From assembly GCF_000018025.1 (NCBI RefSeq), contig NC_009831.1, forward strand, positions 3,968,001-4,032,000: a DNA stretch of 64,000 nucleotides, given 5' to 3'. The notes below the pieces were generated by a model that had not been told where the DNA came from, did not search any database, and was given only the letters and a program-made list of their open reading frames with translations. Position 1 is the first letter of the stretch, and each line of letters opens with the position of its first letter. The position numbers and the translations under genes were made by a program. Shown piece by piece: positions 1 through 64,000 of this stretch. The stretch is from Shewanella sediminis HAW-EB3. Lineage in GTDB: Bacteria; Pseudomonadota; Gammaproteobacteria; Enterobacterales; Shewanellaceae.

Positions 1-1
1 G

Positions 2-361
2 TCTACTCGCGTTTATGTTATCGCACAATTTCGCCCAAAAGCCGGTAAAGAATCTGAATTGTTTGAAGTATTAAAGGCACTCGAGCCAGATGCTCTGCGT
101 GAGCAAGGCTGCATTCAATATATGCTCACACGTCAGATTGACCATCCCAGCGCCACCCGGACTAACTACCCCATCGTGTTTAATGAAATATGGGCCGATG
201 GTGAGAGTTGGGCGGCACATGGCCGCCGTAAACAGATACACCACTTCTTCAATACACAGGTCATTGCAAAAGATGGCCTGGTCGATGATGCCATCGTCAC
301 CGCATACACGGACGAAGGATACGACTACGACGCCCCCATCTTTGGATTAGGCGCCAAATAA
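2..361 (+). CDS. Antibiotic biosynthesis monooxygenase (ABM) family protein, 5' end cut by window
   Basis: The reading frame is open from base 2 and begins inside the protein (TRVYVIAQFRPKAGKE), so the true start lies before the window. The fold-defining pattern of small ABM/quinol monooxygenases is visible: a beta strand, then the helix ELFEVLKALEP, then CIQYMLTRQ, then EIWADGESWAAH. The C-terminal part reads DDAIVTAYTDEGYDYDAP. Family members are dimeric ferredoxin-like proteins that oxidise quinols or act in detoxification; the substrate cannot be told from sequence. A TTG at position 59 could be mistaken for a start, but strong family similarity continues upstream of it. Confidence 0.8.
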   Translation, partial: STRVYVIAQFRPKAGKESELFEVLKALEPDALREQGCIQYMLTRQIDHPSATRTNYPIVFNEIWADGESWAAHGRRKQIHHFFNTQVIAKDGLVDDAIVTAYTDEGYDYDAPIFGLGAK

Positions 362-716
362 CATACCGAAACACCTCTACTCTTACCTGTCAGTGATAAA
401 CTGCAGGTAAGAGCGTCCGTACCATGCTCAACAGACTTAGCGAATGCCATGCTGCCCCTAAACCTAACAAGTTAAAGCAATCGAACAGCACCAAATAAAT
501 CAAATAGATATACTAATTATTCGACCTTTTTCTACTTGCTTAAATCTAATACGACGTTTAACCTTTCTACACTCACCATCAGGGAGGTGAAATTGTGGGG
601 GAAAATCGATTGATTGATGCCTAAAAACAAAGAGTCGAAGCGTTTCTCAGAGAAAGGTCATGATAATCTTACGATAACCAAGTGTTGCATAGCTTCATGG
701 AAGAACGGAGTGTTGA
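362..716. other. Intergenic region with one strong hairpin
   Basis: No convincing gene. A perfect 10-bp inverted repeat, ctcttacctg at 380-389 and caggtaagag at 404-413, has a further cag/ctg pair inside it. No T-tract follows, so it is not a classic terminator. Near 577-615 a strong ribosome-binding-like sequence (gggaggtg) precedes a GTG that opens a frame of only nine codons. The remainder is the leader of the HD-GYP gene, whose own ribosome-binding site is acggag just before 717. Confidence 0.4.
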
Positions 717-2519
717 GTGAATACTAAAGTCACGTATCTCAAATTCATTGTAGTAACGCTGTTTTTAATCTGGACAATCTTAATCGTTTCCATCCTGATA
801 AATTGGTTTAGTCAGGAAAATCGTCACGCCGAAAGGCTGGCACTCAAAGAAGCCACGGTAAGCATAAAAAAAGATCTGGCCTACCGCTCTTGGGTCACTT
901 CCCACGGTGGGGTCTATGTACCGATAACCGAACATACCCAACCCAACCCATATCTGGCTCATATCCCCAACCGTGATATAAAAACAGAGACTGGCCAGGG
1001 GTTAACACTCATGAACCCTGCTTACGCAATCAAGCAGACGATGAAAAACTACTCTGAGCTTTACGGAACGAAGGGACGCATAGTCAGTAATACACCACTC
1101 AACCCCGACAATAAAGCCGATAAGTGGGAATCTGACTCTCTGAATATTATCGAAGATACAAGAACTCCCCATCACGAAATCCACCCCATCGATGGCCAGG
1201 AGCATATGAGGCTTATTATCCCGCTATTTACCGAAGAGGGATGCTTAAAATGTCACGGTCATCAAGGCTATAAGGTTGGTGATGTGCGTGGTGGAATATC
1301 GGCGTCGATTGCACTCTCTCCCTATTACACTAGTGCTGTTTCACGCTTGAAAGCCAGCCTCCCCTATGTTGCCGTAGTGTGGTTAATCGGCGTGGCAACA
1401 ATCTTACTCGGATACTGGCGCACCAGGCGCTATATCTCAGAAAAAATCGCCAGTTATGAGCAACATATTTTTTCCATCGTCGACATGATAGAGAACCGCG
1501 ACAGCTATACCGCCGGCCATACTAAACGTGTTGGAAAATATGCATCTCTTATCGCAAAGCAGATGGGCTACAGCGACAGAGCCATAGATAAACTCTATCG
1601 CGCATCTATGGTTCACGATGTGGGCAAAATATCCACACCCGACTCAATCCTGCTGAAACCGGGAAGGCTATCACCCTTAGAGCGTAAAATAATTCAGCAA
1701 CATGTAGTAACCAGTTACCAGATGTTAAAGCGGGTGGATATCTTCCAGGGGATTGCAGAGATAGTGCGTCATCACCATGAACACTATGATGGCTCTGGCT
1801 ACCCCCAGGGTCTGAAAGGTGAACAGATCCCTATGCTGTCACAAATTATGAGTGTTGCCGATGCGTTCGATGCCATGACGACCGATCGTGTCTACAAGGG
1901 CAGAAAAACGATTCAATCAGCACTCGAAGAGCTTCAACTGCTGGGGGGTAAACAGTTTAACGCTGAAGTCGTTAAGGCAGCTCAGATAGCCTTGAAAGGT
2001 GTCGCCAGCCCGAAATCAAACCAGCTACCGGTAAATGAGATAGAGAAAGAGCGGTTTGCCTACTTCTATAAGGACCAGTTAACCGGCGCCTATAATCGTG
2101 ACTACCTGAACAATATGCTTCTGATCAACAGTGACAAGTATAGCGAGGCCCCATACAACTGCATCAACCTGATTTTACTGACCAATTTCACCCAGTACAA
2201 TAAAGAACAAGGTTGGGAAAAAGGCAATAAGATACTTATCGATGTGACACAATCCTTGATATTTTCATTTCCTGAGGCATTGATATTCAGGATACACGGT
2301 GATGATTTTATCGTGTTGCATAAGCAACACTATCCAATCGAGGGGGAGTTAGGCCCGATTGATGCCCTACTGTGCGACACAGGAATTTCACTGGATACTC
2401 TGCATGTCAATATAAAGGAGGACTGCATCGGCTCAGTAGATAAGCTCGATAACTGGCTAACATTAAATAGCGATGAAACGGGTAGCAGAGCCCATGACAG
2501 GATTAGTGTTAATCGGTAA
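717..2519 (+). CDS. Membrane HD-GYP phosphodiesterase with c-heme sensor domain and degenerate GGDEF
   Basis: GTG start, preceded by acggag. Order of parts: a membrane helix at about residues 8-28; a periplasmic DUF3365/Tll0287-like region that contains a true c-type heme motif, C176-L-K-C-H180; a second membrane helix at about 218-238; an HD-GYP domain with the metal site HD in MVHDVGK and the GYP motif in HYDGSGYPQG; and a C-terminal GGDEF-like domain. HD-GYP domains hydrolyse cyclic-di-GMP. The GGDEF motif is degraded (RIHGDDF), so cyclase activity is unlikely. I infer a redox or ligand signal sensed by periplasmic heme that controls c-di-GMP breakdown. The domain calls are firm; the signal is unknown. 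Confidence 0.9.
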   Translation: MNTKVTYLKFIVVTLFLIWTILIVSILINWFSQENRHAERLALKEATVSIKKDLAYRSWVTSHGGVYVPITEHTQPNPYLAHIPNRDIKTETGQGLTLMNPAYAIKQTMKNYSELYGTKGRIVSNTPLNPDNKADKWESDSLNIIEDTRTPHHEIHPIDGQEHMRLIIPLFTEEGCLKCHGHQGYKVGDVRGGISASIALSPYYTSAVSRLKASLPYVAVVWLIGVATILLGYWRTRRYISEKIASYEQHIFSIVDMIENRDSYTAGHTKRVGKYASLIAKQMGYSDRAIDKLYRASMVHDVGKISTPDSILLKPGRLSPLERKIIQQHVVTSYQMLKRVDIFQGIAEIVRHHHEHYDGSGYPQGLKGEQIPMLSQIMSVADAFDAMTTDRVYKGRKTIQSALEELQLLGGKQFNAEVVKAAQIALKGVASPKSNQLPVNEIEKERFAYFYKDQLTGAYNRDYLNNMLLINSDKYSEAPYNCINLILLTNFTQYNKEQGWEKGNKILIDVTQSLIFSFPEALIFRIHGDDFIVLHKQHYPIEGELGPIDALLCDTGISLDTLHVNIKEDCIGSVDKLDNWLTLNSDETGSRAHDRISVNR

Positions 2520-2548
2520 GCCTAGCCAGATAGTTCGCAGCAATGCCT

Positions 2549-3091
2549 TCAACTGTTTGTGTTACTTAGCTTAGCGCCGCAATGTGGGCATTTACTCAGG
2601 TTCAGCTGCACAGAGCGGCCACTGCTATCGGTTGCTACATGATGGCATGCCGGACACCTTCCCCATCGATATAGCGCAAAAACGTAATAGAAGATGCCGA
2701 GCATGACCAGCGGAAATCCCGCCCCAAAAATGGGGACGTGAGTGGTAAAAAACAGGACCAGCGAGCCGACGCCAATCACCGCAATGACCGCACAAACCTT
2801 AAAATGCTTTCGTATTCGGATCATGTTGGCCTGATAGATATCGACAAAGTTTTCATCCAGGCGATCCAAGGGGTGACGTTCCTCCCCCGTGAGCATGGTG
2901 AAAAGCGCGTGGCTAAAGATAAGTCCGCCTATGGCGAAGGGGACACCAACGATGTAGGCCGCCATATCTGGTCGACTCTCTCCCCATACTAAGTTTTCCA
3001 GTACAAACTGCAGAAGAATACCCGTCATGGCGATCAACCAGCCTATAAAAGCCTGTTTCTTAACCATCTTGCCATCGTATAACTTTTTCAT
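2549..3091 (-). CDS. Membrane protein with C-terminal zinc ribbon, function unknown
   Basis: 180 residues. Two hydrophobic segments at about 14-32 and 43-65 are followed by a charged stretch and two more membrane segments at about 98-140. The tail has two CxxC/H pairs, CPACH and CPHCG, about 20 residues apart, as in a zinc-ribbon or rubredoxin-like knuckle. I do not recognise a named family. It faces the preceding HD-GYP gene convergently with 29 bases between the stops, and no terminator is visible there. Confidence 0.75.
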   Translation of the reverse strand: MKKLYDGKMVKKQAFIGWLIAMTGILLQFVLENLVWGESRPDMAAYIVGVPFAIGGLIFSHALFTMLTGEERHPLDRLDENFVDIYQANMIRIRKHFKVCAVIAVIGVGSLVLFFTTHVPIFGAGFPLVMLGIFYYVFALYRWGRCPACHHVATDSSGRSVQLNLSKCPHCGAKLSNTNS

Positions 3092-3381
3092 TTTTTACCA
3101 TTACACTGAAACCCTTCGTACCATTTTACACTGCGGGAATAAACATACCTAGATGTGAGTCAATTGTTCCCGTAGGAGAATCCCAGCTTTCACTCAATGA
3201 AACTGCGTCTTCAGAAATCATTTCCCAAGCGTCCTGTTCACGGTTTGCTGTCTAGTATCGGTTCAAAATTCTCACTTTAATTCCTGCTTGCGGACTTTTG
3301 TCCTAATAGACCTGTCGCTGTCGGTCGTAGTATCGAATCAATTTATGACTCATACCAGATTACTAAAGAGAGAAAATAGTT

Positions 3382-4086
3382 ATGACTGCACACATTAACG
3401 GCCAAAAGGGCGACTTTGCCGAAACCATCATCATGCCAGGCGACCCATTAAGGGCCAAGTACATCGCCGAGACGTTCCTCGATGATGCCGTAGAGATCAC
3501 CAATATACGTAACATGTTGGGTTATACCGGTTTCTACAAGGGCCAGCGTATCTCCGTCATGGGCCACGGTATGGGCATCCCCTCTATGGTGCTTTACGCT
3601 CACGAGCTGATCAATGATTTCGGTGTGAAGCGCATCATACGTGTCGGCAGTTTGGGGGCGACCCAACAAGATGTGAAGCTACACGATGTGATCCTGGCAC
3701 AAGCGGCAGGCACAGACTCTCCCACCAATGCAAAGCGCAGCAGCGGCTACCAGATGGCCACCTCGGCCACCTTCGACCTACTGCATAAAGCCTATAGCTC
3801 AGCGGTTGAAAAACAGATCAGCGTCAAGGTGGGCAACATCTTCAGTGGCGATATGTATTACGATCCCGATGAGGATATGATCCCGGCACTGGAGCGTTTC
3901 GGGGTACTCGGCATCGATATGGAAGTGGCGGGTCTCTATGGTTTGGCCCACCAGCAGGGTATCGAATCCTTAGCGATTCTAACCGTGTCGGATCACTGTC
4001 TCACCGGGGAAGAGACGTCAGCCGAAGAGCGTCAGCTGTCATTCAATCAGATGATCGAGCTGGCTTTAGAGACAGCATGTAGCTAA
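3382..4086 (+). CDS. deoD: Purine nucleoside phosphorylase, DeoD type
   Basis: 234 residues, the usual length for hexameric DeoD. Seen motifs: the phosphate-binding MPGDPLRAKYIAE near the start, NMLGYTGFYKG, RVGSLGA, the ribose-binding GIDMEVAGLYGLA, and the base-contacting SDH in LTVSDHCLTGEE. It cleaves purine (deoxy)ribonucleosides with phosphate to base plus (deoxy)ribose-1-phosphate. It stands alone with its own leader (agagagaaaatagtt before ATG) rather than in a deoCABD operon, so it is probably a second copy of the enzyme. The next gene, a TsgA/nucleoside-permease-like transporter, is on the same strand 140 bases on, and I infer a salvage module. Confidence 0.95.
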   Translation: MTAHINGQKGDFAETIIMPGDPLRAKYIAETFLDDAVEITNIRNMLGYTGFYKGQRISVMGHGMGIPSMVLYAHELINDFGVKRIIRVGSLGATQQDVKLHDVILAQAAGTDSPTNAKRSSGYQMATSATFDLLHKAYSSAVEKQISVKVGNIFSGDMYYDPDEDMIPALERFGVLGIDMEVAGLYGLAHQQGIESLAILTVSDHCLTGEETSAEERQLSFNQMIELALETACS

Positions 4087-4229
4087 TACAAGGCACGCCT
4101 TATCAGTTCACGCTCGCAGTATATCGATATCATTAATGGCAGTTTAAGACTCGCCCATAAAAAAACAAATAATGGATCAACTGCGAGCCTTATAAAAGAC
4201 ACTAAAGATCGATGAAGAAAGGACCGATG

Positions 4230-5408
4230 ATGAAAAACAAAATATCACTCACACTGTTGAGCTTTCTCGCCAACTTTATCATGGCGGGTTTTGCGACTCA
4301 GTTTGGAATGTTAATCGAACCTATCGCCGAGAAGTTTTCGGCTAACGTTAATGAAGTCGCATCAATTTTCTCCCTTCTCAACGGCGGCTCCTTGGCGGGT
4401 ACCGTTGCGGCCTTCTTCCTGATCGAGAAGATAGGCGTCAAACGTATCACCCTAATGAGTTACCTGACTATCGCCCTGAGCGCCGCGGCGCTTCACTTCG
4501 CCTCATCTTTGAGTATTGTCATGATGGCCATGACACTTATCGGGCTGTGTGGCGGTGTGGGTCTGTGCATCGCAGGCACCATAGTGGTATCGGTATGGAA
4601 AGAGAAGATCCAGAGCACCATGTTAGTGGTACAGGATGCTACCTTTAATGTCGCCGGAGTGGTATTTCCGCTGATAACCACGTACGCACTGAGCAATGCA
4701 CTATCATGGAGCTACAGCTATCTGGCCGTAGGTTTAGTGGCTTTAGGTACGGCAATCATGGCCTTGATGACGAATTTCGACCTGTGTGATAGTCCGGTGG
4801 ATAAGGATTCTGGTGAGAGTAACGATGAAAAATCTGAATGGAATTTCTCAATAATCAGTGCCGGTCTCGGCCTGTTCCTCGGCATGTTGGCACTCTATAC
4901 CTTCCTGACCTGGGCTCCTATGTTCGTCAAAGAGAAGTTCGATATTCCATTTGAAGAAGCGGGCAACATCATCACTCAGTATTGGTCGGCGGCCCTGGTT
5001 GGCGCCCTGATCTCCACTGCAATTGTATCTCGCGTGAAAATTCAAAACTTCCTGATGGGGATGATGGCTCTGGCCTTAATCATCACCAGTGTGATCGTCA
5101 CCACAGATAAACTGGAGTGGATGTCATATCTCACTTACGGCTACGGCTTTGTCTGTGCGGCACTCTATAACTCCTTTATCGCCTACGGCGTCTCATTTGT
5201 GAAACAGGCCAGCAGTAAAAATGTCTCCTTCATTTTAATCAGCGGCAGTGCAGGCGCCATGTTCAGCCCGGCGATAAGCTCCATGTTTGAAACCATTATT
5301 GGCCTACAGACCGTGATGTATGCTATCCCGGTTATTTACGCCATGATTTTAAGTATGCTGATCATCTCTCGCCGTAAAACAGCAGAAAACAGATTAGCGA
5401 CTGCTTAA
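4230..5408 (+). CDS. MFS transporter, TsgA-like
   Basis: About 390 residues with twelve predicted membrane helices. The opening (ISLTLLSFLANFIMAGFATQFGM, then EKFSANVNEVASIFSLLNGG) resembles E. coli TsgA and sugar/nucleoside permeases of the same MFS branch. A longer frame starts at 4212, but the sequence aagaaagga at 4215-4223 is the best ribosome-binding site and sits inside that extension, which favours ATG 4230 (or 4227). It lies downstream of deoD on the same strand, so a purine nucleoside or related substrate is plausible but not shown. Confidence 0.85.
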   Translation: MKNKISLTLLSFLANFIMAGFATQFGMLIEPIAEKFSANVNEVASIFSLLNGGSLAGTVAAFFLIEKIGVKRITLMSYLTIALSAAALHFASSLSIVMMAMTLIGLCGGVGLCIAGTIVVSVWKEKIQSTMLVVQDATFNVAGVVFPLITTYALSNALSWSYSYLAVGLVALGTAIMALMTNFDLCDSPVDKDSGESNDEKSEWNFSIISAGLGLFLGMLALYTFLTWAPMFVKEKFDIPFEEAGNIITQYWSAALVGALISTAIVSRVKIQNFLMGMMALALIITSVIVTTDKLEWMSYLTYGYGFVCAALYNSFIAYGVSFVKQASSKNVSFILISGSAGAMFSPAISSMFETIIGLQTVMYAIPVIYAMILSMLIISRRKTAENRLATA

Positions 5409-5494
5409 CTTGTTAATGATGAAATACCGATTTAAATAGGTATAATTGCTGCAACTGCAATCTTGAACAATGACTGGTTGAGTAAAGTACTGAC

Positions 5495-5638
5495 ATGCGA
5501 AACAAGAGAACGATTCGAGTTAAGGCAAGAATGCGAAAAATAAGGATGAGACGTGCCAAGCGGCTGAGTTTGTTGATGATGAACGCCAGTCAACAGAGTG
5601 ATAAACAGCGTAGCTTATCCTTATCTAAGATTGCCTGA
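5495..5638 (+). CDS. Small highly basic protein (47 aa), unknown
   Basis: An ATG frame of 47 codons encodes a strikingly basic peptide rich in Arg and Lys (it begins MRNKRTIRVKARMRKIRMRR and ends SLSLSKIA). It is short for routine annotation. It ends 15 bases before a perfect terminator hairpin, which argues for a real transcript. No strong Shine-Dalgarno is seen (gtaaagtactgac precedes the ATG). It could be a nucleic-acid-binding or ribosome-associated peptide, or the region could be a noncoding RNA. I do not recognise it. Confidence 0.4.
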   Translation: MRNKRTIRVKARMRKIRMRRAKRLSLLMMNASQQSDKQRSLSLSKIA

Positions 5639-5653
5639 ACTGAAAACGATCTG

Positions 5654-5690
5654 AGCCCTGCAAGTTTTACCAAAACTTGCAGGGCTTTTC
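5654..5690 (+). terminator. Rho-independent terminator
   Basis: Perfect 15-bp stem agccctgcaagtttt / aaaacttgcagggct with a 3-base loop (acc) at 5669-5671, followed by tttcattttt. It ends the transcript of the small basic ORF and probably of the transporter upstream. Confidence 0.9.
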
Positions 5691-5738
5691 ATTTTTACAT
5701 TAATATTGATAGAAATAGAGAATAAGCAGATACGCAGG

Positions 5739-6455
5739 CTATTCGATATAGGCTTTGAGTCCCTCGAAATCGCAGATAACGATGCCCTCCTTATCCCTTT
5801 GGATCAGCCCCAGCTCCTCTAATTTCTTTACCGAGCGACGATACACGCGATCGGTTGTCGCAAACCGCTCCGCTTCCAGATAACACTTAGTAAAGCCATC
5901 GACGGGTTGGTCGTTAAGATGCTGATGATACAGATCATAAGCGATGTTATAGGCAATAGGATATAACATACGACGAGTCAGAATATCTATGGTGTCTTGA
6001 TAATCGATAGCAATTGCACTGGCAAAGAAAAGCGCAAACATAGGTTTGTTCGTTAACGCCAGCTGCAGTTTCTCGCCACAGATCACCTCAATTTCGACAT
6101 TCTCTTCGGCAATAATGTCGAGCTGACACAGGTAGTCACTAAAAAACTCCATCTCGCCAAAGAGCTGTGAGTCGCAATCCATGGTGCCGAGTTGAAAGCT
6201 GCGACCATTGCGGGCTGAGTAACCTAAAGAGACACGACCCTGTTTCACTAAGATAAGTGAGCTCACCTTCTGCCCCTGCTGCATCAGTTTTTGATGAGCC
6301 GGCACCACTTTAGTTTCACTGATGCAATCGAGCATGATCCGCTCGACCTCGCCATGTTCCTGCTCCCAAAGCGTATGAAAGCGACCTTTCGAAAGTGGTT
6401 TTAACTGCATAGTAAATACATTGGTAAATAAAACTGAATTGGCCTGTGGGCTCAT
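5739..6455 (-). CDS. Crp/Fnr-family transcriptional regulator
   Basis: 238 residues. An N-terminal cyclic-nucleotide-binding beta-roll (GQKVSSLILVKQGRVSLGYSA, then LFGEMEFF) is followed by a long dimer helix and a C-terminal winged helix (ERFATTDRVYRRSVKKLEELGLI). The LFGEMEF segment lacks the complete FGE-x(n)-RSA cAMP pocket, and no Cys cluster for Fnr iron-sulfur binding is present, so the ligand is unknown; YeiL-like regulators look similar. An alternative ATG lies 15 codons in, at 6410. It sits next to the purine-nucleoside genes, and control of them is an inference from position only. Confidence 0.85.
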   Translation of the reverse strand: MSPQANSVLFTNVFTMQLKPLSKGRFHTLWEQEHGEVERIMLDCISETKVVPAHQKLMQQGQKVSSLILVKQGRVSLGYSARNGRSFQLGTMDCDSQLFGEMEFFSDYLCQLDIIAEENVEIEVICGEKLQLALTNKPMFALFFASAIAIDYQDTIDILTRRMLYPIAYNIAYDLYHQHLNDQPVDGFTKCYLEAERFATTDRVYRRSVKKLEELGLIQRDKEGIVICDFEGLKAYIE

Positions 6456-6735
6456 TATACCCGAGCATATTACGAATGCGAGATTAAGCTGGATAGACAG
6501 GCTGCTTCAAACTCCCCTCACCGCCCGGTTCGATTAACGGCTAAAGGCGTTAAAACACCAAAAGTTAGGCTGACAAACTCAGCAGCAACTCGGGTATTAT
6601 ATAGGCTGTGAATCACATCTGAGCACAAAGGTTCGATATTCACCATTTATTCGCCGCGATTAACCTGCAGTAATTTTAAGCAGAAGTTTAAGCTTATCCC
6701 ATCAAGAAAAACAAACATCGAGATGAGGGAAAACA

Positions 6736-7599
6736 ATGAAAAAGACCATAGCGAGCGCACTGGTGATGGCGTTAGTTTCACTGACAGCGTGTAACGATGA
6801 TTCGAACTCAAATGAGGAAAGTATGACGCTATCTAATAAAGACAAGGCCGTTGCGGTACTCAACAGCATAGAAACCGGCGATGAGCAGGCGATCTCATAT
6901 ATCAACCCACTCGAATACACCCAACATAACCTCTCTGTCGGCGATGGCCTGGCAGGATTTGGCGCCGTACTACAGGCGTTACCCGAAGGCAGCGCCAGGG
7001 TCGATGTGGTCCGCGCATTCGAAGATGGGGAGTTCGTTTTTACCCATACCGATTATAACTTCTTCGGCCCCAAGATTGGTTTCGACCTGTTCCGTTTCGA
7101 AGACGGCGTCATTGTCGAGCACTGGGATAATCTCATCGCTACATCAGACCTCCCCAACCCGAGCGGCCATAGCCAGATAGATGGCTCAACGACGGTAACC
7201 GACTTAGATAAAACGGCAGAAAATAAGGCCTTGGTAACCGATTTTGTCGATACCATACTGGTAAAAGGTGAGTTCGATAAACTGGCCAACTACTTCGATG
7301 GCGACAACTACCTGCAACATAACCCTCAAATCGGTGATGGTGTGTCGGGCCTGGGCGCCGCCCTCGAAGCCATGGCCCAACAAGGGATAGAGATGATCTA
7401 TACCAAGAACTATAAGGTACTGGGAGAAGGTAACTTCGTATTGAGTATCAGCGAGGGTACATTGGGCGGTGCAGAGACCTCATTTTACGACCTGTTTCGT
7501 ATCGAAAATGGCAAAGTTGCCGAACACTGGGATGTCATCGAAACTATCGCCCCTATTTCAGAGTGGAAGAACAACAACGGTAAGTTCGGCGGTCTTTAA
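6736..7599 (+). CDS. Lipoprotein with two NTF2/SnoaL-like domains
   Basis: 287 residues. A signal peptide ends in the lipobox SLTAC (Cys19), predicting an outer-membrane or periplasmic lipoprotein. Two homologous halves follow: the first has YTQHNLSVGDGLAGFG and FDLFRFEDGVIVEHWDN, the second YLQHNPQIGDGVSGLG and YDLFRIENGKVAEHWDV. Each matches the SnoaL-like polyketide-cyclase/NTF2 fold common in predicted nuclear-transport-factor-like enzymes. The internal duplication is clear. RBS: gatgaggga before the ATG. The biochemical role is unknown. Confidence 0.85.
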   Translation: MKKTIASALVMALVSLTACNDDSNSNEESMTLSNKDKAVAVLNSIETGDEQAISYINPLEYTQHNLSVGDGLAGFGAVLQALPEGSARVDVVRAFEDGEFVFTHTDYNFFGPKIGFDLFRFEDGVIVEHWDNLIATSDLPNPSGHSQIDGSTTVTDLDKTAENKALVTDFVDTILVKGEFDKLANYFDGDNYLQHNPQIGDGVSGLGAALEAMAQQGIEMIYTKNYKVLGEGNFVLSISEGTLGGAETSFYDLFRIENGKVAEHWDVIETIAPISEWKNNNGKFGGL

Positions 7600-7690
7600 G
7601 CCACGCTAAGGCGCTAAGGTAAATGTCTGAGCTAAACTTCTAAAATAAGCTGTTAAAATAAGCTTTTAAAACTAGCATTTAAAAAGAATC

Positions 7691-7722
7691 CCCGATATTC
7701 ACATTGGATATCGGGCTCTTTC
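7691..7722 (+). terminator. Terminator after the NTF2-like lipoprotein
   Basis: Stem cccgatat (7691-7698) / atatcggg (7708-7715) with a 9-base loop, then ctctttctt. It is reasonably placed 90 bases after the stop. Confidence 0.7.
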
Positions 7723-7725
7723 TTA

Positions 7726-7745
7726 ATACCAATCCGGATTGGTAT
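7726..7745. repeat. 20-bp perfect palindrome, short intergenic repeat
   Basis: ATACCAATCC/GGATTGGTAT is a perfect palindrome. A shorter relative, ATACCAATCGGTAT, occurs at 44477-44490. It looks like a small dispersed palindromic repeat rather than an operator, since it lies between convergent gene ends. Confidence 0.6.
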
Positions 7746-7776
7746 CATTGGTCTACAGTTCGGATAATCCAAGGGG

Positions 7777-8559
7777 CTAATCGGCTGTTTTTGCTTTTAT
7801 ATACTGGCTAGGCGTATTACCCAGATGCTGTTTAAAGAAGCTGATAAAGGCGCTATCGCTGGAGAAACCTAACGAGAAGGCGACCTCAGATACCGAACTC
7901 CCCAATGCTAAACGCTCGATGGCACCGTGTAATCGCCATTGCTGCCGCCACGCCTGATAGGGCATACCGGTCTGCCTGCTGAAAATTCGGGATATGGTCT
8001 TCTCACTCGCGCCAATTCCCTTCGCCATCGTTTTCAGGGCTAAAGGTAGCTCATCCCCGGATTGCAGTGCAGATAACCAAGGCTTCAATCGCGGATCACT
8101 TGGCAAAGGTAATAACAGAGACTCCTGGGGGGCAGACTCCAGCTCTTCGATAAACAGAGTAGTGACCGCGACTTGCTCCCGGTTCGGCTTATCCCACTCC
8201 CACATCGCCATCCTTTCGATTAATGCCTGCAGCAAGGCATTTACCGAGATGATCTTCACCTCTTGCGGTAGATCGGAGAACTTACGGATATCGAAATAGA
8301 CGGAGCGATAGGCCACGACATTGCGCATTTGAACACAATGCTCGACGCCCGCAGGGATCCATGCCGCCTTGGTCGGGGGCAATATACACTGAGTGTTATC
8401 TAAGGTGATGTTCATGCAGCCAAGCGATGCATAAAGAAGCTGCGCCTTTCCATGCCTGTGCATCCCCGAGTCATGCCGGCCCACATCGGCCGCAATACCA
8501 ACCACCTGCGTATCCAAGGTATCGACATCGAAACGGTTCTCTTGCTTGATAAACGCCAT
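7777..8559 (-). CDS. AraC-family transcriptional regulator
   Basis: 260 residues. The N-terminal cupin (HDSGMHRHGKAQLLYASLG, PTKAAWIPAGVEH) is of the type seen in NimR-like regulators. Two helix-turn-helix motifs follow at the C-terminus: LKTMAKGIGASEKTISRIF and SSVSEVAFSLGFSSDSAFISFFK. It is divergent from the drug-efflux gene at 8661, with about 100 bases between the starts. In E. coli a NimR/NimT pair has the same layout, so it likely regulates that transporter. Confidence 0.9.
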   Translation of the reverse strand: MAFIKQENRFDVDTLDTQVVGIAADVGRHDSGMHRHGKAQLLYASLGCMNITLDNTQCILPPTKAAWIPAGVEHCVQMRNVVAYRSVYFDIRKFSDLPQEVKIISVNALLQALIERMAMWEWDKPNREQVAVTTLFIEELESAPQESLLLPLPSDPRLKPWLSALQSGDELPLALKTMAKGIGASEKTISRIFSRQTGMPYQAWRQQWRLHGAIERLALGSSVSEVAFSLGFSSDSAFISFFKQHLGNTPSQYIKAKTAD

Positions 8560-8660
8560 CTGTCTCCATTCTGATACTTTTCGTTCTTATCATTATAACC
8601 GGACATCGGTGACATCACTATACTTGCCGCTATTGAAGCCGTATTAATGAGTATAAACCG

Positions 8661-9818
8661 ATGAAAAATCCCCCCCCGATTTGGCTAATGGTAACCCTGT
8701 TGATGTTTCCTCAGGTCGTTGAAACCATCTATAGTCCATCACTTCCCCATATTTCACAGGCATTTTGGGTTAGCTTTGAAACCGCATCCCAAACGCTTTC
8801 GGTCTACTTTATTGCCTTTGCTATAGGTGTGGTGGTCTGGGGGCGATTATGTGACACCCTAGGCCGTAAAAAAGCGATGATTTATGGATTAATCACCTAT
8901 GGTATAGGCGCGTTCATCGCTCTATTGGCCGGAAACTTCGAAACCTTGTTGTTGGCCAGAATCATCTCGGCATTTGGCGCAGCTGTTGGCTCAATCGTCA
9001 CTCAAACCATGTTGCGCGACAGCTTCGAAGGCCCTGAGCTTGGCAAGGTATTTTCTGTGATGGGAATGGGGATCTCAATCAGCCCCGTGCTGGGCTTGAT
9101 GTTAGGCGGTGCTATAGCACAAAACCTGGGACACTTAGGCGTATTTAGTTTTCTGCTAAGCCTGAGTCTGGTCTTATTACTGCTAGGCCAATGCTGCCTG
9201 TCGGAGACACGCCCACAACACTTAACGCCGGTACCATTATTGCCGTTGGCTAAGCAGATGATATGCAACGGACAAGTGATGCGTAGTGCAACCTTAGCAG
9301 CCCTGTTTAACCTGATGCTCTTTAGCTACTATGCGCTGGCCCCCTTTATCTTCGCAGACCTTAACATGAGCTCGATAGCGTTTGGCTATAGCGGCATCGC
9401 TCTGGGGCTCGGTTCATTGATAGGCAGCCTGATTAATAAGCGGCTGCTGTCGAGAGGTTGGCAAGCTGTGACACTCATCAATCTGGCATCGATACTCGCT
9501 CTGTGTGGCGGTGTTGGTGTCTACCTGCTGCAGTCGAGCCTGGCTTTCTTGCTGCCCATGGTATGTGTGGTACAGGCGTTCGGTATCGCCATCCCCAATA
9601 TCCTCAGTCAGGCGCTGGTCGATTATAAGCAGGTGGCGGGAAGCGCCGGCGCCCTGTTCGGTCTGGCCTATTACCTGATGTTGGGCGCCGGGTTGGCGCT
9701 GGCGGGAGTGCTGCAGAATCTGGGGCTGGTGTTACTGCTCGCGGCGGGGCTGACGACTCTTCTTTGTCTGCTCAATCTCAAGAACGTAACCCCGGTTCTG
9801 TCGACGAAGGGAGTGTAA
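8661..9818 (+). CDS. MFS efflux transporter, Bcr/CflA-like
   Basis: 385 residues and twelve membrane helices. MFS motif A is present (GRLCDTLGRKKAMIYG), as is the segment YSPSLPHISQAF typical of Bcr/CflA drug pumps. It is divergent from an AraC regulator. Odd detail: codons 3-6 contain a run of eight C residues (8670-8677), so slippage would put the gene out of frame. The substrate is unknown. Confidence 0.88.
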   Translation: MKNPPPIWLMVTLLMFPQVVETIYSPSLPHISQAFWVSFETASQTLSVYFIAFAIGVVVWGRLCDTLGRKKAMIYGLITYGIGAFIALLAGNFETLLLARIISAFGAAVGSIVTQTMLRDSFEGPELGKVFSVMGMGISISPVLGLMLGGAIAQNLGHLGVFSFLLSLSLVLLLLGQCCLSETRPQHLTPVPLLPLAKQMICNGQVMRSATLAALFNLMLFSYYALAPFIFADLNMSSIAFGYSGIALGLGSLIGSLINKRLLSRGWQAVTLINLASILALCGGVGVYLLQSSLAFLLPMVCVVQAFGIAIPNILSQALVDYKQVAGSAGALFGLAYYLMLGAGLALAGVLQNLGLVLLLAAGLTTLLCLLNLKNVTPVLSTKGV

Positions 9819-9842
9819 ACCGGCTTCATACTATTTAGTCAT

Positions 9843-9868
9843 AAAAAAGAGGAGCCTTTTGGCTCCTC
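9843..9868 (-). terminator. Terminator of the 9917-10960 gene
   Basis: gaggagcc-tttt-ggctcctc (9849-9868). Read on the minus strand it is followed by six T residues (aaaaaa at 9843-9848), so it mainly serves the minus-strand gene. The convergent transporter may also use it weakly. Confidence 0.85.
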
Positions 9869-9916
9869 GACACTTTAATAACGCACTTTCCACGTCATCA
9901 AATAGATAATTCACAA

Positions 9917-10960
9917 CTATGAACAATCAGCAGGCATTAGATTTACGTTACCTTTTGTCAGACTAAAAGGATTAGCTTCGGGATCTTCATCATCGGCATC
10001 AATGTTAATACCATCCTCATCTTCAAGATCATCATTGGTGACCGAGATCATGCCTCTATCTTTATTTTTCCCCTTAGGTAAACCAGTACCTTGAGTCAAC
10101 TGGATCACAGCTATTCCTTCCAGATCGTCACCATCGGCGATTTCACACAGATAGCTCACGGCTAATGTGGCTGTGCCTTCGCCATAGTCAACTGGCGCGG
10201 TAGGGGTAAAGTCACAAGAGAAACCCGCATTCTTATAGTTAATATGCAACATACCGACCGGAGCAGCCCCTTCACAAGCCTCACTCTCAAGGGTACCTAT
10301 CGCACCAGAGAATGAATAAGCCCCTCTAGGATTCCAGCCATCACTATTTTTACCTTTACCAGGCCTATTACTATCACTGGCTTTACCGCTGACTTTAGCA
10401 TAATCGGCGACACAGTCGGTGGAGAAATCGATATCATCCCAATGCACGCTAGGTTCAGTAGAAGGGGTTGGGTGCATACCGTCTACGGTCACAATTGCCG
10501 ATACAGCCCAGGCTGGAATATTGCCTAACACCGTCATCTCTTCATAGCCGCCATTATCGCCATCGCTTGCCATTTCGAATGGGGTGCCCACATTAAAGGC
10601 AACCGTCATACCAGCCACAGAGCCGGCTAAGCCACTGTTATCGTAAAAGCCATTTGCCTCGAAAGTTGCTAAGCCGTAAGGTGAGCATTCATCAAGCCCG
10701 CCAACCTCCTGATAGGCACTACCTTCATATACAGCTTCACCATCCCCGCTCATAAACATGGACCATGCTGGTGTACCACCAGCATAACCTGTAGCACCAG
10801 ACCTTTCAGCGCCGGCATCTTGTGTCCAATCGAGAGCATTCAACGCGTCTCCATCAGCGACTTCGAAACCGGGATTTTCAAGTAGGTTACCAAATGCCGC
10901 ACCACTCACACCAAGCAAGAGGGCGATACTCGCAGTTAAAACCTTTTTGGAATGTTTCAT
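9917..10960 (-). CDS. Secreted acidic protein, function unknown
   Basis: 347 residues. A clear signal peptide (KKVLTASIALLLGVSGAAFG) precedes NLLENPGFE, the usual opening of carbohydrate-binding-like beta-sandwich domains in secreted proteins. The rest is Gly/Asp/Asn rich, with paired Cys (DECSPYG, STDCVAD, EACEG, FSCDF, YLCEI) suggesting disulfides, and an acidic tail (DDLEDEDGINIDADDEDPEANP). RBS: ggagaaaacg before ATG. No enzyme motif is visible and I do not recognise the family. Confidence 0.75.
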   Translation of the reverse strand: MKHSKKVLTASIALLLGVSGAAFGNLLENPGFEVADGDALNALDWTQDAGAERSGATGYAGGTPAWSMFMSGDGEAVYEGSAYQEVGGLDECSPYGLATFEANGFYDNSGLAGSVAGMTVAFNVGTPFEMASDGDNGGYEEMTVLGNIPAWAVSAIVTVDGMHPTPSTEPSVHWDDIDFSTDCVADYAKVSGKASDSNRPGKGKNSDGWNPRGAYSFSGAIGTLESEACEGAAPVGMLHINYKNAGFSCDFTPTAPVDYGEGTATLAVSYLCEIADGDDLEGIAVIQLTQGTGLPKGKNKDRGMISVTNDDLEDEDGINIDADDEDPEANPFSLTKGNVNLMPADCS

Positions 10961-11641
10961 CGTTTTCTCCTGGAAAACTAACTAAACTGCGAGCTTATCC
11001 CGGGGGCAGTTTAATTCTGGTGCCGATTCGACTTCCTTAACACTTTGCTCCGACCATTATTAATGAGCTTTCGAAGCCTGTATCGGAATGAGTTTAAGCT
11101 ACTTAACTATCGTCCCTTCCATGTATGTAGCATATATCCATTAATTCTTTTTCTTACAAACACCTGCTCAGATTCCGTGCCCTTTTGACACAAAATGCAT
11201 CGCATAATGCACCGCTGTTTACATGGTTAAAATATAGTACAAACTCAGTAATGGCGCGGGCTGGAGCGATATAAAATCATCTTATATACACTCAGATTTT
11301 AAGTCCGTTTTAACCTTAAGGTATGAAGGCTTGAAGCGTCATATTTCTATGAAATGATGTAGTCTCAAACAGTTACACGCACACTCAATCTAATCTATAA
11401 AATGTGAAGCTTGTCACATTGATTGATAAAGAGCGGATAACACCTTAGGATTCATCAAAAATCGACCGAATAAAGTTAACATTTATCCCAATACGGGTGA
11501 CTCTCATCTAGGCAGGCATTGAAGTATTTGCGAAATACATGAATTTTGGCAGGCAGGAGTTTACATCTCCAAGCGGGTGAGTCTGGCTGAGAATAAAAAA
11601 CGGCCAGACTATTTATAGGAATAAAATGTGTCCAGAAGTCA
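10961..11641. other. Long AT-rich intergenic region with a CRP site and a possible structured RNA
   Basis: No gene is supported in these 680 bases, which lie upstream of the secreted-protein gene. Two things stand out. One is a perfect CRP-type palindrome at 11403-11418. The other is a segment at about 11500-11590 that can fold as a three-way junction: outer helix CTCATC/GGTGAG, then hairpins GTATTT-gcg-AAATAC and GGAG-tttacat-CTCC, with a repeated GGCAGGCA. It matches no riboswitch class I know. Confidence 0.35.
11403..11418. promoter_or_regulatory. Consensus CRP-binding palindrome
   Basis: TGTGA-agcttg-TCACA is the full symmetric CRP core. It lies about 440 bases upstream of the start at 10960. 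Any target is therefore the secreted-protein gene with a long leader, or an unannotated transcript in this intergenic region. Confidence 0.6.
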
Positions 11642-12466
11642 TTACTGGTAGGTTTGTCCCTTATGCTTTAACCAGCCACCGGGGTGTCTTCCTTGAGGGT
11701 CATGATGGGTCCAGTGTACAACGCCCCCCTTGTTATTGAACTCATACTGACCATAAAACGCCACATTATCACCGACGCCTATGCCCGCTATCCGTGGTGC
11801 TAAGTCGATATTATGGGCGATCAACAGGGTTTGCCCATTAGATAAACGGAGAATAAAGCGCTGATGGCGACTGCCCTCGTTGTCATCGCTCAATATCTTG
11901 CTGACCGTCCCACTGCTGTTAACCTGCAGGCCACTTTGCCGATTATTAAATGCCTCAGCTATCTGTAAAGTACCTAACTGTGAAGTACCTTTCTGCGCAG
12001 TGCCATTTTGTACCGAGCTTGGGGGCTGTTGCAGCGAATCATTGACGGCAAGCTCAAAACCCGATGTTGAAGAGCTGGCAAGGAAGGGGGCGATGGCACG
12101 ATTGTAAGCAAAGCTTGCGATGGCCAGCACCACCATCATGATCCCTATGCGATAGAGAATGGGGCCGATTGGAGTACGGTTTTTAGACTTCAGCCTAGAC
12201 TTAGTTTTAGCTTCTGTCTGGGCTTTGACTTCGACACCTTCGATGCGCGCCTCAATAGCATTAAGTTTGCCACCGGGTTTATGCTCAATTTGAAAGAAGA
12301 TGGTATCCCCTTCCAGTGGCCGCCTGCTCATATGCCTGAGCTGAGATACATGAATAAAGATATCGGTATGACTGTCAGTACCTGAACCTGTTTCAGGCTC
12401 AATGAAACCGAAGCCTTTGTCATCCTTCCAACGAACGAGGGTCCCTTTTACAATTCGATTATGCAT
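11642..12466 (-). CDS. Cold-shock-domain membrane protein with C-terminal DUF3465-like domain
   Basis: 274 residues from ATG 12466 (gaaagaag just upstream); a longer frame reaches 12529 but adds an unrelated N-terminus. Residues 1-70 form a cold-shock domain with the RNA-binding strands KGFGFIEPE and DIFIHVSQL. A basic linker (KTKSRLKSKNR) precedes one membrane helix (IGIMMVVLAIASFAY). The C-terminal part, VSKILSDDNEGSRHQRFILRL through VHWTHHDPQGRHPGGWLKHKG, is DUF3465-like. Cold-shock domains bind single-stranded nucleic acid, and here one would face the cytoplasm from the membrane. The combined architecture is uncommon. Confidence 0.85.
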   Translation of the reverse strand: MHNRIVKGTLVRWKDDKGFGFIEPETGSGTDSHTDIFIHVSQLRHMSRRPLEGDTIFFQIEHKPGGKLNAIEARIEGVEVKAQTEAKTKSRLKSKNRTPIGPILYRIGIMMVVLAIASFAYNRAIAPFLASSSTSGFELAVNDSLQQPPSSVQNGTAQKGTSQLGTLQIAEAFNNRQSGLQVNSSGTVSKILSDDNEGSRHQRFILRLSNGQTLLIAHNIDLAPRIAGIGVGDNVAFYGQYEFNNKGGVVHWTHHDPQGRHPGGWLKHKGQTYQ

Positions 12467-12622
12467 TAAATTCTTCTTTCTCAAACACAAGCTGACAGAT
12501 AATTCCGTCAAATGTACCCCTAAATGCAAGAATAAAATAGAAAAATAAAAGACCTCTGATTGATAGCAGTAAGAGCCGCTCGATAAAGCGGCTTAGATAC
12601 GTTTCCCTTATCTATATCGGGT

Positions 12623-13882
12623 TCAGAGCGTGATATTTGTATCGGTAAAGGCGACACTTTCGATATCGATAAGCTTATTGATGCCATCCCGGTCATCCAC
12701 CATATCGGTAACCACACTGGAGCCATCTCCCAGTTTCTCAATGCTGTATTGTGATGAGCTGCCGCTGAACATCACGATATTGTTGCCGCTATTTCCCTTG
12801 ATCTGGTTATCGAAGCTATTAACAATAATGTTGCTACTCTTATCACCAGTCAGGCTAACATCTTTAAGATATCGGGAGTGATGGGTATACCCCAGGCTCG
12901 AATTAAACTTCAAGCTAAAATCACCACTGAAGCTCTCATCTATTCTCGCATTATAGGTAAGGTACGGATGAAAGAACTTATTACCCATCAGTGCCGAGCC
13001 TTGCATATCTTCACTAACAATCTCGGCTCTGGTTTTAGCCACGTACTCTCCCCACATACCATGGGTTTGACTGCCTGACCAGGCTCCCCACAGACCATAG
13101 TAGGAGTCGACGACTGAGGCCAGATACTCCTGAGACAGGCTGTTCTCTGTGGTGAGCTCCGCAATCCAATCCGGTGAAGCAAAACCCCATAGCTTATCAT
13201 TGACGGCGGTTATCTGAGCGCTGCGAATTTCGGCCTGATAATCGGCTAGTGCCCCGATAAATTGGCTGTTTTGATCCACACCGATACCATAGTCGTGGAC
13301 CATATGAAGTATCTCTTCGAAGCTGGCATCGCGGTGCCCATCGAAGCTTTGATTGATATACCAGGCTCCTCCCTCGACCTGAATTTCGTTCTGATAAAGA
13401 GGCTGCCCCCCTAGGTTTGTCGCAGGGTTACTGCCATCATCGCTGCCGTTGAGCAGCAACAAGATAGCGCCGTTATCGGCCATCTTATTTGCAACCGCCG
13501 ACTTGTCACTGCCATATTCTGACCCCGGAAAATTGGTCAGATAGTGAGTCAGAATTGAGCGCGACCTGACAATCTGATTATCGGACAACTTATCCTGAGC
13601 GATAATATGGATAGACTTGCCATTAGGGGCTTTAACTTGCGTGTAACGATTAAACTTAAGCGCCGCGCTGTAGGTCGCCGAAAGGGACTCGGGCACACTC
13701 TTTATATCCAAGGCTTGAGTCGCAGCCGACAGTTCGCTGCTTGACCCGGTACTTACCGAGCCGGAGCCGCCTGAATTTCCGGAAGCGGTAGTAACCGCCG
13801 TCTCGCTGCCAGAATCTGAGTTACATGCAACGACTCCCACCAAACCTGTTGCGAGCACACCCGCCATTAATACTCTCTTCAT
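12623..13882 (-). CDS. Lipoprotein with RTX-like C-terminus, function unknown
   Basis: 419 residues. Signal peptide with lipobox VGVVAC (Cys20), then a Gly/Ser-rich linker. The middle contains EEILHMVHDYGI, which has the look of a zinc-peptidase helix but not HExxH. The C-terminus (NSFDNQIKGNSGNNIVMFSG, then VVTDMVDDRDGINKLIDIESVAF) resembles the last haemolysin-type calcium-binding repeat plus tail of type I-secreted proteins. A lipobox together with an RTX-like tail is unexpected. It is divergent from the two-component system at 14093. Confidence 0.75.
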   Translation of the reverse strand: MKRVLMAGVLATGLVGVVACNSDSGSETAVTTASGNSGGSGSVSTGSSSELSAATQALDIKSVPESLSATYSAALKFNRYTQVKAPNGKSIHIIAQDKLSDNQIVRSRSILTHYLTNFPGSEYGSDKSAVANKMADNGAILLLLNGSDDGSNPATNLGGQPLYQNEIQVEGGAWYINQSFDGHRDASFEEILHMVHDYGIGVDQNSQFIGALADYQAEIRSAQITAVNDKLWGFASPDWIAELTTENSLSQEYLASVVDSYYGLWGAWSGSQTHGMWGEYVAKTRAEIVSEDMQGSALMGNKFFHPYLTYNARIDESFSGDFSLKFNSSLGYTHHSRYLKDVSLTGDKSSNIIVNSFDNQIKGNSGNNIVMFSGSSSQYSIEKLGDGSSVVTDMVDDRDGINKLIDIESVAFTDTNITL

Positions 13883-14092
13883 TACATATCACTCCTGCAA
13901 CCTGAACCATTCGAGAGATAACATTAGCATTACAGTTTCACTCGCAGAGTAAGAGGATGTAAGCTCTGCGGCTCCCCATGTAAGCGGATGTAAGCACGCT
14001 ACCAATACGATAAATACCCTGTAAACTTAAGCCTGACACTCAAGTGTTTTGATCCAGAAAATCGAGTCATAGGTAAACAGAGGAAAGGTTTC

Positions 14093-14779
14093 GTGGCTAA
14101 AGCAAACATACTCATCATTGAGGATGATAAAGAGATCTCGCGGCTAACCGCCATGTATCTCGAAGCGGAAGATTATCTGACACAGATCATCGACGATGGT
14201 TTGCATGCGGTAAACGCAGTACGACAACATCAACCGGATCTGATCATACTCGACCTGATGTTACCGGGTTTAGACGGCATCGAGATCTGTAAACAGGTGC
14301 GCACCTTCCATACCGGGCCGATACTCGTACTGACCGCCTGCGCCGATGATATGAGTGAAGTCAGTCTGCTCAAACTGGGCGCCGACGATTACCTGACAAA
14401 ACCGGTGCGCCCCCATGTAATGGTAGCAAGAATTGAAGCCCTGCTCAGGCGGACTCAAGTCGCTCAGCCGGCAAAAAATCAGCTTAATTTGGGTCAGCTT
14501 CATATCGATACGTCTAGACAGCTCGTCAGCTACGGCGAAATCACCCCCCAACTGACTGCGGCCGAATATGAGATGTTACTGCTTCTGGCATCCAATGCCG
14601 GGTGCATCGTATCCAGAGACGATTGTTGTCGCTCCCTAAGAGGCATAGATTATGACTTTAATGACAGATCGGTAGATATGCGGATCTCAGGGTTGAGAAA
14701 GAAATTAAATGACGATACCCCACCATACAAGGTCATATTAACGGTACGAAACAAAGGATATATGTTGATCGATGGCTAA
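14093..14779 (+). CDS. OmpR-family response regulator (RstA-like)
   Basis: 228 residues. GTG start with a strong RBS (gaggaaagg). The receiver domain has the acidic pair EDD, phosphoacceptor Asp54 in LDLMLPG and Lys in YLTKPV. The C-terminal winged helix of the OmpR type includes RSVDMRISGLRKKLNDD. The stop overlaps the start of the kinase gene by 8 bases, so the two are translationally coupled. It resembles RstA, a regulator of acid/magnesium-related genes in enterobacteria; the targets here are unknown. Confidence 0.92.
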   Translation: MAKANILIIEDDKEISRLTAMYLEAEDYLTQIIDDGLHAVNAVRQHQPDLIILDLMLPGLDGIEICKQVRTFHTGPILVLTACADDMSEVSLLKLGADDYLTKPVRPHVMVARIEALLRRTQVAQPAKNQLNLGQLHIDTSRQLVSYGEITPQLTAAEYEMLLLLASNAGCIVSRDDCCRSLRGIDYDFNDRSVDMRISGLRKKLNDDTPPYKVILTVRNKGYMLIDG

Positions 14780-16223
14780 CTATCTTCCCCCACTGTTTAC
14801 CCGACTCTACGTCAGCATGATTGTGGCCTTGTGTGCCAGCATCTTTGTCACTCTCTATTTTAGTGAACAGTTTATTGAACAGAGCGATACCGTCGATTTT
14901 TATGAGGATACCTATTACGTCTTCACTGAAATTAAGTCTGACCTGAACCGCTCAGGTTTAACTCCAGAGCAGTACTTCAACGATATGCTGCTTAATCATT
15001 ACCATTTCAACATTGAATGGCAGAAGCAGTGGCAGGATAAAGCAGAGTGTGGGGAGTGTGAATTTCTCAATAAGATAGCCGGCTCATTCATCTATAGACT
15101 TAATGATGAGCAACTGCTCGCAGCCTATCCCCTCGATGGTACCAAGGGTGCCATATTAATCGGCGACCAGGCTCCCGCCAGCCTACTTTTTGAAAATAAT
15201 GATGGAAAACAGCCATTAACTCTTGCTGAAATATGGCACGAAGACCCCGGAGAGTTAATCCCCTTTATTCTACTTATCGTTACAGCCTTAGCCATTGGTG
15301 CCACTCTCTACTATCCGGTGCGTCAACTGCAGAAACAGATCAACCAGCTTATCGATACCAACCAAAAGTTTGGTAATGGTGAGCTTAATGCCCGGGCCGA
15401 ACAAGCGTTTTCCGAGCCGGTGAATTCACTGGCGATCAGCTTTAACCGCATGGCAGAATCGATAACCGAAACGGTGAAAGAAAATCAAATCTTCGCACAA
15501 GCCGTGCCCCATGAGATGCGCACGCCCTTGAGTCGAATTCAGTTAGCAACCGGATTACTTCGTAAGCGCTGTCAGCAAGCTGACGAGCGGGAACTGCTCG
15601 ATAACATCGACTGTTATATCGACGACATCGATGAGTTAACCCGGCAGGTGCTCACCTTCTCTAAACTCAACACCACACTAAGTCAGGAAGAGTGCCTGAA
15701 AGCGTGCCAGAGCAAGCAGCTCATCAACCTCGATGAATATTTTAAAAGCCGAGTGCAGCTGTTAAACCAGAAACAACAGTTAGACCAAGATCAGGCTATA
15801 GACGTCACGTTAGATATGGAGCCACAGCAACTCGAATGTGACCCGGTTTATCTGCGTTTGATGTTCGATAACCTGCTCAAGAATGCGCTCAGATACGCGA
15901 CATCCAGAGTCCTGGTAACAGTGGCAGTCGGTGGACACGAAAAACATGACGAAGAGAGTCATCTTGTTATTAGCGTCGATGATGATGGCCCCGGTATCGA
16001 GAGCCAACATTATGACTCAATCTTCCTGCCTTTCTCCCGTATAGACAGGAGCCGCAGTCAGCAAACCGGCGGCCTTGGCTTAGGTTTGGCCATAGCTAAA
16101 GCCGCAACGAGGCGAATGCATGGCCACTTAGAGGTGAGTCGCAGCGAGTTGGGCGGAGCCAGGTTCAGTTGCCGGTTAAGCCCAGTTAGGCTCGCTATGA
16201 AGAACTGTTCCGGTACGGGTTAA
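14772..16223 (+). CDS. Sensor histidine kinase (RstB-like)
   Basis: 483 residues. Membrane helix at about 13-30, a periplasmic sensor of about 130 residues, a second helix at about 163-182, a HAMP linker, a dimerisation domain with the phosphoacceptor in VPHEMRTPLSRI, and an ATPase domain with N-box (LFDNLLKNALRYA), G1 (DDDGPGIE) and G2 (GGLGLGLAI). The periplasmic part contains CGECEF, a possible metal- or redox-binding CxxC. It forms an operon with the regulator before it. Its last base pairs (TTAA at 16220-16223) are shared with the stop codon of the convergent gene. Confidence 0.92.
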   Translation: MANYLPPLFTRLYVSMIVALCASIFVTLYFSEQFIEQSDTVDFYEDTYYVFTEIKSDLNRSGLTPEQYFNDMLLNHYHFNIEWQKQWQDKAECGECEFLNKIAGSFIYRLNDEQLLAAYPLDGTKGAILIGDQAPASLLFENNDGKQPLTLAEIWHEDPGELIPFILLIVTALAIGATLYYPVRQLQKQINQLIDTNQKFGNGELNARAEQAFSEPVNSLAISFNRMAESITETVKENQIFAQAVPHEMRTPLSRIQLATGLLRKRCQQADERELLDNIDCYIDDIDELTRQVLTFSKLNTTLSQEECLKACQSKQLINLDEYFKSRVQLLNQKQQLDQDQAIDVTLDMEPQQLECDPVYLRLMFDNLLKNALRYATSRVLVTVAVGGHEKHDEESHLVISVDDDGPGIESQHYDSIFLPFSRIDRSRSQQTGGLGLGLAIAKAATRRMHGHLEVSRSELGGARFSCRLSPVRLAMKNCSGTG

Positions 16224-16678
16224 GCGGCTCCCGCTTGCTCTTTTTTCTCCTGCTCCATCTTCTGATTGGTCAGATCCATGAGTTGAGCCGTGAGGACGGA
16301 AATTTCTGACTGCAGTGCCTTACGTTTCTTCTCGCCAGCCTCGCTCTTATCATTTCCCAGCTGTTTTAGCTCCTCTTTAAGCTTCTCGAGCTTCTCCTTC
16401 ACTGCTTCTATCAACTCATCAATTTTTTTCTTAGGCTTCTCTGAAGACTCCGCCGATTGAGCCTGTGCTTGAGCATGCAGCTTTCCACCCGAGTCCGATG
16501 ACAGTGCATCCCTTCCCTCTTTGGAAATTGAAACCCGAGTATCACCTTGACTAGTAACCGCTCCCTGAGAGAGTTCACTTCCCGCTTCGGCTTGCGTTTT
16601 TGTAGAAGACTCGACCTTAGCCTGACTAATCCCGGGGCTTACCGGTGGGTTATTCAGATTCATTCCTGACACGTTCAT
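16220..16678 (-). CDS. Coiled-coil FlxA-like protein, function unknown
   Basis: 152 residues with no signal peptide. The first 80 residues are Ser/Gln/Ala rich and contain TRVSISKEGRDAL, a motif found in many small Shewanella/Vibrio proteins. The rest is a long charged coiled coil (KKKIDELIEAVKEKLEKLKE onward) ending in QEKKEQAGAA. It resembles the FlxA-like family, whose role is unknown. The stop overlaps that of the convergent kinase gene by three bases. Confidence 0.7.
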   Translation of the reverse strand: MNVSGMNLNNPPVSPGISQAKVESSTKTQAEAGSELSQGAVTSQGDTRVSISKEGRDALSSDSGGKLHAQAQAQSAESSEKPKKKIDELIEAVKEKLEKLKEELKQLGNDKSEAGEKKRKALQSEISVLTAQLMDLTNQKMEQEKKEQAGAA

Positions 16679-16892
16679 AGCGTTCCCTCAATGACTGCAA
16701 CACAAGATGCGTATTTGTATCATTGTTATCGGCCACTTGGTAAGTAAGCTTATGTAAGTAAGGTAAATAATTGTGAAATGGCCCATTTTTCATGACTTAT
16801 ACAGTTTTATTGAGTTAAAAAGTAAATATTTAGACTTCTAGACGTCCATTTGTTATGTTCAACTTTCACTCAAAGGAATAGGCAGAGACAAT

Positions 16893-18182
16893 ATGAAACT
16901 CGAGTCATTGGCACTTCACCACGGATATGAATCTGAAGCGACGACCAAAGCAGCGGCCGTGCCCATCTATCAGACGACCTCCTATACCTTCGATGATACT
17001 CAACATGGTGCCGATCTATTCGATCTCAAAGTGCCGGGAAATATCTACACCCGCATCATGAACCCAACCACAGATGTGTTAGAACAGCGACTGGCCGCCA
17101 TCGAAGGCGGGATCGGCGCACTCGCCCTGGCATCGGGCATGGCTGCGATAACCTACGCCATTCAAGCCTTGACTCAGGTAGGCGATAATATTGTCAGCAC
17201 CAGTCAACTCTATGGGGGCACCTACAACCTGTTTGCCCACACTTTGCCGCGTCAGGGAGTGGATGTACGCATGGCTGGCTTCGATGACTTCGACGGCCTG
17301 GAAGCCTTGATCGATGATAATACCAAGGCACTGTTTTGTGAATCTATCGGTAACCCGGCGGGGAATATTGTCGACCTCGAACGTCTGGCCAACATCGCCC
17401 ATAAGCATGGCGTGCCTTTGATTGTCGATAATACCGTGGCGACCCCTGTGCTGTGTAAGCCATTTGAATTTGGTGCCGATATCGTGATCCACTCACTGAC
17501 TAAGTATATCGGCGGCCACGGCACGACCATCGGCGGTGTGATTATCGACTCGGGCAAGTTTGACTGGGCCGCGCACCCTCGGCGTTTCGCACTACTGAAC
17601 GAGCCCGATCCCTCCTATCACGGTGTCGTCTATACTCAAGCCTTCGGACCCGCCGCCTTTATCGGACGCTGTCGCGTCGTACCACTGCGTAATACCGGCG
17701 CCGCACTCGCTCCCCAAAGCGCCTTTTTGCTACTTCAGGGACTGGAAACCCTCTCACTGAGAATGGAGCGTCACTGCAGCAACGCTTTGGCCTTAGCCGA
17801 ATATCTTCAGCAACATCCAAAGGTGAGTTGGGTCAATTACGCAGCATTGCCCAATAGCCCCTTCCAGGATAACTGCCACAAGATCACGGGCGGCAAAGCC
17901 TCCGGGATCATCAGCTTCGGCATAAAATCGAACCAGACCGGTGGTGGTAAAGAGGCGGGGGGTCGCTTTATCGATGCCCTTAAGATGGTACTGCGACTGG
18001 TCAATATTGGTGATGCTAAGTCTCTCGCCTGCCATCCGGCTTCGACCACTCACAGACAGTTAGATGCAACTGAGCTGGCTAAGGCTGGCGTAAGTGAGGA
18101 TTTGATACGTATCTCAGTCGGTATCGAACATATCGATGACATCATCGCCGATGTCTCACAGGCGCTGGAACAGGCGGGTTAA
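16893..18182 (+). CDS. metY: O-acetylhomoserine sulfhydrylase
   Basis: 429 residues, the normal length for this Cys/Met-metabolism PLP family. Seen: YQTTSYTFDD near the N-terminus, NIYTRIMNPTTDVLEQRLAAIEGG, the PLP lysine K204 in SLTKYIGGHGTTIGG, and the C-terminal SLACHPASTTHRQLD. It makes homocysteine or methionine precursors from O-acetylhomoserine and sulfide or methanethiol. It stands as a single gene with RBS aaaggaat. A hairpin (ccgtaatggt/accattacgg, 18190-18215) follows the stop without a T-run. Confidence 0.95.
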   Translation: MKLESLALHHGYESEATTKAAAVPIYQTTSYTFDDTQHGADLFDLKVPGNIYTRIMNPTTDVLEQRLAAIEGGIGALALASGMAAITYAIQALTQVGDNIVSTSQLYGGTYNLFAHTLPRQGVDVRMAGFDDFDGLEALIDDNTKALFCESIGNPAGNIVDLERLANIAHKHGVPLIVDNTVATPVLCKPFEFGADIVIHSLTKYIGGHGTTIGGVIIDSGKFDWAAHPRRFALLNEPDPSYHGVVYTQAFGPAAFIGRCRVVPLRNTGAALAPQSAFLLLQGLETLSLRMERHCSNALALAEYLQQHPKVSWVNYAALPNSPFQDNCHKITGGKASGIISFGIKSNQTGGGKEAGGRFIDALKMVLRLVNIGDAKSLACHPASTTHRQLDATELAKAGVSEDLIRISVGIEHIDDIIADVSQALEQAG

Positions 18183-18439
18183 CGCCAATCCGTAATGGTA
18201 ACCATACCATTACGGTCCTACATATTGGCTGCTTGCCCCCCCTTTTTATCGGGTATCGAGCAGCCAAGTATGCTTGCCCCCGATAACCTAAGCTTTTCTT
18301 ATGGTTAGATAAATAACGCATAACCTACTGGATGAATAGTCAAAAATAGCCTTTAAAAGCATAAGCTAAGGCCTTATCACTATTCAATATAACAGCTATA
18401 GTTTACTAATGGGAATCGATTACAAAGGACAGTTGCAAG

Positions 18440-20377
18440 ATGATGATTAAGGCCGCGGAACGGCATTTACAAGACGAACACCTGCTTGATGATATATCGG
18501 TCAATACCACCGAGATATGCGTACCCGAAGATATCTTCAATAGCTGGCAACAGACACTGGATCTGATCTCTGAGATTGTAGACACCCCGGCCGTGCTCAT
18601 CATGCGAATACACAAAAATGACAATAAGATGGAGGTGTTTGCATCAAGCAAGAGCACCGGAAACCCCTACCGTCGCTATGACAACGATAACTTAGGCAAG
18701 GGTCTCTACTGCGAAACGGTTATCGCGCAAAATTGTGAGTTGCATATTCCCAACGCCTTAAAAGACAGCGACTGGGATAATAACCCGGATCTAAAACTTG
18801 GCATGATAGCCTACTGTGGCTTACCCCTACTCTGGCCCGATAACACTCCCTTCGGCACCATATGTATGCTCGACAATAAGGAGCACAGTTACAGCCAAAA
18901 ATTCAGGCACCTGTTAGCCAGATTTCAAGAGGCGGTAGTCACCAACCTTGCCACCCTGTACCAGCAAGAAAAGCTGCAACACCTGAATCAACTCCTGGAA
19001 ACGAGGGTGCAACTCAGAACCCATGAACTGGCCGAACTCAGCACAAAACTTATCCGGGAGATAGAGAACAGAACCTCGGCAGAATTTAGCCTCGAATACT
19101 CAAAAAACTATGATGAACTCACGGGACTACCTATGCGTTCCGGCTTGATCGACTCGCTCACTCAGATGCTTAAACAGAGCAAAGCGAGCGAAACTGTCAC
19201 GGTACTCTATTTCGGTCTGCGTAAATTCAAATCGATTAACGACAGTTATGGTTACCTCATCGGCGATCAGGTTCTTTCTCAATTCAGTCAAAGATTAAAA
19301 CAGTACTTAGATAAAGATACCTTAATCGCCCGCATTGCCGGTTCTGAATTTGTCATCGCCCGCTCCCATAAGAAAACCGCAAGCAATGATCTGGAGCTGA
19401 TAACAAAAATATTAGACTGCTGTAACGCCCCTTTCTCTCTTGCTGGGTTCACCATTACCATTCCCTCCTGCATGGGGATTGCCCAGTTCCCCACCGACGC
19501 AACAACGGCAGAGGAGTTGCTACAAAAATCCAGCGCTGCGATGAGCATAAGTAAAACCGAAGGAGTCCGTTATAGCTTTTTCAATCAAGATACTCAGTCC
19601 AGTATAGAACAGCGCTATCAACTGGAGAGCCATCTGGTCGATGCACTCAATAATCAAGAGCTATACCTTAACTATCAACCTTTAGTCTGCTTAAAGACCC
19701 ATAGAATACTCGGCGCAGAGGCTCTGCTGAGATGGCATAATCCGGTCTTGGGACAGGTGCCACCCGACAAGTTTATTAACTTAGCCGAGCATAATGGTCA
19801 GATCATCGAGATAGGTAACTTCGTACTCCATAGTGCACTTGCACAGGCAGCTCACTGGCAGGCCTTACAGCAAAGTGACTTTAGAATTGCCATCAACATA
19901 TCACCACTGCAGTTCAGAGCGCCCAACTTTGCCGAGCATATCGCCGATCTGCTTACTCTGTACCAGCTACCCACCACCTCATTAGAGCTCGAGATCACTG
20001 AGGGTATCTTGTTACAGGATGAACACTTAGCCCATGACTCGATCAAAAAGCTACAAGCACAGGGAATACGTATCTCTCTCGATGATTTCGGTACCGGGTA
20101 CTCCTCATTAAGTTATCTGCAGAAATACTCATTTAATACCCTGAAGATTGACCGCTGCTTTATTACCAACCTAGAGAAGAATGAGCAGGACAGAGAGCTC
20201 ACCCGGGCCATTATCGCCATGGGTAAGAAGCTTAACCTACATGTGATCGCCGAAGGGGTTGAGACACAGGAGCAAGATCGGTTTATCCAGAGTGAAGACT
20301 GTGATTATGGTCAGGGCTATCTCTACGGCAAACCGACCAGTGCCGATGAGTTTGAGTCAAACTACCTGACAGAGTAA
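18440..20377 (+). CDS. GAF-GGDEF-EAL cyclic-di-GMP phosphodiesterase
   Basis: 645 residues, no membrane segment. N-terminal GAF domain (SEIVDTPAVLIMRI, KGLYCETVIAQ, GTICMLDNKE), a coiled-coil linker, a GGDEF domain whose signature is degraded to RIAGSEF, then an EAL domain with EALLRW, DDFGTGYSSL and EGVET intact. The EAL residues needed for metal binding and catalysis are present, so it should hydrolyse c-di-GMP, while the GGDEF half is probably a nucleotide-sensing or structural domain. RBS: aaagga; the ATG at 18443 is an alternative start. Confidence 0.92.
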   Translation: MMIKAAERHLQDEHLLDDISVNTTEICVPEDIFNSWQQTLDLISEIVDTPAVLIMRIHKNDNKMEVFASSKSTGNPYRRYDNDNLGKGLYCETVIAQNCELHIPNALKDSDWDNNPDLKLGMIAYCGLPLLWPDNTPFGTICMLDNKEHSYSQKFRHLLARFQEAVVTNLATLYQQEKLQHLNQLLETRVQLRTHELAELSTKLIREIENRTSAEFSLEYSKNYDELTGLPMRSGLIDSLTQMLKQSKASETVTVLYFGLRKFKSINDSYGYLIGDQVLSQFSQRLKQYLDKDTLIARIAGSEFVIARSHKKTASNDLELITKILDCCNAPFSLAGFTITIPSCMGIAQFPTDATTAEELLQKSSAAMSISKTEGVRYSFFNQDTQSSIEQRYQLESHLVDALNNQELYLNYQPLVCLKTHRILGAEALLRWHNPVLGQVPPDKFINLAEHNGQIIEIGNFVLHSALAQAAHWQALQQSDFRIAINISPLQFRAPNFAEHIADLLTLYQLPTTSLELEITEGILLQDEHLAHDSIKKLQAQGIRISLDDFGTGYSSLSYLQKYSFNTLKIDRCFITNLEKNEQDRELTRAIIAMGKKLNLHVIAEGVETQEQDRFIQSEDCDYGQGYLYGKPTSADEFESNYLTE

Positions 20378-20496
20378 GGCCTATATGGAATAGCGTTCTT
20401 CCAACAACAAATTACAGTGTTGGATAACGATGCAAACGATCTAAACAATGCAATAGTTCCCCCTAGCCGAGAGTGGAGTCAAGTCTTAACCGCTAT

Positions 20497-21255
20497 TCAC
20501 TTGAGCCGGGAAGCTTTTTTCTTATCTTCCTGCTCATTCAACACCTGCATTCCGGATGTAATGGCCACCACGGCCTTAGAGTTAAATTCCCGAGCATACA
20601 AGGTATAGACCACAAACAGACTGGTTACGATGAACAGGGCCGGATGGAAAAACCAGCTCAAGACCGCCATAGCAAAATAATAGGCCCTGAGTCCATAATT
20701 GTATGAGTGCGCCGCTTGATCTTGCACTATCGCCATCTGTTTTGCATAGCAGCGAAGTCTGTCATCCCCGCCACCCGTTGGGTCGATGGGTGCGGCGCCG
20801 ACCATCACATTGAGAAAACCATATTGACGCATCGACCAGGTAAACTGGAAAAAGGCCATCACGAAGATAAAGGTCAATAAGCTTAATTTCAGCTGGATCA
20901 AGGCATCGTTAGGGGTCGCCGTATAGGGGATTGACGCAATCACAGCCTCTAAGCGCTCAACCTGAGCAAATAACGTTAGCACACCGGCAAGGATCAGCAT
21001 GGTAGTCGAGGCAAAGAAGGTAATATTACGTTCAAGATTGGCCAGAAGTGCCGCTTCACCGACTCTCACCTCACGGGTCATCAACTCGTTCATCCAATGA
21101 ATTCGATGTTGATGCAGACAACGAGCGATACAGTTGGTGGTCTTGGCTTTACGACGTGCAAAGGAGGTGTAGCCGACCCAGCAACAGATAAAACAGATTA
21201 AAGAGATGAGATCCAAAACGGTAAAAGCCATAACAATCCTGATAAAATTCAACAT
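20497..21255 (-). CDS. DUF599 family membrane protein
   Basis: 252 residues with four or five hydrophobic segments. The family's conserved pieces are present: NRMMTREVRV-like LMTREVRVGEAALLANLERNITFFAST and FTWSMRQYGFLNVMVGAAP, then YAKQMAIVQDQAAHSYNYGLRAYYFAMA. The family has no assigned activity. It is convergent with the preceding EAL gene. Confidence 0.88.
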   Translation of the reverse strand: MLNFIRIVMAFTVLDLISLICFICCWVGYTSFARRKAKTTNCIARCLHQHRIHWMNELMTREVRVGEAALLANLERNITFFASTTMLILAGVLTLFAQVERLEAVIASIPYTATPNDALIQLKLSLLTFIFVMAFFQFTWSMRQYGFLNVMVGAAPIDPTGGGDDRLRCYAKQMAIVQDQAAHSYNYGLRAYYFAMAVLSWFFHPALFIVTSLFVVYTLYAREFNSKAVVAITSGMQVLNEQEDKKKASRLK

Positions 21256-21981
21256 CAGTCACTATTAAAGCAGTTTTAATCTTAGCTGGCCATGATCCGT
21301 TATAAACGCACTAAGTAGTAGTGATTCTATATGGGATAATTCATGCAGGCTTAATGCTCTCGAATGACCTGTAAATAGTTCAGCTAAAAACAGATGACTG
21401 AAGAGATAAAACCACTCACGCCTTCATATACCACGTTTCACTCTCGAACAGATATTAATAAAGAAACCAAATTTAAACTTATTGAAGTTAACGTACATCG
21501 ACCGGTAAATAAAGTGTGCTTCCATAAAAAAACACAAATTAAGCTACCACTAAATAACAAGATGCCTTTAATAATGAGCAATTAAAAGCATACGTAAATT
21601 AATTGTAAACAAGAAAGCTTTGACACGCATAGGTCGCGGCAACAAAACAAATAATAAACAGCATGTTAGCGGCAGGCATGCAAGCGCGACGCGCTATCGA
21701 AGCTATATCCACTTCAGAAATGATAAACACACTCATTACTATAAGTGACAAATAACTTACTCCTTTACAAAGTAAAGATCTATTTCACATTACATAAATC
21801 ATTCTGGAAAAAACAAACATATTAATGTTTGTTTAATATTTGAAGCGCTTTATACAGAAGCACCAACAAATAGGTATAAAAGAAACTAAAAGGTATGACT
21901 TAAAAATTTTATTAAACCCTGCAAATTAATAATATTCACAAAAAAATAACAACATAATAAAAACACGTTCTATTTGGAGCA
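21256..21981. other. AT-rich upstream region of the decaheme cytochrome gene
   Basis: About 725 bases with no convincing gene. An open frame at 21394-21585 (63 codons) has no ribosome-binding site and no recognisable features, and I do not support it. The last 200 bases are very AT-rich, as expected for a promoter region of a regulated cytochrome, but I see no complete TGTGA-N6-TCACA or Fnr site. Confidence 0.4.
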
Positions 21982-24129
21982 ATGATGAAAAATCAAATAA
22001 ACAAGAGCTTCGTTCTGAGTCTTATCATGACTGGAATGATAGCGGGTTGTAGCGATGGTAAAGATGGAGCCGATGGTTCCGACGGTGGAAGTGGCATCAT
22101 TATCGCAAAATCAGCCGAAAGCTTACACCTGGAGTATCTTGAATATGGTATCGATGATGCCGGCATGCGTTCTGCGAGCTTTAAGATCACAAATGAACTT
22201 AATCAGCCTGTGGTCGGTATCGGTTCGGTTCGCTTCCTGAGCTCACAACTGGCCACATCGGAACAAGGCTATACCGAACGCCAGGGCTTAGGGTATGTCA
22301 CCTGTACCAGCGAAGCTGAAGACTGCTTAACGGATCATCAAGATGGATCTTATACCGTAATCAACACCACTCCCGTAAACGAGCTTGATTTGAGTGGAAA
22401 GGACTATACATTTAACCAAGATCTTCCACACCGCTTCATGGTTCGCCTACAAACCTATGGCGGCATTCCGGTCATTGGCAGTGTACAAGACATCATGCCT
22501 GAAGTGGACTTTATGATGGATGGTTCGGCGGTGACAACCACTCGTTCAATGATCGACACTGCAAGCTGTAATGCCTGCCATACCGATATCGCATATGCCC
22601 GTTATGACAGCTATGATCGCTCTCCACATTACGCCAATAATGTACAAGCATGTGCGACTTGTCATACGACAGGTGAAAAAGACTCTAAAGGCAGTATGGT
22701 TGAACGCGCTCACCGCTGGCATAACGGCCTCGATGGCGAGCTTGTCATTAGCTCATATGATTGCACCAGTTGTCATGTCACCGAAGCCACCGACGCCCTT
22801 CCAAATGGCGCAGAATGGTTAGCAAATACCACGAATGATAAAGCTTGTTTAAGCTGCCACGCGTCTGAAGAGCTAAAACATGGTCCAGAGATGCAATTCT
22901 CATGTGCCACTTGTCATGATGTAGCCCAATATCACCTGACTAAGGTCGACGCGAAAAAAGCGGCACGTGATGCTTATAGTGTCGATGTAACCCAAGTTTC
23001 AACCCTACAAGGCACCTCTGTTCGTGATGGCAACAGCTACAACACGGCTGAAATTACCTTCACCGTGAAAATTCTGGACAGTGAAGACACGCCATTAGCC
23101 ACCAGTCCAAAAGAAGCCAAGGTATTTAATGCCCTTCGCGCCTCAGTTTCATGGGACATGGAAGCGGGCTACCGCATGTTAACCACTGAAACTAAAGACT
23201 CGGGTGAACTAGGCCGCTTAGCCAACCACTCCGTTAACTTCAAGTTTGAATCTATTGACCCTGTTTCATCTAACCCTGCAACCGGTGAATACACCTACAT
23301 CATTTCCGGTCAGCTTGATGATGATAAATCTAAGAACTCAACCGGTGTGATCATTCCTATCGGTACCGATCTCAAAACGGGGATCTTAGCGATTGAGGGA
23401 CAAGTTAAGGCCGATGAAAAAACCGGTGTTCCAACTCCTGATGGCACCTTGGTTGAGCGTATTCGCTCTAAATCAGTCTTCTTTACCTTAGAGGGACTCA
23501 CCGATAATAGCCGTCGCCAAGTTGTAGATAATGCACTGTGTGCATCCTGTCATGGCGATCAAGCGTACGGTTACCACGGACGTCGTAATGACTTAGAGCA
23601 GCAGTGTGTCGCTTGCCATAACTTAGGCAATGCCGAGTGGGATAAAGGTCATATGGCACTGGAGCAGGCACCAGCAGACCCGGTACTCGACCATATCTCA
23701 TGGAACACCTTTGTTCATGCCTTACATGCACAAAACCGTGAAGAACAGAATATGGGTGAAGCATCAAACCGTGTATTTAAGTACCCTGCACGCTTAAACG
23801 ATTGTTCTCAGTGTCATGTTGATGGCAGTGCCAACCTTAAAGAGATTGAGAAGTCGAATGCACTAATCACACGTAATACCCATGAAGTCGACGCCGACTT
23901 CTTTGCCACCAGCCCGGGAGCCGCGACATGTTGGTCTTGCCATGGCCCATATGGCGGTGATTCACTTAAGAACCATATGATTCAAAATGGGGCTGATTTT
24001 GAAATGAAGCTTGAAGATGGTGTGAATGCCACTTTCGACGGTGATGTCGTGGTCGATGTAACACTATCTGGCGAGGCTTGCTCAGTGTGTCACTCCAGTG
24101 ACAAGTTAGCAGAGTCTCACCGTTTCTGA
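21982..24129 (+). CDS. Outer-membrane decaheme c-type cytochrome lipoprotein, OmcA/MtrC family
   Basis: 715 residues. Lipobox MIAGC (Cys23), followed by the SDGKDGADGSDGG linker seen in OmcA. Ten CxxCH heme sites are present: CNACH, CATCH, CTSCH, CLSCH, CATCH, then after a beta domain CASCH, CVACH, CSQCH, CWSCH and CSVCH. This gives the usual five plus five pattern. Such proteins pass electrons to extracellular metal oxides or flavins and normally dock to an MtrAB porin complex, but no mtrA or mtrB partner is in this window. GGAG at 21976-21979 suits the second ATG (21985) slightly better than the first. Confidence 0.95.
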   Translation: MMKNQINKSFVLSLIMTGMIAGCSDGKDGADGSDGGSGIIIAKSAESLHLEYLEYGIDDAGMRSASFKITNELNQPVVGIGSVRFLSSQLATSEQGYTERQGLGYVTCTSEAEDCLTDHQDGSYTVINTTPVNELDLSGKDYTFNQDLPHRFMVRLQTYGGIPVIGSVQDIMPEVDFMMDGSAVTTTRSMIDTASCNACHTDIAYARYDSYDRSPHYANNVQACATCHTTGEKDSKGSMVERAHRWHNGLDGELVISSYDCTSCHVTEATDALPNGAEWLANTTNDKACLSCHASEELKHGPEMQFSCATCHDVAQYHLTKVDAKKAARDAYSVDVTQVSTLQGTSVRDGNSYNTAEITFTVKILDSEDTPLATSPKEAKVFNALRASVSWDMEAGYRMLTTETKDSGELGRLANHSVNFKFESIDPVSSNPATGEYTYIISGQLDDDKSKNSTGVIIPIGTDLKTGILAIEGQVKADEKTGVPTPDGTLVERIRSKSVFFTLEGLTDNSRRQVVDNALCASCHGDQAYGYHGRRNDLEQQCVACHNLGNAEWDKGHMALEQAPADPVLDHISWNTFVHALHAQNREEQNMGEASNRVFKYPARLNDCSQCHVDGSANLKEIEKSNALITRNTHEVDADFFATSPGAATCWSCHGPYGGDSLKNHMIQNGADFEMKLEDGVNATFDGDVVVDVTLSGEACSVCHSSDKLAESHRF

Positions 24130-24213
24130 TATTCGAAGAGATGTAGCAACCTAGCTGAAACCGAGTCAATTAGCCGAGCACTTTGCGGCTAAATTAATCG
24201 GTAGAAAAATAGT

Positions 24214-24245
24214 AAAAGGTCTGAGTATTCAGGCCTTTTTATTTT
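24214..24245 (+). terminator. Terminator after the decaheme cytochrome
   Basis: aaaaggtctga-gtat-tcaggcctttt (24214-24239), one G-T pair in the stem, followed by tatttt. Confidence 0.85.
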
Positions 24246-24377
24246 CCCATCAAAAAAGAATGGTAAGTGCGGCATACGCAAAAAGGAAGTTGTGGTATAA
24301 AATACAAACACCACAAGCAATTAACACACCTTTCATTTCGTATCCATATGAAACATGAGTTTAATAAGGGAATATTT

Positions 24378-25964
24378 ATGAAGTTACTCTCTGGAAAAAC
24401 ACTGACACTGCTACTCACTTCAACCCTTTTTTCCTTAACGGGTTGTGGTGGCAGTTCCGATTCGGGCGGTGATTCGGGCTCCTCGGGTGGCGGGAGTTCT
24501 GGAACGCCGCAATGGGTGGCAGGGGTATTTGCCCCCGACAGTGAACTTGCCGGTCAATGTGCCGCCGATCAGACTGGCTCCGAACTGACGGAGAAACTCT
24601 GGCTAAGGTCTTGGAGCAACGATACCTACCTCTGGTATGACGAAATTGCCGATATCGACCCGGCGCCTTTCGGTGTTATCCCCTATTTCAATCAGTTAAA
24701 AACCCAGGAGTTGTCAGCTACGGGTAATACCAAGGACAAATTCCACTCCTCAATGCCCACCAGCGAGTGGGAACAGTTAAACCAGTCCGGTGCCGCCGTG
24801 GGCTACGGCGCTCACTTCTTCATTCAGCAGGCCAATGGTACTCAGGACCGAAAGATAACAGTGACCTATGTCGAGCCAAACTCGCCGGCATCGATCGAGC
24901 ACGTTTCCCGTGGCTACGTGGTCACAGAGATCGATGGCGTGAATGTAAAAGATGCGGCCGATAGCGCCAGCATAGCGCTCCTCAACAGAGGCCTGTTTCC
25001 CGACAGCGCCGGCCAGCATACCCACTTCACATTTAAACACTTAGATGGCCAGACCTTCAGTGATATGACCCTGACGGCGCAGACTATTGTCTCTACCCCG
25101 GTTCAGAACACTACAACAATAGTAACGACCACGGGAAGAGTGGGTTACCTGCAATTTAACTCACATATCGCTACCGCGGAGCGTGGCCTGTTCGATGCAG
25201 TCAATACCCTTAGCGACGCAGGGGTTGATGACTTAGTGCTCGATCTCAGATATAACGGTGGAGGCCTGCTAGCGATGGCTGGTCAACTTGGCTATATGAT
25301 CGCCGGCAATCAGGCAACCCAAGGTAAAATATTTGAACGCAGCACCTTCAATGACAAACACCCCAATACCGATCCCGTCACGGGCCAGGCTTTAACACCT
25401 ATGCCCTTCTTTAGTGAGAGCCTTGGCTTTAATGCCTCCTTACTCGGAGCCGGTCAGTCTCTGCCAAGCCTGAACCTGTCTCGTCTGTTTGTTCTCACGA
25501 CAGCCAATACCTGCTCAGCCAGCGAGGCGCTGATGAACGGCTTGCGCGGCATCGATATTGAAGTTATCCAGATAGGGGATACCACTTGCGGCAAGCCTTA
25601 TGGCTTCTACCCGACACCAAACTGTGGCACCACATTCTTTACCGTACAGTTTAAAGGCGAGAACGATAAAGGCTTCGGCGACTATTCCGATGGTTTCGTC
25701 CCAAGCGTCAATCCGACTCTGGAAAGTGAAATCCCCGGATGTAGCCTGAGCGATGACTTCAACCATGCCTTAGGCGATACCGATGAGCGATTGCTTAATG
25801 CCGCTCTTTACTATCGCGCTAACGACCGATGCCCAACGCTTCTGGGCAAGGCGGCTAAAGCAAAACCAAGAGCTCAGTTCATCGATACCGGTTTCATTTT
25901 GGAAGATACCCGAAGCCAGAATGTGCTGCACAATAACCGTATTTTAACTCAAAGCTCGCAGTAA
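24378..25964 (+). CDS. S41-family peptidase lipoprotein with PDZ domain
   Basis: 528 residues from ATG 24378, chosen because aataaggga precedes it and a signal peptide with lipobox SLTGC starts there; the frame is open further upstream. After a Gly/Ser-rich linker come a PDZ-like segment (VTYVEPNSPASIEHVSRGYVV), the S41 core (RVGYLQFNSHIA, LVLDLRYNGGG) and the nucleophile S380 in NTCSASEALMNGLRG. Tail-specific proteases of this kind cut periplasmic or envelope proteins. Extra cysteines (PNCGTT, PGCS) suggest disulfides. It probably forms an operon with the small lipoprotein 23 bases downstream. Confidence 0.9.
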   Translation: MKLLSGKTLTLLLTSTLFSLTGCGGSSDSGGDSGSSGGGSSGTPQWVAGVFAPDSELAGQCAADQTGSELTEKLWLRSWSNDTYLWYDEIADIDPAPFGVIPYFNQLKTQELSATGNTKDKFHSSMPTSEWEQLNQSGAAVGYGAHFFIQQANGTQDRKITVTYVEPNSPASIEHVSRGYVVTEIDGVNVKDAADSASIALLNRGLFPDSAGQHTHFTFKHLDGQTFSDMTLTAQTIVSTPVQNTTTIVTTTGRVGYLQFNSHIATAERGLFDAVNTLSDAGVDDLVLDLRYNGGGLLAMAGQLGYMIAGNQATQGKIFERSTFNDKHPNTDPVTGQALTPMPFFSESLGFNASLLGAGQSLPSLNLSRLFVLTTANTCSASEALMNGLRGIDIEVIQIGDTTCGKPYGFYPTPNCGTTFFTVQFKGENDKGFGDYSDGFVPSVNPTLESEIPGCSLSDDFNHALGDTDERLLNAALYYRANDRCPTLLGKAAKAKPRAQFIDTGFILEDTRSQNVLHNNRILTQSSQ

Positions 25965-25987
25965 CCGAGCCAATAGTAGAGGTTGAG

Positions 25988-26368
25988 ATGAAAATTCACC
26001 ACTTACCAGGAATGCTACTCTTGCTCGCCGGCTGCTCGCTACAAGCTCAGGACCTGCGGGTTAGTGAGGCTAGCCCAGCGCTGCTGAGCAATAGTTCGAC
26101 CGAGAGTATCGCGGAACTCCAGAAAGCGATAGCCAGCCTATTGAAGGTTGAAGAGGTACTGATTGCAGACGACGCATTTACGCAAAGCAGCCGCTTATCA
26201 CTCAGTCGTGCCCCTCATACCGATCCCAATGGTCAGCTGATCATGGGACGAAACTTTGAGATGCCCGATATGGTTCAGCTTTTAATTCAGGGCAAGCAGT
26301 GCTTTGTCTATCACGAAGATAGTGACCAAAATCGTCCCTTACCGCTATCGAAATGCATAGCTGAGTAG
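25988..26368 (+). CDS. Small lipoprotein downstream of S41 peptidase
   Basis: 126 residues. A short signal peptide with lipobox LLAGC (Cys16) is followed by a region with no recognisable domain. Two Cys near the end (KQCFVYHED, LSKCIAE) may form a disulfide. RBS: gaggttg. It lies 23 bases after the S41 peptidase and before a strong terminator, so the two genes likely form one transcript; a role as substrate, inhibitor or partner is only inferred. Confidence 0.75.
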   Translation: MKIHHLPGMLLLLAGCSLQAQDLRVSEASPALLSNSSTESIAELQKAIASLLKVEEVLIADDAFTQSSRLSLSRAPHTDPNGQLIMGRNFEMPDMVQLLIQGKQCFVYHEDSDQNRPLPLSKCIAE

Positions 26369-26394
26369 TTAATCAATAATAGTTAATCGATCAT

Positions 26395-26425
26395 ACAGGC
26401 CGTAACCTATTACGGCCTGTTTTTG
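26395..26425 (+). terminator. Terminator of the S41 peptidase operon
   Basis: Perfect 10-bp stem acaggccgta / tacggcctgt with loop acctat, then ttttgcc. Confidence 0.9.
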
Positions 26426-26611
26426 CCTCTTCCAAGACTCATAGCACCTAATCATTTCACCGCTTATTTTCGGTAAAAAGCCCCTTTCTCCTAAAAAATA
26501 TTCTTAAAGATATTCGCGACTTGAATTGAAAACAATGTAACAAAACGCTTCAAACCTGCGCCTCTGCTAGACTTAAGGTAACTATCGGCCGCTTAAATAA
26601 GGGGAACGGTA

Positions 26612-29599
26612 ATGGATTACAGAGCTAACATCATAAGGGTCGCGCTACTAAGCCTATCCTTATCTGCAGCAGGTTTATCAGGATCAGATGCCAATGCTGC
26701 TAACCCAACGACGAACACCAATACCATTTCTGATGCTACTTCTAATCCCGGCGCTCAGCACCGAGCCTTCCCTGACGTCAACCTCCCCGAACCCGCCAAT
26801 GGCGAACACGCCATCGGGCTTTTAGGCGATAAGCTGCCGGATGTCGCGGCGGCATATGAAATGACAACTTCAGAGTTTGCCAAACTGATCAGAACCGATA
26901 AGACGGTATGGTTAGATCGCAGAGCTCATATCTTCTATGTAGAAGTTGAAGCACCAACAGAGCTCGCCGAATCCGATCCTGGCGGCGAAATCCAAACTGC
27001 ACTCAATGAAGTAGAGACCTTTAGTCTCAATAGCCGCCCCGGGGCACCGCGAACCATATTTCTCGATTTCGACGGTCACACAACCACAGGTACCGCCTGG
27101 AATAGCTCCAATAATGTCACCACGATAAACTCCCCCGCCTATAACACAGACGGTACCTCGGCCTCCTTCACTCAACTCGAACTCGATAGAATTTATCTGA
27201 TGTGGCAACAGGTAGCCGAAGACTTTGCCCCATTTAATGTAAATGTGACAACCCAGGAACCCTCACCAGACAAGATAACGAGAACCACCTCTTCCGATCA
27301 GACATTCGGAACTCGGGTTATTATCACGCAAGATAACTTCGCCAATTGCGGCTGCGGCGGTTTCGCCTATTTAAGAATATTCGATGATTACGGCAGTAAT
27401 GGCGATTATTACAAACCCGCCTTCGTATTTAACTCTAGCGTTGTCGGCGCAGGGGAAGCGATCACTCATGAGGCCGGCCATAATCTTGGGCTTAGCCACG
27501 ACGGACAGAGTGATGGCACCAGCTACTACCAGGGACATGGATCCGGCGCCACTGGCTGGGCCCCAATCATGGGAGTCGGCTATTACCGCGAACTCGTCCA
27601 ATGGAGCAAGGGGGAATACCCCCAGGCGAACCAGCAACAAGATGATATTCAGGTGATACAGAATTACGGCGCGCCTTTGATGCTCGATGATCACGGCGAT
27701 AGTATCGCTAATGCCTCGGCGTTAAGCGAAACTCCCAATGGCGACACGACCACACTCGATGGCAACGGCCTGATACGCCGCCGTGATGATATGGACATGT
27801 TTAGCTTCACTGCCGGCGCGGGAAGTTTCACTCTGAATATCTCGCCATCCGCTGTAAGCCCGAACCTGGATATTCTGGCTCAGCTCTATAACAGTTCAGG
27901 CACTCTGATAGCCAGCAATAACCCCAGCTCTTCACTCCCCGCGGCGATCAGCGGCAGCTTTGCCAGCGGCGGAGAATACTACCTCAAGGTGGATGGCACT
28001 GGTAAAGGCGAGCTCTCTACCGGTTACAGTGATTACGGCAGCTTAGGCTGGTATACCATCAATGGTAGCGTGCAAAATGACGGCAATTTACAATCCCCGA
28101 CCGCCGCCGTCTCAGTTGGTTATGTTCCGGGATATGCACCTATCACCGCGTTCTTCAATGGTTCAGCCTCCACCGATGATATCGGGATCACCGACTATAG
28201 CTGGAATTTCGGCGACGGTGGAGTGGGTAGTGGAGTGAGTCCGTCTCATGAATATCTTGCCCCGGGCGTATATAATGTCACTCTGACCGTTACCGATACC
28301 GACAACCTCACGGACTCAGACACGCTGGCCATCTCTGTGGTTAACCGCTCGCCGATTGCGATCGCCAACGCCGACAGCTACTCAGGCACCGCCCCCCATA
28401 GCGTTCAATTCTATAGTACGGGCTCAAAAGATCAGGATGATTTGGGCACCATTACCTATGCCTGGCTATTCGGCGACGGCAACGGTTCAACTTCCGCCAA
28501 TCCGAGTCATCTCTATGCGGCTCAAGGTACATATACTCCGAGTCTGACCGTCACCGATAACTTAGGCGTTCAGGATAGCGTCACACTGTCGGATATCAGT
28601 ATCTCACCACCGGCTTATCTGGACCAATATGCACAAGGCGAGATATTAGGTTCGGGTACGGTAGGAGGGAATTACACAGACACCTTCGATAACAGCTCGG
28701 CTCAGACAATTAGGGAGCGGGAGTCCGGCGGCAGAAAAAGCAGTCGCTATAGCTATTTGCTACATACCTGGTTATTTAATGTCTCATCGGGTAACACAGT
28801 GACCATACATCTGAACGCCTGGATGACAGGCTCTTCAGACAGCGATCAGATGCGCTTCTCCTACTCAGTGAATGGCGCAGACTATGTCGAATTCACAAGA
28901 GTACAGAACACTGACAATGTGGGACTTAAGTCTTTCTTTATGCCTCAGGGCAGCAGCGGGGATGTACGCATTCGTGTCGAGGACACAAATCACACCCCGG
29001 GACGCCGAGGCTTAGATACCGTCTATATCCAGCAACTCTATATCAGTAGCGAGACCCTGCTCGACGGTGATGTGCCAGCAACGCCGTCCATGCAGACTGC
29101 GACGCCAATATCATCGAGCCAGATAGATATCGCCTGGACTGAAACATCGGAGAATGAATCTGGCTTCAATATCGAGCGCTCAACCGACCAAAGCAGCTGG
29201 AGCTCAGCAGGCTCGGTAGGGGCTAATGTCACCACTTTCAGCGATAGCGGATTATTGGCAGGCACGACCTATTACTACCGCATCAGTGCCTTTAACGGTT
29301 ATGGCAGCTCGCTTGAGTCCAATACCGTTTCGGCCACCACCGATGCTGCAAGCCCCATCAGCCTCACCGCCACTGGCAGGAAGGTTAAGGGAATTAAACA
29401 TATCGACCTGCAGTGGTATCAATACCCAGATGTCGATATCTACTTCGATAATGCTGACGCCGTTACTTTTAGCGCAGAAAGTAGTGAACCCTATGGTTAC
29501 GATCTCAACACCGGCCTGAAAGGCGGTGGCAATCATTCTATTCAGGTGTGTAACGCCGGCGGCGGAGACTGCTCGGAGGTGGTGACTGTGATCTTTTAA
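26612..29599 (+). CDS. Secreted metzincin-like metalloprotease with PKD and fibronectin III domains
   Basis: 995 residues. Signal peptide (ALLSLSLSAAGLSGSDANA), a pro-region, then a catalytic domain starting near RTIFLDFDGHTT, with the zinc site HEAGHNLGLSHD near residue 288 and a downstream IMGVGYY that fits the metzincin Met-turn. A pre-peptidase C-terminal-like domain, two PKD domains (each with WNFGDG or WLFGDG), a fibronectin III domain at about 820-910 and a C-terminal domain (LTATGRKVKGIKHIDLQW to the end) follow. That last domain is also the C-terminus of the convergent serine protease. Likely an exported degradative enzyme, possibly via type II secretion. Confidence 0.88.
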   Translation: MDYRANIIRVALLSLSLSAAGLSGSDANAANPTTNTNTISDATSNPGAQHRAFPDVNLPEPANGEHAIGLLGDKLPDVAAAYEMTTSEFAKLIRTDKTVWLDRRAHIFYVEVEAPTELAESDPGGEIQTALNEVETFSLNSRPGAPRTIFLDFDGHTTTGTAWNSSNNVTTINSPAYNTDGTSASFTQLELDRIYLMWQQVAEDFAPFNVNVTTQEPSPDKITRTTSSDQTFGTRVIITQDNFANCGCGGFAYLRIFDDYGSNGDYYKPAFVFNSSVVGAGEAITHEAGHNLGLSHDGQSDGTSYYQGHGSGATGWAPIMGVGYYRELVQWSKGEYPQANQQQDDIQVIQNYGAPLMLDDHGDSIANASALSETPNGDTTTLDGNGLIRRRDDMDMFSFTAGAGSFTLNISPSAVSPNLDILAQLYNSSGTLIASNNPSSSLPAAISGSFASGGEYYLKVDGTGKGELSTGYSDYGSLGWYTINGSVQNDGNLQSPTAAVSVGYVPGYAPITAFFNGSASTDDIGITDYSWNFGDGGVGSGVSPSHEYLAPGVYNVTLTVTDTDNLTDSDTLAISVVNRSPIAIANADSYSGTAPHSVQFYSTGSKDQDDLGTITYAWLFGDGNGSTSANPSHLYAAQGTYTPSLTVTDNLGVQDSVTLSDISISPPAYLDQYAQGEILGSGTVGGNYTDTFDNSSAQTIRERESGGRKSSRYSYLLHTWLFNVSSGNTVTIHLNAWMTGSSDSDQMRFSYSVNGADYVEFTRVQNTDNVGLKSFFMPQGSSGDVRIRVEDTNHTPGRRGLDTVYIQQLYISSETLLDGDVPATPSMQTATPISSSQIDIAWTETSENESGFNIERSTDQSSWSSAGSVGANVTTFSDSGLLAGTTYYYRISAFNGYGSSLESNTVSATTDAASPISLTATGRKVKGIKHIDLQWYQYPDVDIYFDNADAVTFSAESSEPYGYDLNTGLKGGGNHSIQVCNAGGGDCSEVVTVIF

Positions 29600-29657
29600 A
29601 ATCACGGTTCTCTTGGAACCTGCAACAGATGGTTACACCACGCACGCTTGTCATAAT

Positions 29658-29687
29658 AAAAAACCGCAGCGAAGGCTGCGGTTTTTA
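29658..29687. terminator. Bidirectional terminator between two secreted proteases
   Basis: ccgcagc-gaag-gctgcgg (29664-29681) flanked by A6 on the left and T5 on the right, so it works in both directions for the convergent genes. Confidence 0.9.
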
Positions 29688-29752
29688 TTTTTCTTTAATT
29701 AAGCTCAGTAGCTTCGAGTACGGTTTAACACACTGTCGAGGCGACACATCAC

Positions 29753-31579
29753 TTAAAAGTTAACCGTCTGCTCACCAGTACAGGTCGATGTACCTTCATC
29801 ACAGGCTTTATAGGTGTATGAACCGCCGCCCTTAGATGTGATTGAGTCAGTATAAGTCGAACTTGCCGATGTAGTAGTAATCATGCTGCCATTACGATAC
29901 ACATCGACATTGCTGCCCGCCGCACCGCTAAAGCTCAAGTCGACTTTCTTCACGCCTTTGCTCTTATAACCGCTCGCAGAAAGAGTGAAGTCACCACCTG
30001 GTTCTGTGCCACCGCCGTTACCGGCACAACCATTAGCCGTCAGGTAAGCATCGGCTGCAGCCGCCTTGACGATACCGTAACCGAAGTAATCATCTTTACC
30101 CGCAGCGCCGCTGTCCATGGCTGTCGCTTTAAGTGCTTCACGAATTTCTGTACCCGTACACTCGTTATGATTTGACCAAACCAGCGCCGCAAGACCAGAA
30201 ACCGCAGGTGTCGCCATCGAGGTTCCACTCATGAAACCAAAGTCAGAGGTACCGATATCGATATTCGCACTGCCGGCAGCTAACAACGCCGCTCGATCTT
30301 CGAAGGCAGCGCCAACAGCCGGGATACTTGTAGTATTGGTGTCACCTAAAGTGGCATAGAGCATACCCGCTTCATTGTTGATGATGATCGCACCAACGCC
30401 GCCGGAACCTTCACAGTTAGCCACTTTATCGTGGAAAGAGATCACGCCGCGATCGATCACACAGATATTACCGTTAGCACCACCGTCGGTCGCCTCGGCG
30501 GTACCCATGTAGTAAGTACTACCGTTAACAGCACCAGAGTTTTCCATCGCGGAGCTCGCGTAAGCCACACCATCGGCAGTCATGTTTGCCGATGTAGCCA
30601 TACCCGCAGGGTACGTCGATAGGGTATCGACACCACCTGCCGTCACTTCGACACAGATAGTCTCATCATCTTTCGCACGCTTGCCGCGACCAGACAGACA
30701 AGTTGGGAACTGAGAGAAATCGGCGATATTATTATCGGCATCGTTCGCACCAATCATCATCACAGAGGGGTAACCCGCAGGATATGAACGTACGTTATTA
30801 CCGTCGTTACCGGCAGCGGCCACGACCAAGCCACCCGCATCGGTAAATGCCTGAAAGGCATTGGATTCGGTAGAGTTTGAACCACCACCACCAAGACTCA
30901 TGCTGATGATGTTAGCACCCGCGGCACTACATAGATCGGCAGCTTTAGCTAAATCTGATGAGTAGCCCCAGCCATCTTCATTAAATACCTTGATGATATG
31001 CAGATCGGCGCCCGGCGCCATACCTACAACTCCAAAACCATTATCTGCCGCAGCTACGGTACCCGCAACGTGTGTACCATGTGGGCCACCATGGTCATTC
31101 CAGTTCCCCGTACCCGAGTCATTGTCACCGCTAATGTTATTCCACTCGAAATCACCATTACTGCTATCCAGACCCGAATCGATAATACAAACCTTCATAC
31201 CGGCATTGGCATTAAAGGTAAGCTGATCGGCCTGAGACTGATAAACCGCATAAGGCGTTACCTGCTCAGTCATAGGGTTACCCGCATCATCACTGAAGGC
31301 AGACATCAGGTGACGACGTTGGTCGGCTTCGACCAGTTTAATGTGTGGGTTATTCAGTAACCCTTTAACCTGTAAAAGGTCTTTACCGGCAAACGTTGCC
31401 GAAATAAAACCATTTCCATCTACATGTATTTGAGCACCAAGCTTGTTAGCTAACGCCTTAACGATGCCTTTATTGTTATTGTCCACTTGAATAATATAAC
31501 GATCGTCATCTGCTTTTGCGGTTGTCGATACACTCACTGTCAGGGCAATGATTGCACCCGCAATTTTAGATAATTTCAT
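29753..31579 (-). CDS. Secreted subtilisin-like serine protease (S8) with PA insert
   Basis: 608 residues. Signal peptide (to AKA), an inhibitor-I9-type propeptide (RYIIQVDNNNKGIVKALANK to about residue 90), and a subtilase domain with Asp134 in CIIDSGLD, His167 in HGTHVAGTVAA and Ser in GTSMATPAVSG near residue 450. A protease-associated (PA) domain is inserted before the serine (ICVIDRG, GVGAIIINNEAG). The last 75 residues, LSASGYKSKGVKKVDLSFSG to the end, form a beta-rich domain shared with the convergent metalloprotease. Expected to be an extracellular broad-specificity protease. Confidence 0.93.
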   Translation of the reverse strand: MKLSKIAGAIIALTVSVSTTAKADDDRYIIQVDNNNKGIVKALANKLGAQIHVDGNGFISATFAGKDLLQVKGLLNNPHIKLVEADQRRHLMSAFSDDAGNPMTEQVTPYAVYQSQADQLTFNANAGMKVCIIDSGLDSSNGDFEWNNISGDNDSGTGNWNDHGGPHGTHVAGTVAAADNGFGVVGMAPGADLHIIKVFNEDGWGYSSDLAKAADLCSAAGANIISMSLGGGGSNSTESNAFQAFTDAGGLVVAAAGNDGNNVRSYPAGYPSVMMIGANDADNNIADFSQFPTCLSGRGKRAKDDETICVEVTAGGVDTLSTYPAGMATSANMTADGVAYASSAMENSGAVNGSTYYMGTAEATDGGANGNICVIDRGVISFHDKVANCEGSGGVGAIIINNEAGMLYATLGDTNTTSIPAVGAAFEDRAALLAAGSANIDIGTSDFGFMSGTSMATPAVSGLAALVWSNHNECTGTEIREALKATAMDSGAAGKDDYFGYGIVKAAAADAYLTANGCAGNGGGTEPGGDFTLSASGYKSKGVKKVDLSFSGAAGSNVDVYRNGSMITTTSASSTYTDSITSKGGGSYTYKACDEGTSTCTGEQTVNF

Positions 31580-31882
31580 AAAGTCTCTCCGATTTATTTT
31601 TTAGTATAGAGTTACTATGGCTACTGAATAATGCCGCAACACTTTTCACTGTTGAGCGTGCTTTTTTCGACATTATCGTTGGCTTAACGCTTTAGAAACT
31701 AACAGACATCACAAAACATAACAATAGAACAACAAAGATTTAACAAATGTAAGTATAATCTAATACTTTGTGTCACATTTAAAATCTACCAATCGCAAAC
31801 ACCTATTTTTCCCCGATAACAGGCTTCCTGTGTTACTTTCTAGCATTACCAACTCCAGTCAGTGATCGGGTAGTGCATCCCT
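31580..31882. other. Divergent intergenic region, no distinct element seen
   Basis: AT-rich promoter region for the subtilisin gene (minus) and the DUF2461 gene (plus). I see no recognisable operator, repeat or structured RNA in it. Confidence 0.4.
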
Positions 31883-32554
31883 ATGTTTAGTCAGGAAAGT
31901 TTTTCGTTTTTATCTCTGCTCGCCAGTAACAATGAGCGCGAATGGTTCAAATCCCATCAGGCTCGATATGAAGATGAGGTGCGCACGCCGGCACTCAAAT
32001 TCATCGAAGCCATGCAGCCGCATATAGTCTCCCTCTCGCCCAGACTGACGGCGGTGCCTAAGAAGGTGGGTGGCAGCTTGATGCGGCCACAGCGTGATGC
32101 CAGGTTCAGTAAAGATAAGACCCCCTACAAAACCAATGTCGGCATTCAGTTCAGGCATTTTCAGGGCAAAGATGTCCACGCCCCGGGTTTATATCTGCAT
32201 ATCGCCAACGAAGGTTGCTTTCTCGGTGCCGGAATTTGGCACCCCGATTCGAAGGCGCTAAACAAGATCCGCACCTGTCTCGATGAGAACCCCAATGCCT
32301 ATAAGAAAGCGCTGGCGCAATTGAGAGCCGGAGGGTTTGAGATGGAGGGAGATAGCTTAGTGCGCCCACCGCGTGGCTATGATAAAGCCCACCCCATGCT
32401 CGAGGAGCTTAAACGAAAAGACTTTATCGCTATCAAGAATATCGACGCCAAGCAGATATACGACAAAGATTTTGTGAATTGGTGTGCCAATGAATTCAAG
32501 CAGACTCAGAAGCTGATGGGTTATTTGTGCTTCGCGTTGGATCTGGATTACTGA
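31883..32554 (+). CDS. DUF2461 family protein
   Basis: 223 residues, close to the family's usual length. Typical segments are visible: FLSLLASNNEREWFKSHQARYE at the start, MRPQRDARFSKDKTPYKTN, then GLYLHIANEGCFLGAGIW and the C-terminal RKDFIAIKNIDAKQI. The family (TIGR02453) is widespread in bacteria and fungi and has no established activity. No signal peptide is present. It is followed 57 bases on by the GST gene on the same strand. Confidence 0.9.
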   Translation: MFSQESFSFLSLLASNNEREWFKSHQARYEDEVRTPALKFIEAMQPHIVSLSPRLTAVPKKVGGSLMRPQRDARFSKDKTPYKTNVGIQFRHFQGKDVHAPGLYLHIANEGCFLGAGIWHPDSKALNKIRTCLDENPNAYKKALAQLRAGGFEMEGDSLVRPPRGYDKAHPMLEELKRKDFIAIKNIDAKQIYDKDFVNWCANEFKQTQKLMGYLCFALDLDY

Positions 32555-32611
32555 TACGTACTCGCTAAGCTTGTGAACAGGTCAAGTTTGTGAGCAGTCT
32601 AAGGAATAACT

Positions 32612-33280
32612 ATGATAGAACTCTACACTGCAGCAACACCCAACGGACATAAGATCTCTATCGCCTTAGAGGAGATGGGACTGGATTATCAGGTTATCCA
32701 TATCGATCTGATGGCTGGGGAGCAGAAAAGGCCCGAGTTTATAGCCATCAACCCTAATGGCCGTATTCCTGCCATCATAGACAGGGGTAACGATGATTTT
32801 ACCGTCTTCGAATCCGGTGCAATCTTGCTTTATCTCGCCGAAAAGACGGGGAAATTCCTGCCTGCTAACCCTAAGGAACGTTCGCAAGCGACTCAATGGC
32901 TGATGTTCCAGATGGGCGGCGTCGGCCCCATGATGGGACAAGCCAATGTCTTTTATCGCTACTTCCAGGAAAAAATTCCCGCGGCTATCGTTCGCTACCA
33001 ACATGAGAGCCGTCGCCTGTTCGAGGTGATGAATAACCAGCTTGCCGACAACCGCTACATAGCGGGCGATCAATACACCATCGCCGACATGGCCACCTGG
33101 CCTTGGGTGAGAACCTATGAGTGGAGCGGTGTCGATATCACAGGACTAACCCACCTTCAGCGTTGGATTGAGGAGTTAGCACTAAGGCCCGCTTCTCAGA
33201 AAGGAATCGTCACCCCACCTTCATCGGAACTGAGCGAGGAGGAGCTAGCCAAGGAGATTAGGAAGATGGTGACGGAGTAG
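32612..33280 (+). CDS. Glutathione S-transferase family protein (YfcG/Nu-class-like)
   Basis: 222 residues. The N-terminal thioredoxin-fold domain opens [22 protein letters not shown], with the cis-Pro loop NGRIPAI and the glutathione-gamma-Glu site [15 protein letters not shown]. The helical C-terminal domain has QVGG-like [12 protein letters not shown] and [11 protein letters not shown]. This closely follows E. coli YfcG, a disulfide-bond reductase using two glutathiones, so similar activity is likely. RBS: aaggaata. The C-terminus ends in a charged tail of about 20 residues. Confidence 0.9.
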
Positions 33281-33550
33281 GCTTAGAGCGACGAGGTGCG
33301 AGGCAGTTTGACCGCTAAACCCCGTTTATCATGCGCTAAAAATTAAATAACACTTGATTCTATATAGCATTCCCATAAACCTTAGGCTCAAGTATGAGAG
33401 GCATGGATGCCGAACTGGCTTTTAGATATGGCAGTCTTAGTTAGCCAACATCTTAGCTTTGTCCGCGAAAAAAGAATGATGTCGTACACAAATGCTATAT
33501 TTAAAAAATATTCGTCAATCTGCTATCGAAGGACGTTATTTGGAGATTAT

Positions 33551-34342
33551 ATGCGCTATAAACATCACTTAATTGCTATAACTTTACTTTTAATCAGCAA
33601 CTTCTCCTTTGCTAATGATAAAGTAATCAGTGTTGCAACATTAAGTGATTACGCTCCTTTCTGTATGGCGAGTGAAGATAGCAAAAGTAATCAGTTCATT
33701 CCTGTAGGTCAAGATGCTGTAGGGTTTAGCGGATATAGCTGGGATGTGTTCAGAGCAAGTTTCCATAGGATGGGCTACTCGATTCAAATATCAGTTACAC
33801 CATGGGCCAGAGCGCTACACTCTCTGCAAAGCGGCAAAGTTGATATTCTATTCCCGGCAGGAAAGAGCGTAGAGCGACTAAAGGTATTTGATTACTCAAA
33901 GGAGCCCATCAGCGAGATTAATTTTGCGCTTTATGTAAATGCAGACAGCACAATACAGTGGCAAGGTTTAGCATCGCTGGAAGGGTTAACAGTTGGTGTT
34001 AAAAGAGCTTTCAACTATGGGGATAGATGGAACTCAACCACAGATATAATCAAATTTGATGTCAACGGCAGTCAACAAGGATTTAAAATGTTAGCGTCAA
34101 ACCGGATTGATGCCCTTCTTGGTTACGAATACAGCTGGGACTATTTTTTAAAACAAGCAGGTTGGAAACACAAATATCGAAAGCTCGCCATCCTCGACTC
34201 TACTCATGAGTACCTGGCATCTCTCAAGAGTAACCCCAGGCGCAAAACATTATTCAAAGCCTTTGAACAAGGCAAAAAACAGCTCATAGAAAGTGGAGAA
34301 CTCGGCAAGCTCAAACAAAAATGGTTCGGTAATAATCAATAA
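33551..34342 (+). CDS. Periplasmic substrate-binding protein (SBP_bac_3-like)
   Basis: 263 residues from ATG 33551, chosen because tggag precedes it and a signal peptide (HHLIAITLLLISNFSFA) begins there; the frame is open upstream to 33407. The mature part shows the type-3 periplasmic binding fold: SVATLSDYAPFCM, GYSWDVFRASFHRMGY, PWARALHSLQSGKVDILFPAGKS and LEGLTVGVKRAFNYG. Orphan proteins of this type in Shewanella usually lack a linked ABC permease, and none is seen here, so ligand and partner are unknown. The base composition is more AT-rich than in neighbouring genes. Confidence 0.82.
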   Translation: MRYKHHLIAITLLLISNFSFANDKVISVATLSDYAPFCMASEDSKSNQFIPVGQDAVGFSGYSWDVFRASFHRMGYSIQISVTPWARALHSLQSGKVDILFPAGKSVERLKVFDYSKEPISEINFALYVNADSTIQWQGLASLEGLTVGVKRAFNYGDRWNSTTDIIKFDVNGSQQGFKMLASNRIDALLGYEYSWDYFLKQAGWKHKYRKLAILDSTHEYLASLKSNPRRKTLFKAFEQGKKQLIESGELGKLKQKWFGNNQ

Positions 34343-34373
34343 GAGGTTGGGAAAAGCTTGTGAGCTACTATCT

Positions 34374-35045
34374 TCATTCCTTTCTCAAGGTCACCCGAAA
34401 TAACTTTCGAGGAAGCGCCCCCTCCTCAAACTCATCAATTTCAACTATTTTAAACCCCTCGGCTAAATGTCTCACCTTATCTTCTGAGAAGAAGTGCACT
34501 ATAAAGCCCCCAGCCTGATACATATCCTCGCCATGATGGGTGCCGACAGCATAATCAGCATCCCCTGTATGTCTGACAGTATAGATATTTAGGCCGCCTG
34601 GCTTCAGTACTCTTCTAACCTCCTTTGACAGGAACTCAAGCTCACTGGTGGTGAGCGCCATACAATAGAGCATATGAGAATAACAGGCATCGAGTGAATC
34701 ATTTTTGAAAGGTAATGGGTTTCTGATATCGTGACATTTGGCAGTTATGAGATGAGAAAGCCCTAGTGATGCTGCTTTTTCTTTTATCTCTACAACTCCA
34801 GACGGTGAATAATCTATCACTTGAACCTGAAAGCCACTTTTAGCAAAGAACATGGTATCGCGCCCCTGGCCACCTCCAAGCTCTAGAATGTCACTCACTC
34901 CCTCTTTCTTAAATAGATCGACCGCTATTGAAGCGCAAGCGCTCTGTAGTTCACCAAACATATCCGGCTTACTTGAGAGAGTGGTTTCCCAGTGACTTTT
35001 CTGTTTGGCCAAACTGGATTTTTGAGTACCTATCACTTCTTTCAT
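34374..35045 (-). CDS. Class I SAM-dependent methyltransferase
   Basis: About 223 residues from ATG 35045; a GTG-start extension to 35102 has no ribosome-binding site. Motif I is clear (DILELGGGQGRDTMFFA), followed by motif II (VQVIDYSPSGV) and the post-motif DACYSHMLYCMALT, then EVRRVLKPGGLNIYTVRHTG. It resembles small-molecule methyltransferases of the TehB/UbiE type. The substrate cannot be deduced. Confidence 0.85.
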   Translation of the reverse strand: MKEVIGTQKSSLAKQKSHWETTLSSKPDMFGELQSACASIAVDLFKKEGVSDILELGGGQGRDTMFFAKSGFQVQVIDYSPSGVVEIKEKAASLGLSHLITAKCHDIRNPLPFKNDSLDACYSHMLYCMALTTSELEFLSKEVRRVLKPGGLNIYTVRHTGDADYAVGTHHGEDMYQAGGFIVHFFSEDKVRHLAEGFKIVEIDEFEEGALPRKLFRVTLRKE

Positions 35046-35304
35046 CACATGATATCTCTTTTGATTTTGAATCCACCTAACCGCAAAGCACAATTTATTC
35101 ACAATTATTTTAGTAACTTATTAGCATGGTTTCTGTGAGGCAATGACCATTTTGTCCGGAGAAGCCGAGAATTTAGATAATCGAGAATCAGTTTGGCGTG
35201 TTAGATAAATCAAATTACCAGTAAAGGCATATTTTTGAATCCAATAGAATCATACACTTTGACATATCACCTTGCCCCCTCCCACCAATTAACACAGCCA
35301 AGAC

Positions 35305-35412
35305 GAAGAGATCTCCTTCTTTAAAATCACCAAGTGTAGAGCCCACATGGAAGTGCTTGCGGCGACTCACAGAAGCATCTGCACAGCCTGCCGCAGGAGG
35401 CGATAGATACCA
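35305..35412 (+). repeat. Dispersed intergenic repeat, copy 1
   Basis: Shares with the repeats at 60640-60763 and 61696-61830 the end gaagagat, the segment gtgtaga, agcccacatgg and the end cagaag.atctgcaca..gccgcagg. It is shorter internally than the other two. It lies in the 35046-35546 gap, where an open frame on the minus strand (35215-35424) runs through the repeat and is not supported as a gene. Confidence 0.55.
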
Positions 35413-35546
35413 ATGAAGGAACACACTTCAAACCCACTCCCCGGTACCAACAACCCACATAAAAAATGCCACCAGCCTTCATTCTAAGGCTGCCCAACTT
35501 CTGTTACACTTGCGCCCAGATAAATACCAGCGCTAGGCAACTACCC

Positions 35547-36938
35547 ATGGGCGACTCCTTGAACTCGAGCCAAAGTAACTCCACCCCAAAAGACTTACTC
35601 TCAATAACAGATGTACAAGCCGAGACCACGTCTCAGAAGCGGGCACTGAGCTACGCCAATACCATATATCTGCTGTTTCATCAGGTTATGGATAAGCAGC
35701 AACCCGCCGATCGTGTCGTAGGCGAATATTTCAGAGTCAATAAGAAGCACGGTTCTAAAGACCGACGCGTGATCCGTGAGAGTCTGTTTGCCATGTTCCG
35801 TTGGTGGGGCTGGTTAAACAAATTCAGCGATGCTCAGTCGAGTCAAGCCTGGTTCTCTATGCTCACCGCAACCGCGACCATGGAATCACACGCCTGGCAT
35901 GACATAATTCAAGCCTGGGGAGAGTTTTCAGGTATCGACTTTTCTGGCTCTAGCTATAACCAGGATGCGCCATCGACTGCATTCCCTTGCGTGAGCAGCA
36001 AGTGTGAGTGGATGAATGCACAATTTGCCCCACTGACATTTGATACCGATGAGCTGGTACCGGGGTGGTTCTGGCAGGTTTGTCCGATCGAAGATGCGGC
36101 GCAGCGATTGGCTATGGTCGAGTCTCTGTCATCACGCCCTCCTATCTGGAGCCGCGCTCAGAATATCGATACAACTACCGCCATTGAGCAGCTCAATCTG
36201 GTCGATGTTCCGGCAACAGCCAGTGACTATTTCAGTGACACGATTAACTTAGGCCATAAGAGCATTAACTTGAATGGCTTATCTCTGTATAAAGAGGGCA
36301 AGCTGGAGATACAGGATCTTGGCTCTCAGGTGATTGGCCATATCTGTGCCCCCAAAGAGAATGACCTTTGGTGGGACACCTGTAGCGGCGCCGGAGGGAA
36401 AAGCCTACAGCTCAGATCTCTGATGCTTCAGCAGAGCTCTCAATCCACTGGTAGTATCATAGCATCCGATATACGTCGCAAACCCTTAGAGGAGTTAGCC
36501 AAGCGAGCTAAGCGAGCCGGCTTTAAGGGGATCACTGTTTCCCCGTGGAAATCCGATGAGCTGCCGGTACCTCACGCCCATTTCGATGGCGTGCTCGTCG
36601 ATGCGCCTTGCAGCTGCACCGGCACCTGGCGTCGAAATCCGGATATGCGCTGGATAGATGCCGTGGAAGTGGTACAAGACAAACCTGAGTTGCAACTCGA
36701 TATTCTGCGCAGAAGCAGTCAGGCAGTTAAACGTGGCGGCACTTTAGTCTATGCCACCTGCTCACTCTCTCCCGTTGAGAATGAAGAGGTGGTTAATGCC
36801 TTTTTAGCCGAACAGAGTGAATTCACCTTAGAGTCAATCACTCACCCGTTCACCGGCAACGAAACAGAGATGCTAACCGTATTCCCGTTCGAAGCCGATA
36901 CAGACGGTATGTTTGTGGCACGAATGAGACGAAGCTAA
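35547..36938 (+). CDS. RsmB/NOP2-family RNA (cytosine-5) methyltransferase
   Basis: About 463 residues from ATG 35547. An upstream frame to 35466 overlaps what looks like the promoter (tacact near 35505). The N-terminal helical region resembles NusB/RsmB-type substrate-binding parts (SKDRRVIRESLFAMFRWW). The catalytic domain has SAM motif WWDTCSGAGGKSLQL and both catalytic cysteines, in VDAPCSCTGTWRRNPD and YATCSLSPVENEEVV. These are the paired PC/TC cysteines of m5C RNA methyltransferases. The target is probably rRNA or tRNA; it is not the canonical RsmB/RsmF sequence. Confidence 0.88.
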   Translation: MGDSLNSSQSNSTPKDLLSITDVQAETTSQKRALSYANTIYLLFHQVMDKQQPADRVVGEYFRVNKKHGSKDRRVIRESLFAMFRWWGWLNKFSDAQSSQAWFSMLTATATMESHAWHDIIQAWGEFSGIDFSGSSYNQDAPSTAFPCVSSKCEWMNAQFAPLTFDTDELVPGWFWQVCPIEDAAQRLAMVESLSSRPPIWSRAQNIDTTTAIEQLNLVDVPATASDYFSDTINLGHKSINLNGLSLYKEGKLEIQDLGSQVIGHICAPKENDLWWDTCSGAGGKSLQLRSLMLQQSSQSTGSIIASDIRRKPLEELAKRAKRAGFKGITVSPWKSDELPVPHAHFDGVLVDAPCSCTGTWRRNPDMRWIDAVEVVQDKPELQLDILRRSSQAVKRGGTLVYATCSLSPVENEEVVNAFLAEQSEFTLESITHPFTGNETEMLTVFPFEADTDGMFVARMRRS

Positions 36939-36965
36939 ACTCCCTCCATGGTAAAGTGAGATAAA

Positions 36966-36996
36966 AGAAAAGGCGGCCTCGGGTCGCCTTTTCTTT
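36966..36996 (+). terminator. Terminator after the RNA methyltransferase
   Basis: 13-bp stem agaaaaggcggcc / ggtcgccttttct with one G-T pair and loop tcg, ending in a T-rich tail. Confidence 0.9.
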
Positions 36997-37063
36997 ACGA
37001 ACCAGCCCCCATGCCTCTCCTCACTCAATTTCACACCTTGACCCGATGCACTCGCTAAGCCGC

Positions 37064-37119
37064 CTGTCATCTTTCTTTCATCATCTTGTCATCGATTTGT
37101 CATAGGGAGTTTTTATTCT
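37064..37119 (+). promoter_or_regulatory. PhoB-dependent promoter (two Pho boxes plus -10)
   Basis: Four 7-base repeats at exact 11-base intervals: CTGTCAT 37064, CTTTCAT 37075, TTGTCAT 37086 and TTGTCAT 37097. Ten bases after the last repeat lies TATTCT (37114-37119). This is the arrangement of PhoB-activated promoters, where Pho boxes replace the -35 element. It points at the small gene at 37185. Confidence 0.88.
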
Positions 37120-37184
37120 CATCTCCACAGCATGAGAAAGGACAGCGACACATGGAATTAGCCGCTGCTTAATTGGAGATGAAT

Positions 37185-37355
37185 ATGACAAACTTCTATG
37201 AAAACAGTGATCCGCTCTGGGAAAGTGAGGACGAAAATGGTCAGGCTAAACAGAGAAGTAAGCGAAATAAGCACAGACGCAGGCAAGAGTCAGTTCAGAA
37301 GCGTCAATACTTCGAGGGGCTCGAAGGTGAGTATCAGGAGCAGAAGTGGCAATAA
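37185..37355 (+). CDS. Small charged protein of the predicted Pho regulon (56 aa)
   Basis: ATG 37185 is preceded by ggag at 37175-37178, which rules against the upstream TTG/ATG codons at 37173 and 37179. The peptide starts MTNFYENSDPLWESEDENG, has a strongly basic centre (RSKRNKHRRRQ) and ends GEYQEQKWQ; there is no signal peptide or membrane segment. About 65 bases upstream of it is a perfect PhoB promoter, so it should be induced by phosphate starvation. I do not recognise a family, and function is unknown. Confidence 0.72.
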   Translation: MTNFYENSDPLWESEDENGQAKQRSKRNKHRRRQESVQKRQYFEGLEGEYQEQKWQ

Positions 37356-37436
37356 CCTTAGCTAAGCAAGGAATGCTCGTGGTTTAAGGCCAAGTACTGA
37401 CATTGATACAAGCTCCTGCGACTCACAGCCCAGACG

Positions 37437-39107
37437 CTATACCAACGAATCCATCGGAATCGTTCTGCTTTGGCTGTGCTTGAGTCGACGTTTCTCCGCC
37501 TTACGAATATACATATTCATATCTGCCGTTCTCAACCACTCACTGGCATCATTCGCATCCTGATTTAAGGCATAACCATAGCTCAGCCCGGTATCTTTAC
37601 CGCCCTCTTTTTCGATAGTTATTGAGAGTTCAGCTAACCGGGCTTCGATATCGGGAGTCTGCTCGACCGATACCAGAATAACAAAGTTATCGCCTCCGAT
37701 ACGAAACAGACTCGTGTTTTCAAACCCATCACAGATGGCTGTCAATTGTTTAGCCGCATACTGCAATAAACAATCTCCCTCTTGATGCCCAAGCTGGTGA
37801 TTGACCTGCTTGAGGCCATCGAGATCTAATAGAAACAGATGCTGAGTTTGCTTCGCATCTTTGCCAAGTAATGTCTCAGACTGCATAAACTCATCGAACG
37901 CATGACGATTCGGTAGCTGGGTCAGCCGATCTTGACGTACCTTTTCCCAGGCCTCCCCTAATGTTTCTATGTATGTTTTCCGCTCTTCGGAGAGTAACTT
38001 TATCTTATTTGCCAGCGCCAGTGATAAAAGCAGGGCATCGGCGGTGCCGCCCACCAAGGTGGCTAGCTCGGCGTACGCAAAAAAGTCCGGAGTGAGTCCC
38101 AGGTTACCGGGTAAGATAATCACAGCTGGCAGTAACAGGCAGGTAAAGGCAAAGATAAAATAACGTGCAGGGGAAAATCCTTTGAGCAGACAAACATTGC
38201 CACATGTGATGGCAAGCGCGATCCAGAGCATGATTAACACAGAGGCGATGAGCGCCGTATGAGAGACCAGAAAGATACTTGTCGGCAAGGCAATCACACA
38301 GGCCCACAACAACACTTTACTTAAATACCATAACTGAGGTGAATATTCAGGAAGCTGGAGAAAGTGCTTATAAAATAGGATATTAAAAATCGGCAAACCA
38401 ATAAAGAACAGATGATGAAGCTCTAAGTTATGAAAGCTCATTAAGTGAGCCGGTATATGGAAAGTTAAGCCCCACCCTACAAAGTAAACCAATACATATA
38501 GGCCATAATAGAGAAAGGCCCGGTCTAAAATTGAGGTGTAAATTAGTAAATTATATAGAGCAATAAACAAGAGGCCGCCGAGGCATAAGATCACCGCCAT
38601 CGCCTCCAGATCTGAACTCCTCTTATGTTCACCGTATGCATTTAGCTCCACTTTAGGAACCGAAGAGAAGTAGCGGCTCTCCATTCGAACAATTAACCAG
38701 TACTCTACGCCGTAATTTAATTCAACTTGGCGACCATAATCGAACAGGAATTCATAGGGTGCATCGTAGCCGCTGTGTGCCTTTTGATAACTGCCATCAT
38801 CTCCGATAACGTAGTAATCCAGTGACTCCACTACTGAGTTTCTAACATTGATCACCCACTCAGGCTCAGCTTCATACATCAAAACAGGCATGGCTAACCA
38901 ATAACTCCCACCCGTTAGACCGATCTTGTCGGCTTTTTCCAGCGTTGACATCCACGTCATCACATCACTGTGCTTAGAGGGAGCACTTTCACGGGGAGAG
39001 GCATGAAACAGAAACGATTGATCCAGAGAGGGAGCCGCGAAGGAGACGAAACTGCACCCGATAAGGCTCAAACACAGAAGTAATAAAACGCACGCTCTAT
39101 GGATCAT
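37437..39107 (-). CDS. 7TMR-DISM sensor with GGDEF-like domain (GGDNF)
   Basis: 556 residues. Signal peptide (to SFA), a periplasmic 7TMR-DISMED2-type beta domain (GGSYWLAMPVLMYEAEPEW, VESLDYYVI), seven membrane helices between about residues 175 and 365, a short coiled coil and a GGDEF domain (DRLTQLPNRHAFDEFM, LDLDGLKQVN). The signature is RIGGDNF, with Asn replacing the catalytic Glu. The rest of the domain is well kept, so it may bind GTP or c-di-GMP without making it. A C-terminal R/K-rich tail follows. Confidence 0.88.
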   Translation of the reverse strand: MIHRACVLLLLCLSLIGCSFVSFAAPSLDQSFLFHASPRESAPSKHSDVMTWMSTLEKADKIGLTGGSYWLAMPVLMYEAEPEWVINVRNSVVESLDYYVIGDDGSYQKAHSGYDAPYEFLFDYGRQVELNYGVEYWLIVRMESRYFSSVPKVELNAYGEHKRSSDLEAMAVILCLGGLLFIALYNLLIYTSILDRAFLYYGLYVLVYFVGWGLTFHIPAHLMSFHNLELHHLFFIGLPIFNILFYKHFLQLPEYSPQLWYLSKVLLWACVIALPTSIFLVSHTALIASVLIMLWIALAITCGNVCLLKGFSPARYFIFAFTCLLLPAVIILPGNLGLTPDFFAYAELATLVGGTADALLLSLALANKIKLLSEERKTYIETLGEAWEKVRQDRLTQLPNRHAFDEFMQSETLLGKDAKQTQHLFLLDLDGLKQVNHQLGHQEGDCLLQYAAKQLTAICDGFENTSLFRIGGDNFVILVSVEQTPDIEARLAELSITIEKEGGKDTGLSYGYALNQDANDASEWLRTADMNMYIRKAEKRRLKHSQSRTIPMDSLV

Positions 39108-39390
39108 TGCGATAAGCCCAGATAGATAGCGAATAGGTGTTATTTTTTCGGCTCCTCGAAGAGGGTCGAATACAAAGCGACAACAAGATCAATTCTATTA
39201 ACGCTAAGAGCGGTTTGCAACTTAATAGGTCATATTTACTGAGTTTAAAATATTGGAGGGGGAATTGGGGTGCTGGCGACACTCGCATGTCAGGAAGGAT
39301 AGCCGCGTAACAATCCTATGATTGGGACTGTTACGCAGAATAAATGCGATTTTTCAGCCTATTGATAAATTGGCTAACTCTATACCAAGC

Positions 39391-39930
39391 TTAGAAACTC
39401 GCCTGTCCACCGATATAGAAGCCACTATCAAATGTTGAGTTTGAGGCATTGTCGTACTGGAAACGAATATTCCTGTAACCTGCAAATAACGCCAGATTCG
39501 GATTGAGTTTAAACTGCACCTTGCTGTCTAATTCGTACTGGCCATCGACGCTACCGAAAGAGAGTACCGTTGGCGCGTAATAACCTGAAGCATGAAATGA
39601 TACATTAGAGCCTAAGTCCATTGCATAACGACCACCAATTCCCACGACACTGCCATTTGCACTCTGTTTTGCCCAGACATAGGAATATTTAGCTCCTATT
39701 TCAAAATGATGTATGCCTGCATCGTGCTCTATGTGCATGGCTGTGGATGCAAGGTGGCCGCCATCGTTAGAGTAGATATAACCCACAGAGGCATTGGAGT
39801 GTTTGTTAAGATCGAAGATAAGATCGGTGGAGATCACATTATCATTCAGGCCAAGACTAAAATCATTGGCATGAGCGGTAATGGAAACACTGGATAGAAG
39901 GAGTGCGCAACCCCACATTTTAAGTTTCAT
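39391..39930 (-). CDS. YfaZ-family outer-membrane protein
   Basis: 179 residues. Signal peptide ends AHA; the mature protein is a run of amphipathic strands (FSLGLNDNVISTDLIFDL, ASVGYIYSNDGGHLAST, HHFEIGAKYSYVWAKQ) ending in a C-terminal aromatic (GGQASF) as expected for Bam-assembled barrels. It is an eight-strand-sized barrel. The function of YfaZ-like proteins is unknown. A hairpin (gcgtaaca/tgttacgc, 39307-39338) lies downstream without a T-run. Confidence 0.82.
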   Translation of the reverse strand: MKLKMWGCALLLSSVSITAHANDFSLGLNDNVISTDLIFDLNKHSNASVGYIYSNDGGHLASTAMHIEHDAGIHHFEIGAKYSYVWAKQSANGSVVGIGGRYAMDLGSNVSFHASGYYAPTVLSFGSVDGQYELDSKVQFKLNPNLALFAGYRNIRFQYDNASNSTFDSGFYIGGQASF

Positions 39931-40137
39931 ATAAACCTCAGTTTTTCGTTTTCACAATAATACCAAAAACGCTACCACCAAAATATATATCATTGTTTTA
40001 AAAAGATAAAAAACAATAGAAACAAACAAGGCAGTAATTAAATATTCACATTCAGGTTAAGTTCACAACATTCAATCAAAGGTCGGGCACCATGTGACAG
40101 GCTGTATCGCGGCGTTCAGCGCTACGAAACGCCAATT

Positions 40138-40184
40138 GAGTTGCGCGCAACTCACTTGCGCACAATGGTCTATGTTGTTATATT
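40138..40184 (+). promoter_or_regulatory. Promoter with overlapping palindrome before glutathione peroxidase
   Basis: A 16-base perfect palindrome, GAGTTGCG/CGCAACTC (40138-40153), abuts a second related half, TTGCGCACAA. The latter supplies the -35 element (TTGCGC 40156-40161); after 17 bases comes TATATT (40179-40184). The layout suggests a repressor operator, for example a peroxide-sensing MarR-type protein as known for gpx in Pseudomonas. No such regulator gene is next to it. Confidence 0.6.
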
Positions 40185-40209
40185 AAACAAAACAGATGAG
40201 GAAAAAGAG

Positions 40210-40695
40210 ATGACGACATCCATTTATGATTTTTCGGTCAAGGATATTCAGGGAGAAGCAGTTTCGCTTTCTCAATTCAAAGGCAAGGTACTGCTCATAG
40301 TTAATACCGCCAGTGCTTGTGGTTTCACGCCTCAATATAAAAGCCTGCAGGCGCTCTACGAAAAGTATGGACCAGATAATTTCGTCATACTGGGGTTTCC
40401 CTGTAATCAATTCGGTGAACAAGAGAGCGGTAGTGAAGATCAAATTCAATCTTTTTGTGAATTGAACTTCGGGGTCAGTTTCCCACTGTTTGAAAAAATA
40501 GAGGTCAATGGCGAAGGAGCGCACCCGCTATATCAATATATGAAATCATCGGCTAAAGGCATATTGGGCAGCGAAGGGATAAAGTGGAATTTTACTAAAT
40601 TCTTAATCGATGCAGACGGAAAGGTTCTCGAGCGTTACGCCTCAACCACTAAACCCGAATCGATAGAAAAGAGAATAATTAGTTTACTTGAATAA
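40210..40695 (+). CDS. Glutathione peroxidase (cysteine type)
   Basis: 161 residues from ATG 40210 with RBS gaggaaaaagag; the frame is open upstream but includes the promoter. The peroxidatic residue is Cys37 in NTASACGFTPQY (not selenocysteine), with the family partners Gln in GFPCNQFGEQE and Trp/Asn in IKWNFTKFLID. It reduces hydrogen peroxide and lipid hydroperoxides, usually with thioredoxin or glutathione as donor. Monocistronic. Confidence 0.93.
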   Translation: MTTSIYDFSVKDIQGEAVSLSQFKGKVLLIVNTASACGFTPQYKSLQALYEKYGPDNFVILGFPCNQFGEQESGSEDQIQSFCELNFGVSFPLFEKIEVNGEGAHPLYQYMKSSAKGILGSEGIKWNFTKFLIDADGKVLERYASTTKPESIEKRIISLLE

Positions 40696-40750
40696 ACAAT
40701 AAGATAAATAAATTCGTGCAAAAAACCACAAAAAACATGATTACTTTTTG

Positions 40751-40776
40751 AACTTTTACGTCTCTGGAGCATCAAA
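40751..40776 (+). promoter_or_regulatory. Sigma-E promoter of sRNA copy 1
   Basis: AACTT (40751-40755), 16-base spacer, TCAAA (40772-40776): both elements match the RpoE consensus. Confidence 0.75.
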
Positions 40777-40782
40777 ATATAT

Positions 40783-40887
40783 GAACAGCGAAATGCTTTT
40801 TCTTGTTCATCATTCTCCCGGGACTTCTAGCGCGGTCCCCTTGATCTTTCGAGATCATCAGGCAGCCAGATGGTTGCCCTTTTTTTG
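40783..40887 (+). ncRNA. Predicted sigma-E-dependent small RNA, copy 1
   Basis: The start site is inferred a few bases after the -10 element. The roughly 105-base RNA begins with ATGAAC, which can pair with its own GTTCAT at 40805-40810. It carries the family element GTTCATCATTCTCCC, a small hairpin gggac/gtccc that encloses the family motif CTAGCGC (40827-40833), a tgatc/gatca hairpin, and a terminator ggcagcc-agat-ggttgcc followed by T7. An open frame crosses it from 40748 but reads through the terminator and is not conserved among copies, so I call it RNA, not protein. Confidence 0.7.
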
Positions 40888-40973
40888 CCTGCAGCATTTG
40901 TCTGCAACAAGAGCACGCCGAAGAATTTTGATCGATTCAAAAAGATTTTTTAAACTATTTATTACCCGATTTG

Positions 40974-40999
40974 AACTTTTCGCCATAGTGACACTCTGA
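40974..40999 (+). promoter_or_regulatory. Sigma-E promoter of sRNA copy 2
   Basis: AACTT (40974-40978), 16-base spacer, TCTGA (40995-40999). Confidence 0.75.
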
Positions 41000-41005
41000 A
41001 TATAT

Positions 41006-41197
41006 GTAGCGAGTTAAGTGTTACATGTTAATGTTTTCATCATGGTTCATCACCTCCCTTTAGGGTCTCAACTGAGTTCCCGCAGGAAGAGTTAAGCAGA
41101 CTGCTAGCGCTAATTGCTTATCGATTCCAGATACTGATTCTTATTAAGAATGTTATGGCATCCCAACTCGATAGAGAAAATGGATGCCATTTTTTTT
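41006..41197 (+). ncRNA. Predicted sigma-E-dependent small RNA, copy 2
   Basis: About 190 bases. Family element GTTCATCACCTCCC at 41045-41058, then a hairpin gggtctca/tgagttccc, motif CTAGCGC (41104-41110), and a perfect terminator atggcatcc (41155-41163) / ggatgccat (41182-41190) followed by T7. The sequence between the shared elements differs from copies 3-6, while the order of elements and the hairpin position are kept. Its first ATG is followed directly by TAG, so no peptide is conserved. Confidence 0.72.
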
Positions 41198-41300
41198 GTC
41201 TGTTTAAAGCAGTGATAAGTGCAGTAGCCCCAGGAAACGGACAGACTAACCACACAGCTCACGGCAGCTTACCAAACCGATGAATCGAACTTAATACGGT

Positions 41301-43094
41301 TTATGACGAGGTAAATTTTAAACTCTTATCCAGTTGAACCACGATAGATGGGTGATAGCCCTTTCTGGCCTTATCATAAATTGCTTTAATCTCTGTATCG
41401 TAACCCGCCACCTGAAGTTCAGAGAACAGAGGTCTGACAAACTTACCTCGCCCGATCCGAATTAAGTACTCCGTCAGTGCAGGAAGGACCGGGTCATAAT
41501 GGTTTCGAATCGCCACACGGAACCAGTCACAAGCGATTTCAGCATTGGTAGACGCCGTTAATTTGAAGCAATCATCTAACTCCATCAACTGGGCCTGCGG
41601 TAATACTTCCGGCAAACTAGTCAGGAAATATTGCCAATGGTGTACACGCCAACTCTGCGTCGCTAATGATTCGGCGCTAGCCCCTTTCAACCACATTGAA
41701 AGTGCAACATCGACCTTATCAAGACTATCCGATTGAGGAGGTGTAAAGCACGAAGGCATACCACAGCCATAGATCCACTCTAACAACTCAGCCTCGGTAA
41801 TTTTATCGGCGTGTTGGATCAGTAACGTATCTCTGGCGTATTCAACAAACACTTCGGTCGTTATCGCCTGAAATGCGAAATGCTGAACATAGTGATAGAG
41901 AAACTTATCGAATACCTCTCTACCTAGTCGTTTCTCGAGATCGTGAACAAACATTGACGCCTTGTCATAGGTAAAGCGATTGAAGGCATCATTGGGATCT
42001 TGTGTCTGTACATTCGCGGGGAGGTTTTGAGCTTCAAATGCCGTTGTCGCCAGCTCCTCCTTTAAGCGTCCATACTCTATGACGACTTCAAGCTCCGCCT
42101 GCTCTTTACCGAATACCGCCTCGACTATCCGGTTAGTGAAGTAGGTCGTAAAACCTTCGTTCAGCCAGAGATCTCGCCAGGTGGCGTTGCTGACTAAGTT
42201 TCCGGTCCATGAGTGTGCCAACTCATGGGCAACGGTGGACACTAAACTCTTATCGCCCGCAATCAAGGTCGGGGTGATGAATGCCAGTCGTGGGTTCTCC
42301 ATCCCCCCAAACGGAAAACTGGGCGGCAATACAATCATGTCATATCGCCCCCAGGGGTAGGGCCCTAGCAAGGATTCGGCAATTTCAACCATCTTCTCGG
42401 TGTCTTCAAACTCTTTTACTGCAGCGGCCAGCACTTCCGGTTCGGCATAGACACCGGTTCGCTCTCCAATTTTGCCAAAGGCAAGCTCTCCCACCGCTAT
42501 CGCTAACAGGTGAGTCGGCATCGCCTTCTCCATCGAGAAGGTAAACAGCCCGTCTAAATCCGCACCGGCATCGTTCATCGCACTCATAACGGCGCGCATG
42601 CCAAGTGGCACGGTAACACTGGCTTCGAAGGTTATTCGGGCCTTGGGGCTGTCTTGCAGTGGGATCCAACTTCTTGCATTAATCGGTTGAGATTGGCTAA
42701 ACAGAAATGGCAGTTTTTTACCGCTGGTTTGCTCCGGCGTCAGCCATTGTAAACCTTGTGCATCGGGGGAAGTAAGGTAATGCACCCTGACCTTAGTTGT
42801 TGCCGACTTCAATGCAATATTCAGTCTCTGTCCTAAGACTGAGTCCTCTCTATCTATGTTAAAGGCTAACAGCTCTTCATTATCATCCACCACCTTAATA
42901 ATCGATAGTTCGCGCAGATCCAACCAAAGTTCACGACAGGATTTGTCGATAAACTCCAGATCGAGTTCGGCAACACCCGATAACTGCTTAGAGTGAAAAT
43001 CGACATCGAGTGTAAGTGCAAGGTGTCGAACTCTGACTTCATCTACGTTGGCGAATGAATGATAGTCGTGATTGTTATCCCATCGATTTGGCAC
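41301..43094 (-). CDS. M1-family metallopeptidase (leukotriene-A4-hydrolase-like aminopeptidase)
   Basis: 597 residues, the size of the LTA4H-type M1 enzymes. N-terminal saddle domain, then the exopeptidase motif FGGMENPRL, zinc site HELAHSWTGN near residue 289 with the third ligand Glu in WLNEGFTTYFTNRI, and an LTA4H-type helical C-terminal domain (RVHHWQYFLTSLPEVL to the end). No signal peptide, so cytoplasmic. It removes N-terminal residues from peptides. Its gene separates the two sRNA clusters. Confidence 0.93.
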   Translation of the reverse strand: MPNRWDNNHDYHSFANVDEVRVRHLALTLDVDFHSKQLSGVAELDLEFIDKSCRELWLDLRELSIIKVVDDNEELLAFNIDREDSVLGQRLNIALKSATTKVRVHYLTSPDAQGLQWLTPEQTSGKKLPFLFSQSQPINARSWIPLQDSPKARITFEASVTVPLGMRAVMSAMNDAGADLDGLFTFSMEKAMPTHLLAIAVGELAFGKIGERTGVYAEPEVLAAAVKEFEDTEKMVEIAESLLGPYPWGRYDMIVLPPSFPFGGMENPRLAFITPTLIAGDKSLVSTVAHELAHSWTGNLVSNATWRDLWLNEGFTTYFTNRIVEAVFGKEQAELEVVIEYGRLKEELATTAFEAQNLPANVQTQDPNDAFNRFTYDKASMFVHDLEKRLGREVFDKFLYHYVQHFAFQAITTEVFVEYARDTLLIQHADKITEAELLEWIYGCGMPSCFTPPQSDSLDKVDVALSMWLKGASAESLATQSWRVHHWQYFLTSLPEVLPQAQLMELDDCFKLTASTNAEIACDWFRVAIRNHYDPVLPALTEYLIRIGRGKFVRPLFSELQVAGYDTEIKAIYDKARKGYHPSIVVQLDKSLKFTSS

Positions 43095-43248
43095 TGGTTC
43101 TTCCTTTTAAAAGCGGCAGAGTAAGAGACTTCTTATCGTTTTAAATATATTACATTAGGTTTGGTTGTCATGGTAATTGACATAAATACACTAAGATGAA
43201 ACACTTGGCGGATATTGTATACAAAAGCCATTTTTGAGGAAACATTTA

Positions 43249-44133
43249 GTGAACAGAACTCATTTACTCCCTATCACCGGCATCTTATGTTTGTGCTCAT
43301 CTATGGTACAAGGCCAGGAAATTGCGCCATTACCTGAAGTGTTGATACAGAACCATGCATGCAGCGACACCATAGTGATCCGCTCTCAAGCATTGACGAA
43401 AACTCAGATAGAGCAAGCCTGTGAACTAATGAGTAAGCAGGAGGTTAAGTTTCATCAGCTTTTTGGTACTCAAGGTAAACCGGTAACGAATGATAATAAT
43501 GTGAGCATGCGAGCGAATGTCTACCACTCCAGTGACGATTACAAGCGCTATGTGACGGCTCATTTCGATGTGCCCAGTGACAATGGCGGCATGTTCTTAG
43601 AGGGGTTACCACACAAGGCTGACAATCAGGCAGAATTTGTTGCCTATGAAAAAAAGGGGCAGATCTGGAACCTGGCACATGAATATGTGCACTATTTAGA
43701 TGGGCACTTCAACTTGTATGGTGATTTTTGTGCATCACTGCATGACTCCCACAGCGCCCCCGAATACTGCCCCAAACCAGCACCTCTGCTCCCCCACTTA
43801 GTGTGGTGGAGTGAAGGGTTAGGCGAGTACATCTCTCATGGCGATGATAATGCACCAGCCATTGCCATAGCGAAGAGACCCACCAGCGAAGGGAAAAACT
43901 ATCAACTGAGTGAGCTGTTTAACACCAGCTATGAGAAAAATGGCGGCGGTGAGCGTGTCTATCGGTGGGGCTATCTCGCTGTGCGCTTTATGATGGAGCA
44001 ACATAAAGATAAGGTCGATACCATGCTTTCTTTTACCCGTAAGGGCGACTATCCAAGATATCAAGCCCTGGTTAATGAGTGGGGAACCAGCATGGATGAG
44101 GAGTTCCAGAGCTGGTTAAAGAGATTAAGTTAA
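43249..44133 (+). CDS. Secreted collagenase-like (M9) metalloprotease core
   Basis: 294 residues from GTG 43249, with gagga eight bases upstream; a TTG five codons earlier is the only other option. Signal peptide to VQG. The zinc site H144-E-Y-V-H148 in NLAHEYVHYLDGHFNLYG and E189 in VWWSEGLGEYISHGDDN match the gluzincin core of bacterial collagenases (M9), which also read HEYVHYLDG..WWxEGxxEY. The activator domain and PKD/collagen-binding domains of real collagenases are absent. Activity is likely proteolytic, with the substrate open. Confidence 0.8.
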   Translation: MNRTHLLPITGILCLCSSMVQGQEIAPLPEVLIQNHACSDTIVIRSQALTKTQIEQACELMSKQEVKFHQLFGTQGKPVTNDNNVSMRANVYHSSDDYKRYVTAHFDVPSDNGGMFLEGLPHKADNQAEFVAYEKKGQIWNLAHEYVHYLDGHFNLYGDFCASLHDSHSAPEYCPKPAPLLPHLVWWSEGLGEYISHGDDNAPAIAIAKRPTSEGKNYQLSELFNTSYEKNGGGERVYRWGYLAVRFMMEQHKDKVDTMLSFTRKGDYPRYQALVNEWGTSMDEEFQSWLKRLS

Positions 44134-44198
44134 GCCCTCTGTTTCCAATAGTTTTAAAAGATATAAGAAAATAGATAAAAAAAAGGGATGAAAGATTG

Positions 44199-44224
44199 AA
44201 CCAATTAAAAAATGGTCTGTCTTA
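44199..44224 (+). promoter_or_regulatory. Degenerate sigma-E-like promoter of sRNA copy 3
   Basis: AACCA-N16-TCTTA at the position that aligns with AACTT-N16-TCTGA of the other copies; the bases that matter most for sigma-E are altered. Confidence 0.4.
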
Positions 44225-44230
44225 TTTTAT

Positions 44231-44404
44231 GAATCCGTTACATTGCATCATTTTTTGTTTTGTTACCGTTCATCATCATTCTCCCTTGGTAACCTGTTTG
44301 GGTTATCTAAAGAAGGCTCAGGCCCTGCTAGCGCTCAGTCAGACTCTTCTTTTTAAGTTTATCGAACTTTTTATGGCAACCCGATAAGGGTTGCCATTTT
44401 TTTT
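44231..44404 (+). ncRNA. Predicted small RNA, copy 3 (weak or decayed promoter)
   Basis: From the family element GTTCATCATCATTCTCCC (44268-44285) onward it is nearly identical to copies 4 and 5: hairpin ggtaacc-tgtttg-ggttatc, motif CTAGCGC (44328-44334) and terminator atggcaaccc (44373-44382) / gggttgccat (44388-44397) plus T8. Upstream of the element it differs. An open frame (44196-44387) exists through the whole unit only in this copy and is interrupted in copies 4 and 5, so it is not evidence for a protein. Confidence 0.55.
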
Positions 44405-44574
44405 GCCCGCGACTCTCATTACGCTCTTCTCGTTACCCGCTTCTAGTCCCCTCTTCTAATGAATAGTGCAGCACTAATACCAATCGGTATAACCGCCTTT
44501 CAAAGAGAGTAAGCCCGGCATATAAACAATTTTGAACTTTTTAGATATTTTTAACTATTTTAACTATTGCTATG

Positions 44575-44600
44575 AACTTTTTAAATTTGCTGCACTCTGA
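44575..44600 (+). promoter_or_regulatory. Sigma-E promoter of sRNA copy 4
   Basis: AACTT (44575-44579), 16-base spacer, TCTGA (44596-44600). A second gaactttt at 44533 has no matching -10 element. Confidence 0.78.
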
Positions 44601-44606
44601 GTATAT

Positions 44607-44803
44607 GAACCGAATTTATGGCTTCGATGGTTAACACTTAATAATTATCGATTACCGCTTTTTCACTGTTCATCATCATCTCCCTTGGTAACCTGTTTGG
44701 GTTATCTAAAGAAGGCTCAGACATTGCTAGCGCTCAGTCAGACTCTTCTTTTTAAGTTTATCGAACTTTTTATGGCAACCCGATAAGGGTTGCCATTTTT
44801 TTT
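44607..44803 (+). ncRNA. Predicted sigma-E-dependent small RNA, copy 4
   Basis: About 197 bases. Begins around ATGAACCGAATTTATGG, has GTTCATCATCAT (44668-44679) directly followed by CTCCC (44680-44684), hairpin ggtaacc/ggttatc, CTAGCGC (44727-44733), and terminator atggcaaccc/gggttgccat then T8. The 5' ATGAAC can pair with the GTTCAT of the element. The unit is repeated downstream as copy 5. Confidence 0.75.
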
Positions 44804-45012
44804 ACCCATTTTCCATCTCCGGTCCGGCTCGATTGATGACGCACCACAGTTTTAAAAGATCGCCGCAGCGCTAACGAACCATCGCGCCTCTAACTTACCG
44901 CACCGCCTCACCGAACTGTCAGCTCCGTATTGAGATAAAATAGCGAGATAAAAATAGCGAGATAAAAAATAGTGAGATCTTATTTATTTTAACTATTTCA
45001 GATAAACCAATG

Positions 45013-45038
45013 AACTTTTTAAGCTGACAGCACTCTGA
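45013..45038 (+). promoter_or_regulatory. Sigma-E promoter of sRNA copy 5
   Basis: AACTT (45013-45017), 16-base spacer, TCTGA (45034-45038). Confidence 0.78.
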
Positions 45039-45044
45039 GTATAT

Positions 45045-45256
45045 GAACCGAATTTATGGCTTCGATGGTTAGCACTAGTAAATTATTAGTTATCTAGTTA
45101 TCGATTACCGCTTTTTCACTGTTCATCATCATCTCCCTTGGTAACCTGTTTGGGTTATCTAAAGAAGGCTCAGACATTGCTAGCGCTCAGTCAGACTCTT
45201 CTTTTTAAGTTTATCGAACTTTTTATGGCAACCCGATAAGGGTTGCCATTTTTTTT
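45045..45256 (+). ncRNA. Predicted sigma-E-dependent small RNA, copy 5
   Basis: About 212 bases, nearly identical to copy 4 except for a short AT-rich insertion near 45075-45098 before the family element. GTTCATCATCAT 45121-45132, CTCCC 45133-45137, CTAGCGC 45180-45186, terminator atggcaaccc/gggttgccat ending in T8 at 45256. Confidence 0.75.
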
Positions 45257-45441
45257 GCCCGTTTTCCATCTCCGGTCCGGCTCGATTGATGACGCTTCAC
45301 CGTTAAAAAAGATCGCCTCAGCGCTAACAAGCCGCCGTGGCTCTAACTCACCGCACCGCCTCACCGATCAGGCGGAGCCACATCAAGATTATAAATAGTG
45401 AGTTTTTATTATCTGTTTTAACTATTTCTGATAAACCAATG

Positions 45442-45467
45442 AACTTTTTAAGCTTGTTGCACTCTGA
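45442..45467 (+). promoter_or_regulatory. Sigma-E promoter of sRNA copy 6
   Basis: AACTT (45442-45446), 16-base spacer, TCTGA (45463-45467). Confidence 0.78.
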
Positions 45468-45473
45468 GTATAT

Positions 45474-45634
45474 GAACCGAATTTATGGCTTCGATGGTTA
45501 ACACTTAATAATTATCGATTACCGCTTTTTCACTGTTCATCATCATCTCTACTTTTTGGTAGTTTCTAGCGCAACTGCCCACCTAATTCCAAATCTTGGA
45601 ACTTGTAACGACCTTAATCGGGTCGTTTTTTTTT
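45474..45634 (+). ncRNA. Predicted sigma-E-dependent small RNA, copy 6 (different 3' half)
   Basis: About 160 bases. The promoter and first 75 bases equal copy 4, including GTTCATCATCATCTC (45535-45549), then the sequence changes completely. CTAGCGC is still present (45566-45572), and the terminator is a different one, aacgacc (45607-45613) / ggtcgtt (45621-45627) with a T8 tail. The anti-Shine-Dalgarno part is CTCTAC instead of CTCCCTT, so its targets may differ. Confidence 0.68.
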
Positions 45635-45659
45635 GCCTGAAATTTGAAAGATAAAGAAA

Positions 45660-45687
45660 GGTGCGAGGTGCGAGGTGCGAGGTGCGA
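45660..45687. repeat. Four tandem copies of a 7-bp unit (ggtgcga)
   Basis: ggtgcga repeated four times without interruption, directly followed by the REP-like element. A single related gcgaggtgcgagg occurs at 33289. Confidence 0.85.
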
Positions 45688-45693
45688 AAAAGT

Positions 45694-45720
45694 ATTCGCG
45701 ACTAAAGCCGCTCCTACAAG
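45694..45720. repeat. REP-like element
   Basis: attcgcgactaaagccgctcctacaag is, on the other strand, of the GTAGGAGCGG...CCGCGAAT type, which is a common family of gammaproteobacterial repetitive extragenic palindromes. Its inverted arms are gcgac(t)aaagccgc. Confidence 0.65.
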
Positions 45721-45761
45721 GATTGAGAATGGCGGGAACATAATATTTTTGTCTAAACAAT

Positions 45762-45785
45762 AAAAGGCCTCTTATGAGGCCTTTT
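45762..45785 (-). terminator. Terminator of pstS
   Basis: aaaaggcctc-ttat-gaggcctttt, perfect 10-bp stem, A/T flanks on both sides; it lies 66 bases after the pstS stop on the minus strand. Confidence 0.85.
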
Positions 45786-45850
45786 AAATAGCATTCTTTA
45801 AAATCGAATGAGTGCCCGAATATAAAATTCAGTGCTTAGTGCTTAGCGGT

Positions 45851-46822
45851 TTAAAGACGGATACCCGCTTTCTCTAAGTCTTTAGCCGTTACACTGCGAG
45901 GTAGTGGAACATAGCCATCTTTCTCAACAATTTGCTGGCCCTGCTTCGACAGTGCAAACTTCAGGAACTCACGGTCCATAGGCGCTAAGTCTTTATTCGG
46001 ATGCTTATTCACATAAACATAAAGGTAGCGTGACAGAGGATAAGTACCACTTGCAGCATTCGCAGCCGTTGCCTCTATGAACTTAGTGCCCTTCTTAGAG
46101 ATAGCTACCGCTTTAACGCCAGCCGTCTTATAGCCGATACCTGAGTAACCGATAGCATTCAGCGATTGTGAGACCGACTGAACGACAGATGCAGACCCTG
46201 GCTGCTCATTCACATTAGCCTTAAAGTCCCCCTTACAGAGTGCTTTCTTCTTAAAGTAACCATAGGTACCCGACACTGAGTTACGGCCATATAGCTGCAC
46301 ATCTCTGGCAGACCAGCCCCCCTCTAACCCAAGGTCGCCCCAACGCTTAACGTCGCTGCCGCCACACTTATGAGTAGCAGAGAAGATGTTATCTATCTGT
46401 TCAATGCTTAACCCTTTGATAGGGTTATCTTTATGAACGAAGACTGCAAGGGCATCGATAGCCACACGAATAGCCGTTGGCTGATAGCCATAATGCTTCT
46501 CGAACGCTTCAACTTCATTTGGCTTCATCTTACGACTCATAGGACCAAATTGAGATGTGCCTTCTGTCAGTGCCGGTGGCGCTGTAGAGGAACCTGCCGC
46601 TTGAATTTGGATGTTCACGTTTGGATACATCTCTTTAAACTCTTCAGCCCAGAGTGTCATCATGTTTGCCAAAGTATCAGAACCGACCGATGAAAGGTTA
46701 CCCGATACGCCACTCGATTTTTCATACACAGGTAGCGACTGATCGATTGCAGCCATAGATGCTGCAGAAAATACACTAGCGGCTGTAAAACTAACCGCAC
46801 TGACAAGCTGTTTCAGTTTCAT
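45851..46822 (-). CDS. pstS: Phosphate-binding protein of the Pst ABC transporter
   Basis: 323 residues with a signal peptide (ending SMA). Phosphate-pocket segments are present: [49 protein letters not shown]. It delivers phosphate to PstCAB, but the permease genes are not adjacent. A PhoB promoter lies upstream. It belongs to the PstS branch usually encoded next to phoBR in Shewanella, and a second PstS with a pstCAB operon is expected elsewhere in the genome. Confidence 0.92.
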
Positions 46823-46912
46823 TCTTTGCTCCAGTATTAAGCGAACTTGCTAGATGTTGACTTGCTAAATGTCGACTAGCCAGATATTGGCTAGCTAGTT
46901 AAGTTGCAGTCA

Positions 46913-46968
46913 GTATCAGTTCCAATGATGACAAGTCTATTACCTTGATATGACACTTAGATGACAAG
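46913..46968 (-). promoter_or_regulatory. PhoB-dependent promoter of pstS
   Basis: On the minus strand TTGTCAT (46968-46962), then GTGTCAT 11 bases on and TTGTCAT 33 bases on (46935-46929); the third slot of the 11-base series is degenerate. GATACT lies 10 bases after the last box (46918-46913) as -10. Confidence 0.85.
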
Positions 46969-47059
46969 GAGCAATTTATGAGAATGATTTATCTATTGAG
47001 GCGATCATCGAGCTGGTAAAAATAAAAGGGGGAAACGGAATGTACTCCCCTTAACTCAT

Positions 47060-48379
47060 TCACTGCTGTTCATCCAGGATTTCAGTCTTGCTCTCCATAA
47101 GATTAGACGGGATAAGGAAACTGAATGTACTCCCCTTGCCCAGCTCACTAGTAACCATAAGTTCGCTCTGGTGGTGACTGAGGGCATGCTTGGTGATCGC
47201 GAGGCCCAACCCTGTCCCACCTCTTTGCCGCGTGCGCGCACTGTCGACACGATAAAAACGTTCGGTCAGACGACCAATATGCTGTGGTGCAATACCATCT
47301 CCACTATCACTAACACTGAAAATGCCCCCTGTGGCCACCTTTTTCCAGCTGATATCGATTTTACCTCCAGGCTCTGTGTACCTGATGGCATTGGAGATAA
47401 GATTAGAGCAGGCGCTACGTAACTCGAGTTCATTGCCATAGAGGTGCAGGTCGGGTTCACAATAGAAACTCAACTCATATTCACCTTGGGACAATGCATT
47501 TGCCTCCTCCTTTAATATCTCCATCATGTGGGACATATTAACCGTGAGCGCCAGGTTTATTTCCGCCGAATCTTCGATTCTGGATAGCACCAGTAACTGC
47601 TCTACCATAGAGCGCATTCTATTCGTCTGCTGCTGCATCTGCTCCACGGCTTTAATGTTAGGAGAGCCGGGCTCAGCCATTCCCTGCATCATCTCAAGGT
47701 AACCTTGCAACACCGTGAGTGGGGTCTTGAGTTCATGGGAAACATTAGCGACAAAGTCTTTTCGCATCCCCTCGAGCTGTCTTACTCTGGTGATATCTCT
47801 GGCGATCAACAAAAACTGCCCCGAACCATATCCCATCACCCTAATCTCAAGGACACGACCTTCGGCATGGGGAGATGCGAGTTCCAGTGGCTCTTGATAT
47901 TCCGCTTTCTTCAAGTAGTTAGCAAAATCCGGGTGACGCAAAAGGTTATCGATACGTTGACCACGGTCTAACGGCCAGACAAAACCAAGCAGCAGCTGAG
48001 CGAGTTTATTACACCAGATAATATTGTGTTCAGAGTCGAGCACCACCGCCGCATCAGGCAGTGCCTCCGCCCCCTGCCTGAACTGACCAAGCAGAAAGGC
48101 TAGTTGAGACACTCTTTTCCTGTTCTTACCCTGAAGGCGGTAGATACCATTGAATACACCCTCCCAGCTGCCACTGCCGTTGGGAGGAGTTAAACGCCTG
48201 TCACGCCATAGCCAAAAGTTGAGTCGGGAGAGTTGACGATAATGCCAAAAAAGTAGCGCGATAGCGCCGATAAGGAGAACCCAAACCACCTGGCCTACAA
48301 TGAGACCCAGAATAAAACATAACAACAGGTAGGTTATTAACCGGGAAAGCAGTCGGTAACCTGAATATGAATCAAACAT
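47060..48379 (-). CDS. phoR: Phosphate-regulon sensor histidine kinase PhoR
   Basis: 439 residues from ATG 48379; a TTG at 48415 only extends it with unrelated sequence. Two N-terminal membrane helices close to the start, as in E. coli PhoR, a PAS domain (GAEALPDAAVVLDSEHNIIWCN), phosphoacceptor His in FVANVSHELKTPLTVLQGYLEMM, N-box (SACSNLISNAIRYT), and G-boxes (DSGDGIAP, GGTGLGLAITKH). It lacks a large periplasmic domain and should sense the PstSCAB/PhoU state. It lies 95 bases downstream of phoB. Confidence 0.95.
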   Translation of the reverse strand: MFDSYSGYRLLSRLITYLLLCFILGLIVGQVVWVLLIGAIALLFWHYRQLSRLNFWLWRDRRLTPPNGSGSWEGVFNGIYRLQGKNRKRVSQLAFLLGQFRQGAEALPDAAVVLDSEHNIIWCNKLAQLLLGFVWPLDRGQRIDNLLRHPDFANYLKKAEYQEPLELASPHAEGRVLEIRVMGYGSGQFLLIARDITRVRQLEGMRKDFVANVSHELKTPLTVLQGYLEMMQGMAEPGSPNIKAVEQMQQQTNRMRSMVEQLLVLSRIEDSAEINLALTVNMSHMMEILKEEANALSQGEYELSFYCEPDLHLYGNELELRSACSNLISNAIRYTEPGGKIDISWKKVATGGIFSVSDSGDGIAPQHIGRLTERFYRVDSARTRQRGGTGLGLAITKHALSHHQSELMVTSELGKGSTFSFLIPSNLMESKTEILDEQQ

Positions 48380-48474
48380 ATAAATTGCGTGGCCATAAAT
48401 AGAAGCTGGGCACAAGATAACTTAAATCATCCGGGGTGCCCAACTTAACTTCATTTAATGTAATAGGTATAAAA

Positions 48475-49164
48475 CTAGAGACGCGTAGAGAAGCGATATC
48501 CCGCGCCACGGACAGTCTGGATCAATCGGTCGTGTCCCGAAGGTTCGACAGCCTTTCGAAGCCGTCTGATATGTACATCTACCGTTCTGTCCTCTACATA
48601 GACATTGGTTCCCCAGACATTATCGAGTAACTGCTCTCGGCTATAAACACGTTCTGGATGGGTCATAAAGAAATGCAGCAACCTAAACTCGGTCGGCCCC
48701 ATCTCTAATACCTGCTCATCCACCATCACCCGATGGCTGGTGGGATCCAGCATCAGCCCCTGAACATCGATAGGCTCCTCTAAACTTGTTGGCGAACTGC
48801 GACGCATCACCGCTTTTATTCTGGCCACCAGCTCTTTGGGAGAGAAAGGCTTGGTTATATAATCGTCGGCTCCCACTTCGAGTCCCCTGACCTTATCCTC
48901 CTCTTCACCTCGTGCCGTTAACATGATGATCGGGATCTGACGGGTGAACTCATCCTGACGCAAGCGCTTAGCCAGCTGAATTCCACTCCCCCCGGGGAAC
49001 ATCCAATCTAATAGGATCAGATCAGGATAAGGCTCAGACAGCATCTCTAGTGCCGAATCAAAATCTTCCGCAGCAGTCGTCGTAAAACCGTGCTGTTCCA
49101 GTACAAAGGTTAGCATCTCTCTGATGGCTAACTCATCTTCAACAATTAATATCCTAGCAGTCAT
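48475..49164 (-). CDS. phoB: Phosphate-regulon response regulator PhoB
   Basis: 229 residues. Receiver domain with the acidic pair ED (10-11), phosphoacceptor Asp53 in LLDWMFPG and Lys in [11 protein letters not shown]; winged-helix output domain with [23 protein letters not shown], the DNA-recognition helix of PhoB. Forms an operon with phoR. Upstream (49240-49290) are TTGTCAT repeats, but at about 20-base intervals and on the opposite strand, so I do not call them a Pho box. Confidence 0.96.
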
Positions 49165-49361
49165 ATGCGATCTTCTATCCGATGAATGTTCACGCGTCTA
49201 TTATTGGTCAGTAATATTACAAAATTATGATCAACTAACTTTATATTGTCATAAAGCGGCGTGACTTGTCATAAACCCCTCACATTGTCGCACATGAAGA
49301 ACTAAATTTATCGCAGCAAAAGCAGTTCCGGCAATCGCGTCGATTAATTAGCAGACAAAAA

Positions 49362-49386
49362 CGCAAAAGGAGGCCGAAGCCTCCTT
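49362..49386 (-). terminator. Terminator after the porin gene
   Basis: aaggaggc-cgaa-gcctcctt (49367-49386); on the minus strand it is followed by ttgcgttttt. It separates the porin from phoB. Confidence 0.85.
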
Positions 49387-49410
49387 GATTCTTATCGCTG
49401 ATATTTGAAA

Positions 49411-50355
49411 TTAGAACTTGTGTTCCAGACCCAGGCCGAAGAATTTATCATCATTCTCATCGCCCTCAAAGGCACGGTTCGAGTAGAAGGCAAACAGCTT
49501 AGTCGGCTTTCCTAACTTGTAATCACCGCCAACAGACCAGGAATCGCCCTTGTTTTCCATATCCTGATACTGAGCCTTCAAGACTACCGCATCGATCTTA
49601 TACGCCGCACTCAAGAGGTAACCTGTATCACTGTCGTTAGATACGGCTTGACCATCGTCGAAGGTCTTCTCCTGCTGCTGGTACATACCACCAATTTTAA
49701 GGCCTGCAATTTTGCCCTGTACACTTGCACGAACAATTTCGTAGCCTTTGACATCTGAGTCATAGGCAATCGATGCATAGACAGGAGACTTCTTTAACTT
49801 GGAATCACCATACATGGCCGCAACACTGAAACCATCCTGGCCTTGCTGGTCGCTATCGCCTTCGGCTGCGTAGGTGACACCAAGCTTAAATCCACTGAAA
49901 GAGGGAGTGATATAAGTGGCCGTCTGAGCCAGACGGTTCTCACCCTTAAACAGGTTTTTCAAATCACCGGAAAGGTCGTTGAATTGATCTATCTTACCCT
50001 GTGATTGCTTTAACATAGTGTCGTTACGACCCACAGACACGGCACCAAAGCTGCCTTTAAGGCCCACGAATTGATTACGTGCCTTGAAGTTCTCTTTCGT
50101 ATCATCACCGGTATCGACTTCATACTCGATAGTGTAAAAAGCTTCCAAAGAGTTACTCAATTCAAATGTCCCCTTTGCGCCGAAGCGAGAGGCATTACTC
50201 TGAATCGTTGTTGTAGCATCACCACCGACATCATTAGACTGAGCCGTTACGTTCAACTTACCGTATACAGTGAGCGGCTCAGCAGCATGTGCAGAAGCCA
50301 GAGTTGCAGTAGCAAGAGCAGATGCCAGTAAAGTTTTACAGAAAACGTTCATCAT
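49411..50355 (-). CDS. Outer-membrane porin (Gram-negative porin family)
   Basis: 314 residues. Signal peptide to AHA; the mature start EPLTVYGKLNVTAQSND and repeated amphipathic strands such as FELSNSLEAFYTIEYEVD and FVGLKGSFGAVSVGRND are typical of trimeric general porins, with a C-terminal LEHKF ending in the aromatic Phe. It lies directly upstream of phoB on the same strand, as in other Shewanella, where this porin is phosphate-related; I see no Pho box before it. Its mRNA starts AUGAUGAAC, matching the small-RNA element at 40805 and following. Confidence 0.92.
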   Translation of the reverse strand: MMNVFCKTLLASALATATLASAHAAEPLTVYGKLNVTAQSNDVGGDATTTIQSNASRFGAKGTFELSNSLEAFYTIEYEVDTGDDTKENFKARNQFVGLKGSFGAVSVGRNDTMLKQSQGKIDQFNDLSGDLKNLFKGENRLAQTATYITPSFSGFKLGVTYAAEGDSDQQGQDGFSVAAMYGDSKLKKSPVYASIAYDSDVKGYEIVRASVQGKIAGLKIGGMYQQQEKTFDDGQAVSNDSDTGYLLSAAYKIDAVVLKAQYQDMENKGDSWSVGGDYKLGKPTKLFAFYSNRAFEGDENDDKFFGLGLEHKF

Positions 50356-50646
50356 TAAATCCTTTCGACGTATCAGTTCGTCTTGGTTATTGGTTTGGAC
50401 GGCCGAAAGTTTGCAACGTTTCTGTTTCAGTTTTATTTCAACTCCACTCAGCTTTGTTAAACAAGAACGAAATTCAAGCAGTGGAACCTTTGAAAGCCTT
50501 ATCTACCAAGGGCTACAGCAGCAATTTTTCGAATATGACAGTTTCATGAATTATGCTGAGCATTGCTATATGGATAAGTTTTTTGCGGTTTACCCGAGCT
50601 GGCCAATGGCTTACACTGCGCCTTTATTTATGATTGAGCGCTTATT

Positions 50647-51558
50647 ATGTGGTTTAAAAATCTGACTGTTTACCGTTTTAATAAACCTTTCTCTGTTGAT
50701 ACAGAAGCTCTTGAAAAGTCATTGGAAGACTTCACATTCTCTCCATGCTCAAGCCAAGACATCAGCAAGTTCGGTTTTTCCAATGCACTTGGAAAACAAG
50801 GCCAAACACTGGTACACAGTGCCAGTGAAAGACACCTTATCTGTGCAACAAAGGAAGAGAAGATCCTTCCTTCACAGGTGATAAAAGAAGCACTCGAAGA
50901 TAAAGTTGCTCAAATTGAAGCCGAGGAAGATCGCAAACTGGCAAAGAAAGAGAAAGATGCAATGAAAGAGGAGATCGTCATGACTCTGCTTCCTCGTGCA
51001 TTCACTCGCCGCAGTCAGATCCGCGCACTGATCATTCCGGAAATTGAGATGATTCTCGTCGATAGCTCAAGTGCTGCTAAGTCAGAAGAGTTACTGGCTC
51101 TGCTACGTAAAGCCCTGGGCTCACTTCCTATCATTCCGTTAAGTTTTAAGACCCCAATCGAGACTCAGTTAACCGAATGGTTAAAAGGAAACTCGACTCC
51201 GGCTCCTTTTATCATGCAGGATGAAGCCGAACTTAAAACTGACTCCGATGAGGGCGGCATCGTTCGCTTTAAGCAACAAGACCTCACCGAAGATGAAGTG
51301 CTCGCTCACATTGAAGTGGGTAAGCAGGTTCACAAGCTGGCTCTGTATTTCGGCCAGTCTATCGCCTTCCTGCTGCAGTCTGATGCCGGGATTAAACGTT
51401 TAAAGTTCTCTGAAGAGTTCAGAGCGGGCAACGATGAGGTCGGCACTGAAGATCCTATGGCGCGCTTAGATGCAGACTTTGCCTTAATGGGCAGTGAGCT
51501 TATCGCCTTGATGAACTCATTAGTCGAAGTGCTCGGCGGTGTAGAAGACAGCATTTAA
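50647..51558 (+). CDS. rdgC: Recombination-associated protein RdgC
   Basis: 303 residues, as in E. coli. Opens [15 protein letters not shown] and has [29 protein letters not shown], then [34 protein letters not shown]. RdgC is a ring-shaped DNA-binding protein that limits RecA action. It is monocistronic, with a strong terminator following. Its start is about 290 bases from that of the divergent porin; the shared intergenic region has no repeats or operators I can name. Confidence 0.96.
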
Positions 51559-51575
51559 TACGTTACATGCTGTAA

Positions 51576-51600
51576 AAAAAGGCGCCTAAGGCGCCTTTTT
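51576..51600 (+). terminator. Terminator after rdgC
   Basis: aaaaaggcgcc-taa-ggcgccttttt, perfect stem with A/T tails; usable in both directions. Confidence 0.92.
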
Positions 51601-51601
51601 A

Positions 51602-51646
51602 CTAACTCAACTAACTCAACTAACTCAACTAACTCAACTAACTCAA
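51602..51646. repeat. 9-bp minisatellite (ctaactcaa x5)
   Basis: Five perfect copies of ctaactcaa. The stop codon of the peptidase gene (51643-51645 on the minus strand) lies in the last copy, so copy number can change without affecting the protein. Confidence 0.92.
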
Positions 51647-53439
51647 GATTTTAGCAGCCCTTTCCTATCGAAAGGCCAATCTATGCCTGACCAAGCCTCA
51701 AAGAAGGCCTTCTGACTACGGCTTGGCTTTTTCACACTCTTAAGCATTAACTGCCCACTTTGCTGCTCGCCTAAGGTTAAGAGCACAGATTTAAGCCTGT
51801 CATCACTAAACAGAGTGATCTCAATCTGGCCGCCGGCTTTAAAGTCTTTAATGCGTGCATCGAAGCCTTTCGCAGTGACCTTAAGACCGTTGATGGCAAC
51901 AATCTCATCGCCGGCGACAATCCCGGCATTCCATGCAGGGCTATCCCTCAACACTTGAGTCAAAATAAGCGAAGAGTCGGGTTTCATCCCTGTATATGGG
52001 ATGCTTTTCGAATCTTTTGAGTAATCCATCTTTAACCCGGCTTTTTTCAGCAAAGCTGGAAAGTCCAGACTCAATGGCGAATTAATATGTGTTTGCCACC
52101 AGGCGTTATAATCTTCGCCGGTCAACTTCATTAGTATCTGCTGCACATCCGATACATCGAAGCCTGCCGGTACCCTGTGGTCACGATAGAGTGCTTTATG
52201 CAGATCTCTGTAGGAGTGCTTCAAACCTGACTCATCTAAGAGAGAAAAATCGAGGGCCAGTGAGGCGAGAACCCCCTCTGAGTAGATATTAGCACTGTGA
52301 TTAATGGCATAATCACCATCGCCGCTGGACCACTGATTGACACTCGCCTCGGCAACAGACTGGACCTCCCGACCCGGCGTTAACTCATTTTTGGCAATAC
52401 GTTTGGCCAGATCGTCAAAAAACTCCTTCACAGTGATCACCCCGGCGCGAAGGAGTAACTGACTCTGAAAATAGCTGGTAGAGCCTTCCGATAACCATAA
52501 GAGTTCAGACATATTCTCTTTTTGGTAATCGTAAGGCACCAACCCCACAGGGCGATATGCCTTTACGTTCCAGGTATGAACAAATTCATGGGAAGCCGTT
52601 TTAATAAAACCTAAATAATCTTTTCGTTCACGGAAGCTGAACCTGGGACGTTGAATAATCGTCGAGTTCAGGTGTTCCGTAGCCCCACTGACACCGCTGG
52701 TCGCGTGGACCATATAGACATAACGCTCGAAAGGATATCCCTCCCAAATCGCATTAGCTTGACCACTAAGCTTGGTCAGATCAGCCACCATCTTATCAAG
52801 ATCGTAGTTCCCCTCTCCCCAGACAACGAGTTCATAATCACGCCCATCGGCGCTAAACTGTCTATGATGGTTTATCCCTGTCTCTATCGGTGAGTCGACT
52901 AACACATCGTAGCTGGTGCCAACAAACGAATGTGCTTGTTCGCCTTTTGCCATCCCCGAATAACTTCGCCAACTGTCAGGCACCTGCATCGACACAGTTA
53001 TCGCTTCATCTCTGAACTCGGGACTGTAGACAAACACGCCACTGGCATCCAAAAATGCGTGAGTCCCATCGATATGTGCAACTCTTTCTCCCAGCTGATT
53101 AGCATGTAGCTGATATGACACTGAAACCGCAGTCGGCTGAGTTAACCCGACTTGCCACTCTCCACTCGCCATACGAACAACGGGCAGTGGCTGACCCGCT
53201 TCATCCTTGGCAGAAAAGGATCGGATGCTATCGGCCAGAGGCAATACTTGATACTTGCCTGTACGCCAAACCGGTAAGTTGACGGTAAAGTGACTCGAAC
53301 TCGTTTTAGGGAAATTAACCTCCACGCTTGCACTGTGGTGCAGTGGCTGGGTCAGATCGATTCGGTAACTCACTTCGGCTTGAATGGTCGCAGAGAATAG
53401 TCCGCTAAAAGTTAAAATCAATGGGACAACAGGTTTCAC
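51643..53439 (-). CDS. M61-family metallopeptidase with PDZ domain
   Basis: 598 residues with signal peptide (to IQA). N-terminal M61 beta domain (YRIDLTQPLHHSASVEVNF), the catalytic zinc site HEFVHTWNVKAYRP near residue 284 with the downstream Glu in ELLWLSEGSTSYF, and a C-terminal PDZ domain (DSPAWNAGIVAGDEIVAING). Family members are glycyl aminopeptidases of the envelope. The gene ends inside a minisatellite shared with the rdgC terminator region. Confidence 0.93.
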   Translation of the reverse strand: MKPVVPLILTFSGLFSATIQAEVSYRIDLTQPLHHSASVEVNFPKTSSSHFTVNLPVWRTGKYQVLPLADSIRSFSAKDEAGQPLPVVRMASGEWQVGLTQPTAVSVSYQLHANQLGERVAHIDGTHAFLDASGVFVYSPEFRDEAITVSMQVPDSWRSYSGMAKGEQAHSFVGTSYDVLVDSPIETGINHHRQFSADGRDYELVVWGEGNYDLDKMVADLTKLSGQANAIWEGYPFERYVYMVHATSGVSGATEHLNSTIIQRPRFSFRERKDYLGFIKTASHEFVHTWNVKAYRPVGLVPYDYQKENMSELLWLSEGSTSYFQSQLLLRAGVITVKEFFDDLAKRIAKNELTPGREVQSVAEASVNQWSSGDGDYAINHSANIYSEGVLASLALDFSLLDESGLKHSYRDLHKALYRDHRVPAGFDVSDVQQILMKLTGEDYNAWWQTHINSPLSLDFPALLKKAGLKMDYSKDSKSIPYTGMKPDSSLILTQVLRDSPAWNAGIVAGDEIVAINGLKVTAKGFDARIKDFKAGGQIEITLFSDDRLKSVLLTLGEQQSGQLMLKSVKKPSRSQKAFFEAWSGIDWPFDRKGLLKS

Positions 53440-53614
53440 TCTTGCTTCCTTCTGTTATTATTGTTTTTATTTTTAAGATGTTCGGACGAAGAGTATAACA
53501 CTCGCACTTCCGTATCTGGCAGTTCGACACAAGTTGCAACAAAAACAATATTTAATTAACTGCAGTCGCTCTAACACCGCAAGTCCCTATAAGAGGGCGA
53601 GGTATCGATATTCT

Positions 53615-55771
53615 ATGCGCACCATTCTTATTGCAATCACTCTCTTTCTATTCAGTAGCTTAGCCTATGCTCAAGATCATAAGGCCATTGAGATAAAGTT
53701 CAGAGAGGCACCGATCCAGCTCTTTGAAGAGGTTATCGCATCGGTATCCTTACCTATCCAGGCCAATACCAGTGCCGAATTTAGCAAAGTTTCGAGTGAG
53801 CAAGGCTATACCGTTGATGAGTTAAAACAGAAGATGCAGTTACTGGCGCGCCTGTATCTGGACACCAGCATCAAAGAAAAGAATAAATACACAAAAGCAG
53901 AATCCCTGCTCAAACTACTCGAAGTCATAGGCACCACAACCTATGACCAAGCTTACCTTCAGATGTTAACAGGGCGCTACATAGCCAGAAGCACTCGCGA
54001 TTACAAGAAGGCAATACCACATTACGAACAATCGATTAACACCATATTACCCGAACAAGAGATCAAATCTCAGCTGCTGAAACTACTCGCCTATGACAAT
54101 CTGGGCGACTTAAACAGAATCATACGACAGGATAAGCCGGCATTGGTTTATCTTAATCAATACCGGGAGATGGCCTATCAACTCAGGGACGATTATTTTA
54201 TTGCCCAAGCCGAGGCCTCTCTTGGAAGCTATTACAACAAGCGTGACCAACTCACGGACGCGGTACAACATTACAGCGAGGCCTTGAGACTCTCGAATAG
54301 ACAAAATAGGCCTTTTTTAAAAGCCGACCTTCAACTTAAAATCGCCCGGGTCTATCGTGATTTAGAGCTTTGGGATGATGCGCTTCAATATGCTCATGAA
54401 GCCGCTCAGGCTTTCGAGAAGCTCGAAAAAAACGGCTACCGCTCTAATTGTATGACGGTTATCGCTATGATATATGCGAACCAGGGAGACTGGAATCAAG
54501 CCATTGATTATTACCTGAACGCCCAACAACTCGACTTACAAAACCAAAACATTACGGCTCAAGCGTTAAACTTCCATAATCTGGGCGAAGCCTATTTTAA
54601 CAGTGGTAATAGCACCACTGCGTTAGACTTTTTACTTAAATCGAACGCACTTTTCGTGGAAAGGAAAAGTAAACACTATCAAGTCTATAGTGATCTGTTA
54701 ATCGCTCAAGTTGCTGTGGCAGATAAAAAATGGCAACTGGCAGATAAGCACGCAACATCAGCACTATCAATAGCCGAAGCCCTCTCTCTCAGACAAGAAC
54801 AGATTGAAGCCCTCGAATACTCCGTTAAGGCCTTAAGAGGGTTAAAGCAGTATGACAAGGCATTTAACCTAACAGATAAACTGATAGCCCTGAGTCAAAT
54901 GGAGCAGGAAAAGGTGGTAACCAAAGAGAGTTATACACCTTCGATCCTTGCCGAGCAGAAATTAAAACTTAAGCTAAATCAAATCAAGACAGAACAGAGT
55001 CAACTCAACAAGCAGTTGGAACGCTCTCGAATCATCCTTATCACTGTGATGATTGCGGCGATATTAATCTCCCTGTTCTCTTTTAATCAATGGCGCATGA
55101 GGGAAATATTATCTACCGAACTAGCCCATGCCAATGAAATCAATAATCTGGAGCCAATTAGCGCACTCCCAGGCTACAGAGGCTTCATCGAGGAGCTTAA
55201 TACTCATCGAACAGAGAAACCTAAAGCCATCGCATTGATATCCTTGAGAAACCAGATGAATAACGATATACATCAAGGGCTTGAGGAAAGTTCAAATATA
55301 AATAAGATTCAAATGGAAGCCATATCACAGTGTTTTTCAGGTAAGGTTTTTCTGGTTAGACCCGGATTGTTTGTAATATCGGTCAGAGAGCCTATTCAAG
55401 CGGGACTACTACTGGAAAAATGCAGTAACGCAATCGATAAGGTCCATGGAGACACCTGCATTCATATGGGCTACCTTCCGATGCCTTTGTTGAGCGATCC
55501 TCAAATAAAACTCACTCCGGAGATCCACTTTGGCGCCTCGCAGATGACGTTAGCGGCGGCGCTCAGCCTGGGGACAGATAAAGACTATTTTGTTACATTA
55601 AAAGCCCTTAACTTTGCTCCTTCGGCCATCTTCTCTCCCCCTTTATATCTGCACCTGGAAAAAGGCATTGCTCGAGGACTACTCAAGGTTGAGACCAATG
55701 GCGATAAGAAACTGATCTTGTGGCCAAAATGGGAAAGTGATCTGAAATTTCAACATTCAGAAATAGATTGA
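53615..55771 (+). CDS. TPR-repeat membrane protein with C-terminal GGDEF-derived domain
   Basis: 718 residues from ATG 53615 (gagg 12 bases upstream); the frame is open earlier but has no signal peptide there. Signal peptide (to AYA), about eight tetratricopeptide repeats from residue 90 to 440 (YKKAIPHYEQSI, DDALQYAHEAAQAFEKL, WNQAIDYYLNAQQLD), a coiled coil, one membrane helix (IILITVMIAAILISLFSF) and a cytoplasmic domain of about 200 residues. That last domain resembles a GGDEF fold without the signature (LVRPGLFVISV occupies its place), so it is unlikely to be catalytic. Likely a signal-transducing scaffold. Confidence 0.75.
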   Translation: MRTILIAITLFLFSSLAYAQDHKAIEIKFREAPIQLFEEVIASVSLPIQANTSAEFSKVSSEQGYTVDELKQKMQLLARLYLDTSIKEKNKYTKAESLLKLLEVIGTTTYDQAYLQMLTGRYIARSTRDYKKAIPHYEQSINTILPEQEIKSQLLKLLAYDNLGDLNRIIRQDKPALVYLNQYREMAYQLRDDYFIAQAEASLGSYYNKRDQLTDAVQHYSEALRLSNRQNRPFLKADLQLKIARVYRDLELWDDALQYAHEAAQAFEKLEKNGYRSNCMTVIAMIYANQGDWNQAIDYYLNAQQLDLQNQNITAQALNFHNLGEAYFNSGNSTTALDFLLKSNALFVERKSKHYQVYSDLLIAQVAVADKKWQLADKHATSALSIAEALSLRQEQIEALEYSVKALRGLKQYDKAFNLTDKLIALSQMEQEKVVTKESYTPSILAEQKLKLKLNQIKTEQSQLNKQLERSRIILITVMIAAILISLFSFNQWRMREILSTELAHANEINNLEPISALPGYRGFIEELNTHRTEKPKAIALISLRNQMNNDIHQGLEESSNINKIQMEAISQCFSGKVFLVRPGLFVISVREPIQAGLLLEKCSNAIDKVHGDTCIHMGYLPMPLLSDPQIKLTPEIHFGASQMTLAAALSLGTDKDYFVTLKALNFAPSAIFSPPLYLHLEKGIARGLLKVETNGDKKLILWPKWESDLKFQHSEID

Positions 55772-56083
55772 TTAGAATGGTTATAGTCAAATAACTTGAA
55801 GATGCAGGACTGAACGAGTCAAGAAGTGACAAGCTTCAAGGTATGAAATAGCAGGAGTCGTTATTCTGGTTTACTATTTCATAATGTAGAAATTGCTTGC
55901 TTGTCGCCCTGCCGTGCAGGAGCTCAGAAACTAGCATTACGAAGTGGCTTGGGTATATATGTCTCGATCTCGCAAATGAAATTTGCACTCCAAAGGGATT
56001 GCTATACCATTAATGTTACTTAATTGAGTAAAAATCTAAGTATCGCTCACTTTTTGTCTGTACCAACTAGGACGTGATTATCA
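55772..56083. other. Structured intergenic region, nothing recognised
   Basis: About 310 bases between same-strand genes. It contains a 9-bp perfect inverted repeat atgaaatag (55842-55850)/ctatttcat (about 31 bases apart centre to centre), a short hairpin gcaaat-gaa-atttgc near 55973-55987, and a Cys-rich-looking gcctgccgtgcagg stem. No T-tract follows any of them. It may hold a dispersed repeat or a small RNA; I cannot name it. Confidence 0.3.
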
Positions 56084-57640
56084 ATGAAGGATTCGATGGC
56101 GAGCACATCTCAACTCAGCTTATTAAAGCAAAAGCTCCATTCTGCAAAAGTTGCTCTCGATGAAATGACAGAAGGGAACAATGAAAAGTTGCACACACTG
56201 CTGCAATTCATCGGTCACTTGAGCCTTGCTTGCAAAGGACAAAACCTCGAGTTAGATAATAAACTGGCCAAGTTGAGACACCAGCTCAGCAATGCTGACA
56301 ACGTCGAAGAATCCCTCCCAGAGCTTGTTGAAGTAGAGCAACTGCTTAAGCAACAGTACAACCATGTCATGGTGCAACTCGAAGATAGCCGTGCAAGCCT
56401 GTCTCGCGTCATCAGACAGATCCAAAGGGTTGAGTCGGTACCGGATAAAGTAAAGAAAGAGATCAACTACTATAAGAAAGATCTCGCCAAGCCTTTTCAT
56501 ACATTTTGGGACTACATCCCGAAAGTCGAACAACTGGTTGGCTTTTATGAAAGCATATTACAAGAGCAGCTAGCTCAAGGTGATAAGCTCGTTGTTCTAC
56601 CTAAGCATAGACAGCTGGCCCATGAGCTGGCACATATGATTTCCGAGGTAGAGTTTAGAAAAGATCAGCGTGATCAAGTACTCGTTATCAAAGAAACCCT
56701 CTCTAATGAGATCGAAGTCGATAGCTTAATCGACTCTTATCAAGTCATCCTGTCTCTACTTCTTGATAATATTGCACGTGAAAAATCGGCTTCTCAAGAG
56801 TTTTTATTCGCCCTCAATGATGCCTTGTCTGCGGTCAGGGAAGTCGTCACCGACTCATACAACAATACCCAACGCAGTTTTCAGTTAAAGAAACAGCTAA
56901 ACCGTGAGATAAACTCAAGAGTTGATGATGTCGGTGAAGCCATTATTGATATCGATGACATTCATAGCCTTAAATCTCAGGTCACAGAACATCTAGCCTC
57001 TATTCGCACCGCCTTGGGCCGCAAGGAAGCATTGGAAGAACGCGAACAGACATTGCTTCGAAAGTCGATGGAGACGATGCGTAAAGAGCTTAATGACCTC
57101 AGTAAAGAAGCCAATACCTACAAGGAGCGTCTGTTCGAGCAACAGAAGCTCAACCTGCTCGATTCATTAACTCAGCTACCTAACCGTGCGGCACTCGAAG
57201 AGAGAATGGATCAAGAGTTTCGTAATTTTCAGCGCCAAAAACTCCCCCTGTGGGTTGCTGTCGCCGACATAGATCACTTCAAAACCATCAATGACAGTTT
57301 CGGTCACAGTACCGGTGATAAAACCTTGCAAGTCATTGCTATGGCACTAAAAAATTCTCTCAGAGATACTGAGTTTGTTGCACGATACGGTGGTGAAGAG
57401 TTCGTACTTATCATCCCGGATGTCAATGCCGAAGATATTGATCATCTTTTAAACCGAGTAAGGGAAAAAGTAAAAAGTATTCCTTTTAAGTTTAAAAATC
57501 AGAGAATTACAGTTACAGTATCTATAGGTGCTGCACAAATTTTAGAAAATGAGCTTATCAATGAAACGTTTGAAAGAGCCGATGCAGCACTCTACCGAGC
57601 TAAACATGAAAGCAGAGACAGAGTTATCATCGACGTGTAA
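56084..57640 (+). CDS. Diguanylate cyclase with long coiled-coil N-terminus
   Basis: 518 residues with no membrane segment. About 350 residues of predicted helices and coiled coils (HSAKVALDEMTEGNNEK onward) lead to a GGDEF domain with LTQLPNRAALEERM, ADIDHFKTINDSFGHSTGD and an intact signature RYGGEEF; an inhibitory RxxD is seen as RDTE. It should make cyclic-di-GMP. Of the GGDEF-type domains in this window it is the one with an unaltered active site. ATG 56096, with aagga before it, is an alternative start. Confidence 0.92.
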   Translation: MKDSMASTSQLSLLKQKLHSAKVALDEMTEGNNEKLHTLLQFIGHLSLACKGQNLELDNKLAKLRHQLSNADNVEESLPELVEVEQLLKQQYNHVMVQLEDSRASLSRVIRQIQRVESVPDKVKKEINYYKKDLAKPFHTFWDYIPKVEQLVGFYESILQEQLAQGDKLVVLPKHRQLAHELAHMISEVEFRKDQRDQVLVIKETLSNEIEVDSLIDSYQVILSLLLDNIAREKSASQEFLFALNDALSAVREVVTDSYNNTQRSFQLKKQLNREINSRVDDVGEAIIDIDDIHSLKSQVTEHLASIRTALGRKEALEEREQTLLRKSMETMRKELNDLSKEANTYKERLFEQQKLNLLDSLTQLPNRAALEERMDQEFRNFQRQKLPLWVAVADIDHFKTINDSFGHSTGDKTLQVIAMALKNSLRDTEFVARYGGEEFVLIIPDVNAEDIDHLLNRVREKVKSIPFKFKNQRITVTVSIGAAQILENELINETFERADAALYRAKHESRDRVIIDV

Positions 57641-57749
57641 GCCAATTTTATCTAACAAGCTTTCGATATAGAAAATCAGGCTTGTCACCTCGCGTTAAAG
57701 GTGCCCTTACAACACATCCTTGAACTCCGGTCACTGCCAAGGAGTTGCT

Positions 57750-59102
57750 ATGATAGTAAAAGTAAGCCCAAGGGGAAGCATGGATCAGCTTTCTCAACTC
57801 GAAGTCGATCGTGTCAAACAGAGTGCCAAAAGCGAGCTCTACCAACTTTTTCGCAACTGCTCCCTCGCAGTGCTCGCCTCGGGTATCCAGGGCGATAATG
57901 CCGAAGGTCTCTTCAAACAGTTCAGTAACTTTAATATTAATGTCCTGCGCCGTGAACGCGGCATTAAAATCGAACTGGTAAACCCACCGGAAGAAGCCTT
58001 CGTCGATGGCAAGATTATCGCAGGTATTCAAGAGCACCTTTTTGCCGTACTGAGAGACATTGTCTATCTCAGTGATAAGTATGAAAACCTCAGGCACATC
58101 AATTTAACTAACTCCAGCCATGTCACTAATGTTGTCTTCGACATATTGCGCAATGGACAGGTTATCCCCTTCGAAGATCCAAACGTTGTGGTCTGCTGGG
58201 GTGGACACAGCATCAATGCCAACGAATTTCAATACACCCGAGAGGTGGGGTATGAGCTTGGTCTGAGAGAGATGAATATCTGTACGGGTTGTGGACCCGG
58301 AGCCATGGAAGGGCCGATGAAAGGCGCCACCATTGGTCATGCGAAGCAACGTATCGGTCAGGCACGCTATATCGGACTCACGGAGCCAAGCATTATTGCG
58401 GCTGAGCCGCCAAATCAGATCGTCAATGAGCTTGTCATACTGCCCGATATCGAAAAACGACTAGAAGCCTTCGTCCGACTCGGACATGGCATAGTGATCT
58501 TTCCCGGTGGCGCCGGGACGGCCGAAGAGCTGTTGTACCTGTTAGGCATACTGCTTAACAAAGAAAATGAAGAGATGCCTTTCCCGTTAGTATTAACCGG
58601 CCCTAAAGAGAGTGCCGAATACTTCATGAGAATCGATGAGTTTATTGCCGCAACTTTAGGTGATGAGGCCCAGAGCAAATATGAGATTGTCATCGATGAT
58701 CCGGTCCGGGTAGCAAGGATCATGAGCCATGGTATGGATGTGATAAAAGATCATCGTAAAATCTCCGGAGACTCCTATCAATACAATTGGTCACTCAAGA
58801 TTGAACCGGAATTTCAACTCCCCTTTATCCCGACTCATGAGATGATGGGGAATCTGAACTTACACTATCAATCCAATAAGGCCGAACTGGCGGCGAATCT
58901 CCGCAGAGCCTTCTCCGGCATTGTCGCCGGTAATGTTAAAATGGAAACCATCAGGAGTGTGGTGAAAGAGGGTCCCTTTGAAATAAAAGGCGATCCCAAT
59001 CTGATGGCATTATTGGATAAGTTATTGAGTGAATTCGTTAAACAGCAAAGAATGAAGTTACCGGGAACCGAATACGTCCCCTGTTACAAAATCAATACTT
59101 AG
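57750..59102 (+). CDS. ppnN: Nucleotide 5'-monophosphate nucleosidase PpnN (YgdH)
   Basis: 450 residues from ATG 57750 with RBS aaggag at 57739-57744; TTG 57720 upstream is rejected. It aligns well with E. coli Ppn[46 protein letters not shown] (nucleotide-binding GPGAME), [19 protein letters not shown] (PGGxGTxxE motif of LOG enzymes), then [13 protein letters not shown] and [11 protein letters not shown]. It releases ribose-5-phosphate and base from nucleotides and is a ppGpp target. Followed by xni, as in E. coli. Confidence 0.95.
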
Positions 59103-59212
59103 CCAATGTAGGCTATCGGCAGTGAGCATGACGATAGCCTGATTGAAAAAATGACGGCAACCTGGCTCAACAGTCACTACATCTGATTTAAATCACTTGA
59201 AAAATAGGCACG

Positions 59213-59980
59213 ATGAACACATTTTTAATAATTGATGGCATGAACCTGGTTCGCCGAATGCATGCGGCACAACCCAATGAAAACGACGTAAATGGGCTCG
59301 ATATTCGTGTAGGCTCAGCTTGCAAGAAGCTGGTTAAATACCATCAGCCAACCCACGTTGCAGTCGTATGGGATGGTGATGATATTTCATGGCGAAAACA
59401 CCTCTTTGAGGACTATAAAAAAGGCCGAAAGCCTATGCCGGAAGCCTTGTCAAACACCCTACCTGCCCTAAAGTCATACCTTGCAGAGCAAGGCGTTAAT
59501 TCAATTGATGCGGCATCAGAAGCCGATGATGTTATCGCGACCTTAGCGAGTAAATTGGTCGCCAATGGTGGCAAGGCCATCATAGTATCCACCGATAAGG
59601 GATTTACTCAACTCAGTGATCCCTATATTCAGAGGTGGGATCATTTCAATCAGCATTACATGACGATTGAAGAGAGAGAGGAGAAGTTAGGCGTAGAGCA
59701 TTCACAGTTTATCGACTATCTTGCCTTAGCCGGTGATAGTGGAAATAAGATACCCGGGGTGCCCGGCATCGGCCCGAAATCAGCCATCGAGCTGTTAAGA
59801 ACATTTCGTTCACTGGCCAATATCTATGCGTCGCTGGATAAAATTGGGGCCAAGCAAGCTAAAAAACTTGAAGCGGGCAAACAGATGGCAAGGTTGAGTT
59901 ATAAATTAGTTCAACTGCAGACCGATATTCCGCTGAATATAAACCTGAGCCAGTTCAGGCTGCCTAATCCGAATGCATAG
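59213..59980 (+). CDS. xni: Flap endonuclease Xni (ExoIX)
   Basis: 255 residues. Contains FLIIDGMNLVRRMHA, FEDYKKGRKPMPEAL, the metal-binding region EADDVIATLASKL and IVSTDKGFTQL, and the helix-hairpin-helix GVPGIGPKSAIELLRTF. It resembles the Pol I 5'-nuclease domain and E. coli Xni. It lies 110 bases after ppnN, the same neighbour pair as in E. coli. Confidence 0.94.
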   Translation: MNTFLIIDGMNLVRRMHAAQPNENDVNGLDIRVGSACKKLVKYHQPTHVAVVWDGDDISWRKHLFEDYKKGRKPMPEALSNTLPALKSYLAEQGVNSIDAASEADDVIATLASKLVANGGKAIIVSTDKGFTQLSDPYIQRWDHFNQHYMTIEEREEKLGVEHSQFIDYLALAGDSGNKIPGVPGIGPKSAIELLRTFRSLANIYASLDKIGAKQAKKLEAGKQMARLSYKLVQLQTDIPLNINLSQFRLPNPNA

Positions 59981-60139
59981 CCTCCCCCGATGAATGTAAA
60001 CATTAAGTTACTTGTTTGTGATTCACCAACTACAGCTGATAGGGTATCTTATTACATCTGACTGATTTATGATTTATATTAGTGAGTGTTAGTCTGAAAT
60101 CGAAATTGTTTGCGTTAATACCAAGGACCAATCGTACCA

Positions 60140-60553
60140 ATGAAATCTAAACTCCCCGTTATAGTCGGTTCTATTTTTGCAGCTTACCTCGCCTTCGTTG
60201 CCGTAGTGGTACTCGTCTATGAGCCCACTGTAGATGAGATGGACTGGGAAGACAGACAGGCTTATATCAATGGCAAGCTCACTGAGATCTCAATAGGTCA
60301 GTCGATCACTCAAATAAAATCGCTGATGGGAAAGGCTGACTTCTCAGAAGCAAAGATGGTTAACGAATCGACCCTGCAGGTACTCTTCTATCGTACTCAC
60401 CATACAAAGTCAGATGGTGAAACAACCAGAGATGAGTGCACGCCACTACTGTTCAGAGATCAAAAGCTCATTTCATGGGGCGATGCATCCTATCAGGAGT
60501 ATCTGAAGCCAATTAAAACCAGTGTCAGCACCAGTAGCAATACCGATATCTGA
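60140..60553 (+). CDS. DUF3192 family protein
   Basis: 137 residues. One N-terminal membrane helix (LPVIVGSIFAAYLAFVAVVVLVY), then SIGQSITQIKSLMGKADFSEAKM, QVLFYRTHHTKSDGETTRDECTPLLFRDQKLISWGD. These are the signatures of the DUF3192 family of gammaproteobacterial small envelope proteins. Function unknown. Confidence 0.85.
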   Translation: MKSKLPVIVGSIFAAYLAFVAVVVLVYEPTVDEMDWEDRQAYINGKLTEISIGQSITQIKSLMGKADFSEAKMVNESTLQVLFYRTHHTKSDGETTRDECTPLLFRDQKLISWGDASYQEYLKPIKTSVSTSSNTDI

Positions 60554-60639
60554 TAGCCTTCGAATGAAGGCTGATTACATTTTTTCTTTGGTTCTTTTTG
60601 TATTGGAATGTGTGTTTGAAGGTTGTACCTTCATTGCTG

Positions 60640-60763
60640 TCTATCGCCTCCGGCGAGGGGATGTGTAGATACTTCTGTGACACGACACAAGTATATCCCT
60701 ATAGTCACGGACGGTCACAGCCGCATCCACACTGGCTGATTTACAAGAAAGTTATCTCTTCGA
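60640..60763 (+). repeat. Dispersed intergenic repeat, copy 2 (left arm of an inverted pair)
   Basis: From ctatcgcctccggcg to atctcttcgat. Shared with the reverse complement of 61696-61830: agatacttctg, gc.gcatc.acactgg and the end ttatctcttcgat. The 60554-61003 gap holds nothing else; an open frame at 60598-60795 runs through the repeat and is not supported. Confidence 0.6.
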
Positions 60764-61003
60764 TTAGGCTTTATCCGCTAAATATCAGCTTGTAGTGAAA
60801 CCCACTAAAGCCTTATGCAGACCTCATAAACTCCCACGCATCTTTTTATCGGCAGGTTTTAGTATTTTCTATTTCGAAATAAGGAATAATCCTTTTGCAG
60901 CAATGAGTTGTAGATGGTAGTTTTACCTAAATATTCAAGCAGCCAAGAACGTTATCGTGCTGCTATTGAGTAAGCTGTTAGCAGTCAATAAATAGGGTTC
61001 ATC

Positions 61004-61531
61004 GTGAAGTTTATAAAAGCATTACTAAAAGGGATTATTGCACTTGTTTTGCTCTCAGTCGTAGCTGGTGTCAGCTACTATTTTTATGACGAGAATGAGC
61101 AGAAGAAAAAAGATGAAAAAGAGCTCAGTTACGCTACAGATACCGAGTGGGTTTGGCATGATAAATATCATCGCATCCAGATTCGTGAGGTGGAAGGTAA
61201 AAGTATTCTTAGAAAGGCCAACTTAAGAAAAGGTTATGTGGTCTATGTGTATAAAAACGAAGATTACAGTCTTAGCGGTTTTGCAAAATTTGTTACTCCA
61301 TGTAGCGCTAACAAAGAAATTGAAACCGCAGATAAATTCTCAGATGGGACACCGAAGAAACTAAAGTGCAACGAAAAGGGTGATGCTCTGCTTTATTCCG
61401 TAAAATGGAATGGAAGCGATACCGATTTTACATGGGAGGAGAGCCTAGGCGGCTTCTCATTGAGAGAAAACTTTACATACTGGGACTTTAGCAAGTTAGA
61501 TCAAGAAGTAACGTTGGCAAAAGCTCAGTAA
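61004..61531 (+). CDS. Membrane-anchored protein, function unknown
   Basis: 175 residues, GTG start. One N-terminal membrane helix (ALLKGIIALVLLSVVAGVSYYF) followed by a charged stretch (DENEQKKKDEKEL) and a beta-rich part with YHRIQIREVEGK and KGYVVYVYKNEDYSLSGFAKF, then two Cys (VTPCSANKE, LKCNEKG). Its base composition is more AT-rich than that of its neighbours. It is bracketed by inverted copies of the dispersed repeat at 60640 and 61696, which suggests acquisition as a small cassette. I recognise no family. Confidence 0.7.
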   Translation: MKFIKALLKGIIALVLLSVVAGVSYYFYDENEQKKKDEKELSYATDTEWVWHDKYHRIQIREVEGKSILRKANLRKGYVVYVYKNEDYSLSGFAKFVTPCSANKEIETADKFSDGTPKKLKCNEKGDALLYSVKWNGSDTDFTWEESLGGFSLRENFTYWDFSKLDQEVTLAKAQ

Positions 61532-61695
61532 ACTGTTAACAAGCGCGCCAATTAAGACGCTCGCAAGCTCGCGCTTATTACGCGGGCGTTACCGCACATC
61601 TAATTGCCGTAGTTTTCCTAACCAAAAGCTCATGAGTTAGAGGCTAAGCTCTGACTCTTTTGTGTCCACAAACGTGTTTATAACAAAGAACTAAA

Positions 61696-61830
61696 ATCGA
61701 AGAGATAAACACTCCAGTGTAGATGCAGCTGCGAGCTTCCAAAACATGGATGTTTTGGCAGAGCCCACATGGGAGTGTCCATGGCGCCTCGCAGAAGTAT
61801 CTGCACATTCAGCGAGCCGCAGGCTATAAA
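61696..61830 (-). repeat. Dispersed intergenic repeat, copy 3 (right arm)
   Basis: Inverted relative to copy 2. Contains atcgaagagataa, gtgtagatgcagctgc, a perfect hairpin ccaaaacat-gg-atgttttgg, gagcccacatggg and cagaagtatctgcaca..gagccgcagg. Sits in the 61532-61963 gap; the open frames through it are not supported. Confidence 0.6.
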
Positions 61831-61963
61831 TTATATTTGAAGTCATGCCATTCAATATCGAACTTAATACCGACACCGTCAGATGAATCATCCAAGAAGA
61901 TACTTGAAACTTGTTATTCGATAAGTAAAAAATGGTGTTGCAACCAGAAGGTTTGCAATCTAT

Positions 61964-62563
61964 TCACGGTGCTGTTTCTGAGTACTCTGGGTTTATCTTC
62001 GATGTCAGTCGATGGTCCTGCCACTGTCCGGCGATCTTAAGATAAGACTTCGCCAGTCCCTCCTCTTCAAACCCCAGTGATGAGAGCAGTTGGCCGCTAC
62101 GTGTATTAGAAGGAATATAGTTAGCCATAACTCTGTGCAGGTTAAGCTCACTGAAAATATAGTCGACCCCAGCCGTTAAGATCTCTTTCATTAAGCCTTT
62201 GCCTTGATGCTCCCCGGCAATGGAGTAACCTAAGTTGCAGGCCTGAAAGGAGCCTTTGATAACATTGGTAAAATTACAAACACCAATAATCTCACTGCGG
62301 TTCTCGTCGCTACCGGAACAGGCTTGCTCATCTAATGCAAACGCAACGAAGTGCACCGCTCCGCCCACCGCAAACAGCTCATTACTCTCAAGTAGCCTCC
62401 GCTTTACCTTCGTGGGATTGAAATAATCAGGATCCCTTTCTGGTTCCCAAGGCGCTAAATGGGCGCTATTTTTCTGGTAATAATCGATTAATAGCTGATA
62501 TTCATAATACTGCAAAATAGTCAGCATGGTTCGCTTTGTCTTAACTCTTGGAATCGTAAACAT
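61964..62563 (-). CDS. GNAT-family acetyltransferase (RimJ-like)
   Basis: 199 residues. RimJ/RimL-type layout: TKRTMLTILQYYEYQLLIDYY..NSAHLAPWEPERDPDYF at the N-terminus, the acetyl-CoA-binding GEHQGKGLMKEILTAGVDYIF, and NLHRVMANYIPSNTRSGQLLSSLGFEEEGLAKSYLKI at the C-terminus. It acetylates N-termini or small molecules. Its stop-to-start neighbour on the same strand (62567 gene) is three bases upstream, so the pair are cotranscribed. Confidence 0.92.
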   Translation of the reverse strand: MFTIPRVKTKRTMLTILQYYEYQLLIDYYQKNSAHLAPWEPERDPDYFNPTKVKRRLLESNELFAVGGAVHFVAFALDEQACSGSDENRSEIIGVCNFTNVIKGSFQACNLGYSIAGEHQGKGLMKEILTAGVDYIFSELNLHRVMANYIPSNTRSGQLLSSLGFEEEGLAKSYLKIAGQWQDHRLTSKINPEYSETAP

Positions 62564-62566
62564 AGA

Positions 62567-63058
62567 TTAAAACCACCTGCGAACCTGTTGCTGGTAACGA
62601 GTATACTCATCACCAAATTTACGGGTTAAATAGACCTCTTCGGGCCTGATGGCCACATAATAGATACCGATACAAGATGGGATCACACTGGTGATAAGCC
62701 AAATATGACTAAAGTAGAGGCCTAACCCGATTGGGATGGTACACAAGGCCAGATAGATGGGGTTTCTTGAATACTTATAGAGCCCGGTCTTAATAATTGA
62801 TGAAGTCGGCTGCCAAGGCTCTATTGAGGTCTTTACCCGCTTAAACTGTAGCAACAAGGAGAGCAGTAAAATAAGCCCGGTCATCACCAAGCCCAGGCCG
62901 ATATAGGTTATCACCGGCGCAAAGATTATCCCGATGGGAAATAACAGTTCATTTGCATGAGCCAATAACATAAACAGGATAAAAATAACCGGCGGGGGAA
63001 TTTTAACTCCGGCACCTTTCAGATCTTTCTCCATAAACCTCTCCATATGCTTCTCCAT
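62567..63058 (-). CDS. Isoprenylcysteine carboxyl methyltransferase-like membrane protein
   Basis: 163 residues with four membrane helices. The family signature appears as TGLYKYSRNPIYLALCTIP followed by the tail EEVYLTRKFGDEYTRYQQQVRRWF, as in ICMT/PEMT-like integral membrane methyltransferases. The substrate is unknown; bacterial members probably methylate lipids or small molecules. It is in one operon with the acetyltransferase downstream. Confidence 0.88.
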   Translation of the reverse strand: MEKHMERFMEKDLKGAGVKIPPPVIFILFMLLAHANELLFPIGIIFAPVITYIGLGLVMTGLILLLSLLLQFKRVKTSIEPWQPTSSIIKTGLYKYSRNPIYLALCTIPIGLGLYFSHIWLITSVIPSCIGIYYVAIRPEEVYLTRKFGDEYTRYQQQVRRWF

Positions 63059-63094
63059 TACTTCAGTTTGACAGGCGACGAGTCGGTATAACCG

Positions 63095-63754
63095 CTACCC
63101 GATAGCAAATGCGCCTTTTATGCCCTCTATGGCCATCTGAGTTCCGATGACGGCCAGGATCAACCCCATCATACGCGTAATAGCACCCAGCGCGGCACTC
63201 CCCAGGTAGTTGACCAACCTGCCGCCAAAAATAAAGAACAGATACGTCACTACGCATAGAGCGCCAAAGGTACCTATGGTGATCAGCATTTCGGCGACTC
63301 CCCCTACAGCAGAGAAACTCATCGCCGTCGCTATGGTGCCGGGACCTGCAAGTATGGGCAGTGCCAGCGGAGATACCGCAATACTCAATGCAGCCTCCCT
63401 CTGTGTATCGCCGCTCTTGGCTTTACTCTCCTCAACCTGAGCACTATCAGGATGATGCACACTGGAATTATTGCCCTGTAGCATATGAAAGCCAATTAAA
63501 AAAACCAGAAATCCCCCAGTGATACGAAATGCAGAGAGAGATATACCAAACAGAGTGAAGATAAACTGCCCCATCAGAGCAAAAACAGTGATGATAATAA
63601 ATGCCAGCAGGAGTGCTCTGAAGGCAATCGCTTTCGTCGTCTGTTCATCCTCCTCAGAGGTTAACCCCAAAAATATCGGTACATTGGCAATAGGGTTCAT
63701 TATGGCAAAGAACCCCATAAAAACTGTCCCAAGATGCAACCAGAGTCCATCCAT
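63095..63754 (-). CDS. MarC-family integral membrane protein
   Basis: 219 residues, six membrane helices. Conserved pieces: FFAIMNPIANVPIFLGLT, FRITGGFLVFLIGFHML, LALPILAGPGTIATAMSF and the C-terminal ITRMMGLILAVIGTQMAIEGIK. Function of MarC/UPF0056 proteins is still unclear; they are no longer thought to give multiple antibiotic resistance. It lies 36 bases upstream of the methyltransferase-like gene on the same strand and may share its transcript. Confidence 0.93.
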   Translation of the reverse strand: MDGLWLHLGTVFMGFFAIMNPIANVPIFLGLTSEEDEQTTKAIAFRALLLAFIIITVFALMGQFIFTLFGISLSAFRITGGFLVFLIGFHMLQGNNSSVHHPDSAQVEESKAKSGDTQREAALSIAVSPLALPILAGPGTIATAMSFSAVGGVAEMLITIGTFGALCVVTYLFFIFGGRLVNYLGSAALGAITRMMGLILAVIGTQMAIEGIKGAFAIG

Positions 63755-63817
63755 CTTTCACCACTCCTTCACGCAGTTAATGCCCAATTCTTACCACAAA
63801 AACAGGCGCTGTCCATA

Positions 63818-63850
63818 AAAAAACCGAGCAATAAACTCGGCTTTTATTTT
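63818..63850 (-). terminator. Terminator of the S9 peptidase-like gene
   Basis: ccgag (63824-63828)/ctcgg (63836-63840) with flanking A/T pairs; read on the minus strand it continues into TTTTTTTAT. Confidence 0.7.
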
Positions 63851-63878
63851 ATTATCTTGGCAAAAAATCTCAGCCTAA

Positions 63879-64000
63879 TTAGTCGGCCTTCTTATATTCG
63901 GTATATGCCTCGCCCTGAGTTAACCAGGCAGGTGCGGGTTTGCCCTTCAGATAGTGGTCGAAGTACTCCATCATACGAATGCTGTAATCGAGCTTATTCG
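63879..64000 (-). CDS. C-terminal fragment of an S9-type (prolyl oligopeptidase family) peptidase
   Basis: Only the last 40 codons are in the window and the gene continues beyond base 64000. The tail, SIRMMEYFDHYLKGKPAPAW followed by LTQGEAYTEYKKAD, matches the C-terminus of dipeptidyl/prolyl-oligopeptidase alpha/beta hydrolases, in which RMMEYFDHYLKG is recurrent. The catalytic residues lie outside the window. Confidence 0.7.
   Translation of the reverse strand, partial: NKLDYSIRMMEYFDHYLKGKPAPAWLTQGEAYTEYKKAD

Follow-up and report, generated by a model that had tools for sequence, protein, structure and literature searches.

Organization of the predicted small-RNA units in Shewanella sediminis

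The window, a stretch of 64,000 nucleotides from the genome of Shewanella sediminis HAW-EB3, contains six predicted small-RNA units (c1 to c6) that are located in two intergenic clusters. A preliminary description of this DNA had proposed five units with a common promoter-like box and a sixth with a degraded one, and all six were found at the starts given there. The units starting at 40751, 40974, 44575, 45013 and 45442 begin with AACTT, followed after 16 bases by TCTGA in four cases and by TCAAA in c1, while the unit at 44199 (c3) carries the degraded box AACCA-N16-TCTTA. The deduced features are listed below, with E-values referring to the covariance model described in the following section.

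40750..40776, forward strand: c1 sigma-E-like promoter GAACTT-N16-TCAAA, from the sequence
40779..40886, forward strand: c1 predicted small RNA, start approximate; E 4.5e-11, in training set
c1 elements, forward strand: GTTCATCA 40805-40812; CTAGCGC loop 40827-40833; terminator 40861-40886
40973..40999, forward strand: c2 promoter GAACTT-N16-TCTGA, by exact box search
41002..41200, forward strand: c2 predicted small RNA; E 5e-5, outside training set, lowest score of the six
c2 elements, forward strand: GTTCATCA 41045-41052; CTAGCGC 41104-41110; terminator about 41155-41198
44198..44224, forward strand: c3 degraded promoter GAACCA-N16-TCTTA, from the sequence
44227..44405, forward strand: c3 predicted small RNA; E 4.6e-7
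c3 elements, forward strand: GTTCATCA 44268-44275; CTAGCGC 44328-44334; terminator 44373-44405
44574..44600, forward strand: c4 promoter GAACTT-N16-TCTGA, by exact box search
44603..44804, forward strand: c4 predicted small RNA; E 2.8e-9
c4 elements, forward strand: GTTCATCA 44668-44675; CTAGCGC 44727-44733; terminator 44772-44804
45012..45038, forward strand: c5 promoter GAACTT-N16-TCTGA, by exact box search
45041..45257, forward strand: c5 predicted small RNA; E 5.4e-9
c5 elements, forward strand: GTTCATCA 45121-45128; CTAGCGC 45180-45186; terminator 45225-45257
45441..45467, forward strand: c6 promoter GAACTT-N16-TCTGA, by exact box search
45470..45636, forward strand: c6 predicted small RNA; E 2.1e-14, in training set
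c6 elements, forward strand: GTTCATCA 45535-45542; CTAGCGC 45566-45572; terminator 45607-45636

The element GTTCATCA is present in all six units and occurs 11 times in the window, compared with a mean of 2.2 in shuffled sequences, none of 100 shuffles reaching 11. The CTAGCGC motif was likewise confirmed in six of six units; by itself it is not rare (8 occurrences in the window versus 7.2 expected), and its unusual property is the fixed position in a hairpin loop. A CTC(CC) sequence had been described close behind the shared element in every unit, which holds as CTCC(C) for five copies but not for c6, where CTCTAC is found instead. The terminator hairpins ascribed to all units were recovered as well, five of them by a terminator scan and the longer-loop hairpin of c2 only in the predicted fold. 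The units c3, c4 and c5 are 96-98% alike over 130 nt, c4 and c5 share 91% identity over 295 nt, and a 5' part is common to c4, c5 and c6. This arrangement is that of a multicopy sibling array, in which near-identical copies each have their own predicted promoter and terminator.

Distribution and conserved structure of the RNA family

The search of Shewanella genomes with a covariance model that the preliminary description had suggested was performed with a model of 44 transcripts from which the promoters were excluded. These were taken from 119 units picked by a regular expression, 79 of which were compact (<=180 nt) and 48 of these non-redundant; two c3-like units and two units with odd ends were left out of training. 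The model matched 129 of 129 Shewanella genomes, with at least two matches in 124, and four genomes gave a single weak match only (E 5e-5 to 3e-4, the E-values of the model being rough). The 274 further genomes sampled from the same order gave no match. In the whole S. sediminis genome the model detected these six units and no others (E<=0.01). The DNA of c6 finds relatives in 45 of 117 genomes of the genus, and a gpx or pstS relative is located near the units in 28 of 34 named stretches. A single non-Shewanella title (L044) in a relatives search stood outside the covariance-model search. With at least one match in each of the 129 Shewanella genomes, the scope of the preliminary description proved too narrow.

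Rfam yielded 0 matches at the gathering threshold in the window, and of five matches up to E=10 between 40700 and 45700 none was to these units. A known Rfam family, including MicA and RybB, was accordingly rejected as the identity of the units, as there was no covariance-model match.

The claim that the hairpin is kept while its bases vary is borne out by strong compensatory change. Among the 44 transcripts, 91.1% of the cells are paired, and 146 double changes were counted versus 43.6 in shuffles, with none of 500 shuffles reaching this value and slid structures giving at most 46. The 5' helix varies too little for proof by covariation, one pair showing a double change. Three elements, namely the helix at the 5' end, the hairpin with CUAGCGC and the terminator, were recovered by RNAalifold without guidance. 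The loop of the CUAGCGC hairpin hardly varies, although its stem covaries. The stretch after GUUCAU is predicted to be unpaired in all six copies (0.74-0.99); GUUCAU itself is predicted to be paired in five of the six, so that the complementary stretch is accessible only in part. This conserved, unpaired stretch, AUCAUCAUCUCCC, represents an anti-Shine-Dalgarno and anti-start sequence.

Promoter sequences of the sigma-E type

The exact box GAACTT-N16-TCTGA occurs four times in the window and five times in the whole 5.5 Mb genome, four of the five being the units described here, and a backward control of the exact box gave 3 occurrences in the genome. Since the promoter was used to pick the 119 units, promoter counts on these are no evidence, and the counts were based on matches of the covariance model, which was built without promoter sequence. 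For the clean set, the six copies in the window and one match with fewer than 60 upstream bases were omitted (71 taken, 70 kept). It includes 30 matches that are less than 85% alike to any promoter-picked unit, and a box was present within -60..+40 in 24 (loose definition) or 20 (strict) of them; for the 14 mutually distinct units among the 30, the numbers were 10 and 8. By comparison, 492 (loose, 8.8%) or 202 (strict) of 5600 random 100-mers contained a box. Six of the 30 matches (4 of the 14 distinct ones) lack a box even in the wide stretch. A broader count, for which 77 of 78 matches were taken (one truncated match omitted), 75 distinct ones kept and 59 were not in training, found a box in 46 of these 59, a count to which four copies from the window and numerous close relatives of promoter-picked units contribute. 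Judged by its sequence, the promoter predicted at the RNA genes is of the sigma-E type.

Candidate target genes

The sequence AUCAUCAUCUCCC is complementary to the starts of porins and of mtrC and omcA relatives, and AUCAUCAU is the candidate pairing stretch of the units. One candidate target lies within the window:

49411..50355, reverse strand: Porin_4 gene, start ATGATGAAC complementary to GTTCATCAT

The respective duplex is weak (-16.1, rank 137 of 686). At the porin_O_P start, 13 contiguous pairs with c3 are followed by 5 more past a bulge. Among porin orthologues, 29 of 30 starts were read. For mtrC, GGGA..ATGATGA was found in 26 of 30 orthologue starts, one row (L224) apparently having a wrong start, and complementary starts are also present in OmcA, MtrB and DmsE relatives. 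Signal-peptide genes accounted for 6, 9 and 14 of the 20, 40 and 68 best-pairing starts, versus shuffled-seed means of 3.5, 6.4 and 10.6; this enrichment is not significant, with 5, 5 and 7 of 60 shuffled seeds as high. GGGA..ATGATGAA starts are biased towards exported proteins; as genomes lacking the RNA have a similar bias (seen in 7 of 8 cases outside Shewanella), it was rejected as proof of targeting, and the genes named here are regarded as candidates. Of the 686 translation starts sampled, only 2 contain the complement of the loop, GCGCTAG, and CUAGCGC was discarded as a second mRNA pairing site. The RNA family probably switches off the production of outer-membrane proteins, and the repressed proteins perhaps include cytochromes for metal respiration.

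Proposed mechanism and alternative explanations

We consider it likely that six sibling small RNAs, each with its own predicted sigma-E (RpoE) promoter and terminator, belong to a non-coding arm of the Shewanella response to envelope stress. According to the steps suggested by the sequence, each unit would be transcribed from a sigma-E-type box, its 5' end AUAUGAAC could fold onto GUUCAU, the AUCAUCAUYCUCCC stretch would be unpaired, a hairpin with a freely changing stem would expose CUAGCGC in its loop, and a Rho-independent terminator with a U tail would end the transcript. Upon failure of outer-membrane protein folding, RpoE would make all copies together, and the unpaired stretch, with Hfq, would bind mRNAs over the Shine-Dalgarno sequence and start codon (GGGA..AUGAUGAA..), thereby blocking the ribosome and lowering the synthesis of porins and of cytochromes or lipoproteins of the outer membrane. 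Dose would come from the presence of several near-identical copies, and drift between them may lead to partly different target sets. The CUAGCGC loop might serve as a second contact, with protein or RNA; we know of no reader of this motif.

That the units instead encode short proteins or leaderless peptides, starting from the conserved ATATGAAC, is very improbable. In 73 of the 119 units the first 12 nt contain an ATG, and c4 to c6 read MNRIYGFDG (by eye), but the remaining 46 units have no ATG there, the lengths range from 1 to 52 codons in mixed frames relative to the motif (30/27/16), and c2 reads ATG TAG. The absence of a reading frame common to the 119 units agrees with the preliminary description and largely refutes a small ORF. 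A mobile or repeat element (MITE- or REP-like) carrying promoter and terminator would account for tandem copies with 91-98% identity over long stretches; however, the compensatory changes and the confinement of all six genome matches to two intergenic clusters, with neighbours that recur in relatives, speak against it, and a MITE was rejected as very unlikely.

Two further readings accept the units as real small RNAs, and both appear unlikely. Transcription might depend on an ECF sigma factor other than RpoE that recognizes a similar box: the RpoE family model has five matches in the genome, only one of them over the cut-off, and the c3-type promoter variant (GAACCA, TCCTA/TCTTA), which recurs in relatives, differs systematically. 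Against this stands a box of the same layout, GAACTT-N16-TCTAC (read by eye), upstream of rpoE itself, and sigma-E is expected to be autoregulated. The RNAs might also act mainly as sponges that bind protein via the CUAGCGC loop; its near invariance on a covarying stem and the scarcity of its complement at translation starts would fit, but the anti-Shine-Dalgarno/anti-start stretch is likewise conserved and unpaired.

The rpoE-like layout of the box and its recurrence in relatives, the covariation, the lack of a common frame and of an Rfam match, and the confinement of matches to the genus among the genomes searched support the original proposal of a multicopy small-RNA family with sigma-E-type promoters in Shewanella that is unrelated to known ones. 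What is predicted here is most likely a sigma-E small-RNA family that is specific to Shewanella, has been amplified in tandem and represses outer-membrane protein synthesis.

Comparison with known small RNAs

The ompA-pairing sequence of MicA, presumably UUAUCAUCAUCCC, resembles AUCAUCAUCUCCC, and the pairing stretch of RybB lies at its 5' end, whereas it is internal in the Shewanella units. Near-identical copies and CU-rich anti-Shine-Dalgarno stretches are known from the multicopy sibling RNAs Qrr and LhrC, which the units resemble by description but which have other regulons. MicA and RybB are described as enterobacterial RNAs under sigma-E control that repress major porins (PMC11005410). 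In the Shewanella units, a sigma-E-like box and candidate pairing with porin starts recall these features, but the units lack an Rfam match and possess an extra invariant CUAGCGC hairpin and several tandem copies. In Vibrio, the sigma-E-dependent VrrA of 140 nt is described to repress outer-membrane proteins and to pair with the 5' region of ompA mRNA (PMC2628432), and MicV is given as a sigma-E-dependent repressor of outer-membrane proteins (PMC11005410). Set beside these by description only, the Shewanella units are similar as predicted RNAs of the sigma-E type repressing such proteins, whereas no relative of the family was detected in the 274 other genomes of the order. The family most likely works like MicA, RybB and VrrA (the last compared by description only), without detectable homology to them.

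RyhB of Shewanella oneidensis is reported to lower mtrC and other cytochromes, and the same source states that further mtrC regulators remain unknown (PMC5826389). Since mtrC is a candidate target of the units, both would be small RNAs lowering its expression, but RyhB is Fur-controlled and encoded at another locus. Within the part of the literature covered, the searches gave no account of small RNAs acting as an arm of the Shewanella envelope-stress response. An RNA family that is multicopy, has a clear promoter and is found in every genome of the genus searched would provide a defined gene set for this arm. More tentatively, the family may tie envelope stress to extracellular electron transfer, for which Shewanella is the main model; the siblings would jointly repress porins and the cytochrome conduit of the outer membrane, made up of MtrC, OmcA and MtrB- and MtrA-like proteins, with the invariant CUAGCGC loop available for a second contact. 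If the complementarity to MtrC and OmcA is functional, it would reveal how stress at the membrane restricts the electron conduit.

Predicted small RNA units in the window

The six predicted small RNA units (c1 to c6) are all located on the forward strand of the source genome (G000; 5,517,674 bases, with the window at C1:3968001-4032000) and form two intergenic groups of two and four members, which are arranged with their neighbours as follows.

40204-40695: glutathione-peroxidase gene
c1 and c2, starting at about 40751 and 40974, +
41301-43094, -: M1 peptidase gene
43234-44133: M9 collagenase-like gene
c3 to c6, starting at about 44199, 44575, 45013 and 45442, +
45851-46822, -: PstS-like gene, product assigned by Pfam to a periplasmic-binding family

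All six units carry a promoter box, the element GTTCATCA, a CU-rich stretch, the motif CTAGCGC and a hairpin that has a run of T, as the preliminary description had stated. The box reads AACTT-N16-TCTGA or AACTT-N16-TCAAA, with the exception of the deviating c3 box (AACCA-N16-TCTTA). Additionally, three tandem copies of AAAATAGCGAGATA, one of them with two changes, lie just 5' of c5 (44937-44979), and a short tandem repeat of AGGTGCG lies between c6 and the pstS-like gene (45659-45686).

A predicted family of structured, non-coding RNAs

A search with the core DNA pattern in 84,980 species, each represented by one genome, yielded 34 stretches, of which 33 are titled Shewanella and the other Alkalibaculum, and a BLASTn search with c6 matched 45 of 117 Shewanella genomes, including its own. 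The pattern loci and the window provided 119 units, picked by a rule that required the promoter, from which 44 transcripts without the promoter were chosen to build a covariance model. In the resulting alignment 91.1% of the cells pair under the named structure, and double-sided changes occur at 16 of 22 pairs, with 146 such cells versus 43.6 in shuffles and at most 46 in a slid-structure control. This covariation is carried by the CUAGCGC hairpin, the next hairpin and the terminator; the 5' helix is nearly invariant and is therefore neither proved nor refuted by covariation. Accordingly, c1 to c6 are members of a family and not a local repeat.

The units are not coding. An ATG is missing from the first 12 nucleotides in 46 of the 119 units, and the early ATGs of the remaining units open 1 to 52 codons in frames that vary with respect to the conserved motif, in agreement with the earlier statement that no reading frame is shared. 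At least one forward frame is open from the 5' end to the loop in 46 of the 119 units.

Distribution in Shewanella

At E<=0.001 the covariance model, whose E-values are rough, matched all 129 Shewanella genomes searched. The 498 matches amount to 1 to 8 per genome, with 2 to 6 in 119 genomes and at least 2 in 124; G017, G056, G065 and G088 each have a single weak hit, at E 5e-5 to 3e-4. In a sample of 295 genomes of the order, the 21 matched ones all belong to Shewanella, and none of the 274 others, including one other genus of the family, was matched in an Infernal run with stricter filters, which could therefore miss weak relatives. The preliminary description, largely right in its reading, had thus understated the extent of the family. 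Of 34 named stretches, 19 have a gpx relative nearby, 18 have one of pstS and 28 have either; since these stretches are 8 kb or less, the counts are lower bounds. Tandem arrays of four to six members spaced by about 230-480 bases were observed in the Shewanella loci L137, L144 and L139.

Predicted sigma-E-type promoters

The exact sequence GAACTT-N16-TCTGA occurs five times in the whole genome, four times in these units, versus three times for the same pattern read backwards. Since GAACTT-N16-TCTAC, judged by eye, precedes the best RpoE match of the genome, the box of the units has the local sigma-E layout. In a first tally, which covered 59 units not used for training, 46 (loose pattern) and 35 (strict pattern) carried the box, versus 314 and 67 of 11,800 random windows; these 59 units include four window copies, and many are identical or close to promoter-picked units. 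The loci retrieved with the transcript-only model (L099-L145) were therefore recounted as 70 units without window copies, 30 of which are less than 85% alike to any promoter-picked unit. The wide window (-60 to +40) allows for misplaced 5' ends.

Promoter boxes in the recount
30 units, fixed upstream window: loose 17, strict 12
30 units, wide window: loose 24, strict 20
14 mutually distinct units, fixed window: loose 7, strict 5
14 mutually distinct units, wide window: loose 10, strict 8
Random 100-base stretches from the same loci: loose 492/5,600 (8.8%), strict 202/5,600 (3.6%)

The box was absent from L139:1983, L141:496, L141:1111 and L145:2258. Boxes of the proposed sigma-E type recur upstream of hits of a model built without them.

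Relation to known small RNAs

Since sigma-E-dependent small RNAs repress outer-membrane proteins in E. coli, Salmonella, Vibrio and Fusobacterium (PMC11005410, PMC2628432), this kind of RNA is already known. For the present family no published account was found at the level of titles and abstract openings, and nothing in Rfam 15 matched the RNA, its amplification or its loop at gathering, which agrees with the claim that it is unrelated to known small RNAs. An in-silico screen of S. piezotolerans WP3 from 2017 listed 193 trans-sRNA candidates (PMC5471319), which may include some of these intergenic regions; its main text never uses the word sigma.

Complementarity to gene starts

The stretch following GUUCAU is predicted to be mostly unpaired in all six copies (0.74-0.99), GUUCAU itself being paired in five, and is the complement of a Shine-Dalgarno sequence plus start codon. 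The motif TTCATCA is doubled in some members, for instance c2 (41036-41057), L043 (TTCATCATTGTTTGTTCATCATCTCCC), L048, L052, L056 and L065, and a doubled pairing site is possible. The genome contains 38 near-complements of the free stretch (GGGAGATGATGATGAAC, at most 3 mismatches), versus 8 for the backward control, and four of the 38 are c3 to c6 themselves. Among the first 27 of the remaining 34 sites are the starts of genes for a porin of the Porin_4 family, a porin-like protein, a relative of MtrC, a decaheme cytochrome of the DmsE family, a protein that has seven CxxCH motifs, one weakly like a split-Soret cytochrome, two lipoproteins and a DUF5329 protein that is exported, along with the starts of two genes whose products, judged by eye, are not exported (L080, L091); the remaining sites lie inside genes or without a clear gene. 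The last seven comprise one lipoprotein-like, one porin-like and five without a convincing start. A Porin_4 porin gene at 49411-50355 (-), past the pstS-like and response-regulator/sensor-kinase-like frames, begins with ATGATGAAC, which is exactly complementary to GTTCATCAT of the RNAs close by.

Of the MtrC orthologues in 60 genomes, 26 of the best 30 keep GGGA..ATGATGA, as do 19 of 29 porin_O_P orthologues. The mtrC start region (GCAGGGAAAAAATGATGAAC and close variants; L199-L228) is very alike in most of the 30 Shewanella genomes, and this likeness also extends beyond the Shine-Dalgarno sequence and start codon. In three Shewanella genomes GGGAN{2,8}ATGATGAA has 36 sites, eight of them within family RNAs (two in G035). 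Among the remaining 28 sites, 19 mark the start of a frame of 100 codons or more, 16 look exported by eye and 12 have at least five CxxCH motifs, the porin_O_P gene being included in the tally; OmcA-like_N is the best match for two, and the OmcA/MtrC family or domains belonging to it are matched by several others. The cytochrome genes are mutually related and not independent cases.

The same pattern gave 16 hits in four genomes of the order that have no RNA match; eight of these hits open a frame of 100 codons or more, and of these eight, seven are exported-looking and none has five CxxCH motifs. Since these genomes show the same bias, MMK/MMN starts accompany exported proteins anyway. Ranking by duplex energy against 686 sampled starts gave rank 2 for porin_O_P, 4 for a lipoprotein, 8 for a heme lipoprotein, 27 for mtrC and for another outer-membrane cytochrome, and 34 for an MtrB relative; poorer ranks were obtained for a DmsE relative (87th), omcA (127th), the porin of the window (137th) and the other Porin_4 genes (L152 99th, L149 142nd, L153 252nd, L150 426th, L157 596th). 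The bulk target test was not significant.

The observation of the preliminary description is right. Because of the outside control, the scattered ranks and the non-significant bulk test, we infer the role of the RNAs as likely and no more firmly: their free stretch would pair with the Shine-Dalgarno sequence and start codon of outer-membrane protein mRNAs, and judging from this complementarity they probably repress porins and outer-membrane cytochromes.
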